A stretch of DNA of 43,845 nt, from assembly GCA_005773635.1 (NCBI GenBank), contig SXHN01000038.1:1-43845 (forward strand), in the 5' to 3' direction. Source of the stretch: Actinomycetota bacterium. Its GTDB lineage: Bacteria; Actinomycetota; Acidimicrobiia; IMCC26256; PALSA-610. Shown piece by piece: positions 1-43,845 of this stretch (position 1 is the stretch's first letter; the number at the start of each line of letters is the position of its first letter). The notes beneath the pieces were generated by a model. The model was not told the DNA's origin. It saw only the letters and a program-made list of their open reading frames with translations, and made no database searches. The translations under genes and the position numbers were made by a program.

Positions 1-1574
1 GCAAGTTTGAGATGTTCTCGGATGCGTTCAGAGTCTGCGGCGCGCGCGTCTGCGCCGATCAACACAGTCACTATTTCGCTTTCGTCGTCCACAAGAAAGT
101 CGAGTAACGAGGCGCAGGCTTCGGCTGTGGTGGCGCGGGCCGCGATAATCCCGCCGTCGCGTGCAATCGCCAACCAGTCACCAACGGCGATCTCGCCGCA
201 CTCGGCACGCGAATCGCGCACCGCTTGGGTCACTTCACCCGCACGAACGCGCGTCAGCGCCTCCGAAAACGCAGCGATGTTCAGCCCGATCTCCTCTTCC
301 GGGTCATAGGAAATGAGCGCAGCGAGCGCTTCGACGACCGAAGTTGTCGGCACGACCTCAACCGATTTGCTGGTCAACGAATCCACTTGGCGAGCTACCG
401 GGATGATGTTTTTGTTATTAGGCAACACAATCACTGACTGCGCATTCGCCGATTCGACTGCTTCGAGAATCTGTGCCGTGGATGGATTCATTGATTGCCC
501 ACCCGCAATGATCGATTGCACGCCGAGCGAAACCAAGAGTCTCCGCAGCCCATCGCCAACCGCGACCGCCACAACCGCAGTCTCAACCGGTTCAGAATCT
601 TCTAATTCGCCGGTCGCTTCGCGAACCCACTGTTGTTCCTCCGCTGCGACCTCCTCAAACAAATCAGTCACACGGATCTTGTTGGGCCGACCTGCTTGAA
701 TCCCGGCTTCGATTGCGGCACCGATGTCGTTGGTATGAATATGACAGTTGTACAGGCCATCGCCACCGACGACAACGATCGAATCACCAACGGTCATCCA
801 GGTGGCCCGAAACGCAGGGATTGCGGCGTCGTCGGGAGCATCGAGCAAGAACATCACCTCATACCTGAGGTTCGCAACGTCGTCGCCCGAAAGGTGACGT
901 TCCACTGCCATTGGCGTCGGCGCGTCAAGCGACGGTTGGGGAAGATCAACCCCTTCAGCGACGTGACGCAGCGCGGCGATCAGCAATGTGAAACCACTCC
1001 CGCCCGAGTCGACAACGCCAGCGTCACGCAATGCGGGCAACAGGTCGGGCGTTCGTGCCACTGACGCATGCGCCGATGCTTGGGCGCATTGCAGCACTTC
1101 GGCCAACGTGGGCGGGGAATCACCGTAAGCCGATTCGAACTCTTCGAGACCCTCTGCGGTTTCTCGGACCACCGTGAGAATCGTGCCCTCGACCGGACGC
1201 ATCACCGCTTCATAGGCGGCATCGGCAGCCCTACGCATCGCTCGCACTACGTCGCCAGCTTCCACGGCTTCGCCAGCACCAAACACCTCGACCAAGCCCC
1301 GCAAGATCTGGCTAGTAATCACCCCAGAATTACCACGGGCGCCCATCAGCGAGCCCCGAGCGATCGCAGTGCACACCTCGCCCATTGATTCCGTAGTGCG
1401 CAATTCAGTACACACCGACTCGAGGGTCAATGCCATGTTTGTGCCGGTATCGCCATCAGGTACGGGGTATACGTTGAGCCGGTTCAATTCTTCTTGATGG
1501 GAACGCAGCGCGTCGCGGAATGCCTCGATGACACGGCGGACTTCGGCTGGCCCAAGACGCGCAAGGGTCGACAT
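1..1574 (-). CDS. FakA/YloV-like DAK-domain kinase (3' end beyond window)
   Basis: This leftward gene runs off the window start, so the last C-terminal residues are missing; about 524 residues are visible against roughly 550 for the family. It begins at ATG 1574. Near the N-terminus the translation has NVYPVPDGDTGTNM (about residues 34-47), the metal-binding Asp motif of the dihydroxyacetone-kinase L domain, followed by a GARGNSG motif near residue 78. The visible C-terminus ends in a region with LVDDESEIVTVLIGADA, typical of the C-terminal part of YloV/FakA. FakA proteins phosphorylate fatty acids presented by a FakB (DegV) carrier, and the role here is inferred from family. It is divergent from rpmB, a neighbourhood common for yloV genes. 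No FakB gene is in the window, so the substrate is not shown by context. Confidence 0.88.
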   Translation of the reverse strand, partial: MSTLARLGPAEVRRVIEAFRDALRSHQEELNRLNVYPVPDGDTGTNMALTLESVCTELRTTESMGEVCTAIARGSLMGARGNSGVITSQILRGLVEVFGAGEAVEAGDVVRAMRRAADAAYEAVMRPVEGTILTVVRETAEGLEEFESAYGDSPPTLAEVLQCAQASAHASVARTPDLLPALRDAGVVDSGGSGFTLLIAALRHVAEGVDLPQPSLDAPTPMAVERHLSGDDVANLRYEVMFLLDAPDDAAIPAFRATWMTVGDSIVVVGGDGLYNCHIHTNDIGAAIEAGIQAGRPNKIRVTDLFEEVAAEEQQWVREATGELEDSEPVETAVVAVAVGDGLRRLLVSLGVQSIIAGGQSMNPSTAQILEAVESANAQSVIVLPNNKNIIPVARQVDSLTSKSVEVVPTTSVVEALAALISYDPEEEIGLNIAAFSEALTRVRAGEVTQAVRDSRAECGEIAVGDWLAIARDGGIIAARATTAEACASLLDFLVDDESEIVTVLIGADARAADSERIREHLKL

Positions 1575-1672
1575 ACGCAGCGACAATAGCGTTGCCTTGC
1601 CCAATCCTGAGGCAAGGCGCCGCCGCTGGTAGATTGCGCCGGTTCACATTTGGTTCGATGAGGTATTTCGAC

Positions 1673-1864
1673 ATGGCTGCTGTTTGCGACGTCTGCGGGA
1701 AAAAGCCGAACTTCGGCATGCGCGTTTCCCACTCCCACCGGCGAAACAAGCGGCGCTGGGATCCCAATATCCAAAAAGTACGGGCGATGGTGAACGGCAC
1801 TCCGCGCCGCGTGCACGCCTGCACTTCGTGCATCAAGGCTGGCAAAGTCATCAAAAAGGGCTGA
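1673..1864 (+). CDS. rpmB: 50S ribosomal protein L28
   Basis: This 63-residue basic protein matches bacterial L28: it starts MAAVCDVCGKK, has the SHSHRRNKRRWDPN core, and ends in a CTSC zinc knuckle. Cys5, Cys8, Cys50 and Cys53 form two CxxC pairs, so this is the zinc-binding form of L28. L28 is a structural protein of the large ribosomal subunit. A longer upstream reading frame is open from 1592, but the start at 1673 gives the normal family length and N-terminus. The next gene begins eight bases after the stop, so the two are probably co-transcribed. The divergent FakA-like gene begins about 100 bases upstream. Confidence 0.95.
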   Translation: MAAVCDVCGKKPNFGMRVSHSHRRNKRRWDPNIQKVRAMVNGTPRRVHACTSCIKAGKVIKKG

Positions 1865-1872
1865 GGTCTGCC

Positions 1873-2100
1873 GTGCAGGGTGTCGTCAAGATTTACGATC
1901 CGCTCACTGGTGAGGGAATCGTCATGACCGACGTCGACCGCAGCGATGTGGTCCTGGCCGCTGATGCGCTCGAAGGATCTATCTTTCGAATCCTTCGCCA
2001 AGGCCAGCGGGTCGTCTTCGACTTGGACCGCAAAGGTCGCGCCACAAAGATCCGCATGGGTTCCGAACCTGACATGGGCATGACCACAGCCGAGGTCTAA
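1873..2100 (+). CDS. Cold-shock-domain-like small protein
   Basis: The protein is 75 residues and begins at GTG 1873, eight bases after the rpmB stop. The sequence VQGVVKIYDPLTGEGIV, followed by a DVVLAADAL segment and a GQRVVFDL strand, follows the CspA-type OB-fold pattern: G-x-V-K at the start, an F/Y-like strand, and a final V-x-F-D strand. The aromatic RNA-binding motifs (RNP1 and RNP2) of classic cold-shock proteins are mostly absent, with Tyr8 the only clear aromatic in the first strand, so nucleic-acid binding is uncertain. An alternative longer frame starting at 1684 would overlap rpmB entirely and is rejected. Close spacing to rpmB suggests a role linked to translation; this is inference. 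Confidence 0.7.
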   Translation: MQGVVKIYDPLTGEGIVMTDVDRSDVVLAADALEGSIFRILRQGQRVVFDLDRKGRATKIRMGSEPDMGMTTAEV

Positions 2101-2151
2101 CCGGACAAATGTCCCCTTGAGCGGTCGTGTCCGCGAGTCGATACCCCCGAG

Positions 2152-4440
2152 ATGGCTTCGGCACGGTTTACACCAAGACGGCGCAACGCACTCATCGCGG
2201 TGTGGCTAGTTGCGAGCGCGGTCGGCTTTATCCTTGTCGAGTCGCACCCGCTCATCACGAGTGCCATCCAAAACTTCGGCTCAGTTTTTGCGGCGGCAAT
2301 CGCAGTCGTTTCAATTCGACGCCGGCCGGCACCCCATCGCCGAGCATGGGGTTTGGTCGTGGCGTCGCTCGTCTGTTGGGCCATCGGAGACATCATCTGG
2401 AGCGCGTTCGACCTGTTCAACGGGGAGAGGCCCTCAGTATCGGTTGCTGACATCTTCTACCTAGCCGGTTACCCGTTTCTTGCGCTCGGTCTCATACGAA
2501 TGGCCAAACTTCGCAGCAAATACAGGCCAGCGCGAGGCCTGGCACTCGATGCGATCGCCATGACCGGCGCCGCAGCGATGGCGACTTGGTATTACCTCGT
2601 CGTACCAGCGGTTGAAGGTGTCGCTGGTTTGGAAAAAATCGTCTGGGCCTCATATCCGCTCGCAGACGTTGCGCTCGTGGCAGCGCTCACGATGCTTGCA
2701 TTCGCACCCGGCAAGCGAGGCATGCCGACAGTGCTCATAGGAAGCGGCCTGCTGCTCATGCTGGTGCTAGATGTCGGGTTCGCCGTGTTGCCCCGATTTG
2801 GCGGAGAATCCTGGCTCGATCTGCTCGATGTCTTTTATCCAACGTGCAACATTCTGATCGCGCTGGCGTTGCTCCATCGCAACGCGAGCGAACTCATCGA
2901 GCCCGTCCCATTGATTTTCCACCGGATCCACCCTGCCCGAGTTGCGTTTCTGGGCGTCGCAATGTTCACACCACCCGTCATGACTGCAATCCAGTACGCG
3001 CAAGGAACGCGCACAGGAGCTCCCCTGCTCTTCGGGTCGACGCTTGGGCTCGGCGGCGTCGTGTATTTGCGGTTGGCCGGGCTTGTGCGGGAACACGAGC
3101 GAAGCCAAGATCAGCTCAGCATCTTGGCATCTCACGATGCACTCACTGGCCTCCCAAATCGCAAACTACTCACCGACCGCATCGAACACGCGGTAACTCG
3201 CACAACCCGCACTGATGAAGTCGTCGCCGTCCTCTACCTCGACCTCGACCGGTTTAAAGCAGTCAACGACACCCGTGGCCACGAAGCTGGTGACCAACTC
3301 CTCATCGAGACGGCTCGACGGCTCACCACGTGCGTTCGAGAAGGAGACACCGTCGCACGTATTGGTGGCGACGAGTTTGCCATCCTCTGTGAAGATCTCG
3401 ACTCACGCGGCACCATGAACATGATTGCCGATCGTGTAGTGGCCGCCATCGCCGAACCGTTCACGGTCGGAGATGGCGTCGCGGTTGTGTCTGCGAGTGC
3501 AGGGCTTATGTTCCCAGCACGTTGGACAAGCGATGCCGAATCGATCCTGCGCATGGCTGATGCAGCGATGTATAGCGCGAAAGATGCTGGCAAAGACCGT
3601 TGGAGGGTCTACGACGAGTCGATGCAAGCCGAGGAAAATGATCGCCGCACAAAGGAAGTCGCGCTCCAGCAAGCACTGAGCAACAACGAGCTTGAATTGC
3701 ATTACCAACCGATCGTGGACGCCACATCCCACGCAATAGTGAGTTTCGAAGCACTCGTTCGGTGGAACCGACCCGGCGTCGGGCTCGTTGGCCCGATTGA
3801 TTTCATTGAGCTCGCAGAAGAAACCGGGCTTATCTTGCCGATCGGCACATGGGTTTTGCACCGTGCAGCTGAACAACTTGACCAATGGCGCCAGTCATTT
3901 CCCGACGTTGAGCTGCATATGAGCATCAACGTGTCGGCGCGTCAGCTCGACCAAGCCTCATTCATCGAAACAGTGGAATCGGCGCTTGCCAAGTTGCAAA
4001 GCCCGCCCGCATCGTTGACACTCGAAGTCACCGAATCAGTACTCCTCGTCGACCGCGACTGGGCAAAGCGCCAACTCGAATCGCTCAAATCTCTAGGCGT
4101 GATGCTCGCAATCGACGACTTCGGCACTGGATACTCAGCGCTCGCCTACCTCAGCACGTTCCCATTTGACATCGTAAAGATCGATCGAGCGTTCATGAAC
4201 AACTTCGACCCTGGTGCCGGCGGTGCCACGGTGGTGGAAGCCATGATCTCGCTGTCGCATGCGCTAGGTCTCGTGGTTGTGGCAGAAGGCACTGAAGTTG
4301 TCGAACAACTCGACGCGCTCGCTGCGATCGGATGTGATCTCGTGCAGGGCTACTACTTCTCGAAACCGCTACCGGTCGATGAGGCAACCGCGTATCTCGC
4401 GAACCACGCCAGTAACCTGGCCGCGCAACGCGCCGCCTGA
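2152..4440 (+). CDS. Membrane GGDEF-EAL protein (cyclic-di-GMP synthesis and hydrolysis)
   Basis: The protein is 762 residues. The first 310 or so contain about eight to nine hydrophobic membrane segments forming a sensor-like module of no recognised family. A GGDEF domain follows, with the intact signature GGDEF at residues 405-409. An RxxD sequence (REGD, residues 396-399) lies exactly five residues before it, the arrangement of the product-inhibition I-site. An EAL domain follows, with EAL at 533-535 and DDFGTGYSAL at 655-664. All key motifs being present, both diguanylate cyclase and phosphodiesterase activities are possible; which dominates cannot be read from sequence. The start ATG lies about 50 bases after the cold-shock-like gene. 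It converges with the thioesterase gene. Confidence 0.93.
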   Translation: MASARFTPRRRNALIAVWLVASAVGFILVESHPLITSAIQNFGSVFAAAIAVVSIRRRPAPHRRAWGLVVASLVCWAIGDIIWSAFDLFNGERPSVSVADIFYLAGYPFLALGLIRMAKLRSKYRPARGLALDAIAMTGAAAMATWYYLVVPAVEGVAGLEKIVWASYPLADVALVAALTMLAFAPGKRGMPTVLIGSGLLLMLVLDVGFAVLPRFGGESWLDLLDVFYPTCNILIALALLHRNASELIEPVPLIFHRIHPARVAFLGVAMFTPPVMTAIQYAQGTRTGAPLLFGSTLGLGGVVYLRLAGLVREHERSQDQLSILASHDALTGLPNRKLLTDRIEHAVTRTTRTDEVVAVLYLDLDRFKAVNDTRGHEAGDQLLIETARRLTTCVREGDTVARIGGDEFAILCEDLDSRGTMNMIADRVVAAIAEPFTVGDGVAVVSASAGLMFPARWTSDAESILRMADAAMYSAKDAGKDRWRVYDESMQAEENDRRTKEVALQQALSNNELELHYQPIVDATSHAIVSFEALVRWNRPGVGLVGPIDFIELAEETGLILPIGTWVLHRAAEQLDQWRQSFPDVELHMSINVSARQLDQASFIETVESALAKLQSPPASLTLEVTESVLLVDRDWAKRQLESLKSLGVMLAIDDFGTGYSALAYLSTFPFDIVKIDRAFMNNFDPGAGGATVVEAMISLSHALGLVVVAEGTEVVEQLDALAAIGCDLVQGYYFSKPLPVDEATAYLANHASNLAAQRAA

Positions 4441-4495
4441 GGTTGCGGCACGGCGTCGCGGCCGCAGCAAGCGAGCTGTGTGCCCGAGAATGACT

Positions 4496-4525
4496 GCTAG
4501 CGCGGGCGCTTGCACCGGCGCTAGC
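4496..4525. terminator. Hairpin between convergent genes, possible terminator
   Basis: An 8-base perfect inverted repeat (GCTAGCGC at 4496-4503 and GCGCTAGC at 4518-4525) lies in the 170-base gap between the GGDEF-EAL gene and the convergent thioesterase gene. A short TTTT run follows on the plus strand about eight bases later, so it is not a textbook intrinsic terminator. Its location between converging genes is the main reason to propose termination. Confidence 0.4.
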
Positions 4526-4610
4526 ACCCGCTTTTGGAACCCTCGACGCCACGCCGCTCCGAGTCTGGCTGGACGAAGCGAAACCGCTCCAATTGCCCAG
4601 TCCGCGCTCG

Positions 4611-5057
4611 CTATGCAAGACCTTGCGGCTGCAGCACCATCTGCGTGCATCGAAACAGTGCCATGACGCGACCATTGGTTTCGTTGGTGACCGTTGCGTC
4701 CCACACGTGTGTCTGGCGACCGAGGTGCACCGGCACGCATCGACACCTGACACGTTCGCCGGTGCGAGCGGATGACAAAAAGTTCGTCTTCAGCTCAATC
4801 GTTGTGAACGATGCACCTTCGGGGACGTTGTTGCCGCACCCGATCGCGCAACACGTATCCGCCAACGCCACCACAGCCGGCGCAAACAGGAATCCGGTGC
4901 CGGCGATGAGGTTTTCGGTCACGTCGATATGACCTACGACGAGGTCGACCGCCGCGTGATCGAACACACAACCGAGTTGGCCTGGCACGCGGTCGCTAAA
5001 AAATTCAGTCGCCCGGCGCGCGGCTTCATCTGGGTCGACGCCGTCCGCGAAACTCAT
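4611..5057 (-). CDS. PaaI-like hotdog-fold thioesterase
   Basis: This 148-residue protein has the layout of the PaaI/YdiI hotdog-fold family. An N-L-I-A-G-T-G-F-L-F-A-P segment leads into ALADTCCAIG, where Asp67 sits at the usual catalytic position of the central helix. A strand ELKTNFLSSA then follows, matching the E-x-K-x-N-F motif shared by these enzymes. Such enzymes hydrolyse acyl- or aryl-CoA thioesters; the substrate cannot be determined here. The usual GxxHGG loop is replaced by GTGFLFAP, an atypical feature. It starts at ATG 5057, 21 bases after the pckG stop on the same strand, so read-through from pckG is likely. Confidence 0.8.
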   Translation of the reverse strand: MSFADGVDPDEAARRATEFFSDRVPGQLGCVFDHAAVDLVVGHIDVTENLIAGTGFLFAPAVVALADTCCAIGCGNNVPEGASFTTIELKTNFLSSARTGERVRCRCVPVHLGRQTHVWDATVTNETNGRVMALFRCTQMVLQPQGLA

Positions 5058-5078
5058 GCGTGCAATCTCATTGTTGGG

Positions 5079-6887
5079 CTACGCGTGGTTCAGGCGCTGT
5101 TCTAGGGCTTGCAGTTGTTGGCGCAATTCATCTGGCAAAGCATCGCGGAACGTGTCGAAATGTTGCGCGATCAATGGCAATTCAGCTTTCCAAGCCTCGA
5201 CGTCGACGGCCAGCAAGTCTTCGATGGCAGCATCGCTAATCCCGAGGCCGTCGATTGCCAACGCTCCCGGTTTCGGAAGCAAGCCAATCGGCGTTTCGAC
5301 CCCTGGTGTCGTGTCGGCACACCGCTCGAAGATCCAAGCCAGAACTCGCGAGTTTTCGCCGTAGCCCGGCCAGAGAAATTTGCCTTCCGGACTCTTGCGG
5401 AACCAGTTCACATAGAAGATCTTGGGAAGTTTCGAGGCTTCAGTAGCAGCGCCGACTTTGAGCCAATGGCCGAAGTAGTCGCCCATGTTGTATCCACAAA
5501 ATGGCAGCATGGCGAATGGGTCGCGGCGCAGGTTTCCCACTGCACCAGCAGCAGCCGCCGTGGTCTCGCTCGCCATAATTGAGCCGAGAAACACTCCGTG
5601 GGCCCAATCGAAGGCTTCAGTTACCAAGGGAATTACCGATGCGCGTCGGCCACCGAAGAGAAACGCCGAGATTGGCACACCCGCCGGATCCTGCCACTCA
5701 TCGGCGACCGAGGGAACCTGCGACAGCGGCGCGGTGAATCGCGCATTGGGATGCGCAGCAGGGGTATCAGACGCTGGAGTCCAGTCGTTACCTTTCCAGT
5801 CGGTGCAGTGCGCTGGTGGCTCATCGGTGAGACCTTCCCACCAAACGTCGCCATCACTGGTGAGTGCAACGTTGGTAAACACCGTATTGCGATCGAGTGC
5901 TGCAATTGCGTTGGGATTGGTGTCCATGCCAGTGCCGGGAGCGACCCCAAACATTCCGAATTCGGGATTGATCGCGTAGAGGCGGCCGTCGGCTCCGTAC
6001 TTCATCCAACAGATGTCGTCGCCGATCGTCTCTGCCTTCCAGCCCGGAATCGTTGGCACCAGCATCGCCAAGTTGGTTTTGCCACACGCGCTTGGGAACG
6101 CAGCGGCGATGAACTTCACATCGTTGGTTGGGTTCGTAAGTTTCAGAATCAACATGTGTTCGGCGAGCCAACCGTCGTCGCGTGCCATCGTTGATGCGAT
6201 GCGCAGCGCGAAACATTTCTTGCCGAGCAACGCATTGCCACCGTAACCCGAACCGAAACTTTGAATCTCGCGGGTTTCGGGAAAGTGCACGATGTACTTG
6301 TTGTCGGGGTTGCACGGCCAGGAAGTATCGGCTTGACCATCCGCGAGCGGAGCACCAAGCGAATGCACGCACGGCACGAAATCACCATCAGTGCCCAACA
6401 CTTCGAGTGCGCCGCTGCCCATGCGGGTCATTGTGCGCATCGCAACGGCTACGTACGCAGAGTCGGTGATTTCAACTCCGATGTGCGCGATCGGTGAACC
6501 GAGCGGGCCCATCGAAAACGGAACGACATACATCGTGCGGCCGCGCATCGCGCCGCGGTAGAGATCGAGCATCAGCGCGCGCATTTCTGCGGGATCCCGC
6601 CAGTTGTTATTAGGGCCAGCATCGGCCTCATTCTGCGAACAAATGAACGTACGGTCTTCGACGCGAGCGACGTCGCCGGCGTCGCTGCGGGCGTAGAAGC
6701 TGTTGGGTCGTTTCGCAGGATCAAGCGGCACGAAGGTGCCCGCGGCCACAAGTCTCGCGGCCAACTCAGCTTCTTCTGCGGCAGTTCCGTCGCACCACTC
6801 AACTGCGGCGGGCTCCAGAATCGCGGTCCACTCTTCGACCCACGCAAGTAGCTTCGCGTGCTTCGTAGGCGCAGTGCTTGTGGTCAT
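5079..6887 (-). CDS. pckG: Phosphoenolpyruvate carboxykinase (GTP)
   Basis: The 602-residue product matches the GTP-dependent PEP carboxykinase family in length and motifs. The P-loop region FPSACGKTN is at residues 264-272 with the mobile-loop Cys268. The metal/nucleotide motif TIGDDICWM is at about 287-295 with Asp290 and Asp291, and a FLFGGRR segment lies further on. The enzyme converts oxaloacetate and GTP to phosphoenolpyruvate, CO2 and GDP, in gluconeogenesis or anaplerosis. The GTP form is typical of actinobacteria. An upstream extension is open to 7025, but it overlaps ddl. ATG 6887 is preceded by a GGAGAT ribosome site and gives the normal family N-terminus. Confidence 0.97.
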
Positions 6888-6978
6888 GTGTGGAATCTCC
6901 CGAAACCGGCCAATTGGGTTCGGGAAGTGTAGAGGTGAACACGCGGTGGAGGCCGAGTCGGGCCTCGGGAACCGCCAT

Positions 6979-8094
6979 CTAGCGTTGACGGCCCGCCCGA
7001 AGCTTCCGGCGCTGACTGCGCACAACCGCCAATTCGATCAACCGGTCGAGTAAATCGGCATAGCTGAGACCGCTGGCCTCCCAGAGTTTCGGATACATCG
7101 AAATCGATGTGAATCCAGGGATTGTGTTCAGTTCATTGACCACGAAGCCGCGAGCCAGCCCAGTTGTTTCATAGAAAAAGTCGACTCGGGCCATGGCTTC
7201 ACAAGCGCACGCTGCGAAAGCCTCGAGCGCCAGCCGCTGAACCTGCGCGGTCTCCACGTCGTCCAACTTCGCGGGAATGAAGAACTGCGCAGCATCAGAC
7301 TCGTACTTGTCGTGGTAGCTGTAAAACTCAGCACCTGGCACCACCTCGCCCGGCAGCGAAGCAACGGGCGGGTCATCACCAAGCACGGCAACTTCGATTT
7401 CTCGACCAACGATCGCTTCTTCGATCAACACCCACTCGTCGTAGCGGGTCGCAAGGTCAATCGCCGTCTTCAACTCGACGACATCGTTGGCTTTGCTCAC
7501 CCCAACAGAGCTTCCCATGTTTGCGGGTTTGACAAAGCACGGAAACCCAAACTCAGCAGTCACTGCAGCTACCACCGCCTCGACGTCGTGGCCATCGCGG
7601 TGCACAACGTCGCGGGCGACCGCGAGCCCAGCTGCTCGCAAAGCTTGCTTCATCATGCGTTTGTCCATGCATAGTGCGCTGGCCAACACACCACAGCCAA
7701 CGTATGGAAGCCCGGAAAGTTCCAATAGACCTTGCACCGTGCCGTCTTCTCCGTACGGTCCATGGAGTAACGGCAGCACAACATCGACGGCAAATGAAGG
7801 CGCGTCACCCAACGGCACAACGTCTGCATGGGTCGGGTCCGTGGGCGGCGCGACCGGCGAACCCGCAACGTCGAAAGCAGTGGGCAATGCTGACGCAGAC
7901 GTCAGCATCTGTTGCGCGTCGTGAGCCAAAAGCCACTGCCCCTCGATCGTAATTCCAACTGGGATCACGTCGTATTTCGAAGGGTCGAGTGAACGCATGA
8001 CAGTAACTGCGGTCGCGCGCGAGACATCGTGTTCCGCACTACGTCCGCCAAACAGCACCATGACTCGCACTCGATTGTCCACGCGCGGAACCAT
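6979..8094 (-). CDS. ddl: D-alanine--D-alanine ligase
   Basis: The protein is 371 residues. It opens with [16 protein letters not shown], the N-terminal glycine-rich signature of Ddl. An ATP-grasp fold follows, with the Lys/Val segment [16 protein letters not shown] and the [15 protein letters not shown] strand. The metal- and product-site segment [17 protein letters not shown] is close to the C-terminus. Ddl joins two D-alanines for peptidoglycan precursors in the cytoplasm. The length matches the larger DdlA-type enzymes. The start at ATG 8094 is consistent with the family; a Met at residue 12 is an alternative. It precedes pckG on the same strand with about 90 bases between. No other cell-wall genes are adjacent. 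Confidence 0.95.
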
Positions 8095-8128
8095 ACCGGC
8101 AACAACACGTTCGATGATTGAAATTGTG

Positions 8129-8500
8129 TTACAACGCTTCGAGTACGCCGCGAATACCTAGCCCCATGAGAAACAGACCACCCAACCCATACGCCAATTC
8201 CAAGCGGTTCTTTGGTTTCCATACGTAGCGGTAGCTATACAGCAACCCGACGGCAGCGAACGCAACAAATCCGTAAACCATATGGAGCGACGGCGCTTTG
8301 ACGTTGCCCCGGGTGTGCAAGACCACGCCGTGAGTCGCCTGCGCCATCATGAGCGACTCGGCGAATATCACCCCGATCCATACCGCCCGACCGCGCAACG
8401 ATTTGAATCGCCACGCTGCAAGCGCGAACAGTCCACTCAGCCCATTCGACCCAATCGCAACCCAGCCGAGCACTTCATGAACGTCGCGCAGCGTCTTCAT
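8129..8500 (-). CDS. Four-helix membrane protein, unknown
   Basis: This 123-residue protein has four hydrophobic stretches (about residues 10-30, 38-58, 72-92 and 101-120) separated by short basic loops such as WRFKSLRGR and RYVWKPKNR. Histidines occur at positions 8, 57, 61 and 73 in or near the membrane segments, reminiscent of small cytochrome-b561-like or redox membrane proteins, but no family is recognised with confidence. It lies between ddl and the acyl-CoA ligase on the same strand. The ligase stop is only 12 bases upstream, so it is likely in one transcript with the ligase. Confidence 0.75.
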   Translation of the reverse strand: MKTLRDVHEVLGWVAIGSNGLSGLFALAAWRFKSLRGRAVWIGVIFAESLMMAQATHGVVLHTRGNVKAPSLHMVYGFVAFAAVGLLYSYRYVWKPKNRLELAYGLGGLFLMGLGIRGVLEAL

Positions 8501-8512
8501 CGAGCGAAACGA

Positions 8513-10237
8513 CTACAGCGTTTGGTCGTCGTTCGCGGCGAATGCGGTATCGCCACCCCGCAATGCGGCTTTCAGGACCTTCCCGGCAGGGTTTCGCGGT
8601 AGCGGTTCAGTGCGAAACTCTACATATTCCGGGACCTTGAAGTCGGCGAGCACTGTGCGACAGTGGTCGCGGATTTCCTGCGCAGTTGCTACGACACCGG
8701 GTTTCATACAGACAACAGCTTTGACTTCTTCTCCCAACACCGTGTGCGGAAAACCAATGACAGCAGCATCGACAACACCTGGGTATTCGTACAGAACGTT
8801 TTCAATTTCAACGCAATAAATATTTTCGCCAGCGCGAATGATCATGTCTTTCGCGCGATCGACGATGTAGACGAACCCTTCGGCGTCCTGCTTGGCGATG
8901 TCACCCGTGCGGAACCAGCCGTCCACGAGCACTTCGGCATTGACTTCAGGGCGATTCCAATAGCCTCGCAACATGATCGTTGGCCCCTTCAACCAAATCT
9001 CGCCCTGTTCACCGGTTGGCAATGGATTCAATTCGTCATCACGAATCTGCAGTTCGACCGTTGGCACCGGTCGCCCGCACGACGTCGGATGTGCGAAATA
9101 ATCGTCGCCGCCAAGAGCAGTCGCGACCGCGGCAGTCTCTGTGAGACCGTATGCGGTCGTCAGCGTTTTGCGAAGGTTGGGAAATGCTTGTTCGATGCGC
9201 TCCACAAGTTCCGGAGCTGCAGGTGCACCGCCGTAGCTCGCACGTTTGACTGAGGAAAGATCAAACTTTGCGAAGTTCGGCGACTCAATGATGCGCCACA
9301 TAATCGTGGGCACGCCACCGATACTGCCGACTCGTTCCGCTTCGATCACACGCATCGCTTCGTCGGGATCAAAACGTCCGACTGGCATCAGCACTAGTTT
9401 CGCGCCAAGCGCATAGTTCAACACCATGGTGGCCAGGCATCCGGTCACGTGAAACAGCGGTACAACTAGCAGCGAAGCGTCCTGTACTCCATCGTCGGCG
9501 CCTCTCGATGCGATTCCGGCGACGGCTTGAATCATCCCGGTGCAGATGATGTTGGAAAGATTCGCTAGCGCTTGACGATGGGTGATCGTGGCCCCCTTAG
9601 GCCGGCCCGTCGTGCCCGAGGTATACAAGATCGCCAACACATCGTCTTCGGCAATTTCAGCCTCGGGCATCCCCGGATCTGAACCGTCGCCGAGCAGCGT
9701 GTCGAATGATGCAACATTGCTTTCATCCGAACCTGGCTGCGGTCCAATCACGAATACATTGGTGACTTCCGGCAACGCATCGAGCACTGGCAACACGAGA
9801 TCAAGACGTTTGCGATCAGCAATAACTACTTTGGCGCCACAGTCATCCAGCGCAAACTGCAGTTCTTCGCTTTTTTGCCATGCATTCAGCGGCACACAAA
9901 TCGCACCAAGAATTCCGCAGGCCCAAAAGGTCAGCACCCACTCAGGATTATTCGCAGACACGACAGCCACCCGGTCACCGTGCCCGACTCCGATTCGAGC
10001 CAACGCCACGGCGATCGACCGGGCGGCGACGTCATGGTCGCCGAATGTGTAACGGCGGTCGCCCTGCACGATAAAGGTGACGTCCGATCGCAGTGCACTT
10101 ACAGCCATCAGTTCACGAAGCGACGCCATACGGGTTTTGTAGACCTGGGTCGAAACTCCCAGCACCGGCTCGACCACGATCTCCATCGGGCCGCCGGGGC
10201 CACAGACTTGCACGGCAGCTTCAGCCAACGACGGCAT
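8513..10237 (-). CDS. AMP-forming acyl-CoA synthetase (FadD-like)
   Basis: The 574-residue protein is a class I adenylate-forming enzyme. The phosphate-binding loop ILYTSGTTGRPKG is at residues 203-215. The TAYGLTE motif, the WFRTGD motif and the hinge region YIVDRAKDMI follow in the expected order, and the C-terminal catalytic Lys553 lies in NPAGK. It activates a carboxylic acid to acyl-AMP and transfers it to CoA. The chain length or ring type of the substrate cannot be read from the sequence. ATG 10237 is chosen because GAGGAG lies eight bases upstream and the open frame before it has no family similarity. Two near-identical direct repeats lie upstream at 10280-10333 and may regulate it. 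Confidence 0.93.
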   Translation of the reverse strand: MPSLAEAAVQVCGPGGPMEIVVEPVLGVSTQVYKTRMASLRELMAVSALRSDVTFIVQGDRRYTFGDHDVAARSIAVALARIGVGHGDRVAVVSANNPEWVLTFWACGILGAICVPLNAWQKSEELQFALDDCGAKVVIADRKRLDLVLPVLDALPEVTNVFVIGPQPGSDESNVASFDTLLGDGSDPGMPEAEIAEDDVLAILYTSGTTGRPKGATITHRQALANLSNIICTGMIQAVAGIASRGADDGVQDASLLVVPLFHVTGCLATMVLNYALGAKLVLMPVGRFDPDEAMRVIEAERVGSIGGVPTIMWRIIESPNFAKFDLSSVKRASYGGAPAAPELVERIEQAFPNLRKTLTTAYGLTETAAVATALGGDDYFAHPTSCGRPVPTVELQIRDDELNPLPTGEQGEIWLKGPTIMLRGYWNRPEVNAEVLVDGWFRTGDIAKQDAEGFVYIVDRAKDMIIRAGENIYCVEIENVLYEYPGVVDAAVIGFPHTVLGEEVKAVVCMKPGVVATAQEIRDHCRTVLADFKVPEYVEFRTEPLPRNPAGKVLKAALRGGDTAFAANDDQTL

Positions 10238-10279
10238 AGTTCGACTCCTCAGCAGGGCAACGGTCGCACCAGCAGATTC

Positions 10280-10333
10280 GCCTCGGTGCCGGCCCAAGCT
10301 AAAGGCACACCGCCTCGGCGTGCCAGCCCAAGC
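10280..10333. promoter_or_regulatory. Imperfect direct repeats in a divergent promoter
   Basis: Copies of a roughly 20-base unit occur at 10280-10299 (GCCTCGGTGCCGGCCCAAGC) and 10312-10333 (GCCTCGG, two extra bases, then TGCCAGCCCAAGC). They are about 32 bases apart, close to three helical turns. They lie 43-96 bases upstream of the acyl-CoA ligase start and about 150-200 bases upstream of the rightward kinase-like gene. A hairpin-forming segment (10304-10324) overlaps the second copy. Operator function is inferred from position and repetition only. Confidence 0.4.
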
Positions 10334-10482
10334 CGACGTGCATGAAACGCTCCAGAACCGACCACCTTCGACGTGCGCTTGGAAGTCCGGCCTCAAGGCC
10401 GCCATCCCAACCGCCGACAACCGAAACACACAGATTCAACGGTTCCCGATATTCGCTCGGACTTCTTGTCAGCAGGTGCCCA

Positions 10483-11124
10483 ATGGCCATCACCGAAGTG
10501 GACCGCGACTCCAACGTCGCACGCCAACTACGAGACAGCGTGGCGCACGGACTCCAAGAACCGCTCGCTGAGGTTGTACGGACCCTGCAACATCTTGCAG
10601 TAGCGCAGGTCAGCCCAGACGCGCCTCAACTCGACCCACAACTGCTGGTTCGCGCTCGATCACTCGCGCATGGTCTGAGCCAAGTCATCGAAGAGCTCAT
10701 CAGCAGCGGGACGCAACACGGCGTTCTCGATGGCCGCGAACCTCAAGAAACCGTCATCGTGCGCGATGCAATCGAATCCGCAGCTGCAGCTGCGAAATGG
10801 AATCCCGAGCGCTGTGTCGTAGTGCGCGGAACTCCTCACATCGCGATTACTACCAACGCGGCCAAATTCGAAGCGCTGCTCGTGCGTATCCTTGAGGTCT
10901 CGATCGGCGACGGCGACCTTCGCATCCTGCTCGAACGATCGCGCGGCGAATTGCTCATGCAATTCGAAGCCTCCGAGATCTCGAGCGCGGACCTCGACGC
11001 TGTGCGCGTGTTGGCTCGAGCCATTGGCGGCACCTCAGATCGAGCCGTGACCGGGTCAAGTCAGCGGATCGTCGTGTGGCTTCCCCAACAGCGGGTCAAC
11101 GACCCAATCGAACGTAAGCCCTAG
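10483..11124 (+). CDS. Degenerate histidine-kinase-like protein without sensor domain
   Basis: The protein is 213 residues from ATG 10483. The region SVAHGLQEPLAEVVRTLQHL (about residues 19-38) resembles the H-box of two-component kinases, with His22 at the phospho-acceptor position (compare SHELRTPL). The second part has an alpha/beta arrangement like a HATPase domain (AAKFEALLVRILEVSIGDGD, then a late GGTSDRAV segment). The conserved N-box Asn and DxGxG nucleotide motif are not visible, so ATP binding is doubtful. There is no membrane segment or sensor domain. It could be a phosphotransfer or decoy protein, or a decayed kinase. The frame remains open upstream to 10342, but that part is compositionally like intergenic DNA. 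No response regulator is adjacent. Confidence 0.6.
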   Translation: MAITEVDRDSNVARQLRDSVAHGLQEPLAEVVRTLQHLAVAQVSPDAPQLDPQLLVRARSLAHGLSQVIEELISSGTQHGVLDGREPQETVIVRDAIESAAAAAKWNPERCVVVRGTPHIAITTNAAKFEALLVRILEVSIGDGDLRILLERSRGELLMQFEASEISSADLDAVRVLARAIGGTSDRAVTGSSQRIVVWLPQQRVNDPIERKP

Positions 11125-11141
11125 TACCGCCTCAGACTTCG

Positions 11142-11990
11142 TTAGGTCTGACCATCGGTGTCGGGCTGATCGCGCAAGAACCGCTCGATTTCGCTAGCCA
11201 ACTCGTCTCCGCTCGGAATCCGCTCTTCCCATTGCTCGTCGATCTGGTTGACGATCTTCAGCACATCCGGCCGCTCCGAGAGCCCCTCTTCGACTTTGTC
11301 TCGATAGGCCGCACATCGCTCGTCGAGTTGACGTAGCTCCACACGAATTCGTGCGAGCTCACACAATCGACCCACCAACGCCCGAACCGCGGGCGGCGAC
11401 GGCGACCCCGACACGTACTGCGGTACCTGCGCCCACAGCGCGACCGATCGGACGCCTGCTTCACCCAATGCGTACTGCACAATCGTGTTCAAACCCGTCG
11501 CTCCGACATAGTCATCGCGCAACGGGCCTACTTCTTGGGCAATCGACCGCTTGGTCGCCGAACTCAGCACGGGCACGCTGCGACGATGCGTGACGATCGC
11601 GGGCATTCCTCCGAGCGCGAACGACTCGTGGGCATCAACCCGGTCGGCAATCTCGGTAATGGCTGTCGCAAAATCTGGCCACTGGACCGACGGCTCCGGG
11701 CCCTGCACACAGACAACGTCGCGACCCAGGTTGCCCGCCCACAGGCGAACTTTGGGCCACTCAATCGATCGCAATCCGCCATCGACCAGCTTCACCAACG
11801 GCCGGGTCTGTTGGAGGTCGAGCAGATTGGTGAGATCGATCGCACCAAATTCGCTCCCACCGGCATCCTCGAGCTGCTCAATCAATAAATCCATCGAGCC
11901 TTCGCCAGCCAATCCCGCGTCAATCCAGCCGCGAAACGAATAGATCAAGACGGGATTCCGAAGTTTGGGCCAACGCTCTACCTCAAGCAT
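11142..11990 (-). CDS. PAC2 family protein (proteasome assembly chaperone-like)
   Basis: The 282-residue sequence matches actinobacterial PAC2 proteins. It starts LEVERWPKLRNPVLIYSFRGWIDAG, continues with RDVVCVQGPEPSVQWPDF, and has LGGMPAIVTHRRSVPVLSSA and a DDYVGATGLNTIVQYAL segment. The C-terminal 70 residues are highly charged and helical. PAC2 domains are related to eukaryotic proteasome assembly chaperones; the actinobacterial role is not settled. The family is widespread in actinobacteria, which supports the taxonomic placement. It converges with the kinase-like gene 17 bases away, and its start is separated from the secreted protein gene by about 170 bases. Confidence 0.9.
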   Translation of the reverse strand: MLEVERWPKLRNPVLIYSFRGWIDAGLAGEGSMDLLIEQLEDAGGSEFGAIDLTNLLDLQQTRPLVKLVDGGLRSIEWPKVRLWAGNLGRDVVCVQGPEPSVQWPDFATAITEIADRVDAHESFALGGMPAIVTHRRSVPVLSSATKRSIAQEVGPLRDDYVGATGLNTIVQYALGEAGVRSVALWAQVPQYVSGSPSPPAVRALVGRLCELARIRVELRQLDERCAAYRDKVEEGLSERPDVLKIVNQIDEQWEERIPSGDELASEIERFLRDQPDTDGQT

Positions 11991-12161
11991 TCGGCGAGAT
12001 TATTGGAGAACCACCCCCGAGGTGGGGTCGCGGGCATCTGAACGCAGCCCCATTTCCACACCAGCAGTGCTCTGAGTCACATTCGTGGACCAAAGTGCAA
12101 GACCGTGTCGCCAGGTGCGTTGACACAGCAAACAAACCCAACACTCAACAAGGAGCACCGC

Positions 12162-12572
12162 ATGCGAACTCGTTTCATTGCCCTCACTGCGATCGCGTTC
12201 AGCCTCGCAATTCCGACATCTAGTGCCTACGCTGCAGATCCGCCGCCCGAAGCACCGGCAAACATCCCGATGCAACGTATGGCTTGCCGCAGTGTCGATG
12301 CGGCCGAAATCGCTCGCCTCGGCGGCACCGCGGACCATGGTGTCTTTTGCCGTTGGGCCAAGCCCAATACCCGCCGCGCTGGCGGATACAAGCTGGCCCG
12401 TAAACACGGCGACGAAGCTCGTTCCATCGTGTTTCGGACCCGCGACCTGCATCACAACTGGTTCCTCGACACCGACGTCGTAGCTGGCGACACCTATAAA
12501 TACAAGGTTGGCACCGTCGCTCATGGTGGCGCGGTGATTGCAGCATCGCCTGTAGTCACCGTTCAGGCGTAA
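12162..12572 (+). CDS. Small secreted protein, unknown
   Basis: The 136-residue product begins with a classic Sec signal peptide: MRTRF, a hydrophobic core, and a cleavage-like SSAYA-AD around residues 24-26. The start ATG follows AAGGAG with good spacing, which decides it over a longer upstream frame. The mature part has two Cys residues (in MACRS and VFCRW) that could form a disulfide, then a run of beta-strand-like segments with DTYKYKVGTV and ASPVVTVQA at the end, resembling a fibronectin-like or small beta-sandwich fold. No family is recognised. It lies directly upstream of the sigma factor gene, so it may belong to the same cell-envelope response; this is inference. Confidence 0.78.
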   Translation: MRTRFIALTAIAFSLAIPTSSAYAADPPPEAPANIPMQRMACRSVDAAEIARLGGTADHGVFCRWAKPNTRRAGGYKLARKHGDEARSIVFRTRDLHHNWFLDTDVVAGDTYKYKVGTVAHGGAVIAASPVVTVQA

Positions 12573-12616
12573 CTCCGGCACTGGCAACTGTCCAAATTCG
12601 GCCGATTGAGTACCCG

Positions 12617-13321
12617 ATGACGGCCACGCTTACAACCGCTTCGAATGGTGCTGGACCTTGGGTCTGGCACCATTCGGCGCGCGGCATGCTGCATCGCCTC
12701 TGGCTCGTGATTCTGGCCGTTCAGATCCCCGCGTCGTCAACCCCTGATCATGCCGCGGAACAAGCCCTCGCCAGCCGAGCACTCCATGATCCGAACGCGT
12801 TCGACACGATCTACCGCGCGCATGTGCGAGAAGTACGACGCTTCATCTATAAACGATGCGGATCAATCGAGCTCGCCGATGACATCACCGCTGCGACATT
12901 TGAAAAGGCGCTGCGGAGCTTGCATCGATTCGAATCCAAGCGCGGCGGGATACGCGCCTGGCTTCTTGTAATCGCTGGCAACGCACTCACCGACCACTAT
13001 CGGCGCAGCACCGCTGAACGAGCACGACTCGGGCGAGCGCAACGAGATCCCGCCGCACAAGCGTGGGTCGGCATCGAAGCAAGCAACTCGGGTGACGACA
13101 GCAGCGAAGCCCAGACGCAGCATCAACTCTCATTGATTCGCGCCGCACTCGAACGAATCCATCCTCGATATCGAGAAGCAATTGCGTTGCGCTATCTCGA
13201 AGGAATGAGTAACGACGCAGCCGCCGCGGCCACCGGACGAACTCGCGCGGCCATGTCGGTATTGACCCACCGCGCGATCCGCGCCCTCACGCAGCAACTC
13301 GAGGTTGACGGTCAATCATGA
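12617..13321 (+). CDS. ECF-type RNA polymerase sigma factor
   Basis: The protein is up to 234 residues. Sigma region 2 is clear from about residue 56 (DTIYRAHVREVRRFIYKRCG, then ADDITAATFEKAL, a region-2.2/2.3-like helix, and RAWLLVIAGNALTDHYRR). Region 4 is near the C-terminus (LERIHPRYREAIALRYLEGM, then a helix-turn-helix with GRTRAAMSVLTHRAIRAL). The first 50 residues have no sigma similarity, and a strong hairpin lies in their DNA, so the true start may be downstream, for example ATG 12686 or GTG 12707. The stop codon overlaps the ATG of the next gene, a membrane protein likely to control it. ECF factors direct polymerase to stress or envelope promoters. Confidence 0.85.
   Translation: MTATLTTASNGAGPWVWHHSARGMLHRLWLVILAVQIPASSTPDHAAEQALASRALHDPNAFDTIYRAHVREVRRFIYKRCGSIELADDITAATFEKALRSLHRFESKRGGIRAWLLVIAGNALTDHYRRSTAERARLGRAQRDPAAQAWVGIEASNSGDDSSEAQTQHQLSLIRAALERIHPRYREAIALRYLEGMSNDAAAAATGRTRAAMSVLTHRAIRALTQQLEVDGQS
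12643..12675 (+). promoter_or_regulatory. Strong hairpin at the 5' end of the sigma factor gene
   Basis: A perfect 9-base inverted repeat (GAATGGTGC at 12643-12651 and GCACCATTC at 12667-12675) encloses a second, inner stem (GACC/GGTC) around a TTG loop. The full structure would have about 13 paired bases. It lies 70-100 bases after the preceding gene and lacks a T-run, so it is either an operator, an mRNA structure controlling the sigma factor, or an atypical terminator. Confidence 0.45.
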
Positions 13322-14286
13322 AAACCGAGATCGCCACCACATTGCAACACATGCAGCATCTCAGCGTCCCCGATTCCTTCGATGAGGACGCAGCCGACGC
13401 CCAAATACTGCTTCGGATCCACCAGATCTATGACCTCAACCTGGGTGCGGCGCCAACCAATTCCGCGCTCGCGTATCGCACCGGGACTCCACGCCGTCGC
13501 CTCCAACAAACCATCGCGGGGGTCTTGATCATCGCGAGCGCGTTCGCTGTAATCATCTCCCAGCGTGGCCAATCACAGCGCCCGAATCGCAACCTTGTGC
13601 TCGTGGCGGCCCGTGAAACCACGATTCTTGACGCAGACGGTAACGCAATTTCGATCGAACTCGGCGCCGCGTTGCGCGAGGGATCCGTTATTCGAGTCGG
13701 CAAAGGTGGCACCGCGACCATCGGTTCACTCGTGCTCCCGCCGGGGACCATCGCGCACGTCGAAGATGGAAGCGTCGTGATTGACACGCCCGACACAACC
13801 ACCACAACGCAATCGACCGCGAACCTGACCACGACCACCGTTGTTGGTCAACCGTCTCCGACTTCGGCGCCAAACGGCGCGACACCGAGCACGAACCCCG
13901 TGCCTCGAAGCACCACAACCAACTTTTCCGAACGGCCCGCGAACTCGTCGACACCTCAAGGAGTATCAACCACTTCTCGGCCCACCGCAGACCGTACCGT
14001 CACCGCGCGCCTGCAGATTTCACAAGACACACTCACAGTTCAGTGGCAATGGCCGAGCAGTGACCGTGTCGCCGGCATCATCGTTCTTGGCCACGCTCCC
14101 GGTTCCAACCCCACATATCCAATTGTGGTCGGATCTGGTACGGCACGTTTGTTCTCCACGCAGCTGCGATCTACAACCGCCACGCAGATCCGGTGGGTTG
14201 GGGGCGCCAGAATATTGGTCGTTGCGGTCGATCGAAATCAAGAAATGCTGGGCCAGAGCGTCGTGTTGATCGCGCCGCTACGCTGA
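13318..14286 (+). CDS. FecR-like membrane protein, probable anti-sigma regulator
   Basis: The protein is 322 residues and its ATG overlaps the sigma factor stop (ATGA), implying translational coupling. It has a cytoplasmic N-terminus of about 62 residues, a single membrane segment near residues 63-80 (TIAGVLIIASAFAVII), and an outside part. Outside, residues 90-155 resemble a FecR-type module: a strand ARETTILDADGNAISIELGAAL and then GSVIRVGKGGTATIGS. A Thr/Ser/Pro-rich linker (about 157-230) leads to a C-terminal beta-rich domain. A FecR-like protein next to an ECF factor usually acts as sigma regulator. No zinc anti-sigma (HxxxCxxC) motif is seen, so the mode of binding is unknown. Confidence 0.75.
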   Translation: MKTEIATTLQHMQHLSVPDSFDEDAADAQILLRIHQIYDLNLGAAPTNSALAYRTGTPRRRLQQTIAGVLIIASAFAVIISQRGQSQRPNRNLVLVAARETTILDADGNAISIELGAALREGSVIRVGKGGTATIGSLVLPPGTIAHVEDGSVVIDTPDTTTTTQSTANLTTTTVVGQPSPTSAPNGATPSTNPVPRSTTTNFSERPANSSTPQGVSTTSRPTADRTVTARLQISQDTLTVQWQWPSSDRVAGIIVLGHAPGSNPTYPIVVGSGTARLFSTQLRSTTATQIRWVGGARILVVAVDRNQEMLGQSVVLIAPLR

Positions 14287-14324
14287 CGGTGACTGCGCGA
14301 GATCCCGGGGTCTAGCGTGATGCG

Positions 14325-15236
14325 ATGGACGTCAAATTCGGAGTGCACACCGGACTCCAAAACACCACTATCCCCGAACTTCAAGAACTCTGGCGAGGTA
14401 TTGAACGACTCGATTTTGATTGGATCTCGATCTGGGACCATTTCTACGCGGCCGACGCGACAGGCAATCCGCATTCGCTCGAAGCCGTTGTCGCGCACGC
14501 TGCGCTTGCGGCAACGACAACTCGGGTCCGGTGCGGATCGCTGGTGTATTCGGCCGGTTATCGCCACCCCGCGGTACTCGCCAACGCCATGGCCACGCTC
14601 GATCAACTCGCTCGCGGCCGCATCACCTTTGGGATCGGTGGAGGCTGGCTCCGCAACGAATACGACGTGTACGGCATTGAATACGGCACGCCAGGCCAGC
14701 GACTGCGCCGTCTTGAGGAATCAATTCAGTGCATCCGTGGGCTATTGACCCAAGACACGACCAATTTTGACGGTGAGCATTTTCAGCTGCGCAACGCGCA
14801 ATGTGAACCGAAGCCGGTGCAAGATCGACTCCCGATATGGGTCGGTGGCGGAGGCGAAAAGGTGACGTTGCGAATTGCTGCGCAGCATGCCGATGGGTGG
14901 AACGTGCCCTTTATCAGTCCGAAAGATTGGGCACATAAAGCTTCGGTACTCGATGCGCATTGCGAACGGGTCGGCCGCGATCCGATGGAGCTCACGAAAA
15001 CGGTCAACGTGGGCATGGCATTCACAGAGGACGAACTCGTCACACAATTCGGTGCGATGACCGAAGTGGTTCGTCCGACAGTCTTTGCTGGGAGCGTGCA
15101 GCAAATGGTCGATCACGCGGCCGCGTATTGCGAAGCTGGCGCAAAGTATCTGATTCTTGCGCTTCGGGCACCGTTCGCCGCCGACCGCATTGAACAATTT
15201 GCGACCGAAGTCATTCCGGCTATCAAGGCTGCGTAG
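14325..15236 (+). CDS. LLM-class (F420-dependent-type) oxidoreductase
   Basis: The 303-residue protein has the TIM-barrel pattern of the luciferase-like monooxygenase/F420 family. It opens with VKFGVHTGLQN, followed by a SIWDHFYA segment, a TTRVRCGSLVYSAGYRHPAVLA strand-helix, and the glycine-rich RITFGIGGGW. A second conserved stretch, LPIWVGGGGEKVTLRIAAQHADGWN, is at mid-length. Actinobacterial members mostly use coenzyme F420, though FMN use cannot be excluded. The substrate is unknown. The stop overlaps the end of the convergent GNAT gene by 14 bases. It begins about 40 bases after the FecR-like gene and may share its transcript. Confidence 0.9.
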   Translation: MDVKFGVHTGLQNTTIPELQELWRGIERLDFDWISIWDHFYAADATGNPHSLEAVVAHAALAATTTRVRCGSLVYSAGYRHPAVLANAMATLDQLARGRITFGIGGGWLRNEYDVYGIEYGTPGQRLRRLEESIQCIRGLLTQDTTNFDGEHFQLRNAQCEPKPVQDRLPIWVGGGGEKVTLRIAAQHADGWNVPFISPKDWAHKASVLDAHCERVGRDPMELTKTVNVGMAFTEDELVTQFGAMTEVVRPTVFAGSVQQMVDHAAAYCEAGAKYLILALRAPFAADRIEQFATEVIPAIKAA

Positions 15237-15831
15237 TCGGCTCGCGCCACATCGCCACCAACGTCGGACCAGACTCGGCGATGTCGAGCGTTGCGGTAAC
15301 ACGAAATCCGTGTCGTTCGTAAAACGCGACGTTGTCGGCTTTTGTGCTTTCCAAGTAGCACGGTGTTGAAGTTGCGTCGGCCCGTTGCAGAACTGGTTGC
15401 ATCACCGCGGATCCGAGGCCGGTGCGCTGTCGTGACGGGTCGGTACCCAGACCTTGAAGATACCAATGGGATTCGGACGGGTGCGCGGCGTGCATCACTT
15501 CGTTGGCCACAGCGAACCGCCGAGTGATGTCGGAATCCAGCTGTCCTTCGAGAGACCGCAACGCCGCGCGGGCTTCCAACGTAGGCGCTTCCCCCCAGCG
15601 GCCCGGCGGCACCCAAAATGCCGCCGACGCCAAATCATCGTCCACGTAGGACTCGCCGAGAGGAATCGAAATCACGGCCGTGATGAGTTCAAACATCGCG
15701 GTCAACAACGCCAAACGATGATCAGCATTAGGAATTGCCCACGATTGGAGCGGATCATCATTAAACGCGCGTGCCTGAGCCGCCCCGATCACAGAACTCT
15801 CATCGAGTCGTGCCCTGCGAATCGTTGTCAT
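15223..15831 (-). CDS. GNAT-family N-acetyltransferase
   Basis: This 202-residue protein carries the GNAT acetyl-CoA motif: LQGLGTDPSRQRTGLGSAVM, with the R-x-x-G-x-G-like RQRTGLG pyrophosphate loop. The C-terminal VAFYERHGFRVTATLD matches the family's typical last helix and strand. The substrate is unknown. The start at ATG 15831 gives the usual MTTIRRAR beginning; the frame is open further upstream to 15918 but would overlap galT. It is divergent from galT, with 27 bases between the start codons, so their promoters must overlap. Confidence 0.88.
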   Translation of the reverse strand: MTTIRRARLDESSVIGAAQARAFNDDPLQSWAIPNADHRLALLTAMFELITAVISIPLGESYVDDDLASAAFWVPPGRWGEAPTLEARAALRSLEGQLDSDITRRFAVANEVMHAAHPSESHWYLQGLGTDPSRQRTGLGSAVMQPVLQRADATSTPCYLESTKADNVAFYERHGFRVTATLDIAESGPTLVAMWREPTTQP

Positions 15832-15858
15832 AGGCGCACGATACGGCAGGATGGTGCC

Positions 15859-16818
15859 ATGGCTGGCGAGTTTCGTTTTGATCCGCTCACGCACCAATGG
15901 GTCGGTATCGTCGGCCACCGCCAGGCGCGGCCCAATTTGCCCACAAGTTCCTCCGAAGGCGGCTGCCCGTTTTGCATCGGTGGGCTCGAAGCGCCCAACC
16001 CGTACGACGTCACTTGGTTCACAAATCGATGGCCCGCGTTCGCACCCGGCCTACCGGTCGACCTCGCGACCCCAGCCGATCTTGGCCACGCCACATTGGC
16101 AGCCGTCGGCTCCGCCGAAGTGATTCTGTTTTCTTCCGACCATGATGCCTCACTCGCCAGCTTGCCGGTCGAACACCTCCGCCGAGTCGTTGATCTCTGG
16201 GCCGAGCGATCGCAGGCGCTCATGCAACGAAGCGAAATTGAATACGTGCTCATATTCGAAAATCGTGGCGCGGAGGTTGGTGCAACGATCCCCCACCCGC
16301 ATGGGCAAATTTACGCGTTCGGACACGTTCCCCCAGCGCCGCGCAACGAAGCACAGCTATCAGCAACCCATGGCTGCACGGTGTGCGCAGACCTTGCCGC
16401 GGAACTCGCCGAACCAGACCGTGTCATCCATGATTCTGAATCATGGACTGCCTACGTGCCGTTCGCGTCAGAATTTCCTTACGGCATGCGGGTGGTCGCG
16501 AAAGACCACACGGCCGACTTCGCGTCGCTCACGTCCACCCAGCGCGACGGCCTGGCCGCAGCTCTCGGTGATGTGCTCAGCCGATACGATCGGCTGTGGC
16601 CTGAAAGCGACCAACGTAGCCACACGTTTCCCTACCTCATGTGGTTTCACCAAGCTCCAAAGCATCACGACGGTGAGTACCACATCCATGCCCATATCGC
16701 GCCGCCCCAGCGAGGCCCAGGCACCACCCGTTTCGTCGCCGCGGGCGAACTTGGTAGCGGCACGTACTCGAACCCGGTCGTACCCGAATCGGCCGCGGCG
16801 ACATTACGCAACGCCTAA
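15859..16818 (+). CDS. galT: Galactose-1-phosphate uridylyltransferase
   Basis: The 319-residue protein shows GalT hallmarks. The catalytic motif H-P-H-x-Q is at His146-His148-Gln150 within ATIPHPHGQIYAF; His148 would carry the uridylyl group. A zinc pair Cys36/Cys39 lies in CPFC, and a second histidine-rich metal site region, FHQAPKHHDGEYHIHAHI, follows near the C-terminus. It exchanges UMP between UDP-glucose and galactose-1-phosphate in the Leloir pathway. The start at ATG 15859 gives MAGEFRFDPLTHQWVGI, the normal N-terminus; the longer open frame from 15454 lies in the antisense of the GNAT gene. galK lies about 3 kb downstream, beyond a leftward gene and the sulfatase. Confidence 0.95.
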   Translation: MAGEFRFDPLTHQWVGIVGHRQARPNLPTSSSEGGCPFCIGGLEAPNPYDVTWFTNRWPAFAPGLPVDLATPADLGHATLAAVGSAEVILFSSDHDASLASLPVEHLRRVVDLWAERSQALMQRSEIEYVLIFENRGAEVGATIPHPHGQIYAFGHVPPAPRNEAQLSATHGCTVCADLAAELAEPDRVIHDSESWTAYVPFASEFPYGMRVVAKDHTADFASLTSTQRDGLAAALGDVLSRYDRLWPESDQRSHTFPYLMWFHQAPKHHDGEYHIHAHIAPPQRGPGTTRFVAAGELGSGTYSNPVVPESAAATLRNA

Positions 16819-16845
16819 TTGCGTTCGAAGTTTCGAGCGCCCGCG

Positions 16846-17670
16846 CTAGCGACGCCGGCGGGCAACGAATGCGCCGCCAAGGTCGACGTTCGCAAATGCT
16901 GCCGGCGGCATGCCGTTCGCCGCGTAGTGGTAGAGCGCAGTTTGAAACACGCCCGATAGCGCCGCAGTAATCGCAAGCACGCCAGCGATATATACACCTG
17001 CGAGTGTGACCAGTGGTACGGCGATCAAAGCACTTCCGCTAGCAAAGCCAACAAATCCAACGGCAATCCCAGGCAACACCGCGAGCAACCCGAGCAGGCT
17101 CATACCGGCGTTGGCGATCACCTGTTCACCCCACGTGCGTTTGAATAGTTCGGTGGATCGCGTGACGGCGGCGCGAACTCCAACGCCTTCAAGCACCAAA
17201 ATCGGAAGTACCAGAAACGTCACGAGCGACCAAGCCATGCCGACAAACCCAATCACGATGCGGCCAAGGAATCCTGCGCGTTCTTCGAGGGTTCGCAGCA
17301 CTACCGAAACTGACGCACTCACGATGGCCCACGGCAAAATCTGACGCCAACGCTGCTGAGCGCCTGCGATCGCCGACTTGAGGTCCGGATCGCCGCCGCG
17401 CATCCGCTCGTCGGCCGCGTGGACGAGCGCTGCGTTGAAAAAGATCGTCGTGTACGCGAGCAATACGAACGTGAAGAACAACCCGACGAAGCCGCTGATT
17501 TTGAATGCGCCTCCGGAATTCACAGCCAGCGCCGACGGGAGAGCGAAGAGCGCCCCAACGATGATCGTGCAGATAACAGAAATCACTGGAAGCCAAATGA
17601 GCTCGCGATCGGCTTTCAGGACGTTCCAAGAAGACTTCGCCAGTTCAATCGAATTTCGATACCTTGACAT
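16846..17670 (-). CDS. DUF6159-like six-helix membrane protein
   Basis: The 274-residue protein begins SRYRNSIELAKSSWNVLKADRELIWLPV, a start I associate with DUF6159 membrane proteins. It has about six hydrophobic segments, in pairs: near residues 28-50, 60-85, 133-150, 160-180, 200-225 and 230-255. A soluble loop ERMRGGDPDLKSAIAGAQQRW lies between the second and third. Its function is unknown; similar proteins are annotated only as membrane proteins. ATG 17670 is preceded by GGGGAAAG, and the longer frame from 17844 overlaps the sulfatase start. It is divergent from the sulfatase gene with 96 bases between. It interrupts the galT-sulfatase-galK block on the opposite strand. Confidence 0.75.
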   Translation of the reverse strand: MSRYRNSIELAKSSWNVLKADRELIWLPVISVICTIIVGALFALPSALAVNSGGAFKISGFVGLFFTFVLLAYTTIFFNAALVHAADERMRGGDPDLKSAIAGAQQRWRQILPWAIVSASVSVVLRTLEERAGFLGRIVIGFVGMAWSLVTFLVLPILVLEGVGVRAAVTRSTELFKRTWGEQVIANAGMSLLGLLAVLPGIAVGFVGFASGSALIAVPLVTLAGVYIAGVLAITAALSGVFQTALYHYAANGMPPAAFANVDLGGAFVARRRR

Positions 17671-17766
17671 CTTTCCCCATTTCCGCGTGAGCGCGTTCGA
17701 CAATTTCGGCGAGTGTAGTAGGCAGGCTGGCTCGACAAAACGCGTCCGACTCGCGAGAATCGCGCA

Positions 17767-20064
17767 ATGCGCAACGAAGAGTTTCAGGGCACCATCGGTG
17801 ATACTTGGCGAGAGTCCACGCCGTGGTGGCCACCCGAACCGCATCCGCCTGTGGGCGCCCCCAACGTGTTACTCATCGTGCTTGATGACGTCGGCTACGG
17901 CCAACTTGGCTGCTTCGGTAGCGACATCGCTACTCCTAATATCGATCGTCTCGCCAACGAAGGGCTCCGGTTCTCAAATTTCCACACGACCGCACTGTGT
18001 TCGCCAAGTCGATCCTGCTTGCTGACCGGTCGCAACCACCATCGCAACGGCATGGCGAGAGTCGCCGATCTCGCTTTGGGATACCCGGGCTACTACGGGC
18101 GAATCCCAAAGCGCAATGGCTTTCTTTCCGAAATTCTCAACGAACACGGCTACGCGAGCTACGCCGTTGGAAAGTGGCATCTCACGCCCGAAGATGAGAC
18201 CCACATGGCGGCACCGCGCGATACATGGCCGCTCGCGCGGGGCTTCCAACGCTGGTACGGGTTTCACGGTGGAGAAACGCATCAGTTCGTTCCAGCGCTC
18301 TATCACGACAACCACAGTGTACGACCGCCTCGCGACGTCGCAGCGGGCTACCACCTATCCGCAGACCTCGCGGATCGCGCAATCGAGTACCTGGGAGATC
18401 TACGAGCAGTCGATGACCTGCAGCGATTCTTCATGTATTTCGGCACTGGAGCGTGTCACTCGCCGCACCATGCACCCCAGGAATGGATTGACAAATACCG
18501 TGGCCAATTCGACTGCGGTTGGGACGTTTGGCGCGACAAGACGTTCGCACGCCAACTCGCGATGGGCATCCTTCCCGCGCACGCAAAGCTCACGAGTCGT
18601 CCGCCGTGGGTACCCGAATGGTCATCGTTGCACCCGAAGGATCAAGCGGTCGCGGCCCGCTTCATGGAGTGTTTCGCCGCGTTCCTCTCGTACACCGACG
18701 ACCAGATCGGGCGACTGATCGCGTTTTTAGAAACACTCGGCGAACTCGATGACACCGCGATCATCCTTGTGTCCGACAACGGCGCGAGTTCCGAGGGCGG
18801 TATGCGAGGGTCGATCAACGACGCGAGATTGTGGAACGGGATGCCCGCCGGCCGCAAGGAACTACGCGAACGAATCGACGAGCTCGGTGGACCCAACGCG
18901 CACAACAACTACCCGTGGGGGTGGACGATGGCGGGTAACACCCCGTTTCAACGTTGGAAACGCGAAGTGCACGAAGGTGGCATCGCCGACCCGTGCATAG
19001 TTCGGGCACCCGGACATATCCCAGCTTCGATGGCGGGGAGCATCCGCCAACAATTCACCCATGCCGTCGACGTGCTGCCAACGGTGCTTGATCTCGTCGG
19101 TATCCCCGCGCCCGAAATGCTCGGCGAAGTCCACCAGTCAACGATCGACGGAGTGAGTTTCGCTCCGCTGCTCGACGCCGACGGAGCCGAGGTGCATACA
19201 ACCCAGTACTTCGAGATGCTCGGATGCAGAGCGATCTATCACGAAGGCTGGAAGGCAGTCACGTTCAAACCGCCAGGCGCGATGTACGACGACGGCCTCG
19301 ATCCCAACGCACCATTCGCAGACGATTCTTGGGAGCTGTACAACAAGCGCGAAGACTTCACAGAATGCAACGACTTGGCCGCGCAAGAACCGGCACGACT
19401 CGCGGCCATGATTGACCTCTGGTGGAGTGAAGCGCGTCGCAACGATGTGCTCCCACTCGACAATCGCCCCCTCGCGGCCCTGCTCAATCCGCGCCCACGC
19501 AGGGCAGCGCAGCGAAACACGTTTCGCTTCTTTCCATTCCAATCGCCAGTACCAGAAACCGTTGCCCCAAATGTGCGAGGCCGAGACCACACCATCACCG
19601 CCACGGTGACAATTTCTGAGCAGAGTGCAGCTGAAGGTGTCGTTATCGCATTGGGTTCTGTGCTCGGGGGTTTCTCCATGTTCTTGGTCGGCGGCAGGCT
19701 GTGTTACACCCACAATCTGGTGGGCAAAGACATCACCACAATCCGAGCAGTGGACGGAATCGTTCCAGGACCGCATCAGTTGCGATTCACCTACCGCGGA
19801 ACACCGGAATTCTCCGGCACCCTGGAGCTGGCAGTCGACGAAACAACGGTCGCGCAGGGCGACATTGCGCTGTTCACACCGGCTCAATTCTCCATCACTG
19901 GAGGCGGCCTCACCTGCGGATACGAAGTAGGGCCTGCAGTGTCGCCTGACTATGTCGCTCCCCACCGAGCGACGTTTACGATCCACGAGGTCGTCATCGA
20001 ACTCTTTGGCGAAGAACACGTGGACCCGATCGCGCAATACCTGGCAATCATGAGCGAGCAATGA
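17767..20064 (+). CDS. Formylglycine-dependent sulfatase (arylsulfatase type)
   Basis: The 765-residue protein is a type I sulfatase. NVLLIVLDDVGYGQLGCFG has metal-binding Asp40 and Asp41. The modification site CSPSR starts at Cys78, to be converted to formylglycine, and ends at Arg82. A KWHLTP segment (active-site Lys/His) and a DNGASSEGG motif follow. The last 150 residues form an extra beta-rich domain, as in large actinobacterial arylsulfatases. No signal peptide is visible, so it probably acts in the cytoplasm. The modifying enzyme (FGE) is not in the window. The stop is 19 bases before galK, followed almost without gap by a HIT gene, so the three are probably one operon. The natural substrate is not known; a sulfated galactose compound is an inference from context. 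Confidence 0.92.
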   Translation: MRNEEFQGTIGDTWRESTPWWPPEPHPPVGAPNVLLIVLDDVGYGQLGCFGSDIATPNIDRLANEGLRFSNFHTTALCSPSRSCLLTGRNHHRNGMARVADLALGYPGYYGRIPKRNGFLSEILNEHGYASYAVGKWHLTPEDETHMAAPRDTWPLARGFQRWYGFHGGETHQFVPALYHDNHSVRPPRDVAAGYHLSADLADRAIEYLGDLRAVDDLQRFFMYFGTGACHSPHHAPQEWIDKYRGQFDCGWDVWRDKTFARQLAMGILPAHAKLTSRPPWVPEWSSLHPKDQAVAARFMECFAAFLSYTDDQIGRLIAFLETLGELDDTAIILVSDNGASSEGGMRGSINDARLWNGMPAGRKELRERIDELGGPNAHNNYPWGWTMAGNTPFQRWKREVHEGGIADPCIVRAPGHIPASMAGSIRQQFTHAVDVLPTVLDLVGIPAPEMLGEVHQSTIDGVSFAPLLDADGAEVHTTQYFEMLGCRAIYHEGWKAVTFKPPGAMYDDGLDPNAPFADDSWELYNKREDFTECNDLAAQEPARLAAMIDLWWSEARRNDVLPLDNRPLAALLNPRPRRAAQRNTFRFFPFQSPVPETVAPNVRGRDHTITATVTISEQSAAEGVVIALGSVLGGFSMFLVGGRLCYTHNLVGKDITTIRAVDGIVPGPHQLRFTYRGTPEFSGTLELAVDETTVAQGDIALFTPAQFSITGGGLTCGYEVGPAVSPDYVAPHRATFTIHEVVIELFGEEHVDPIAQYLAIMSEQ

Positions 20065-20083
20065 AGCGACGTACGATCTCGAC

Positions 20084-21199
20084 ATGACCCAGCAGACTTG
20101 GCGCACAGCATGGGCACCCGGTCGAGTCAATCTGATCGGCGAACATACCGACTACCAAGACGGTTGGTGTTTGCCAATCGCCATTGGACGCGGCACCACC
20201 GTCAAGTTCCGCCCATCCCAAGACGCAATTTCAGTGATCACCTCTGATCGTTTTCACGAAGTCGTGCGGGTCAACACCGACACCGTCTCCCGTGCCCAGA
20301 TTCGCGGCGCCGACAGTGCCGCTGCCTATGAGACTGGCTGGGGCAGCTCTGTGGTCTCGCTCATCGCGGCCCTTCGAGAGCGCGGCCACGAAATCGCGGC
20401 GATCGAGGCTCACGTTCATTCGGACGTTCCGCTCGGTAGTGGTCTCTCATCGAGTGCGTCGTTCATGGTGGCGCTAGCGATGGCGTTTACAGACGCAGCG
20501 GATTCACCCACGTCGCAGTTGCACGGTGTCGAACTCGCGCACACAGCGCAGCGCGGCGAACACATCAATGGCGTACCTTGTGGAATCATGGACCAAATGG
20601 CATCGGTGTTTGGCCAAGAGCACAACGCGGTCCTCATCGACTGTCGCAGCGCAACGACGCAACTCATACCAGTCCCCGATTCGTTGGGAGTCGTTGTGAT
20701 TCATAGTGGGCTCCCTCGTACGCTTGCTGACTCTCAATATGCGCAACGCCGAATCGCGTGCGCAGCGGCCTGCGAACGGCTTGGTATTAGCGCGCTGCGC
20801 GATGCGAATCTCGACGAGGTTGCTGACGATCCTTTCGCCCGGCACGTAGTCACAGAAAACCGGCGAGTGCTGACATTCGTCGCGGCGCTACGGGCCAACG
20901 ACCCAAGCGCACTTGGCTCAATATTGAACGAGAGTCACCGATCGCTCGCGGACGACTTCATGGTTTCCACTCCAGAACTCGATACGTTGTGCAGCCTTCT
21001 CAACGATGCCGGGGCCTACGGTGCACGCCTCACTGGAGCTGGATTCGGAGGATGTGTCGTCGCACTCGCGGATATCGAAGGAGCGCAAGTGATCGCCGAC
21101 GAAGCTGCTCGGCGTTACCAACAATTGACCAAGTTGCAACCACTGCATTTCATCACCGCCGCCGCCGCCGGCGCGAGATTTCTCGCCAACAGGGAGTAG
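20084..21199 (+). CDS. galK: Galactokinase
   Basis: The 371-residue GHMP kinase carries the galactokinase signature APGRVNLIGEHTDYQDG near the N-terminus. The glycine/serine ATP loop VPLGSGLSSSAS is near residue 114, and the catalytic Asp170 lies in CGIMDQMAS. The third GHMP motif, GARLTGAGFGGCVVAL, is near the C-terminus. It phosphorylates galactose to galactose-1-phosphate, the substrate of the nearby GalT. It follows the sulfatase by 19 bases, and the HIT gene starts two bases after its stop. An N-terminal galactose-binding motif is intact, so a true galactokinase is more likely than an N-acetyl-sugar kinase, but this is not proven. Confidence 0.94.
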   Translation: MTQQTWRTAWAPGRVNLIGEHTDYQDGWCLPIAIGRGTTVKFRPSQDAISVITSDRFHEVVRVNTDTVSRAQIRGADSAAAYETGWGSSVVSLIAALRERGHEIAAIEAHVHSDVPLGSGLSSSASFMVALAMAFTDAADSPTSQLHGVELAHTAQRGEHINGVPCGIMDQMASVFGQEHNAVLIDCRSATTQLIPVPDSLGVVVIHSGLPRTLADSQYAQRRIACAAACERLGISALRDANLDEVADDPFARHVVTENRRVLTFVAALRANDPSALGSILNESHRSLADDFMVSTPELDTLCSLLNDAGAYGARLTGAGFGGCVVALADIEGAQVIADEAARRYQQLTKLQPLHFITAAAAGARFLANRE

Positions 21200-21201
21200 C
21201 T

Positions 21202-21624
21202 ATGACAACACTGTTCACTCGCATTATTCAAGGTGATATTCCCGGCCGTTTCGTGTGGCGCGACTCCGACGTGGTCGCATTTCTCACCATCGAACCCATG
21301 GCAGAGGGCCACACGTTGGTGGTGCCGCGTGAAGAAATTGATCACTGGATCGATATGACGCCAGACTTGAATGCGAAGGTGTTCAACGTTGCCCGACAAA
21401 TTGGCAATGCCATTCAGCTCGCGTTCGCGCCCAAAAGAGTCGGGGTCATTATCGCGGGTGATGAAGTCCCTCATACGCACGTTCACGTTGTGGGTTTTCG
21501 ATCAGTAGGACAACTCAGCTTCGCGGGCGTTGACCGATCGGCATCATCAGATTCGCTTGACGCCGCGGCCGAAGCGATCCGGTCAGCGTTGCGATCGATG
21601 GGGTGCCACGAAGTCTCACAATAA
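21202..21624 (+). CDS. HIT-family hydrolase/transferase
   Basis: This 140-residue HIT protein has the histidine triad HTHVHVV with His91, His93 (expected nucleophile) and His95. Upstream, FTRIIQGDIPGRFVWRDSDVVAFLTI and GHTLVVPREEIDHW are the usual Hint-like strands. HIT proteins hydrolyse or transfer nucleoside monophosphates; GalT belongs to the same superfamily, which may explain the linkage. ATG 21202 follows an AGGGAG site that overlaps the galK stop, so the two are translationally coupled. The substrate is unknown. The gene converges with the PH-domain gene. Confidence 0.92.
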   Translation: MTTLFTRIIQGDIPGRFVWRDSDVVAFLTIEPMAEGHTLVVPREEIDHWIDMTPDLNAKVFNVARQIGNAIQLAFAPKRVGVIIAGDEVPHTHVHVVGFRSVGQLSFAGVDRSASSDSLDAAAEAIRSALRSMGCHEVSQ

Positions 21625-21636
21625 GGCGCGAATCGC

Positions 21637-21648
21637 TGCCCGCGGGCA
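21637..21648. repeat. 12-base perfect palindrome between convergent genes
   Basis: TGCCCGCGGGCA is a perfect palindrome in the 41-base gap between the HIT gene and the convergent PH-domain gene. It is too short and has no loop for a typical terminator, and it could be chance in GC-rich DNA. Confidence 0.3.
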
Positions 21649-21665
21649 CGATGACACCGCAAGGA

Positions 21666-22304
21666 TTACATGCGCCGCAGGAGTTCCTGCTTCTTGGTTT
21701 CGAATTCTGCATCAGTGAGCGCGCCCTGGTCTCGCAACGCCGCGAGTTGTGCGATCTGGTCTGGCACTGAGACCGCTTTCGGCTCGGCTTGCGGCGTCGC
21801 ATGGGACCATGAGGCTCGGGTGCGATCGAAGCCTTCCATCATCCGATAGATCTCTTGTTGGACACCGTCGGGATGCCGCACATTCGAAAACGTCGACTGC
21901 CCGTCTTTGCCCGCTGATTCGATCTGCAGATCTCCGGCTCCGATAAATCGTTCCCAGATGCGTTGGCTGAAATTGATGTTGTTGATCCGACCAAGCGGAA
22001 TTTCGACTCCTCGCTTGGATAACACTCCGGTTCGAAAAATCACGCGCTCACTCGTGAGCACGAAATGGGTAAATCGCCAATCGAGATACTTGATGACAAC
22101 CCATCCGGCCCACACGACGAGAAACACTGCCCAAACAAGAAGTGAGACGTCCTGGACGCTGCCGTTGAACTTGCCAAATATCACGATGACCACGAACAGC
22201 AACGGCACCGCCGAAGCGATCTGTTTGGCAAAAAACCACCAGTGCGGTTGGAGATCGAGTACGAGCTCCTCGTCGGGCTGCAGAAGTCGCTTTGGGTACG
22301 CCAT
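21666..22304 (-). CDS. PH-domain membrane protein with SHOCT tail
   Basis: The 212-residue protein has two hydrophobic segments near residues 25-43 and 52-72, followed by a bacterial PH (YdbS/DUF304-type) region: WRFTHFVLTSERVIFRTGVLSKRGVEIPLGRINNINFSQ. A linker leads to a C-terminal SHOCT motif (IAQLAALRDQGALTDAEFET), a short helical hairpin often found at the end of such proteins. The role of bacterial PH proteins at the membrane is unclear. ATG 22304 gives MAYPKRLLQPDEELV; an upstream frame is open to 22349 but adds no similarity. It follows the metalloprotease-like gene on the same strand with 41 bases between. Confidence 0.85.
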   Translation of the reverse strand: MAYPKRLLQPDEELVLDLQPHWWFFAKQIASAVPLLFVVIVIFGKFNGSVQDVSLLVWAVFLVVWAGWVVIKYLDWRFTHFVLTSERVIFRTGVLSKRGVEIPLGRINNINFSQRIWERFIGAGDLQIESAGKDGQSTFSNVRHPDGVQQEIYRMMEGFDRTRASWSHATPQAEPKAVSVPDQIAQLAALRDQGALTDAEFETKKQELLRRM

Positions 22305-22345
22305 GGCTCTAGCGTAGATCGACACTCGACCGCGTTCGGCGATTA

Positions 22346-23002
22346 TCAACTCTCGGGTTGGTCACCGCAGGTCTCATTGGATTTGGCCATCAGATATCCG
22401 ATAGCCCGTTCGGCCTTTGGATACTTGGCCACGAGCGCGTGAAACCGCGGGCTGTGGTCTCCGTGTACCAGATGCGCGAGTTCGTGAATGAGTACGTAAT
22501 CAAGCACCCACAGTGGATACTCGCTCAGTCGATTCGAAATGCGAATTGATCCATCGACGGGCGTACATGATCCCCAGCGACCGCGTTGACGATCAGACCA
22601 CTCGACGCTGCGCGGCTTCGGCAACCCATACTCCCGAGCCAAACGGCGGGTTCTCGCTACAAGATCAATATGTTCGCGAGCAACCCGCCGCTCCATGCGT
22701 GTGCGTAGCTCCTCTGCGATCGGCCACACTTCGGCTCTCGTCATACGCGCCGGGAAGCTGACGACAAGGGTGTCGCCATGCAACACGCCTTCGATACGTC
22801 GTCGGCGTGCCGTGCCGCGCTTCAGTTCGATGTGCAACGACTGAGACGTCACGCCACTGTGTTGTTCAACCGAGTTGTCGTGCCCTGGAATCGCGGGCTG
22901 ACGCAGCGGAGCTCGCAATGCCGTCGGGTCGCGATCGCTCACAATGTCCGAAGATGTAAACAAGTCAAGCTGCGACCGGTCAGGCTGCGCATGGGTCGTC
23001 AT
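22346..23002 (-). CDS. YgjP-like (DUF45) metalloprotease
   Basis: The 218-residue protein has HELAHLVHGDHSPRFHALV near the C-terminus, where HExxH plus the following His in HSPRFH forms the zinc site of the YgjP/DUF45 family. Before it, WGSCTPVDGSIRISNRLSEYPLWVLDYV is the family's characteristic approach. The first 60 residues are unlike the family and probably disordered. ATG 23002 is taken as the start. The natural substrate is unknown; family members are described as metal-dependent hydrolases. It is divergent from uvrD2, with 76 bases between starts. Confidence 0.88.
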   Translation of the reverse strand: MTTHAQPDRSQLDLFTSSDIVSDRDPTALRAPLRQPAIPGHDNSVEQHSGVTSQSLHIELKRGTARRRRIEGVLHGDTLVVSFPARMTRAEVWPIAEELRTRMERRVAREHIDLVARTRRLAREYGLPKPRSVEWSDRQRGRWGSCTPVDGSIRISNRLSEYPLWVLDYVLIHELAHLVHGDHSPRFHALVAKYPKAERAIGYLMAKSNETCGDQPES

Positions 23003-23078
23003 CAATCGTCACGATAGCGGTATCAATCCGTGGTGAGGGTGTGGTTCGGCAACCGATACGCGCCGGGTCGCTGCCTCG

Positions 23079-25109
23079 ATGTCCCAGGCAGAGAGTACGG
23101 TGACCGTTGTGATGACCGTTCCAGCTACTTCTCGCGCCGATGATCTCCTGCGAGGTCTCGACGATGAACAACGAGCCGCGGTCATTCACGAGTCGAGCAT
23201 GCTCGCAATCATGGCGCCGGCTGGATCGGGCAAAACTCGCACATTGACCCACCGCATCGCATGGCAATCGACAACTGAACGCATCGCAGCGCCGCGCGTT
23301 TTGGCGGTCACCTTTACTCGCAAAGCAGCGGGAGAACTCCGGCACCGGCTCGCCTCACTCGGTTGCGGACAAGTCACCGCGGGCACGTTCCATGCACTCG
23401 CGCTGGCGCAGCTGAAGCGGCGGTCTAGCGACGCTGGTCGCACCTTCCCCACCCTCGTTGATCGCAAAGCTCGCATCTTGTCGCCGATCATCGGAGGTCG
23501 AGGCCCGAGCGCCACCGTCGCGATCAACGAGGTAGCCAGCGAAATCGAGTGGGCCAAGGCGCGCGCCATCGCCCCTGAGCAGTACGCGCTCGCTGCAGAA
23601 GCGAGTGGTAGGCACCTTCCCAGGCCCGCGTCGGAGCTCGCGGAGCTGTACTCACGCTATGAGCTCGAAAAGCGCAAGCGTCGGTCGATCGATTTCGACG
23701 ACCTGTTGTGGTGGTGCGCCGATGCGCTAGCAACCGACGCGGATTTTGCAGCGGCCCAGCGGTTTCGCTTTCGCCACCTCTTCGTCGACGAGTTTCAAGA
23801 TGTCACTCCCGCGCAGCTCAATGTCCTCAAAGGCTGGCTTGGCCCCCGGCGAGATCTCACCGTTGTCGGCGATGATGCGCAGTCGATTTACGCGTTCGCG
23901 GGGGCCGAAGCCAGCGCGCTGATGGGATTCGACCGAGCGTTTCCCGGCGCGGCGATGGTTCGTCTCGCCACCAACTATCGCTCGACCCCACAAATCGTGG
24001 CCGTCGCAGACTCTGTGCTCACCTCTACGAGCGGCGTCCGCCGCGCTCGGCCCGCCGCACCGCGCCCCGACGGTGTCGCTCCTGCAGTCACTGCGTACAA
24101 CGACGAAGTCGCTGAGGCGCGAGGTGTTGCAGCCGCAGCCCGGCGGGTCCACGAACAAGGCACGCCGTGGAGCCAGATCGCGATTCTGTATCGAACCAAC
24201 GCGCAATCAGCCGAATTCGAGACGGCGCTCAAAGCCGTCGGGGCGCCGTTTCGACTGCGCGGTGCGACTCGTTTTCTTGAGCGTCCGGAAGTGCGCGTTG
24301 TGCTTGACGATCTCAAAGGCTCTTCCAAACGCCATCCCGGCCGAGCCTTAAACGATCTTGTCAACGACATCACCGAGTTAGCCAACGAAGTCGGCAACGA
24401 ACAGCGTGAACACGTCGAAGCTGTGGCGCGGCTCGCCAAGGAATACCTGGCGATCGACGGCGGCGCCGGCTCGGTTCCTGCGTTTCTTGCATGGCTCGAA
24501 TCCGCGACGAAAGGTGGCGACGATCCGACCGCGGCAAGCGTCATCGAGTTGTCGACCTTCCACGCCGCGAAGGGCCTCGAGTGGGAAGTCGTATTCGTTG
24601 CCGGAATCGAATTCGGGCTCGTCCCCATTAGCTACGCAAAAACCGATCTGGCACGCGCCGAGGAACAACGGCTCCTGCACGTTGCACTGTCTCGCGCTGG
24701 TCAACAACTCCATGTGTCGTGGGCCAAGCATCGCCAACGCCAACGGAAACCGTCGCCGTGGCTTGAGCTCATCGAGAACGCCGCGGCTGGTGGTCGAGCC
24801 GCGGACTTACGGCCGCCAGCCGATTCCCGTTCTGCGCTCGCAACCACGAGGGCGATGCTGCGATCAAAAGCACCCGCGGCAAGCGCGAATCCCGAGCTCT
24901 TTGCCGCGTTGAAACAATGGCGGTTGAATATCGCGCGTGCCCACGACATCCCAGCATTCACAATCTTCAACGATCGCACGCTCAACGCCATCGCCGCGGA
25001 ACAGCCTGCCACACGCGCCGCTTTGCTCGCTGTCAACGGCGTTGGTCCCGCGAAACTCGAACATTACGGCGACCAGATCCTCGCGCTGATCTCGCAGCAC
25101 TGCCGATAA
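23079..25109 (+). CDS. uvrD2: UvrD2-type ATP-dependent DNA helicase with HRDC domain
   Basis: This 676-residue superfamily 1A helicase has a Q-motif GLDDEQRAAV, Walker A APAGSGKT at about residues 47-53, and Walker B with DEFQD at 237-241. LTVVGDDAQSIYAFAGA is motif III, TNYRST is motif IV, and FHAAKGLEWEVVFVAG is motif V. The last 75 residues are an HRDC domain (ALKQWRLNIARAHDIPAF, then RAALLAVNGVGPAKLEHYG). This order is that of actinobacterial UvrD2, a 3'-5' helicase in DNA repair. In mycobacterial UvrD2 a tetracysteine motif joins the HRDC; no such cysteine cluster is visible here. The start at ATG 23079 is supported by a normal N-terminal lead to the Q-motif. Confidence 0.93.
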   Translation: MSQAESTVTVVMTVPATSRADDLLRGLDDEQRAAVIHESSMLAIMAPAGSGKTRTLTHRIAWQSTTERIAAPRVLAVTFTRKAAGELRHRLASLGCGQVTAGTFHALALAQLKRRSSDAGRTFPTLVDRKARILSPIIGGRGPSATVAINEVASEIEWAKARAIAPEQYALAAEASGRHLPRPASELAELYSRYELEKRKRRSIDFDDLLWWCADALATDADFAAAQRFRFRHLFVDEFQDVTPAQLNVLKGWLGPRRDLTVVGDDAQSIYAFAGAEASALMGFDRAFPGAAMVRLATNYRSTPQIVAVADSVLTSTSGVRRARPAAPRPDGVAPAVTAYNDEVAEARGVAAAARRVHEQGTPWSQIAILYRTNAQSAEFETALKAVGAPFRLRGATRFLERPEVRVVLDDLKGSSKRHPGRALNDLVNDITELANEVGNEQREHVEAVARLAKEYLAIDGGAGSVPAFLAWLESATKGGDDPTAASVIELSTFHAAKGLEWEVVFVAGIEFGLVPISYAKTDLARAEEQRLLHVALSRAGQQLHVSWAKHRQRQRKPSPWLELIENAAAGGRAADLRPPADSRSALATTRAMLRSKAPAASANPELFAALKQWRLNIARAHDIPAFTIFNDRTLNAIAAEQPATRAALLAVNGVGPAKLEHYGDQILALISQHCR

Positions 25110-25119
25110 CGTCGCCAGC

Positions 25120-26478
25120 GTGCACTCCTTCACCCCCGACACCGCGACACTGATGAACTCAATCATTGGGTACGTCACCGAGCGACTCCAGCTGAACCCC
25201 GTCCCGCTCGACCACGGCGGAGAGCCCGCATCACTCAATGAACTCGCGCCCTCGCTGATCAACGAGCACGGCAACGACCCGAATCACGTCCTAGCGCAGT
25301 TCGCTGATGTACTCGCGCCCGCAGTGATTAGCTGCGACAGCCCGCGTTTCCTCTCGTTCATTCCGGCCGCGCCGACAAAAGCATCGTTGCTGTTCGACAT
25401 GGTTGTGTCGTGTTCATCGCTATCCGGCATCTCATGGCTTGAGGCAGCAGGCGCCATCCACGCCGAAAACACAGTTCTGAAGTTCCTTGCCGATCGCGCT
25501 GGTATGCCCCCACAATCGGGTGGATGTTTCGTTTCGGGTGGCTCAGCCGGCAACCTTTCGGCGCTCGTCACGGCACGCGACACAGCGCGACGGCGGGGGC
25601 ACCAACCGGCAACGCGCCGCATGATTGCGGTGAGCGAGCAATCACATTCGTCAATCGTCAACACCGCGAACATTCTCGACGTCGATCTGTTCAAAGTCGC
25701 CACTGGGCCTGATGATCGATTCACGGGGGCCGCGTTTCGAGCAGCTATCGAACGACAACCCGGCGACGCACCCAACCTCTTCGCCGCGGTATGCACAGGC
25801 GGGACGACGAACGCAGGAATCGTCGACGATTTCGCGGGCGTCGCCGATGTCTGCCAGGAACTCGGCCTATGGCTTCACGGTGATTGTGCGTACGGCGGAG
25901 CCGCTCTGCTCGCGCCCAGCGTTCAACATCGCTTTGTTGGCATCGACCGGGTCGACTCCTTCATTGTCGATCCCCACAAATTCTTGTTCGCGCCCTTCGA
26001 TTGCGCCGCGCTGCTATATCGAGACCCCGAGTTGGCAAGGTTGACACACACCCAAGACGCGTCGTACCTGGACGTGATTCATACTGAAGATGGAGAGTGG
26101 AATCCCACTGACTACGCATATCACCTGACGCGGCGCGCACGCGGGCTGCCTTTGTGGTTTTCGCTTGCTGTGCATGGTTGGGGTGCATACCGCGATGCGA
26201 TCGAGCAGGTGTTACAGCTCACGCGGGACGCCGCGAACCGCATCCATCTCGCGGCCCATGTAGAGCTCGTTCGAGAGCCCGAACTTTCAGTTGTTGTGTT
26301 TCGCCGCCCCGGCTGGTCGGACGCCCAATACCATCAATGGTCTCACCGACTATTGGAACAACAAGTCGCGTTCGTGACACCTTCGAAGTGGCATGGGGAA
26401 ACCGTTGCGCGGTTCGCGTTCCTACATCCGGATACCTCACTCGAACTCGTCGATGAGATTCTCAGTTCGATGCGCTGA
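25120..26478 (+). CDS. PLP-dependent group II amino-acid decarboxylase
   Basis: The 452-residue protein resembles glutamate/aromatic-L-amino-acid decarboxylases. The substrate-cofactor stretch SGGSAGNLSALVTARD is followed by VDPHKFLFAPFDCAALL, where Lys287 is the expected Schiff-base residue. An intermediate LWLHGDCAYGGAALL carries the Asp that pairs with the pyridine nitrogen. It probably decarboxylates an amino acid such as an aromatic one; the exact substrate cannot be told. It starts at GTG 25120, only 10 bases after the uvrD2 stop, so it may be co-transcribed. A start at ATG 25153 would remove only 11 residues. Its end overlaps the convergent nuclease gene by 17 bases. Confidence 0.9.
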   Translation: MHSFTPDTATLMNSIIGYVTERLQLNPVPLDHGGEPASLNELAPSLINEHGNDPNHVLAQFADVLAPAVISCDSPRFLSFIPAAPTKASLLFDMVVSCSSLSGISWLEAAGAIHAENTVLKFLADRAGMPPQSGGCFVSGGSAGNLSALVTARDTARRRGHQPATRRMIAVSEQSHSSIVNTANILDVDLFKVATGPDDRFTGAAFRAAIERQPGDAPNLFAAVCTGGTTNAGIVDDFAGVADVCQELGLWLHGDCAYGGAALLAPSVQHRFVGIDRVDSFIVDPHKFLFAPFDCAALLYRDPELARLTHTQDASYLDVIHTEDGEWNPTDYAYHLTRRARGLPLWFSLAVHGWGAYRDAIEQVLQLTRDAANRIHLAAHVELVREPELSVVVFRRPGWSDAQYHQWSHRLLEQQVAFVTPSKWHGETVARFAFLHPDTSLELVDEILSSMR

Positions 26479-27016
26479 TCGGGCAATTGCCCCACAAGCC
26501 CACATCATTTGATTTCGCCTCTACTTCGGCGGCGATCATGCGTTTCGCGTGGCGTCGGTTCGGAGCAATGATCATCACCCGCGCCAGCCCCTTACTGATG
26601 AGCTCATCTTCGAACAGTTTGCCATCGACGTACACATACGCGAGCAAGCGCTGGTATCTGTCCCGCGAAACCTTGTCCAGTTCGAGGCTCACAACGCGAT
26701 TCGACAAACGGGCGCGTGTAAACCGTTCGGCATCCGGTCCGTAGCACTGCACCGGCGTACCGGGCTTGTGTGTCTCAGGCGTATCGACACCAAGAATGCG
26801 TACTTTGTCAGTCTTGCCGTCTGAGAACCGAACGACGATCGTGTCGCCATCGACGACTCTGGTCACGGTCGCATCAAAGCGTTCCGCACCGTTGGCCCCA
26901 GATCCACAGGCGCCGACCATCGTCGCCAACACAAGCGTCGCTACTCCACGACGGTGACGGGCCCCTTTGTCATTTCCATCGCGTCCCAGTGCTCGGCGTC
27001 GACTCGGGGTTCGCAT
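26462..27016 (-). CDS. Thermonuclease-like (SNase) lipoprotein
   Basis: The 184-residue protein has a basic N-terminus and a hydrophobic core ending in a lipobox-like VGAC with Cys37, so it is probably lipid-anchored outside the membrane. The mature part is a staphylococcal-nuclease fold: RVVDGDTIVVRF, then RILGVDTPETHKPG, where Arg, Asp and Glu match the catalytic trio, and DRYQRLLAYVYVDGKL with a second Arg. It likely degrades extracellular nucleic acid. It is divergent from the membrane-anchored protein gene, with 62 bases between starts, and converges with the decarboxylase gene. Confidence 0.88.
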   Translation of the reverse strand: MRTPSRRRALGRDGNDKGARHRRGVATLVLATMVGACGSGANGAERFDATVTRVVDGDTIVVRFSDGKTDKVRILGVDTPETHKPGTPVQCYGPDAERFTRARLSNRVVSLELDKVSRDRYQRLLAYVYVDGKLFEDELISKGLARVMIIAPNRRHAKRMIAAEVEAKSNDVGLWGNCPISASN

Positions 27017-27078
27017 ACCGCCAGAGTAACGACAGCGTGCGACATTTACATCAGCAGCGCCCTGTTAAGGTCGATGAA

Positions 27079-27609
27079 ATGTTGCGCGCAATTCGTCGGA
27101 TTCTCCTCCTGCTGTGTGTCGCGGCAATTTCGGGCGGGCTGCTGCTCACGTTCACCACCAAACCCGACCTTGAGTCGGCAGACACCGCAGTTCAACGAGC
27201 GTTCGCAACGGTCCGACCGCAAATCGATCAGCGCGCCAAGGCTTTAGAAGCATTGAACGCGGCGATGATCAAAGCTGGGAGAAAAGTCGATCTTGCCGAC
27301 GAAGCCAGCAGCACCATTCGATCCTGGAGGGCACGCGACTCGTCATTCAACGACCGTATTGTCACTGCGAACCGCCTCTCCACCATTGGAGTAAGGATGC
27401 TCGCGATCGCGAGTGATTCGCCGAGATTCGCGAGTAACGACTCGGTTATCGCCGCGGCCAATCGCTACCAGCAGCAACTCATCGATCCCGATGATCGTGA
27501 GCGCCTCAACCTCGAAGTCGATCGCGCCAACGCGATTCGAGATGGCTTACTTCGTCGTCTCGTGGCCGATGCCCTGGGCTACGCAGACCTTCCACAGCTC
27601 ATTGCCTAG
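27079..27609 (+). CDS. Membrane-anchored helical protein, unknown
   Basis: The 176-residue protein begins with a membrane segment (IRRILLLLCVAAISGGLLLTF, about residues 5-25) and then is almost wholly helical and charged, with segments like FATVRPQIDQRAKALEALNA and NLEVDRANAIRDGLLRRLV. The pattern recalls LemA-like or other coiled-coil extracytoplasmic proteins, but no family is certain. ATG 27079 is chosen over the longer frame from 26770, whose first part lies antisense to the nuclease gene. It lies 82 bases upstream of the large surface protein on the same strand. Confidence 0.72.
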   Translation: MLRAIRRILLLLCVAAISGGLLLTFTTKPDLESADTAVQRAFATVRPQIDQRAKALEALNAAMIKAGRKVDLADEASSTIRSWRARDSSFNDRIVTANRLSTIGVRMLAIASDSPRFASNDSVIAAANRYQQQLIDPDDRERLNLEVDRANAIRDGLLRRLVADALGYADLPQLIA

Positions 27610-27691
27610 CCGTCGAGCATCCACCCAATTCCCACCCTGAGCCGGTATTTTTTCGTCAAATCATGTGTATTCGGCGAGCGGAGACTTCAGT

Positions 27692-29464
27692 ATGGCAGGT
27701 TACAATCAGACGCTTTCGCGTCTACGTAGTCGCGTATTCGTCGTTGGATTCGCAGCGGCACTCAGTGTCGCGTTAACCCTGACCTTCGCAGGGGCAGATG
27801 CGTCACAGTTCCCCGATGGCGCGGAAGCAATACTCATCGGCGCGAGCGCAAGCCACGATGGATTCCCGATGAAAATCGATGACAACGGGTTCTCGAATCC
27901 CGGAGGCAACATCACTGAAGCCCGCATGTATTGCGTACAAGCAACTGTTTTGTATCGATGCGGGATCGGAGACGATGAAACACTCAGGGTCCAAGGCAAC
28001 CTCGACGACGCCGATCTCAGCGCGGCTGAGGGGAACCAGCTCGCGTGGATGTTGTCGCATCGATCCGGATATAGCGATGCCGAGCTGCAAAATGCGATCT
28101 GGTGTATCTCCAACCCTGGAGCGATGCCTGCGTTAGCGAAAGGCACGGAATTGTGCAACGCGGCACGCGCTGCAGCCGTACCTGACGCCCCGACGTTGAC
28201 GCTCGCAACTCTGGGTTCCGGTACAGCAAGCGCAGGCTCAGCAGTGCATTTCACGTTGGCGACCAACGCGCCGTCGGTTGATCTCACCGTGTCCGACGGC
28301 GGGCCCGGCGCGTCGCTCTGCGGATCAGCACCCGACAACGCAGCCGCGACGATCTCGGGAAATCAGTTGGTACAAAACAATCCGGCGACTCAGCGTACAT
28401 TTGAACTTTGCCTCGTGCGAGACAACATCGCATCGACGTCCACGACAACGCTGCACGCGGCATTAGGCGCAACGAATGCGAACGTCCAAATTTGGAAACA
28501 TCCATCGGCACCTCGCAATTGTCAAGGCCTCATCGACTCACAGCTGACGGCTTCACGAATCTCAACCTCGTCGACGGCAAGCTGGGACCCACTCGACGGC
28601 TGGCTCACCGTGCAAAAAAGCGTCGTAGGTGATGTCGCAGACGGCACCACCTTTACAATCGAGCTGAGCAACTCAAGCGGTGTGGTTGCAACGCATTCGC
28701 TGCCCGACACCGACGATGCACCGTGGTCGCACACCTTCACGGGCCTCACGCCGGGCGAGTACGTCGTGACGGAATCAGTCACCGGTGGCGCAACGCGAGT
28801 CACTGTCACTCCAGGCGGACCCATCGTCGTAGCGAGTGATGCGGGCACAATCGTCAATATCGTTAACGAGTTCGTCGGCAAACTCCGACTCACCAAACGT
28901 ACCGATATCCCAGTCGATGAGACATTCAGCTTTACTGTCGAATGCGAATACGGCCAAGCAGCCGTCGGTGATTGGGAGAACCCAATTCTGCTGGCATCTG
29001 GCGAATCATTTCTCACACCAGAGCTTCCCGCTGGCACAATCTGTAGCATCGACGAGTCGGACTCCGGCTCCGCGCAATCCACCTTTATCGCCACCGACGC
29101 GCTCGGAGTCCAAACCCAAACAGTGGGTACCCAGTCGGGCGATATCGTCGTGCGCTCCGGCATCACGGTCGACGTCGGGTTCACCAACAACTTCGCACAA
29201 GCAACGACCAGCACCACCGCACGCCCAACCACAACCTCAACCGGTGGCGGCGGATCCACAACGACACTCGGTGCAACGACATCGACGGATTCTGGAACCG
29301 TGGGATCTCTGGGTTCCACGACGTCAACGTCCAACACCAGCACCCTGGTTGAAACTGGTGCCGACAGCGATGAGCTCGCCGTCATCGCCGGCGCTACGAG
29401 CCTCATCGGAGGCGCGTTGGTGCTCGTCACGTACCGACGTCGCCGATTGCGCAGTTCGCAATAA
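27692..29464 (+). CDS. Surface protein with probable thioester domain and LPXTG-like anchor
   Basis: The protein is 590 residues; ATG 27692 follows GGAG eight bases upstream. A signal peptide occupies about residues 1-36. A thioester-domain-like region follows: a YC motif with Cys81 (MYCVQ), and LQNAIW with Gln133. Cys and Gln in such YC and QxAIW motifs form the internal thioester of TED adhesins, which bind host or surface amines. Two to three beta-domains of the DUF5979 type follow (GWLTVQKSVVGDVADGTTFT and GKLRLTKRTDIPVDETFSFT are the strand starts). A Thr/Ser-rich spacer leads to LVETG, a membrane segment and an RRRR tail, resembling a sortase signal with Val in place of Pro. No sortase gene is in the window. 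Confidence 0.75.
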   Translation: MAGYNQTLSRLRSRVFVVGFAAALSVALTLTFAGADASQFPDGAEAILIGASASHDGFPMKIDDNGFSNPGGNITEARMYCVQATVLYRCGIGDDETLRVQGNLDDADLSAAEGNQLAWMLSHRSGYSDAELQNAIWCISNPGAMPALAKGTELCNAARAAAVPDAPTLTLATLGSGTASAGSAVHFTLATNAPSVDLTVSDGGPGASLCGSAPDNAAATISGNQLVQNNPATQRTFELCLVRDNIASTSTTTLHAALGATNANVQIWKHPSAPRNCQGLIDSQLTASRISTSSTASWDPLDGWLTVQKSVVGDVADGTTFTIELSNSSGVVATHSLPDTDDAPWSHTFTGLTPGEYVVTESVTGGATRVTVTPGGPIVVASDAGTIVNIVNEFVGKLRLTKRTDIPVDETFSFTVECEYGQAAVGDWENPILLASGESFLTPELPAGTICSIDESDSGSAQSTFIATDALGVQTQTVGTQSGDIVVRSGITVDVGFTNNFAQATTSTTARPTTTSTGGGGSTTTLGATTSTDSGTVGSLGSTTSTSNTSTLVETGADSDELAVIAGATSLIGGALVLVTYRRRRLRSSQ

Positions 29465-29519
29465 TCACCACGCTGGGTGAACGAATCTCAATGTCGTAGG
29501 TACATGTCACCATACGACC

Positions 29520-30788
29520 ATGATGACAACAGTGTTTTGGGCAACAGCCGTAGTCGCCGCCGCTATCGGCGGCGCGGCGATTGCATGGTGGTGCGTCCGT
29601 GGCGACCTCGCTCGATTGCCATCGAGTGTCACTCCGATCGGCAGCACTACTTCCGGCCCCGACCCCCAACCTGACCCCGACTCGGACCCCGGGGCTACCA
29701 TGCCCGGCCCCGCCGATGAGTTGCGTCTCGCAGTCGATGAACTCCTCGCTCAAAATCAGCAGTTGCTGGCCCATGAGCGCGCAGCCACATCCGCAGAGTT
29801 GAAGCGCGCGGTCGATGAAATGATTGGTCAAGCTCGAACGGTGCTTGCTGGTGAGCGCGTCATCGGAGCGACCGAACTCGACGCCCGAAAATCACTCATT
29901 GATCAACAGATGGGAGCGATCGCGACCCGCCTCGGCGACTTCGAACGCACGGTCCACGCACTCGATGGTCGCAACGCACAACATCTCGGTCAGCTCGCTT
30001 CAAGTGTTGCAACGCTGTCACAAACTACTGAGCACCTTCGCGACGCGCTAGCTAATAGCAAGGTCAGAGGGCAATGGGGCGAACGGATGGCTGAAGATGT
30101 TCTTCGGCTCGCGGGCTTTGTGGAAGGCATCAATTACCACAAGCAAATGGCAATCGCTTCCGGCACTATTCCCGATTTCACCTTCATGATGCCGGGCGAT
30201 GTCTCGCTGCACATGGACGTGAAATTCCCGCTCGACAACTACATCAAATGTCTTGACGCCAGCAACGATCTCGAACGAGAACGATACCGTCGGAGTTTCC
30301 TGAGCGACGTCCGAGCCCGAGTAAAAGAACTCACAGTGCGCGGCTATCTCTCCGATCACGAGGGAACCGTCGACTGTCTCTTGATGTTCGTTCCAAATGA
30401 ACAGGTATTGGGCTTCGTGCAAGAACACGACGATGCCCTGCTCGACGACGCACTCCGGCAACGTATCGTGATCTGTTCGCCGCTCACACTGTTTGCCGTA
30501 CTCCGTGTGGTGCGCCATTCAGTCGACAACTTCCGCCTCGAACGCACCGCGAATGAGATTCTCGGGCTGTTGGGTCAATTCGAACAACAGTGGAACAAGT
30601 TCAGTGAGAAACTCGACAAACTCAACCGTTCGTTTGGGACGGCCAATCGAGATCTCGACGAACTGATGACGACACGGTCACGAGCGCTGCAACGCCCCCT
30701 CGACCGTATTGCGTCACTGCGTAGCGAAGCCCTGGCAGAACCCGCGGTGGAGCCAACTGATGGCATGACACTTGTACTCGAAGCCTGA
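29520..30788 (+). CDS. rmuC: DNA recombination protein RmuC
   Basis: The 422-residue protein has an N-terminal membrane anchor (residues 3-22), a Pro/Asp-rich link, and a coiled-coil region to about 175. The RmuC nuclease-like domain starts with KVRGQWGERMAEDVLRLAGF and contains the diagnostic PDFTFMMPGDVSLHMDVKFP (acidic and Lys residues of the PD-(D/E)xK-like core). RmuC proteins limit DNA inversions between short repeats, and the nuclease activity is inferred. It begins 55 bases after the surface protein gene. purK follows 22 bases later. Confidence 0.93.
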   Translation: MMTTVFWATAVVAAAIGGAAIAWWCVRGDLARLPSSVTPIGSTTSGPDPQPDPDSDPGATMPGPADELRLAVDELLAQNQQLLAHERAATSAELKRAVDEMIGQARTVLAGERVIGATELDARKSLIDQQMGAIATRLGDFERTVHALDGRNAQHLGQLASSVATLSQTTEHLRDALANSKVRGQWGERMAEDVLRLAGFVEGINYHKQMAIASGTIPDFTFMMPGDVSLHMDVKFPLDNYIKCLDASNDLERERYRRSFLSDVRARVKELTVRGYLSDHEGTVDCLLMFVPNEQVLGFVQEHDDALLDDALRQRIVICSPLTLFAVLRVVRHSVDNFRLERTANEILGLLGQFEQQWNKFSEKLDKLNRSFGTANRDLDELMTTRSRALQRPLDRIASLRSEALAEPAVEPTDGMTLVLEA

Positions 30789-30810
30789 CGCCGGCCGGTA
30801 CAGTTCTGCC

Positions 30811-31902
30811 GTGGCTCCTCACCCGACCCTCGCTGTATTGGGTGGTGGGCAACTCGGACGGATGCTCGGCCTCGCAGCGATTCCGCTTGGCGTGCGCTGC
30901 CGCTTCCTCGATCCCAGCCCAACCGCCGGCGCGAGCGCGGTCGGTGTCCTCACAGTCGGCGCGCTCGACGATGTCGCCGCAGTCTCCGCGACGATCGCAG
31001 GCGCCGATGCATTGACCTTCGAATGGGAGGGCGTGCCTGCCACGTCGCTGCTCCCCGCAATCGACGCTGGAATCCCCGTGGCTCCAGGAGTTCAGGCGCT
31101 GCGCACGAGCCAAGATCGTGGCGTCGAAAAGCAGCAATTCAAGGCCTTGGGCATCGATACGGCCCCCTACTGGCTCATCGAAACACGCTCAGAGTTTGAC
31201 GCCGCGCTTCGCGAACTCGCCGGGCCGGGAATTCTCAAGACCTGCCGCGGCGGCTACGACGGTAAGGGCCAAGCCCGAATCGCCAACGCCGCGCAAGCCA
31301 ACGCAGCATGGCAGCAGCTCGATGGTGTCCCCCTCATTCTTGAAGGCCTCGTCGCCTTCGACCGCGAGCTTTCAGTCTTGGCGTGTCGAGGCCGCGACGG
31401 CACCACAGTTGTTTGGCCCGTCACCGAAAATGAACACCGCGACGGCATTTTGCATACATCAATCGTGACGCCCGCGACGGTATCGGATGCGATGCAAGCG
31501 CGTGCGCACCACATTGCAGCGCGGCTCATGGATGCCTTGGAGTACGTCGGCGTCATCGCGATTGAACTGTTTCAGGTCGGCGATACCCTCATCGCCAACG
31601 AGTTTGCGCCGCGCGTCCACAACTCTGGGCATTGGACGATCGAAGGTTCCGCAACAAGTCAGTTCGAAAATCATGTTCGAGCTGTGTTGGGCATGCCACT
31701 GGGGTCCACCGAACTGCGTAATTCGGTCGTGATGTTCAACGCGATCGGCTCGTTGCCTGACCGCGACGCAGTGCTCGCAGTTCCTGGCGCGCACTTTCAC
31801 AGCTACGACAAGGTTCCGCTCTCGGGTCGCAAAGTGGGCCACATCACCGTGGTCGACCCGTCGACGGAGACACTCCAAACTCTGCGTGATCTATTGCAGT
31901 AA
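30811..31902 (+). CDS. purK: 5-(carboxyamino)imidazole ribonucleotide synthase
   Basis: The 363-residue ATP-grasp protein starts LAVLGGGQLGRMLGLAAIPLG, the PurK N-terminus. The ATP loop follows in LKTCRGGYDGKGQ, and the metal/carboxylate region is NEFAPRVHNSGHWTIEGSATSQFENHVRA. It catalyses ATP-dependent formation of N5-CAIR from AIR and bicarbonate in purine synthesis. The start GTG 30811 is inferred from the family; a TTG 39 bases upstream would overlap rmuC. purE, the usual partner, is not in the window. Confidence 0.94.
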   Translation: MAPHPTLAVLGGGQLGRMLGLAAIPLGVRCRFLDPSPTAGASAVGVLTVGALDDVAAVSATIAGADALTFEWEGVPATSLLPAIDAGIPVAPGVQALRTSQDRGVEKQQFKALGIDTAPYWLIETRSEFDAALRELAGPGILKTCRGGYDGKGQARIANAAQANAAWQQLDGVPLILEGLVAFDRELSVLACRGRDGTTVVWPVTENEHRDGILHTSIVTPATVSDAMQARAHHIAARLMDALEYVGVIAIELFQVGDTLIANEFAPRVHNSGHWTIEGSATSQFENHVRAVLGMPLGSTELRNSVVMFNAIGSLPDRDAVLAVPGAHFHSYDKVPLSGRKVGHITVVDPSTETLQTLRDLLQ

Positions 31903-31931
31903 TAGCAGTGGCAGCAAGCGCGTTCGGTCGT

Positions 31932-33077
31932 TTATGAAATCGCTCCGGCTGCACGCAGCCGACTGATTTCCTCGCCCGACATGCCCCAATCTGTCAGCGC
32001 GACATCGGTGTGCTGACCCGCCCAGGGCGCCGGCCGTTGGATCTCGCCTGGCGTGCGCGAAAACCGCGGTGCTGGAGAAGGTTGCGCGACCCCGTCGCGA
32101 ACCGTGAACGTGCCTCGAGCCTGCATATGTTTGTCATCAAGAGCCTCAGACATGGTGAGCACTGGGGCATAGCAAGCATCAGTCCCGAGGAGCAACGCAT
32201 CCCATTCGTCGCGCGTTTTCGTTTTGAACAGTTCAGTGAATGCGTCGCGCCATTGCTCGAAACCGGCAGAGTCCATTTGCGATGGCAACCCTTTGGCTCC
32301 TAGGCCCGTTTTCTCCATGAGTTCTGCATAGAACTGCGGTTCCAATGAGCCCAGCGAAATGAACTTCCCATCCGCGGTCTCGTACGTGTCGTAAAACGGA
32401 GTGCCCGTATCCAACAAATTCGTTCCGACCTCGTCTTTCCACATACCCATTGCTTTGAACCCCCACATCATCGACATGAGTGTTGCTGCACCGTCGACCA
32501 TCGCCACGTCGATCACTTGACCCTTGCCCGATGTCCTGGCTTCAAGCACGCCACTCACAATGCCCAACGCCATGAACATGCCACCGCCGCCAAAATCGCC
32601 AACCAAGTTGATTGGCGGCGTTGGTTTGCCGCCGGCTCGCCCAAAATGTGCGAGGGCCCCGCAAAGAGCGATGTAGTTGATGTCGTGGCCAGCGGCTTGT
32701 GCCATCGGCCCATCTTGTCCCCAACCGGTCATTCGCCCGTATACAAGCCGAGGGTTACGAGCGAGACACGCGTCCGGCCCAAGCCCCAGGCGTTCCGTCA
32801 CGCCCGGCCGAAATCCTTCGATCAGGGCGTCAGCCCCTTCGACCAGCTGCAATACCGCCTCAACCCCGTCGGGATGTTTGAGGTCGACGCCAATCGAACG
32901 GCGCCCCCGGTTCACCGGCTCGAGGTTCTTACGCTCAAAGTTCGCAGGGTTCACCTGCCCGGCACGGTCAACCCGAATGATGTCGGCTCCCAAATCCGAT
33001 AGCAGCATCCCCGAAAATGGCGCAGGCCCGATTCCTGCAAGCTCCACAATTTTGATACCTGACAACGGACCAGCCAC
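31932..33077 (-). CDS. CaiB/BaiF family III CoA-transferase, alpha-methylacyl-CoA racemase-like
   Basis: The 381-residue protein begins LSGIKIVELAGIGPAPFSGMLLSDLGADIIRVDR, the family signature. The catalytic residues of alpha-methylacyl-CoA racemase are all present at the expected spacing: His131 in GHDINYIALCG, Asp161 in NLVGDFGGGG and Glu246 in GSLEPQFY. It most likely epimerises the methyl branch of 2-methylacyl-CoAs, allowing beta-oxidation of branched or steroid side chains. GTG 33077 is preferred because GGAGG lies five bases upstream; a TTG at 33089 is the only longer option. It is divergent from the small Sm-like gene, with a 15-base palindrome between them. Confidence 0.92.
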   Translation of the reverse strand: MAGPLSGIKIVELAGIGPAPFSGMLLSDLGADIIRVDRAGQVNPANFERKNLEPVNRGRRSIGVDLKHPDGVEAVLQLVEGADALIEGFRPGVTERLGLGPDACLARNPRLVYGRMTGWGQDGPMAQAAGHDINYIALCGALAHFGRAGGKPTPPINLVGDFGGGGMFMALGIVSGVLEARTSGKGQVIDVAMVDGAATLMSMMWGFKAMGMWKDEVGTNLLDTGTPFYDTYETADGKFISLGSLEPQFYAELMEKTGLGAKGLPSQMDSAGFEQWRDAFTELFKTKTRDEWDALLLGTDACYAPVLTMSEALDDKHMQARGTFTVRDGVAQPSPAPRFSRTPGEIQRPAPWAGQHTDVALTDWGMSGEEISRLRAAGAIS

Positions 33078-33130
33078 AGCAGCCTCCAAGGCGACGACAA
33101 ACTCACAACGTTATTTCGAGTACCGCCCAC

Positions 33131-33145
33131 GTCAGCCGGGCTGAC
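33131..33145. promoter_or_regulatory. Interrupted palindrome in divergent promoter
   Basis: GTCAGCC and GGCTGAC are separated by one G at 33131-33145, a perfect 7+1+7 palindrome. It is 54 bases upstream of the racemase-like gene start and 145 bases upstream of the Sm-like gene start, fitting an operator of a dimeric regulator such as TetR or GntR type. The regulator is unknown and none is encoded nearby. Confidence 0.45.
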
Positions 33146-33289
33146 AGGACAAATTGAGCGCACAGTATGCGCGGATGGCCTCGCCGTGCGAGTGAGCATC
33201 AGCCAGCTACTCGAATTGTTCTGTTCACATTGCAGGAACCTCCCCGACACCAGCGTCGTCAATGCTGTATGCGACCAAGGAGATACCTG

Positions 33290-33517
33290 ATGACAGCGCA
33301 TTTCGCGACATCACCACAGAAACCGACCTCCAACACCCCGCTCGCACGGCTCCGCAGCTACCTCGGCCAAGACGTGACCATCATGACTGTGACCGACCGC
33401 TATCAGGGCCGACTCACCGCAGTGCACCCCAATGCCGTTTGGCTGGAAGTGCGCGACGATTGCCTCGTGGCGATCACAGCCCCGGTCGTGTCGGTCTCGC
33501 AACGTTTCAGTAGTTGA
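33290..33517 (+). CDS. Small Sm-like protein, unknown
   Basis: The 75-residue protein starts at ATG 33290, which follows AAGGAG at about eight bases. After a disordered, Thr/Pro-rich head, the core (ARLRSYLGQDVTIMTVTDRY, then QGRLTAVHPNAVWLEVRDDC and IAPVV-like ends) follows the strand pattern of a short Sm/SH3-like barrel: a hydrophobic strand, GxLxxV, and an acidic turn. This fold is inferred from alternating hydrophobic residues and no homolog family is certain. Its end overlaps the convergent SMP-30 gene by 11 bases. Confidence 0.65.
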   Translation: MTAHFATSPQKPTSNTPLARLRSYLGQDVTIMTVTDRYQGRLTAVHPNAVWLEVRDDCLVAITAPVVSVSQRFSS

Positions 33518-34436
33518 GCGCGAGTCCACCCCTGGGATATTCGAACGACACCAATCGTCCGGTGGCCGACAACGTCGCGTATGCCGTGGTGAGCCCTGGG
33601 CCACCGAAACAAACATTGGTGACCATCGGGTCGCCCAAAACCCACTGTTCGAGCAACGTGCCATCAGGAGCGATCACTGACAGCGCTCCGGTCACCAATG
33701 TGGCGACAACGACGTTGCCAGCGGAGTCAACCGCAAGTGAATCCAACATCTGCACGCCGTCGAACCCGTGAAGACACTCGCCGCCGATCCCAGGCAGCAG
33801 AGACGTCGTGTCGAGTGCGCCTGGGCTTGTCACATTCCACGCTTTGACCCGCCCAGTGTGGGTCTCGGCGACGTAGAGGCGGTTCCCATCGGGTGACAAC
33901 CCAATTCCATTGGGAGATTCGACCGGAAAGAGCACCTCGCGAATCAAGGATCCGTCGATCGTGGCGTAGTACACGCCTCCGTTGTGGTGTACACGACCTT
34001 GGCCGCGCCCATGGTCGGTAAACCACATGCCACCTTGCGCATCAAACACCAAATCGTTCGGACCGATCAAGGGGTTGCCACCACATTGCGTGTACAGCAC
34101 CGTCACGTCGCCACTGGCGGGATCGATGCGTTCGATACGTCCACCCGAGTGCGATGCCGGAAGGTCGAGCGCGGGAATACGCAGACCCAGCACTTCGTGA
34201 AACTCCCAGCCACCTGAATTACATACATAGATCGCGCCATCTGGCCCCACCGCCAAGCCATTCGGAGAGCCGCCGTTTGCGCTGAGTTTCTCGACGTTGC
34301 CATCGGGGTCAATTTGGGTGACACACGCACCACCAAGTTCGGTGACGAGCAGCGTTCCATCCGGAAGCCACACCGGGCCCTCCGGAAAGAACAAGTCGGT
34401 CGCAACGTCGTTGGTGGCAGGCATCAAGGTTTCCAT
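33507..34436 (-). CDS. SMP-30/gluconolactonase-like beta-propeller protein
   Basis: From ATG 34436 the protein is 309 residues. LFFPEGPVWLPDGTLLVTE has the metal-binding Glu expected in SMP-30 lactonases. SPNGIGLSPDGNRLYVAET supplies the conserved Asn. LDSLAVDSAGNVVVAT corresponds to the catalytic Asp strand. It likely hydrolyses a sugar or other lactone, but the substrate is unknown. A longer frame to ATG 34487 would leave only five bases to the divergent ATG of the lipocalin-like gene, so the shorter start is preferred; an ATG at 34424 is equally possible. No signal peptide is visible. Confidence 0.85.
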   Translation of the reverse strand: METLMPATNDVATDLFFPEGPVWLPDGTLLVTELGGACVTQIDPDGNVEKLSANGGSPNGLAVGPDGAIYVCNSGGWEFHEVLGLRIPALDLPASHSGGRIERIDPASGDVTVLYTQCGGNPLIGPNDLVFDAQGGMWFTDHGRGQGRVHHNGGVYYATIDGSLIREVLFPVESPNGIGLSPDGNRLYVAETHTGRVKAWNVTSPGALDTTSLLPGIGGECLHGFDGVQMLDSLAVDSAGNVVVATLVTGALSVIAPDGTLLEQWVLGDPMVTNVCFGGPGLTTAYATLSATGRLVSFEYPRGGLALNY

Positions 34437-34492
34437 CACTGCATGCCACCACAAGCTGGCAACGCGGTCAAATGAGCGAGTAGACATGACCC

Positions 34493-35515
34493 ATGGTGAA
34501 AATTCGACTCGACCCGGCCGACGAATACATGCATGCCTTGGAAACGGCCAGCAACTTCAACGAAAGCATGTATTTCAACGGCTACGACCCAGAACAACGC
34601 GTCGGCGGCTTCTTGCGTCTCGGCAATCGGGCCAACGAAGGCCACGCGGAACTCACAACCTGTCTGTATCTGCCTGACGGTCGAGTGGCATTCGTCTACA
34701 AGCGCCCCGAAATCTCAGACAACGACGCCTTCGATGCGGGCGGTACCAAATTTGAGGTCGTCGAACCGTTCAAAGAATTGCGAACCACGTATACGGGCAA
34801 GATCTGCATCCTCGACGAGCCCCTCCAAATGGCCAATCCTCGCGAGGCGTTCACCAACAATCCGTGGGAGGAGTGCGAGGTCGACTGGACCCATACCGGC
34901 GTTTCGCCGATGTACGGCGGCGAACCTGTCAACGACGACGACACTCCCCTTTCCCAAGATCACTCGGGCGGATTCGCGCGCGGTCACTACGAACAACACA
35001 TGGCAGTACAAGGCACAATCCGCGTCGGCAACGATGCCTGGGAACTCAACGGATTTGGGCTTCGTGATCATTCGTGGGGGCCACGATTCTGGAGCGCTCC
35101 TTGGTATTACCGATGGCTCACCGCGAACTTCGACGATCAACACGGCTTTGTCGTGTCGGTCATCACCGGCCGCGACGGCCGTAAGCACATGGGTGGCATG
35201 ATTCTCAACAACGGCGAATATGAGCACATTCACGACGCCACCATCAGTACCGATTGGGAAGGCGATGACAGCTATCACACAACGTTGCGCGCCACGGCGA
35301 CGACACCCAAGGGCACGTACAACATCACTGGCAAAGTCATCAATCTGATTCCGTTGCGCAATCGCCGAACGACGCCGGAAGGCGAACAACTGATGACCCG
35401 TATCAGCGAAGGCATGACCGAGTGGACCTGCGATTTCGTCGACCACCCCGGCTACGGGTTGTCGGAGTACCTCGATCAGATCATCGATGGACAACCGGTC
35501 GGAATCGAGGGATAA
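34493..35515 (+). CDS. Lipocalin-like (AttH/CrtC-type) protein, unknown substrate
   Basis: The 340-residue protein is rich in Trp, Tyr and Asp and reads as two beta-barrel halves. NGFGLRDHSWGPRFWSAPWYYRW is at about residues 184-206; a D-H-S-W-G-x-R element of this kind is seen in AttH/CrtC-type lipocalins. An early segment SNFNESMYFNGYDPEQRVGG is also typical. These families hydrate or bind terpenoid or lipid molecules, but the substrate here is unknown. It is divergent from the SMP-30-like gene and its ATG 34493 lies close to that gene's start, so the promoter for both must sit in about 56 bases. It converges with the NYN-domain gene. Confidence 0.6.
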   Translation: MVKIRLDPADEYMHALETASNFNESMYFNGYDPEQRVGGFLRLGNRANEGHAELTTCLYLPDGRVAFVYKRPEISDNDAFDAGGTKFEVVEPFKELRTTYTGKICILDEPLQMANPREAFTNNPWEECEVDWTHTGVSPMYGGEPVNDDDTPLSQDHSGGFARGHYEQHMAVQGTIRVGNDAWELNGFGLRDHSWGPRFWSAPWYYRWLTANFDDQHGFVVSVITGRDGRKHMGGMILNNGEYEHIHDATISTDWEGDDSYHTTLRATATTPKGTYNITGKVINLIPLRNRRTTPEGEQLMTRISEGMTEWTCDFVDHPGYGLSEYLDQIIDGQPVGIEG

Positions 35516-35521
35516 CGCTCG

Positions 35522-36949
35522 CTAGCGACGGCCAGCTTGGCGCGCCACGTCGAGCACGGTCGACGCTGAGATCACAAGTGCGCCCGCCCGTTCCGCATGC
35601 TCCTTCACCCACGCATCCGAAGAAACAACCACCACTGGGATGCGCTTGGGGAGCGCTTCCACCTGATCGACCACAAGCTCATCGGCTTCTTGGCTGCGGG
35701 CCGAAAACACAATCCGCAGCCCAGCGCGACGAATCGGCCGCACGCCTTCGGTGCCGTCGCCGTCGAAGCAACACACCACATCGCAGCCGTAGCGCACATG
35801 AATCTGGTGCAACGCGCGCGCCAACTTTTCGCGTTGATCACTGAGCGGTGATTCTGGCCACGCGCGCTGGCTCACGTTGTAGCCATCGACAATCAACACA
35901 AGATCTGCAGTGCGCGTCAAGACTGCGCCGATGCCTTCACCGGTGTCCGCGATCATGCCGCCCGGCAGGTTCGGACGGGTCCGACGGGTGGGCGCCGCGG
36001 GCCGCGGCGCCACTGCGGGCTTCGGTACTGCGCCTATAGCTCCTGGTTGCACCGAGGCCTTCGCGATTGCAACAGGGGCCGCCGCGACTTTCTGTGCGAT
36101 TGCAGCAAGTCGTTGCTCCAAGCTCGCGGCTTGAGCCGCGAGTTGGTTGACCTCGTCAACTGAAACCGCAGGTGCAGCTACGGCCTGCTGTAACAGCGCA
36201 TATTCGTCTCGGCTAGCTCGCAACGCAACATCGACGGCCGCGAGATCACCGGCGGCTTTGGCTAATCGTCGTTCCAGCCCTGTCACCGTCGCTCGTTGTT
36301 CTGCGAGCGTTGTTTCCAGCGCAGCGGCGCTGCGGTGTGCGGCCGCGACCTCGGCGGCATGTGTCTGGTCACGCGACCGCCGCCCGGCGCGTTCGTCGCG
36401 CAATGCCTCGACGGCTTGCGCGAGGGCATCTTCGGCCTCGACGGCTCGTAATTGCGCGCGATCATTCGCGACCTCGGCTTGGCGCAGCCGTTGTTCAAGA
36501 CCCGCAGCGACCACGCCATGCTCATCACGCATCTTGCGGGTCGCTTCGGTGCTGGCGCACAGCCCAAGGGCAAAGTCTGCTCCCGTCGGACTTCCAGCCC
36601 ACAGCGCCGCCACGAGCAACTCCACATCGCCGCGCTGGGCCGAATCGTGTACCGAAGTCAACGAGTCGGTGGCCATAAAGAGTTCGATCATCGCCGCGAC
36701 TTCGGGCCTTGCCATCAAGTGTGCTGCAACCAGCGATCGCAGCACTGGCTCGCGACGCAACGCAACCACAAACTGGCGTCGAGCCGCCGAGCTGGCCAGT
36801 CCCCGACGGTCGAAACGCAGCAACGGCCGACACGCAACTGAAATTTCAGCGGCGTCGAGGCCTCTCAAGACCGTATGTGCCGCCTCGACCACGACCGTAA
36901 GGAGCGAATCGGGCATCGCCACGAGCGCCAAATCTTGCTCCTCAATCAT
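35522..36949 (-). CDS. NYN-domain (YacP-like) protein with coiled coil
   Basis: The 475-residue protein has a helical N-terminus of about 130 residues, a long coiled coil (about 150-290) rich in Ala, Arg, Glu and Gln, a Pro-rich linker, and a C-terminal NYN domain. The NYN start is LVLIVDGYNVSQRAWPES near residue 345, followed by VVCCFDGDGTEG and VVVSSDAWVKEHAERAGA, the acidic residues forming the PIN-like active site. NYN/YacP proteins are RNA-binding ribonucleases. Actinobacteria carry similar long forms with an N-terminal coiled coil. It is divergent from yjbQ, so the 107-base gap must serve both. Confidence 0.88.
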   Translation of the reverse strand: MIEEQDLALVAMPDSLLTVVVEAAHTVLRGLDAAEISVACRPLLRFDRRGLASSAARRQFVVALRREPVLRSLVAAHLMARPEVAAMIELFMATDSLTSVHDSAQRGDVELLVAALWAGSPTGADFALGLCASTEATRKMRDEHGVVAAGLEQRLRQAEVANDRAQLRAVEAEDALAQAVEALRDERAGRRSRDQTHAAEVAAAHRSAAALETTLAEQRATVTGLERRLAKAAGDLAAVDVALRASRDEYALLQQAVAAPAVSVDEVNQLAAQAASLEQRLAAIAQKVAAAPVAIAKASVQPGAIGAVPKPAVAPRPAAPTRRTRPNLPGGMIADTGEGIGAVLTRTADLVLIVDGYNVSQRAWPESPLSDQREKLARALHQIHVRYGCDVVCCFDGDGTEGVRPIRRAGLRIVFSARSQEADELVVDQVEALPKRIPVVVVSSDAWVKEHAERAGALVISASTVLDVARQAGRR

Positions 36950-37012
36950 CGTTGCGCCCTTCGCAGCCGCGGTTCCGTAGACTTGCCAACGGCCCGCGCA
37001 CAGCCGCCCAGC

Positions 37013-37046
37013 CCAACCCGAGGCCTACCCGAGGCCAAACCCGAGG
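37013..37046 (+). repeat. Three short tandem repeats upstream of yjbQ
   Basis: CCAACCCGAGG, CCTACCCGAGG and CCAAACCCGAGG follow one another (11, 11 and 12 bases) just before the yjbQ start. The last one ends in the GAGGAG ribosome site, eight bases from ATG 37057. The earlier two are similar GAGG-bearing copies and could serve as spare ribosome sites, or they could reflect slippage. Confidence 0.6.
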
Positions 37047-37056
37047 AGCGCAATTA

Positions 37057-37476
37057 ATGCAGGCACGCCACGAGGAATTCAGCCTTGATACCCAAGGCGA
37101 CGGCGAAATCCAAGATGTCACGAGCCTTGCGCAAAAAGTCATCGACAACTCAGGTATCCGCGACGGCCTTTGCACGGTGTTCATTGCCCACTCCACATGC
37201 GGTGTGACAACGATCGAATACGAACCGGGTTGCAACGCAGATCTCAACCGAGTTCTTGAAGACGTCGCCCCGCAGCACGATCGTTGGGAACACAATGAAA
37301 TCAACGCCGATACCAACGGCCACTCCCACGCCCGTGCCGGGCTCATTGGGCCGTCGGTCACCGTTCCTTTCGCACAAGGCGAAATGATGCTTGGCGTCTG
37401 GCAAAAAATCGTGTGCATCGATTTCGACGACCGTCCTCGGGTGCGGCGTCTCGTCGTGCATCTGCTCGGCGCCTGA
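37057..37476 (+). CDS. YjbQ family protein (secondary thiamine-phosphate synthase type)
   Basis: The 139-residue protein matches the YjbQ (UPF0047) family. DGLCTVFIAHSTCGVTTIEY contains the conserved His-Ser/Thr-x-G segment. HNEINADTNGHSHARAGL and IGPSVTVPFAQGEMMLGVWQ are diagnostic, and VRRLVVHLLG closes the protein. The family has reported thiamine-phosphate synthase side activity, but its main role is unsettled. ATG 37057 follows GAGGAG. Tandem repeats of two different kinds lie on both sides of the gene. Confidence 0.93.
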   Translation: MQARHEEFSLDTQGDGEIQDVTSLAQKVIDNSGIRDGLCTVFIAHSTCGVTTIEYEPGCNADLNRVLEDVAPQHDRWEHNEINADTNGHSHARAGLIGPSVTVPFAQGEMMLGVWQKIVCIDFDDRPRVRRLVVHLLGA

Positions 37477-37479
37477 TCG

Positions 37480-37539
37480 ATCACTCCCAGGCCCGTCACT
37501 CGCAGTTCTGTCACTCCCAGGTCTGTCACTCTCGGCCGG
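37480..37539. repeat. Four 15-base tandem repeats
   Basis: Units begin at 37480, 37495, 37510 and 37525: ATCACTCCCAGGCCC, GTCACTCGCAGTTCT, GTCACTCCCAGGTCT and GTCACTCTCGGCCGG. They share the (G/A)TCACTC(C/G/T)C core. The last unit overlaps the 3' end of the leftward zinc-ribbon gene, whose stop TGA (37526-37528) falls within it. The repeat probably arose by slippage; a regulatory role is unproven. Confidence 0.75.
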
Positions 37540-37738
37540 GCTCCAACCGGTCACCTGCAGCACCGCACCAACGACACGTCACTGCCTCAATCGTTTCTTC
37601 GAGTAGCTCTTCCTCGTCGATCGACAGCTCACCGCCGACCGTAAAGTGATGAAAGGCGCGAGTTCGGCGCGTCGCAACTACGTCGAATCTGGTCAAATTG
37701 CCACACCCCGAACATCGATAACGAGTCGGGGACTGCAT
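37526..37738 (-). CDS. Small zinc-ribbon protein, unknown
   Basis: From ATG 37738 the protein is 70 residues with two zinc pairs: CSGC near residue 9 and CRWC near residue 57, within YRCSGCGNLTRFDVVATRR and AVTCRWCGAAG. A strongly acidic stretch (GELSIDEEELLEETIE) lies between. The family is recognisable as a small actinobacterial zinc-ribbon protein of unknown function, possibly interacting with nucleic acid or protein. A longer frame to 37864 would overlap the fusion nuclease start. It is divergent from that nuclease, with 75 bases between starts, and the two may be co-regulated by the paired SOS-like boxes there. Confidence 0.72.
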   Translation of the reverse strand: MQSPTRYRCSGCGNLTRFDVVATRRTRAFHHFTVGGELSIDEEELLEETIEAVTCRWCGAAGDRLEPGRE

Positions 37739-37774
37739 GCGTTGACAATACCGCGCCTCCCTTTCACGGGCGTA

Positions 37775-37788
37775 CGAACGTTTGTTTG
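37775..37788. promoter_or_regulatory. Near-match to LexA (SOS) box, copy 1
   Basis: CGAACGTTTGTTTG matches CGAAC-N4-GTTCG, the actinobacterial LexA palindrome, at nine of ten fixed positions (T for C at the ninth). It lies 26-39 bases before the ATG of the DNA repair-type fusion nuclease and 37 bases from the divergent zinc-ribbon start. Confidence 0.45.
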
Positions 37789-37806
37789 GCTCGGAGGTGT
37801 ACGATG

Positions 37807-37820
37807 CGTACGTATGTTCG
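37807..37820. promoter_or_regulatory. Near-match to LexA (SOS) box, copy 2
   Basis: CGTACGTATGTTCG matches CGAAC-N4-GTTCG at nine of ten fixed positions (T for A at the third), with the spacer GTAT fitting the R-N-R-Y preference. It overlaps the start codon of the fusion nuclease (ATG 37814) and lies 32 bases (three helical turns) from copy 1. Confidence 0.45.
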
Positions 37821-39469
37821 GCACCCAGCAACGCAGCTTCGACGACCTTGGCACCCCGCTCCACGAAGTCGCGTTCGTCGTCGTCGATCTCGAAACCACG
37901 GGTGGCTCGGCCAACGCCGACGCGATCACTGAGATCGGCGCGGTGAAAATGCGCGGCGGCGAGCTCCTCGGGCGGTTCGAAACGCTCGTCAATCCTGGCG
38001 TCGCAATACCGCCGATGATCACAGTGCTCACCGGAATTACCGAAGCCATGGTCATGCCAGCGCCCAAAGTGGGCGAAGTGATTCCAGCGTTTTTGGAATT
38101 TCTAGGTGATGCCGTCATTGTGGGCCACAACGTGCGCTTCGATATTGGGTTCCTTGATGCTGCGCTACGCAATCTCGGTTACTCCACGCTCACGAACCGG
38201 CGCACCGACACACTCGCGCTCGCGCGCCGTCTCGTGCGCGACGAAACCCCCAACTTCAAACTCGCCACACTCGCTCGGCATTTGCGCGTCGCCACCGAGC
38301 CCAACCACCGAGCGATGGCTGATGCGCAAGCAACCGCCGAGGTGTTTCACGTGCTGCTGGAGCGCGCGGCATCGTTTGGCGTCTTGGGGCTCGACGATCT
38401 TCTCGCCGTGCCCTCAATGCATACGCACCCAAGCGCGCAGAAGCTCGGCCTGACCGCGAAGCTGCCGAGATCGCCCGGTGTGTACATATTCCGTGATCGA
38501 GCAGGCCGCCCGCTCTACGTCGGCAAAGCAACAAATCTGCGTAGCCGCGTGCGTTCATATTTCTCGGGCGACGACCGACGCAAAATTCCCCAACTGCTTC
38601 GAGAAACTGCCGCGATAGATCACGTGGTGTGCAGCGACCCGTTGGAAGCCGCGGTGCGCGAAATTCGCCTCATTCAACGTTGGCAACCGCGGTTCAATCG
38701 CCAAGGCAAAGACACCAAGAAATACAGCTACGTCAAGCTCACCCATGAACGATTTCCGCGTGTCATCGTCACCCGAGCTGTGAAGCCCGGCGATGGTATC
38801 TACTTAGGTCCGCTGCCATCATCTTCGATGGCGCACCTCGTGCGTGAAGCGATTGAGACCGCGGTGCCGTTGCGGCGCTGCACTGTGCGTATCGGCAAGC
38901 GCACGGAATTACCTGCATGCGACGCGCCTTGCACCAGCGCTCAGCTCGGTGTCGCAGCATGTCCGTGCTCAGGGTTGAGTGACGAGCACGCCTACGCCGA
39001 TGCGGTCGCGCAAGTACGTGCCGCACTCTGCGAGGCAATGCCCGAATTGCTGATCGATCCGCTCGAGCGACGCATGCATGCTCTAGCGCGTTCCGAGCGT
39101 TACGAAGAAGCAGCAGCCACCCGCGATCGCCTCGCCGCGCTCACCCGAGCGCTGCGCCGCCGCAATGCCGTCGATGCGATTCGCGCGGTGCCATATCTCG
39201 AAATGCGACGCGACGACGGCAGCCGCGCCGAGTTTCGCTATGGGCGCCTGATCATTGCAGCGGGCCCCGGCAACGACGGCGAGTTCATCAATGCGCCGTC
39301 TCTCGATATCCCCGTGCGCCCCGACGAAATTGATGAACTACTGATCGTCGCCAACGCATTCGCCCGAAGCGCGCGCGCCTGGCACGTCACCCAAGTCGAT
39401 GGTGAATACGCTTCACAATTACCCAACGTTGCGAGCTTCGAGCCGGTCCGTGCCCGCGCTCGTCGTTAA
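37814..39469 (+). CDS. DnaQ exonuclease fused to UvrC-like GIY-YIG nuclease
   Basis: The 551-residue protein joins two nucleases. Residues 1-190 are a DEDDh 3'-5' exonuclease like DNA polymerase III epsilon: DLETTG with Asp25 and Glu27, HNVRFD, and HRAMADAQAT. From about 215 comes a GIY-YIG domain with GVY at 222-224 and YVG at 235-237, as in UvrC and Cho. It then has a UvrC-like cysteine group (Cys356, 369, 373, 383, 385), which may hold an iron-sulfur cluster, and a UVR-motif segment (HALARSERYEEAAATRDRLA). UvrC's RNase H-like and HhH parts are missing. Actinobacteria commonly have this fusion. ATG 37814 is chosen because the upstream open frame overlaps the divergent gene. Its end overlaps the convergent gene by 51 bases. 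Confidence 0.92.
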   Translation: MFGTQQRSFDDLGTPLHEVAFVVVDLETTGGSANADAITEIGAVKMRGGELLGRFETLVNPGVAIPPMITVLTGITEAMVMPAPKVGEVIPAFLEFLGDAVIVGHNVRFDIGFLDAALRNLGYSTLTNRRTDTLALARRLVRDETPNFKLATLARHLRVATEPNHRAMADAQATAEVFHVLLERAASFGVLGLDDLLAVPSMHTHPSAQKLGLTAKLPRSPGVYIFRDRAGRPLYVGKATNLRSRVRSYFSGDDRRKIPQLLRETAAIDHVVCSDPLEAAVREIRLIQRWQPRFNRQGKDTKKYSYVKLTHERFPRVIVTRAVKPGDGIYLGPLPSSSMAHLVREAIETAVPLRRCTVRIGKRTELPACDAPCTSAQLGVAACPCSGLSDEHAYADAVAQVRAALCEAMPELLIDPLERRMHALARSERYEEAAATRDRLAALTRALRRRNAVDAIRAVPYLEMRRDDGSRAEFRYGRLIIAAGPGNDGEFINAPSLDIPVRPDEIDELLIVANAFARSARAWHVTQVDGEYASQLPNVASFEPVRARARR

Positions 39470-39994
39470 CAATGCAGCCCGAATATTCTTCTCTCGGCGC
39501 TCTAGCCCGGTGACCGCTGCTTGCACAATCACAGCAATCAGGAACGCTGCAACCGGCAAAATCTTCGCAATCGGAGCGAAACGATCCCATCCCGACGCAG
39601 TGAAGGTTTTCAGCAGCTCATCGAAGGTAATCACACCCATTTTGCCGGCGATTCCGAACACCACCAACATCCCGAACGGCACGGCAAACAACCAAATCGC
39701 CAGCCGGATCCAGAGCCGAATACGCACCGGACCAGCCGCGGCGCCCGCCGCGGCTCGGCGACCAGGATTGGTAGTTGGCTTCGAAACAGGTGGAGTAACG
39801 GTTGGGGTAACGCTTGTATCGCTCGTATCGCTCGAGGCAGGCGTGGGGCCCGCAACCGCGGTCACGCGTACCACCGCTGGAACCTTGAGCGGACGCCCGC
39901 ATCCCGCGCATTCAAAGGTTGCAACCGCGCCAAGCGCTGACAAATCGTGGCGGTGCGAACAATCTGGGCATTGAAGTAGCTGCGCTTCGGTCAC
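39419..39994 (-). CDS. Zinc-ribbon two-helix membrane protein
   Basis: The 191-residue protein starts at GTG 39994, abutting the trpD stop. The N-terminus has a zinc ribbon: CPDC near residue 9 and CAGC near residue 29, in QCPDCSHRHD and FECAGCGRPLKV. A Thr/Pro/Ser-rich linker follows, then two hydrophobic segments (IRLAIWLFAVPFGMLVVFGI, about 93-112, and ILPVAAFLIAVIVQAAV, about 143-160). Its function is unknown. The design (zinc ribbon plus membrane anchor) is common in actinobacterial proteins of unknown role. Translation is likely coupled to trpD. Confidence 0.7.
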   Translation of the reverse strand: MTEAQLLQCPDCSHRHDLSALGAVATFECAGCGRPLKVPAVVRVTAVAGPTPASSDTSDTSVTPTVTPPVSKPTTNPGRRAAAGAAAGPVRIRLWIRLAIWLFAVPFGMLVVFGIAGKMGVITFDELLKTFTASGWDRFAPIAKILPVAAFLIAVIVQAAVTGLERREKNIRAALLTTSAGTDRLEARNVG

Positions 39995-41029
39995 TCAATC
40001 TTCCTCGTCGGCGAGTGATCGACTGAGAATACGCCACGCCGCCATGGTTTTCGAGGCAGCCCCTGAATCAATGGCGGCGCCGGCGAGTTCAATACCAGCC
40101 TCCCAAGTCGTCACGAGTCCTGCGACTTGCAGAGCGGCCGACGCATTGAGCACGGCGATATCGCGTGCCGCGCCGGTGGTGCCGCTGAGCACTCGGTCGA
40201 TCACGCCAGCGTTCATGGCGGCATCGCCGCCCCGGATATCCCGAAGCTCGACGAGTGGCAAACCGAGCGTTGTCGCGTCGAGTTCGTATTCGCGTGTCGC
40301 GCCCGCGTGATGTTCGATGACAAACGAGGTGGTGGTGGTGGTCAGTTCATCGAGGCCATCGTGTCCGCAAAACACCATCACGTGTTCGGCTCCATTTGCC
40401 ACCAACACTGCAGCCACCCGCTGCGCCATCAGCGGATCGCTCACACCTACGCATTGTCGCAACACCCGTGCCGGGTTCGCAAGTGGTCCCAAAAAATTAA
40501 AGGTGGTCGGCACACCGAGGGCCTTACGCACCGGGCCAATGAATCGAAGTGCTGGGTGATACCTAGGCGCAAAACAAAACGCGATACCCACCTCAGCCAC
40601 ACATTGAGCCGCCGCTTCGGGCCCCAATTCGATTGGAATCCCCAATGATTCCAACACGTCAGCTGAACCGCATTGGCTCGACGCGGCCCGATTGCCATGT
40701 TTCACAACCCGTGCGCCCGCGCCCGCGGCGATGATCGCGCCCAGAGTGGAAACATTGATCGTGCCACTGCGATCACCACCCGTGCCGCAGGTGTCAATCG
40801 CTCCCGGCGCCACTGTCACTGGAACCGAGAACCCCAACATCGTTCGCACCAACGCGCTGAGTTCCTCGATCGTTTCGCCTTTCGTGCGCAACGCCACAAT
40901 GAACGCGGCAATCTCGACGTCGCTGGCTTCGCCGCGCAGCACATGGGAGGCAACGGTTTCGATTTCGGCGGCAGTGAGGTCTTGGCGCGCTACGAGCTTC
41001 GCGAGTGAGTGCGTGATTATCTCACTCAT
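39995..41029 (-). CDS. trpD: Anthranilate phosphoribosyltransferase
   Basis: The 344-residue protein has the TrpD phosphoribosyl-diphosphate site GTGGDRSGTINVST (GTGGD at residues 82-86) and the anthranilate-site stretch KHGNRAASS at 110-118. FAPRYHPALRFIGPVRKALG follows, and GHDGLDELT is the later conserved motif. It transfers phosphoribose from PRPP to anthranilate in tryptophan synthesis. The start ATG 41029 overlaps the stop TAA of the acyl-CoA dehydrogenase gene by one base, so the two are translated together. No other trp gene is in the window, so the pathway is split across the genome. Confidence 0.95.
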   Translation of the reverse strand: MSEIITHSLAKLVARQDLTAAEIETVASHVLRGEASDVEIAAFIVALRTKGETIEELSALVRTMLGFSVPVTVAPGAIDTCGTGGDRSGTINVSTLGAIIAAGAGARVVKHGNRAASSQCGSADVLESLGIPIELGPEAAAQCVAEVGIAFCFAPRYHPALRFIGPVRKALGVPTTFNFLGPLANPARVLRQCVGVSDPLMAQRVAAVLVANGAEHVMVFCGHDGLDELTTTTTSFVIEHHAGATREYELDATTLGLPLVELRDIRGGDAAMNAGVIDRVLSGTTGAARDIAVLNASAALQVAGLVTTWEAGIELAGAAIDSGAASKTMAAWRILSRSLADEED

Positions 41030-42195
41030 TAGTCCCACCACAGGTCGTGGCCCAATACACCTTTTGCAATAAGCCCCAGTTGAATTTGGCTCGTACCTTC
41101 GACGATCGTAAGTTGACGAGCGTCGCGATACCACAGCTCCGTCGGATGCTCTTTCATATAGCCAGCAGCACCAAGCATCTGCAACGCCTCACCCGCGGTC
41201 TTCACAGCTACCTCGGTGGCGTAGTACTTCGCCATGGATAGATACGGAACAAATTCCTTGGTGTATTGACCGGCATCCGCCATAACGGCCGAGCGATAGG
41301 TCAACAGGCGTGCAGCTTCAATTTGCGTGGCCAGCTCTGCGATTTTCCACTGAATACCTTGCATGTTCGCAATGGTCGTTCCGAACGCTTCGCGCTGTTT
41401 CACATACTCGACCGCGTACATCAGCGCACCCTCAGCCAAGCCAATGCCGCGCGCAGCCACGATCGGCCGCATTGCGTTCAGGCCCAACATTGCGAGTCGA
41501 AATCCGCCGATTTCGCCGATCAGATTGCGAGCCGGAACGCGCACCGAATCGAGCAACAATTCGCCGGTATCGACGCCCTTCACGCCCATCTTTTGATCAA
41601 TGTGCCCAACGCTGAGACCCGGCGAGTCGCGCTCGACAATGAAGCAACTGATGGAGTCGTGTTGACGGCTATCCGCCGGACCGGTCTTTGCAAACACCGT
41701 GTACCAGTCCGCTTGCACAACCCCAGACATCCAGCATTTCGTCCCAGAAATCAACCAGTCGTCACCATCGGCGACGGCTTTCGTCCGCATACCCGCCACA
41801 TCGCTGCCCGCGCCCGGTTCCGACAGCCCGAAACCCGCGCGCATTGCGCCATCGGCGACACCCCGCACGTAGTGGTCCTTTTGAGCTTCGCTGCCAGCAA
41901 TGAGCACAGGGCCCGTAGGCAAACGAGTCAACAGCAGCATGAGCGCAGCAGAGTTGGAGTATTTCGCGACCTCTTCGATCGCGATGGTGAGCCCCAAAAT
42001 CCCCGCTCCGCTGCCGCCGTATTCCTCGGGAATACACAGCCCAAGCAAGCCGGCATCTCGGAATACCTCGAACAGGTCCTGCGGATATTGCTGGCTCTCG
42101 TCAATTTCGCGGGCGCGAGGCTTGACTTTATCTTGGGCGAGTCTGCGGACGCTGGCTTGGAGTGCCGCCATTTCTGGGGAAAGGTTGAAATCCAT
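41029..42195 (-). CDS. Acyl-CoA dehydrogenase
   Basis: The 388-residue flavoprotein carries the FAD-binding segment FGLSEPGAGSDVAGMRTKA, the substrate strand DDWLISGTKCWMSG, and the C-terminal catalytic-base motif IVEGTSQIQL, in which Glu366 is the expected base. It introduces the 2,3-double bond in acyl-CoA oxidation, with electrons passing to ETF. The exact chain type (short, branched or steroid side chain) is not visible. The gene overlaps trpD, an unusual partner. It is divergent from the Thr-rich membrane protein gene, with about 150 bases between. Confidence 0.94.
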   Translation of the reverse strand: MDFNLSPEMAALQASVRRLAQDKVKPRAREIDESQQYPQDLFEVFRDAGLLGLCIPEEYGGSGAGILGLTIAIEEVAKYSNSAALMLLLTRLPTGPVLIAGSEAQKDHYVRGVADGAMRAGFGLSEPGAGSDVAGMRTKAVADGDDWLISGTKCWMSGVVQADWYTVFAKTGPADSRQHDSISCFIVERDSPGLSVGHIDQKMGVKGVDTGELLLDSVRVPARNLIGEIGGFRLAMLGLNAMRPIVAARGIGLAEGALMYAVEYVKQREAFGTTIANMQGIQWKIAELATQIEAARLLTYRSAVMADAGQYTKEFVPYLSMAKYYATEVAVKTAGEALQMLGAAGYMKEHPTELWYRDARQLTIVEGTSQIQLGLIAKGVLGHDLWWD

Positions 42196-42274
42196 CGGTC
42201 GGCGAGCCTACTGGCACCTACAGGTCGTCAAAGATGTCACAACAACGCCTGGATAGTGCATCCTGACCCCTTGG

Positions 42275-42292
42275 GGCGATTGTGAAATCGCC
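42275..42292. promoter_or_regulatory. Perfect hairpin/operator candidate in divergent promoter
   Basis: GGCGATT and AATCGCC frame GTGA at 42275-42292, a perfect 7-base inverted repeat, extendable by one G-T and one G-C pair. It lies 55 bases before the Thr-rich protein start and 80 bases upstream of the acyl-CoA dehydrogenase start. As the flanking genes diverge, a terminator is unlikely. Confidence 0.4.
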
Positions 42293-42346
42293 TCCCGACG
42301 TGTCACGATGGGTTACCCCCGCAACCAGCAGCGAGGAACACCGATC

Positions 42347-43051
42347 ATGAATAAACCAGAATCCGATTTGAGTCGCCAGGCGCGCCTTGCCGAACAACGC
42401 GAGCAGCGCCGAGCCGTACTCACCACGACCATCGTCGGCGTCACCGCATCGCTGCTGATTGGCGGTTTCGCCTTTGCTCGATTGCAGTCCGATGACACAA
42501 CCAAAATCGTTGTGGGCGGAGCGAGCAGTTCGTCATTTTCGGTTCCGAAATCCACCACCACGCTCTTCGTCGATCCCACCACGACGTCGACCAAGGCGCC
42601 CGCCACAAGCACCAGCACAACGCTCGCTCCAGTCACCACAACATTCCCACCGATTCCGGCCAATATCGGTGATTTGTTCACAACGACGACCGCTCCATCC
42701 ACCACGACAGTGCCCGTCACGGTGCCTCCAACGGTACCGACGATCGCTGTCGCGGCAAACGTCGTATGGAGTTCCAGCCCGAATCCGTTGCGCCTTGAAT
42801 CTGGCGCCAAAGGCAACTTCTCTGTGTCCGCGACCAACGTGGGCAACGGCGCAGGGTCAGTGAACTGTCCCGCACTGCCCAACGGCGTGGTATGCACCCA
42901 ACAGCAATTCACATTGCAACCGAACCAGACGAAAAAATGGACCGGTGTCGTTTGGGCAACCACGACCGGCACAGTTTCGGGCAACCCTTTGTCGCTCGGC
43001 TCTCATCAAATCGTTGTGGGCCCCGCAGTGTTGAAATTGCAGATCGTTTGA
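42347..43051 (+). CDS. Single-pass membrane protein with Thr-rich linker and beta-domain
   Basis: The 234-residue protein has a basic cytoplasmic N-terminus (SRQARLAEQREQRR), one membrane helix near residues 24-42 (TTTIVGVTASLLIGGFAF), an extracellular Thr/Pro/Ser spacer of about 85 residues, and a C-terminal beta-sandwich-like domain of about 95 residues. The final domain contains two Cys (VNCPAL and VVCTQ) that may form a disulfide. The layout is like the FecR-like protein at 13318-14286 but without FecR motifs. ATG 42347 follows GAGGAA. Its function is unknown. It converges with whiB. Confidence 0.78.
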   Translation: MNKPESDLSRQARLAEQREQRRAVLTTTIVGVTASLLIGGFAFARLQSDDTTKIVVGGASSSSFSVPKSTTTLFVDPTTTSTKAPATSTSTTLAPVTTTFPPIPANIGDLFTTTTAPSTTTVPVTVPPTVPTIAVAANVVWSSSPNPLRLESGAKGNFSVSATNVGNGAGSVNCPALPNGVVCTQQQFTLQPNQTKKWTGVVWATTTGTVSGNPLSLGSHQIVVGPAVLKLQIV

Positions 43052-43072
43052 TCGGTAACGAACCGTTGTGAA

Positions 43073-43312
43073 CTAAGCAGCACTATGACGGCGGCGGCGG
43101 CGCAGGATGCGGCGCCGTTCGGTTGCGGTGAATCCGCCCCAGACTCCGACCTTTTCGCGATCAGCAAGTGCCTGCTCGAGACACGATTCTCGCACCTGGC
43201 AACTCGCGCAAAGTCGCTTCGCTTCACGTTCGGAGAAGAAATCATCTTCTTCTGCGAAAAATATCGTGATGTCGGCTCCGCGACAGTTGCCTAGTGCACG
43301 CCAATCGGCCAT
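43073..43312 (-). CDS. WhiB-family iron-sulfur regulator
   Basis: The 79-residue protein has the four WhiB cysteines (Cys10, 35, 38 and 44), spaced C-x24-C-x2-C-x5-C, to ligate a [4Fe-4S] cluster. The G-V-W-G-G turn at 56-60 is followed by the basic ERRRILRRRRRHSAA tail that binds DNA. WhiB proteins bind the housekeeping sigma factor and respond to redox or nitric oxide, and are found in actinobacteria and their phages. It is divergent from rnpB. The gene is of WhiB1/WhiB2-like size; which subclass cannot be settled by eye. Confidence 0.94.
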   Translation of the reverse strand: MADWRALGNCRGADITIFFAEEDDFFSEREAKRLCASCQVRESCLEQALADREKVGVWGGFTATERRRILRRRRRHSAA

Positions 43313-43445
43313 ATGCCATGTTGATCGGCTGTGGGTACGAAGACCTAAGCACTCGGACCCGACAACGCAGTCAATTGCTCGAGCGCTACTGAGGCCATCA
43401 CCAGATCATGAGGCCGCGGATGTGCCGGTGTGCCAGACTCGTAGC

Positions 43446-43845
43446 GGTGATGAGTTGGCCAGGCGGCCGCGACGTAGCTCGACTACGCCGAGGAACGTCC
43501 GGACTCCGCAGGGCAGGATGCTGGGTAACCCCCAGTCGAGGTGACTCGCAGGAAAGTGCAACAGAAAACAGACCGCCGATGGGCGTGCAGCGCGGAGCTT
43601 CGGCTCCCGCAGCAAGCCTCAGGGAAGGGTGCAACGGTGCGGTAAGAGCGCACCAGTACCCCGGGTGACCGGGGTAGCTCGGTAAACCCCATCCGGAGCA
43701 AGGTCAAGCAGGCAACGGACGGCCCGTCCTATGTTGCCGGGTAGACCGCTTGAGCCGTCAGGTAACTGCCGGCCTAGATGGATGGCCGCCTCCGGTGCGC
43801 AAGCATCGCAGACAGAATCCGGCGTATCGGCCAACTCACCACCAC
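43446..43845 (+). ncRNA. rnpB: RNase P RNA (bacterial type A)
   Basis: The RNA shows the universal core. GAGGAACGTCCGGA (43490-43503) is the first conserved stretch, with the AAC in the usual AAA position, typical of actinobacterial RNase P. GGGCAGGATGCTGGGTAAC follows, then CAACAGAAAACAGACCGCCG, AGGGTGCAACGGTGCGGTAA, and CGGTAAACCCC with the GGAGCAAGG arm that binds the tRNA CCA end. CGGCCTAGATGGATGGCCG and ACAGAATCCGGCGTATCGG complete the 3' part. The 5' segment GAGTTGGCC pairs with GGCCAACTC at the 3' end, giving helix P1. The 3' boundary is at or just beyond the window end. The RNA processes tRNA 5' ends. Confidence 0.95.

What the first reader, a model, noticed from the sequence alone, without database searches (positions are those of the whole stretch)
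37739..37822. Two near-LexA boxes in the promoter of a DnaQ-UvrC-like fusion nuclease and a zinc-ribbon partner
Two 14-base sequences (37775-37788 and 37807-37820), each with one mismatch to CGAAC-N4-GTTCG, occur 32 bases apart in a 75-base divergent promoter. The chance of two such matches in so short a stretch is very low. One box overlaps the nuclease start codon. The fusion has exonuclease and UvrC-like nuclease parts, so DNA-damage control is plausible, and the divergent zinc-ribbon gene would be a new SOS member.
Basis: partly seen in the sequence, partly recalled or inferred. Interest (0 to 1): 0.62.

Follow-up and report, generated by a model that had tools for sequence, protein, structure and literature searches.

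The report
SOS switch before a repair nuclease
Two binding sites for the DNA-damage repressor LexA lie between a DNA-repair nuclease gene and a small zinc-binding protein gene, and the same kind of site stands before this nuclease gene in most of its close relatives, so cells very probably switch the nuclease on when their DNA is damaged.

Summary
In detail: two 14-mers (37775-37788, 37807-37820), each one mismatch from CGAAC-N4-GTTCG, lie in and at the edge of the 75-base gap between divergent genes. Alone they are only mildly unusual; comparison makes them convincing. The host lexA promoter carries four such one-mismatch boxes, and recA promoters of the family carry exact ones. Of 59 Acidimicrobiia-type loci of the fusion gene, 49 have an exact box in its promoter and 8 more (this one included) a one-mismatch box. 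All 51 exact boxes in 325 kb of those loci sit in that promoter; 20 uvrC promoters have none. Exact boxes also occur in 28 of 60 orthologs from other families of the phylum, but in 1 of 48 loci titled mostly as Actinomycetes. The gene is of a known kind, a DnaQ-exonuclease/Cho (UvrC N-terminal) fusion; its conserved SOS control appears undescribed. The zinc-ribbon gene is real and conserved but unnamed. In four related species without the fusion an exact box remains about 45 nt before the zinc-ribbon start, so it is probably a LexA target there; here that is less certain. No binding or expression was measured.

The parts
37775..37788 (.). LexA box 1, CGAACGTTTGTTTG (one mismatch, GTTTG variant as in the host lexA promoter)
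37807..37820 (.). LexA box 2, CGTACGTATGTTCG (one mismatch, weak), overlapping the fusion start codon; same position in the congener G001 (CAAACGTATGTTCG)
37790..37803 (.). Apparent remnant of a third box (CTCGGAGGTGTACG); the congener has CGAACGGGTGTACG 17 nt before its box 2
   Evidence: inference from two sequences
37814..39469 (+). DnaQ-type (DEDDh) exonuclease fused to a Cho/UvrC-type GIY-YIG nuclease with UVR motif
37526..37738 (-). Conserved 70-aa zinc-ribbon protein, divergent partner
37800..37805 (+). Candidate -10 element TACGAT of the fusion promoter (leaderless start at or near 37814)
   Evidence: sequence reading; inference
37746..37751 (-). Candidate -10 element TATTGT of the zinc-ribbon promoter (leaderless start at or near 37738); TANNNT is conserved there in homologs

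Best explanation
The 75-base gap is a divergent SOS operator-promoter. LexA dimers bind box 1 and box 2; box 1 covers the -35 position of the nuclease promoter and abuts that of the zinc-ribbon promoter, box 2 covers the nuclease start. When DNA is damaged, RecA on single-stranded DNA triggers LexA self-cleavage and the nuclease is derepressed, the zinc-ribbon protein probably with it. The nuclease would then act like E. coli Cho: with UvrA/UvrB it would nick on the 3' side of lesions that UvrC handles poorly, and its own DnaQ-type domain could trim from the nick. Shown here: motif identity with the host lexA boxes and the family's recA boxes, conservation, placement, invariant catalytic-type residues. 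Inferred: LexA binding, induction, co-regulation of the zinc ribbon in this genome, and the repair chemistry.
For: Host lexA promoter with four one-mismatch boxes and family recA promoters with exact boxes; exact boxes at the starts of dinB, dnaE2 and radA of the same genome. Boxes at the fusion promoter in 29 of 29 relatives with upstream DNA; 49 of 59 loci exact and 8 more with one mismatch; 51 of 51 exact boxes in 325 kb fall in this promoter; 28 of 60 orthologs in other families; shuffled expectation near zero; none in 20 uvrC promoters. Zinc ribbon: exact box kept in four genomes without the fusion. DEDDh and GIY-YIG residues invariant in 14 orthologs. LexA of Streptomyces venezuelae binds tCGAAC-N4-GNNCGa, and the GTTT variant in its lexA promoter is a validated site (PMC9380542).
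Against: The boxes of this genome are weaker than those of most relatives, box 2 in particular. Two Acidimicrobiia loci (L096, L097) have no box and 47 of 48 loci titled mostly as Actinomycetes have no exact one, so the control is not universal. About 13 zinc-ribbon genes away from the fusion have no box. The recA promoter of this genome lies beyond a contig end and could not be seen. No binding or expression data.
Confidence: 0.86

Rival explanations
1. The boxes control only the nuclease; the zinc-ribbon gene is an independently expressed neighbour with its own leaderless promoter.
For: The box follows the fusion where the zinc ribbon is far away or absent (L036, L038, L058, L091, L098-L109), and about 13 zinc-ribbon genes away from the fusion have no box. 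The pair is also neighbours in Nocardioides and Jiangella without any box.
Against: Four species of two genera without the fusion keep an exact box at -45/-46 of the zinc-ribbon start, where no other gene start could use it; in this window box 1 abuts the -35 position of the zinc-ribbon promoter.
Confidence: 0.35
2. The boxes bind another repressor with a similar palindrome, not LexA.
For: No binding was measured; a motif match alone cannot name the protein.
Against: Same motif, centre preferences and tandem spacing as at lexA and recA of the same family, and the regulated gene is a DNA-repair nuclease.
Confidence: 0.05
3. The boxes are chance matches or leftovers without function in this genus.
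For: The number of one-mismatch matches in the window is not above chance, both boxes here are imperfect, and a third box looks decayed.
Against: Conservation in dozens of genomes confined to this promoter; the host lexA operator itself consists of one-mismatch boxes; the congener G001 also keeps two one-mismatch boxes.
Confidence: 0.06

Closest known systems
DnaQ(epsilon)-Cho fusion proteins of Mycobacterium tuberculosis and beta-proteobacteria (NCBIfam PRK07883 group; the locus name Rv2191 is from memory)
   Same: Same domain order, exonuclease then UvrC N-terminal-like nuclease; the family model NF005907 is passed; described in PMC518961 and PMC1839093
   Different: No LexA control found reported: the one paper naming both Rv2191 and LexA does not link them, and an M. 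tuberculosis mitomycin C/SOS-box study does not mention the gene in its main text
Escherichia coli Cho (damage-inducible UvrC homolog)
   Same: GIY-YIG nuclease resembling the N-terminal half of UvrC and damage-inducible (PMC1839093)
   Different: No exonuclease part; the fusion here has an N-terminal DEDDh domain, and the operator is of the actinobacterial type
LexA regulon of Streptomyces venezuelae
   Same: Same operator tCGAAC-N4-GNNCGa, with a GTTT variant as a validated site in lexA (PMC9380542)
   Different: Its main text names no UvrC-like or DnaQ-like target

Membership tests
Actinobacterial LexA (SOS) regulon | Operator of the host LexA type (CGAAC-N4-GTTCG) in the promoter | tested here: met
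   Two one-mismatch boxes; host lexA promoter has the same type and degree of mismatch
Actinobacterial LexA (SOS) regulon | Operator conserved before orthologs in relatives | tested here: met
   29 of 29 relatives with upstream DNA; 57 of 59 Acidimicrobiia-type loci with at most one mismatch
Actinobacterial LexA (SOS) regulon | Binding by LexA and induction by DNA damage dependent on RecA/LexA | not testable with these tools
   Needs experiment
Actinobacterial LexA (SOS) regulon: the zinc-ribbon gene | Operator kept at the gene when no other gene could use it | tested here: inconclusive
   Exact box in 4 fusion-less genomes of one family (L063, L064, L065, L069); none in about 13 other zinc-ribbon loci away from the fusion
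DnaQ-Cho fusion (PRK07883) | Score above the curated family cut-off | tested here: met
   NF005907: 556.5 bits against a cut-off of 454
DnaQ-Cho fusion (PRK07883) | DEDDh and GIY-YIG catalytic residues present | tested here: met
   D28, E30, D113, H168, D173 and Y227, Y238, R246/R248, E286, N298 (numbered from 37805) invariant in 14 orthologs; their roles are assigned from general knowledge of the families
DnaQ-Cho fusion (PRK07883) | 3' incision with UvrA/UvrB and exonuclease activity | not testable with these tools
   Needs purified protein
Known zinc-ribbon sequence families (for the 70-aa protein) | Match above a curated Pfam or NCBIfam cut-off | tested here: not met
   No family at E <= 0.001 in Pfam or NCBIfam; only sub-threshold zinc-ribbon hits when the alignment members are scanned
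Known zinc-ribbon folds (for the 70-aa protein) | Clear structural match to a solved zinc ribbon | tested here: inconclusive
   Foldseek best E 1.2; second look best Z 3.8 (AcrVIA2), then NrdD 3.0 and MCM 2.5

The most novel reading that the evidence does not exclude
The zinc-ribbon protein is a so far undescribed SOS protein of Actinomycetota that works in the damage response itself, for example by helping the DnaQ-Cho nuclease or by acting on DNA or RNA polymerase, and its LexA control can outlive the nuclease.
Probability: 0.35. Interest if true: 0.62.

Novelty: new member of a known kind. Interest (0 to 1): 0.46.

Why it matters
The role of the DnaQ-Cho fusion does not appear settled in the literature that could be searched. 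Conserved LexA boxes before it in many lineages of the phylum place it in the DNA-damage response, suggest that SOS control was lost in some Actinomycetes or gained several times elsewhere, and give a clear prediction (induction by mitomycin C). They also point to an unnamed 70-aa zinc-ribbon protein as a candidate SOS protein.

Tried and rejected
Chance as the explanation of the boxes: the raw count in the window allows it, conservation excludes it. Promoter calling: the sigma-70 scan found nothing, so the -10 elements rest on the position of TANNNT alone. A start for the fusion at ATG 37804, well spaced from GGAGG at 37793-37797: out of frame with the nuclease. Restriction of the box to Acidimicrobiia, suggested by the named loci, was dropped when other families of the phylum also showed it. 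Fold of the zinc-ribbon protein: no Foldseek match at E <= 0.001, only weak second-look matches, no sequence relative in the PDB (best E 0.056). Literature: no paper found that bears on LexA control of this gene in Acidimicrobiia; the E. coli Cho paper PMC122214 is not held.

Full report
What is there. The window is contig C11 of a 3.56-Mb draft genome whose relatives are titled mostly as Acidimicrobiia. Between a minus-strand gene starting at 37738 and a plus-strand gene starting at 37814 lie 75 bases. They hold CGAACGTTTGTTTG (37775-37788), and CGTACGTATGTTCG (37807-37820) runs across the second start codon.

Chance. One-mismatch matches alone are not rare: 3 in the window against 3.9 in shuffles. 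With a matrix trained only on lexA and recA promoters of other genomes of the family, box 1 is the top site of the window (15.6 bits) and box 2 the fifth (10.5); 1 of 40 shuffled windows has two such sites within 60 nt. The pair by itself is suggestive, not decisive.

The host motif. LexA is encoded at C111:12824-13444. Its promoter holds four one-mismatch boxes, one of them CGAACGGGTGTTTG, the same GTTTG variant as box 1. The lexA promoters of most relatives show two to four boxes, and all 8 family recA genes with a complete start and upstream DNA have an exact box, as has a ninth (G004) whose recA is in two pieces. The host recA is cut by a contig end, so its promoter is not visible. In the same genome exact boxes stand at the starts of dinB, dnaE2 and radA; further exact boxes lie before a RecA-like open frame at the end of C76 and near an HNH protein on C9.

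The genes. The plus-strand gene is a DEDDh exonuclease fused to GIY-YIG and UVR parts, a clear member of NCBIfam NF005907, with the expected catalytic residues invariant in 14 orthologs. Such fusions were noted before in M. tuberculosis and in beta-proteobacteria (PMC518961, PMC1839093). The minus-strand gene encodes 70 aa with two invariant CxxC pairs. AlphaFold2 gives a confident model (mean pLDDT 91) with two long strands forming a hairpin between the CxxC ends. It has no Pfam or NCBIfam assignment, and solved structures give only weak matches or none.

Conservation of the boxes. All 29 orthologs with upstream DNA among 30 loci from relatives have a box with at most one mismatch, mostly exact. 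Of 59 Acidimicrobiia-type loci from two searches (some genomes occur in both), 49 have an exact box; of the other ten, eight have one-mismatch boxes in the promoter and two (L096, L097) have none. All 51 exact boxes in 325 kb lie between -150 and +10 of the fusion start, in 28 different 14-mers, so the consensus is kept while the free positions vary. Upstream regions of uvrC from 20 related genomes contain none. Across the 80 loci, 27 have an exact box against a shuffled mean of 0.05. Among 80 further orthologs, 16 of 20 from other Acidimicrobiia and 28 of 60 from other families of the phylum have an exact box, with sharp lineage structure: f36 6 of 6 and f59 3 of 3, but f46 0 of 8 and f58 0 of 6. 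Of 48 loci titled mostly as Actinomycetes (Geodermatophilus, Nocardioides, Actinomadura and others) only one has an exact box (L119). Whether this is loss in Actinomycetes or several gains was not tested with a tree.

The zinc-ribbon gene. It is divergent and adjacent in most Acidimicrobiia loci. Its relatives stand beside the fusion also in Nocardioides and Jiangella, which lack the box, so the neighbourhood does not depend on LexA control. Most homologs have a TANNNT at -11 to -16 from the start, as expected of leaderless transcripts. In G041, G050, G055 and G056 no fusion was found, only uvrC. There the gene that follows the fusion in this window precedes the zinc ribbon in the same direction, and an exact box remains at -45/-46 of the zinc-ribbon start although the bases around it differ. 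This suggests that LexA controls the zinc ribbon itself in that family. About 13 other zinc-ribbon genes away from the fusion lack a box, so the control is not general.

Mechanism. The candidate -10 of the fusion (TACGAT, 37800-37805) lies between the boxes; box 1 covers its -35 position and box 2 its start, and box 1 abuts the -35 position of the zinc-ribbon promoter (reading of the sequence). Tandem boxes 16-17 nt apart recur in relatives and in lexA promoters. The congener G001 has such a pair here, and the window seems to keep half of the inner box at 37790-37803. LexA binding and damage induction are inferred, as is a Cho-like 3' incision followed by exonuclease trimming.

Verdict. The protein family and the LexA operator are both known; the link between them was not found in the literature that could be searched. 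That library lacks most subscription papers and supplements were not readable, so an earlier report cannot be excluded.

Noticed in passing
L020:1-190 and L023:1-190 (starts of G000:C60 and C72): Two contigs begin with nearly the same sequence (141 identical bases, then close similarity), holding the exact box CGAACGTATGTTCG just before a minus-strand open frame that runs off the contig; it may be the start of a repeated mobile-type gene. No Pfam match for the 47 aa visible.
   Followed up: partly
L076 (G053:C30): Beside a zinc-ribbon gene with an exact LexA box stands an exonuclease-only gene (about 200 aa) without the UvrC-like part: a split or shortened form of the fusion.
   Followed up: no
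L014:2551-2564 (G000:C21:17050-17063): An exact LexA-type box lies between a GGDEF-EAL gene and a luciferase-like monooxygenase gene.
   Followed up: no
L012:529-542 (G000:C9): An exact LexA-type box lies between a release-factor-like gene and a gene with a weak HNH endonuclease match.
   Followed up: no
L005 and L175 (lexA promoters of the host and its congener): lexA is preceded by four one-mismatch boxes in this genus, against two or three boxes, one of them exact, in other genera of the family.
   Followed up: no
window 37057-37476: A YjbQ/UPF0047 family gene lies next to the zinc-ribbon gene, converging with it, here and in many relatives.
   Followed up: no
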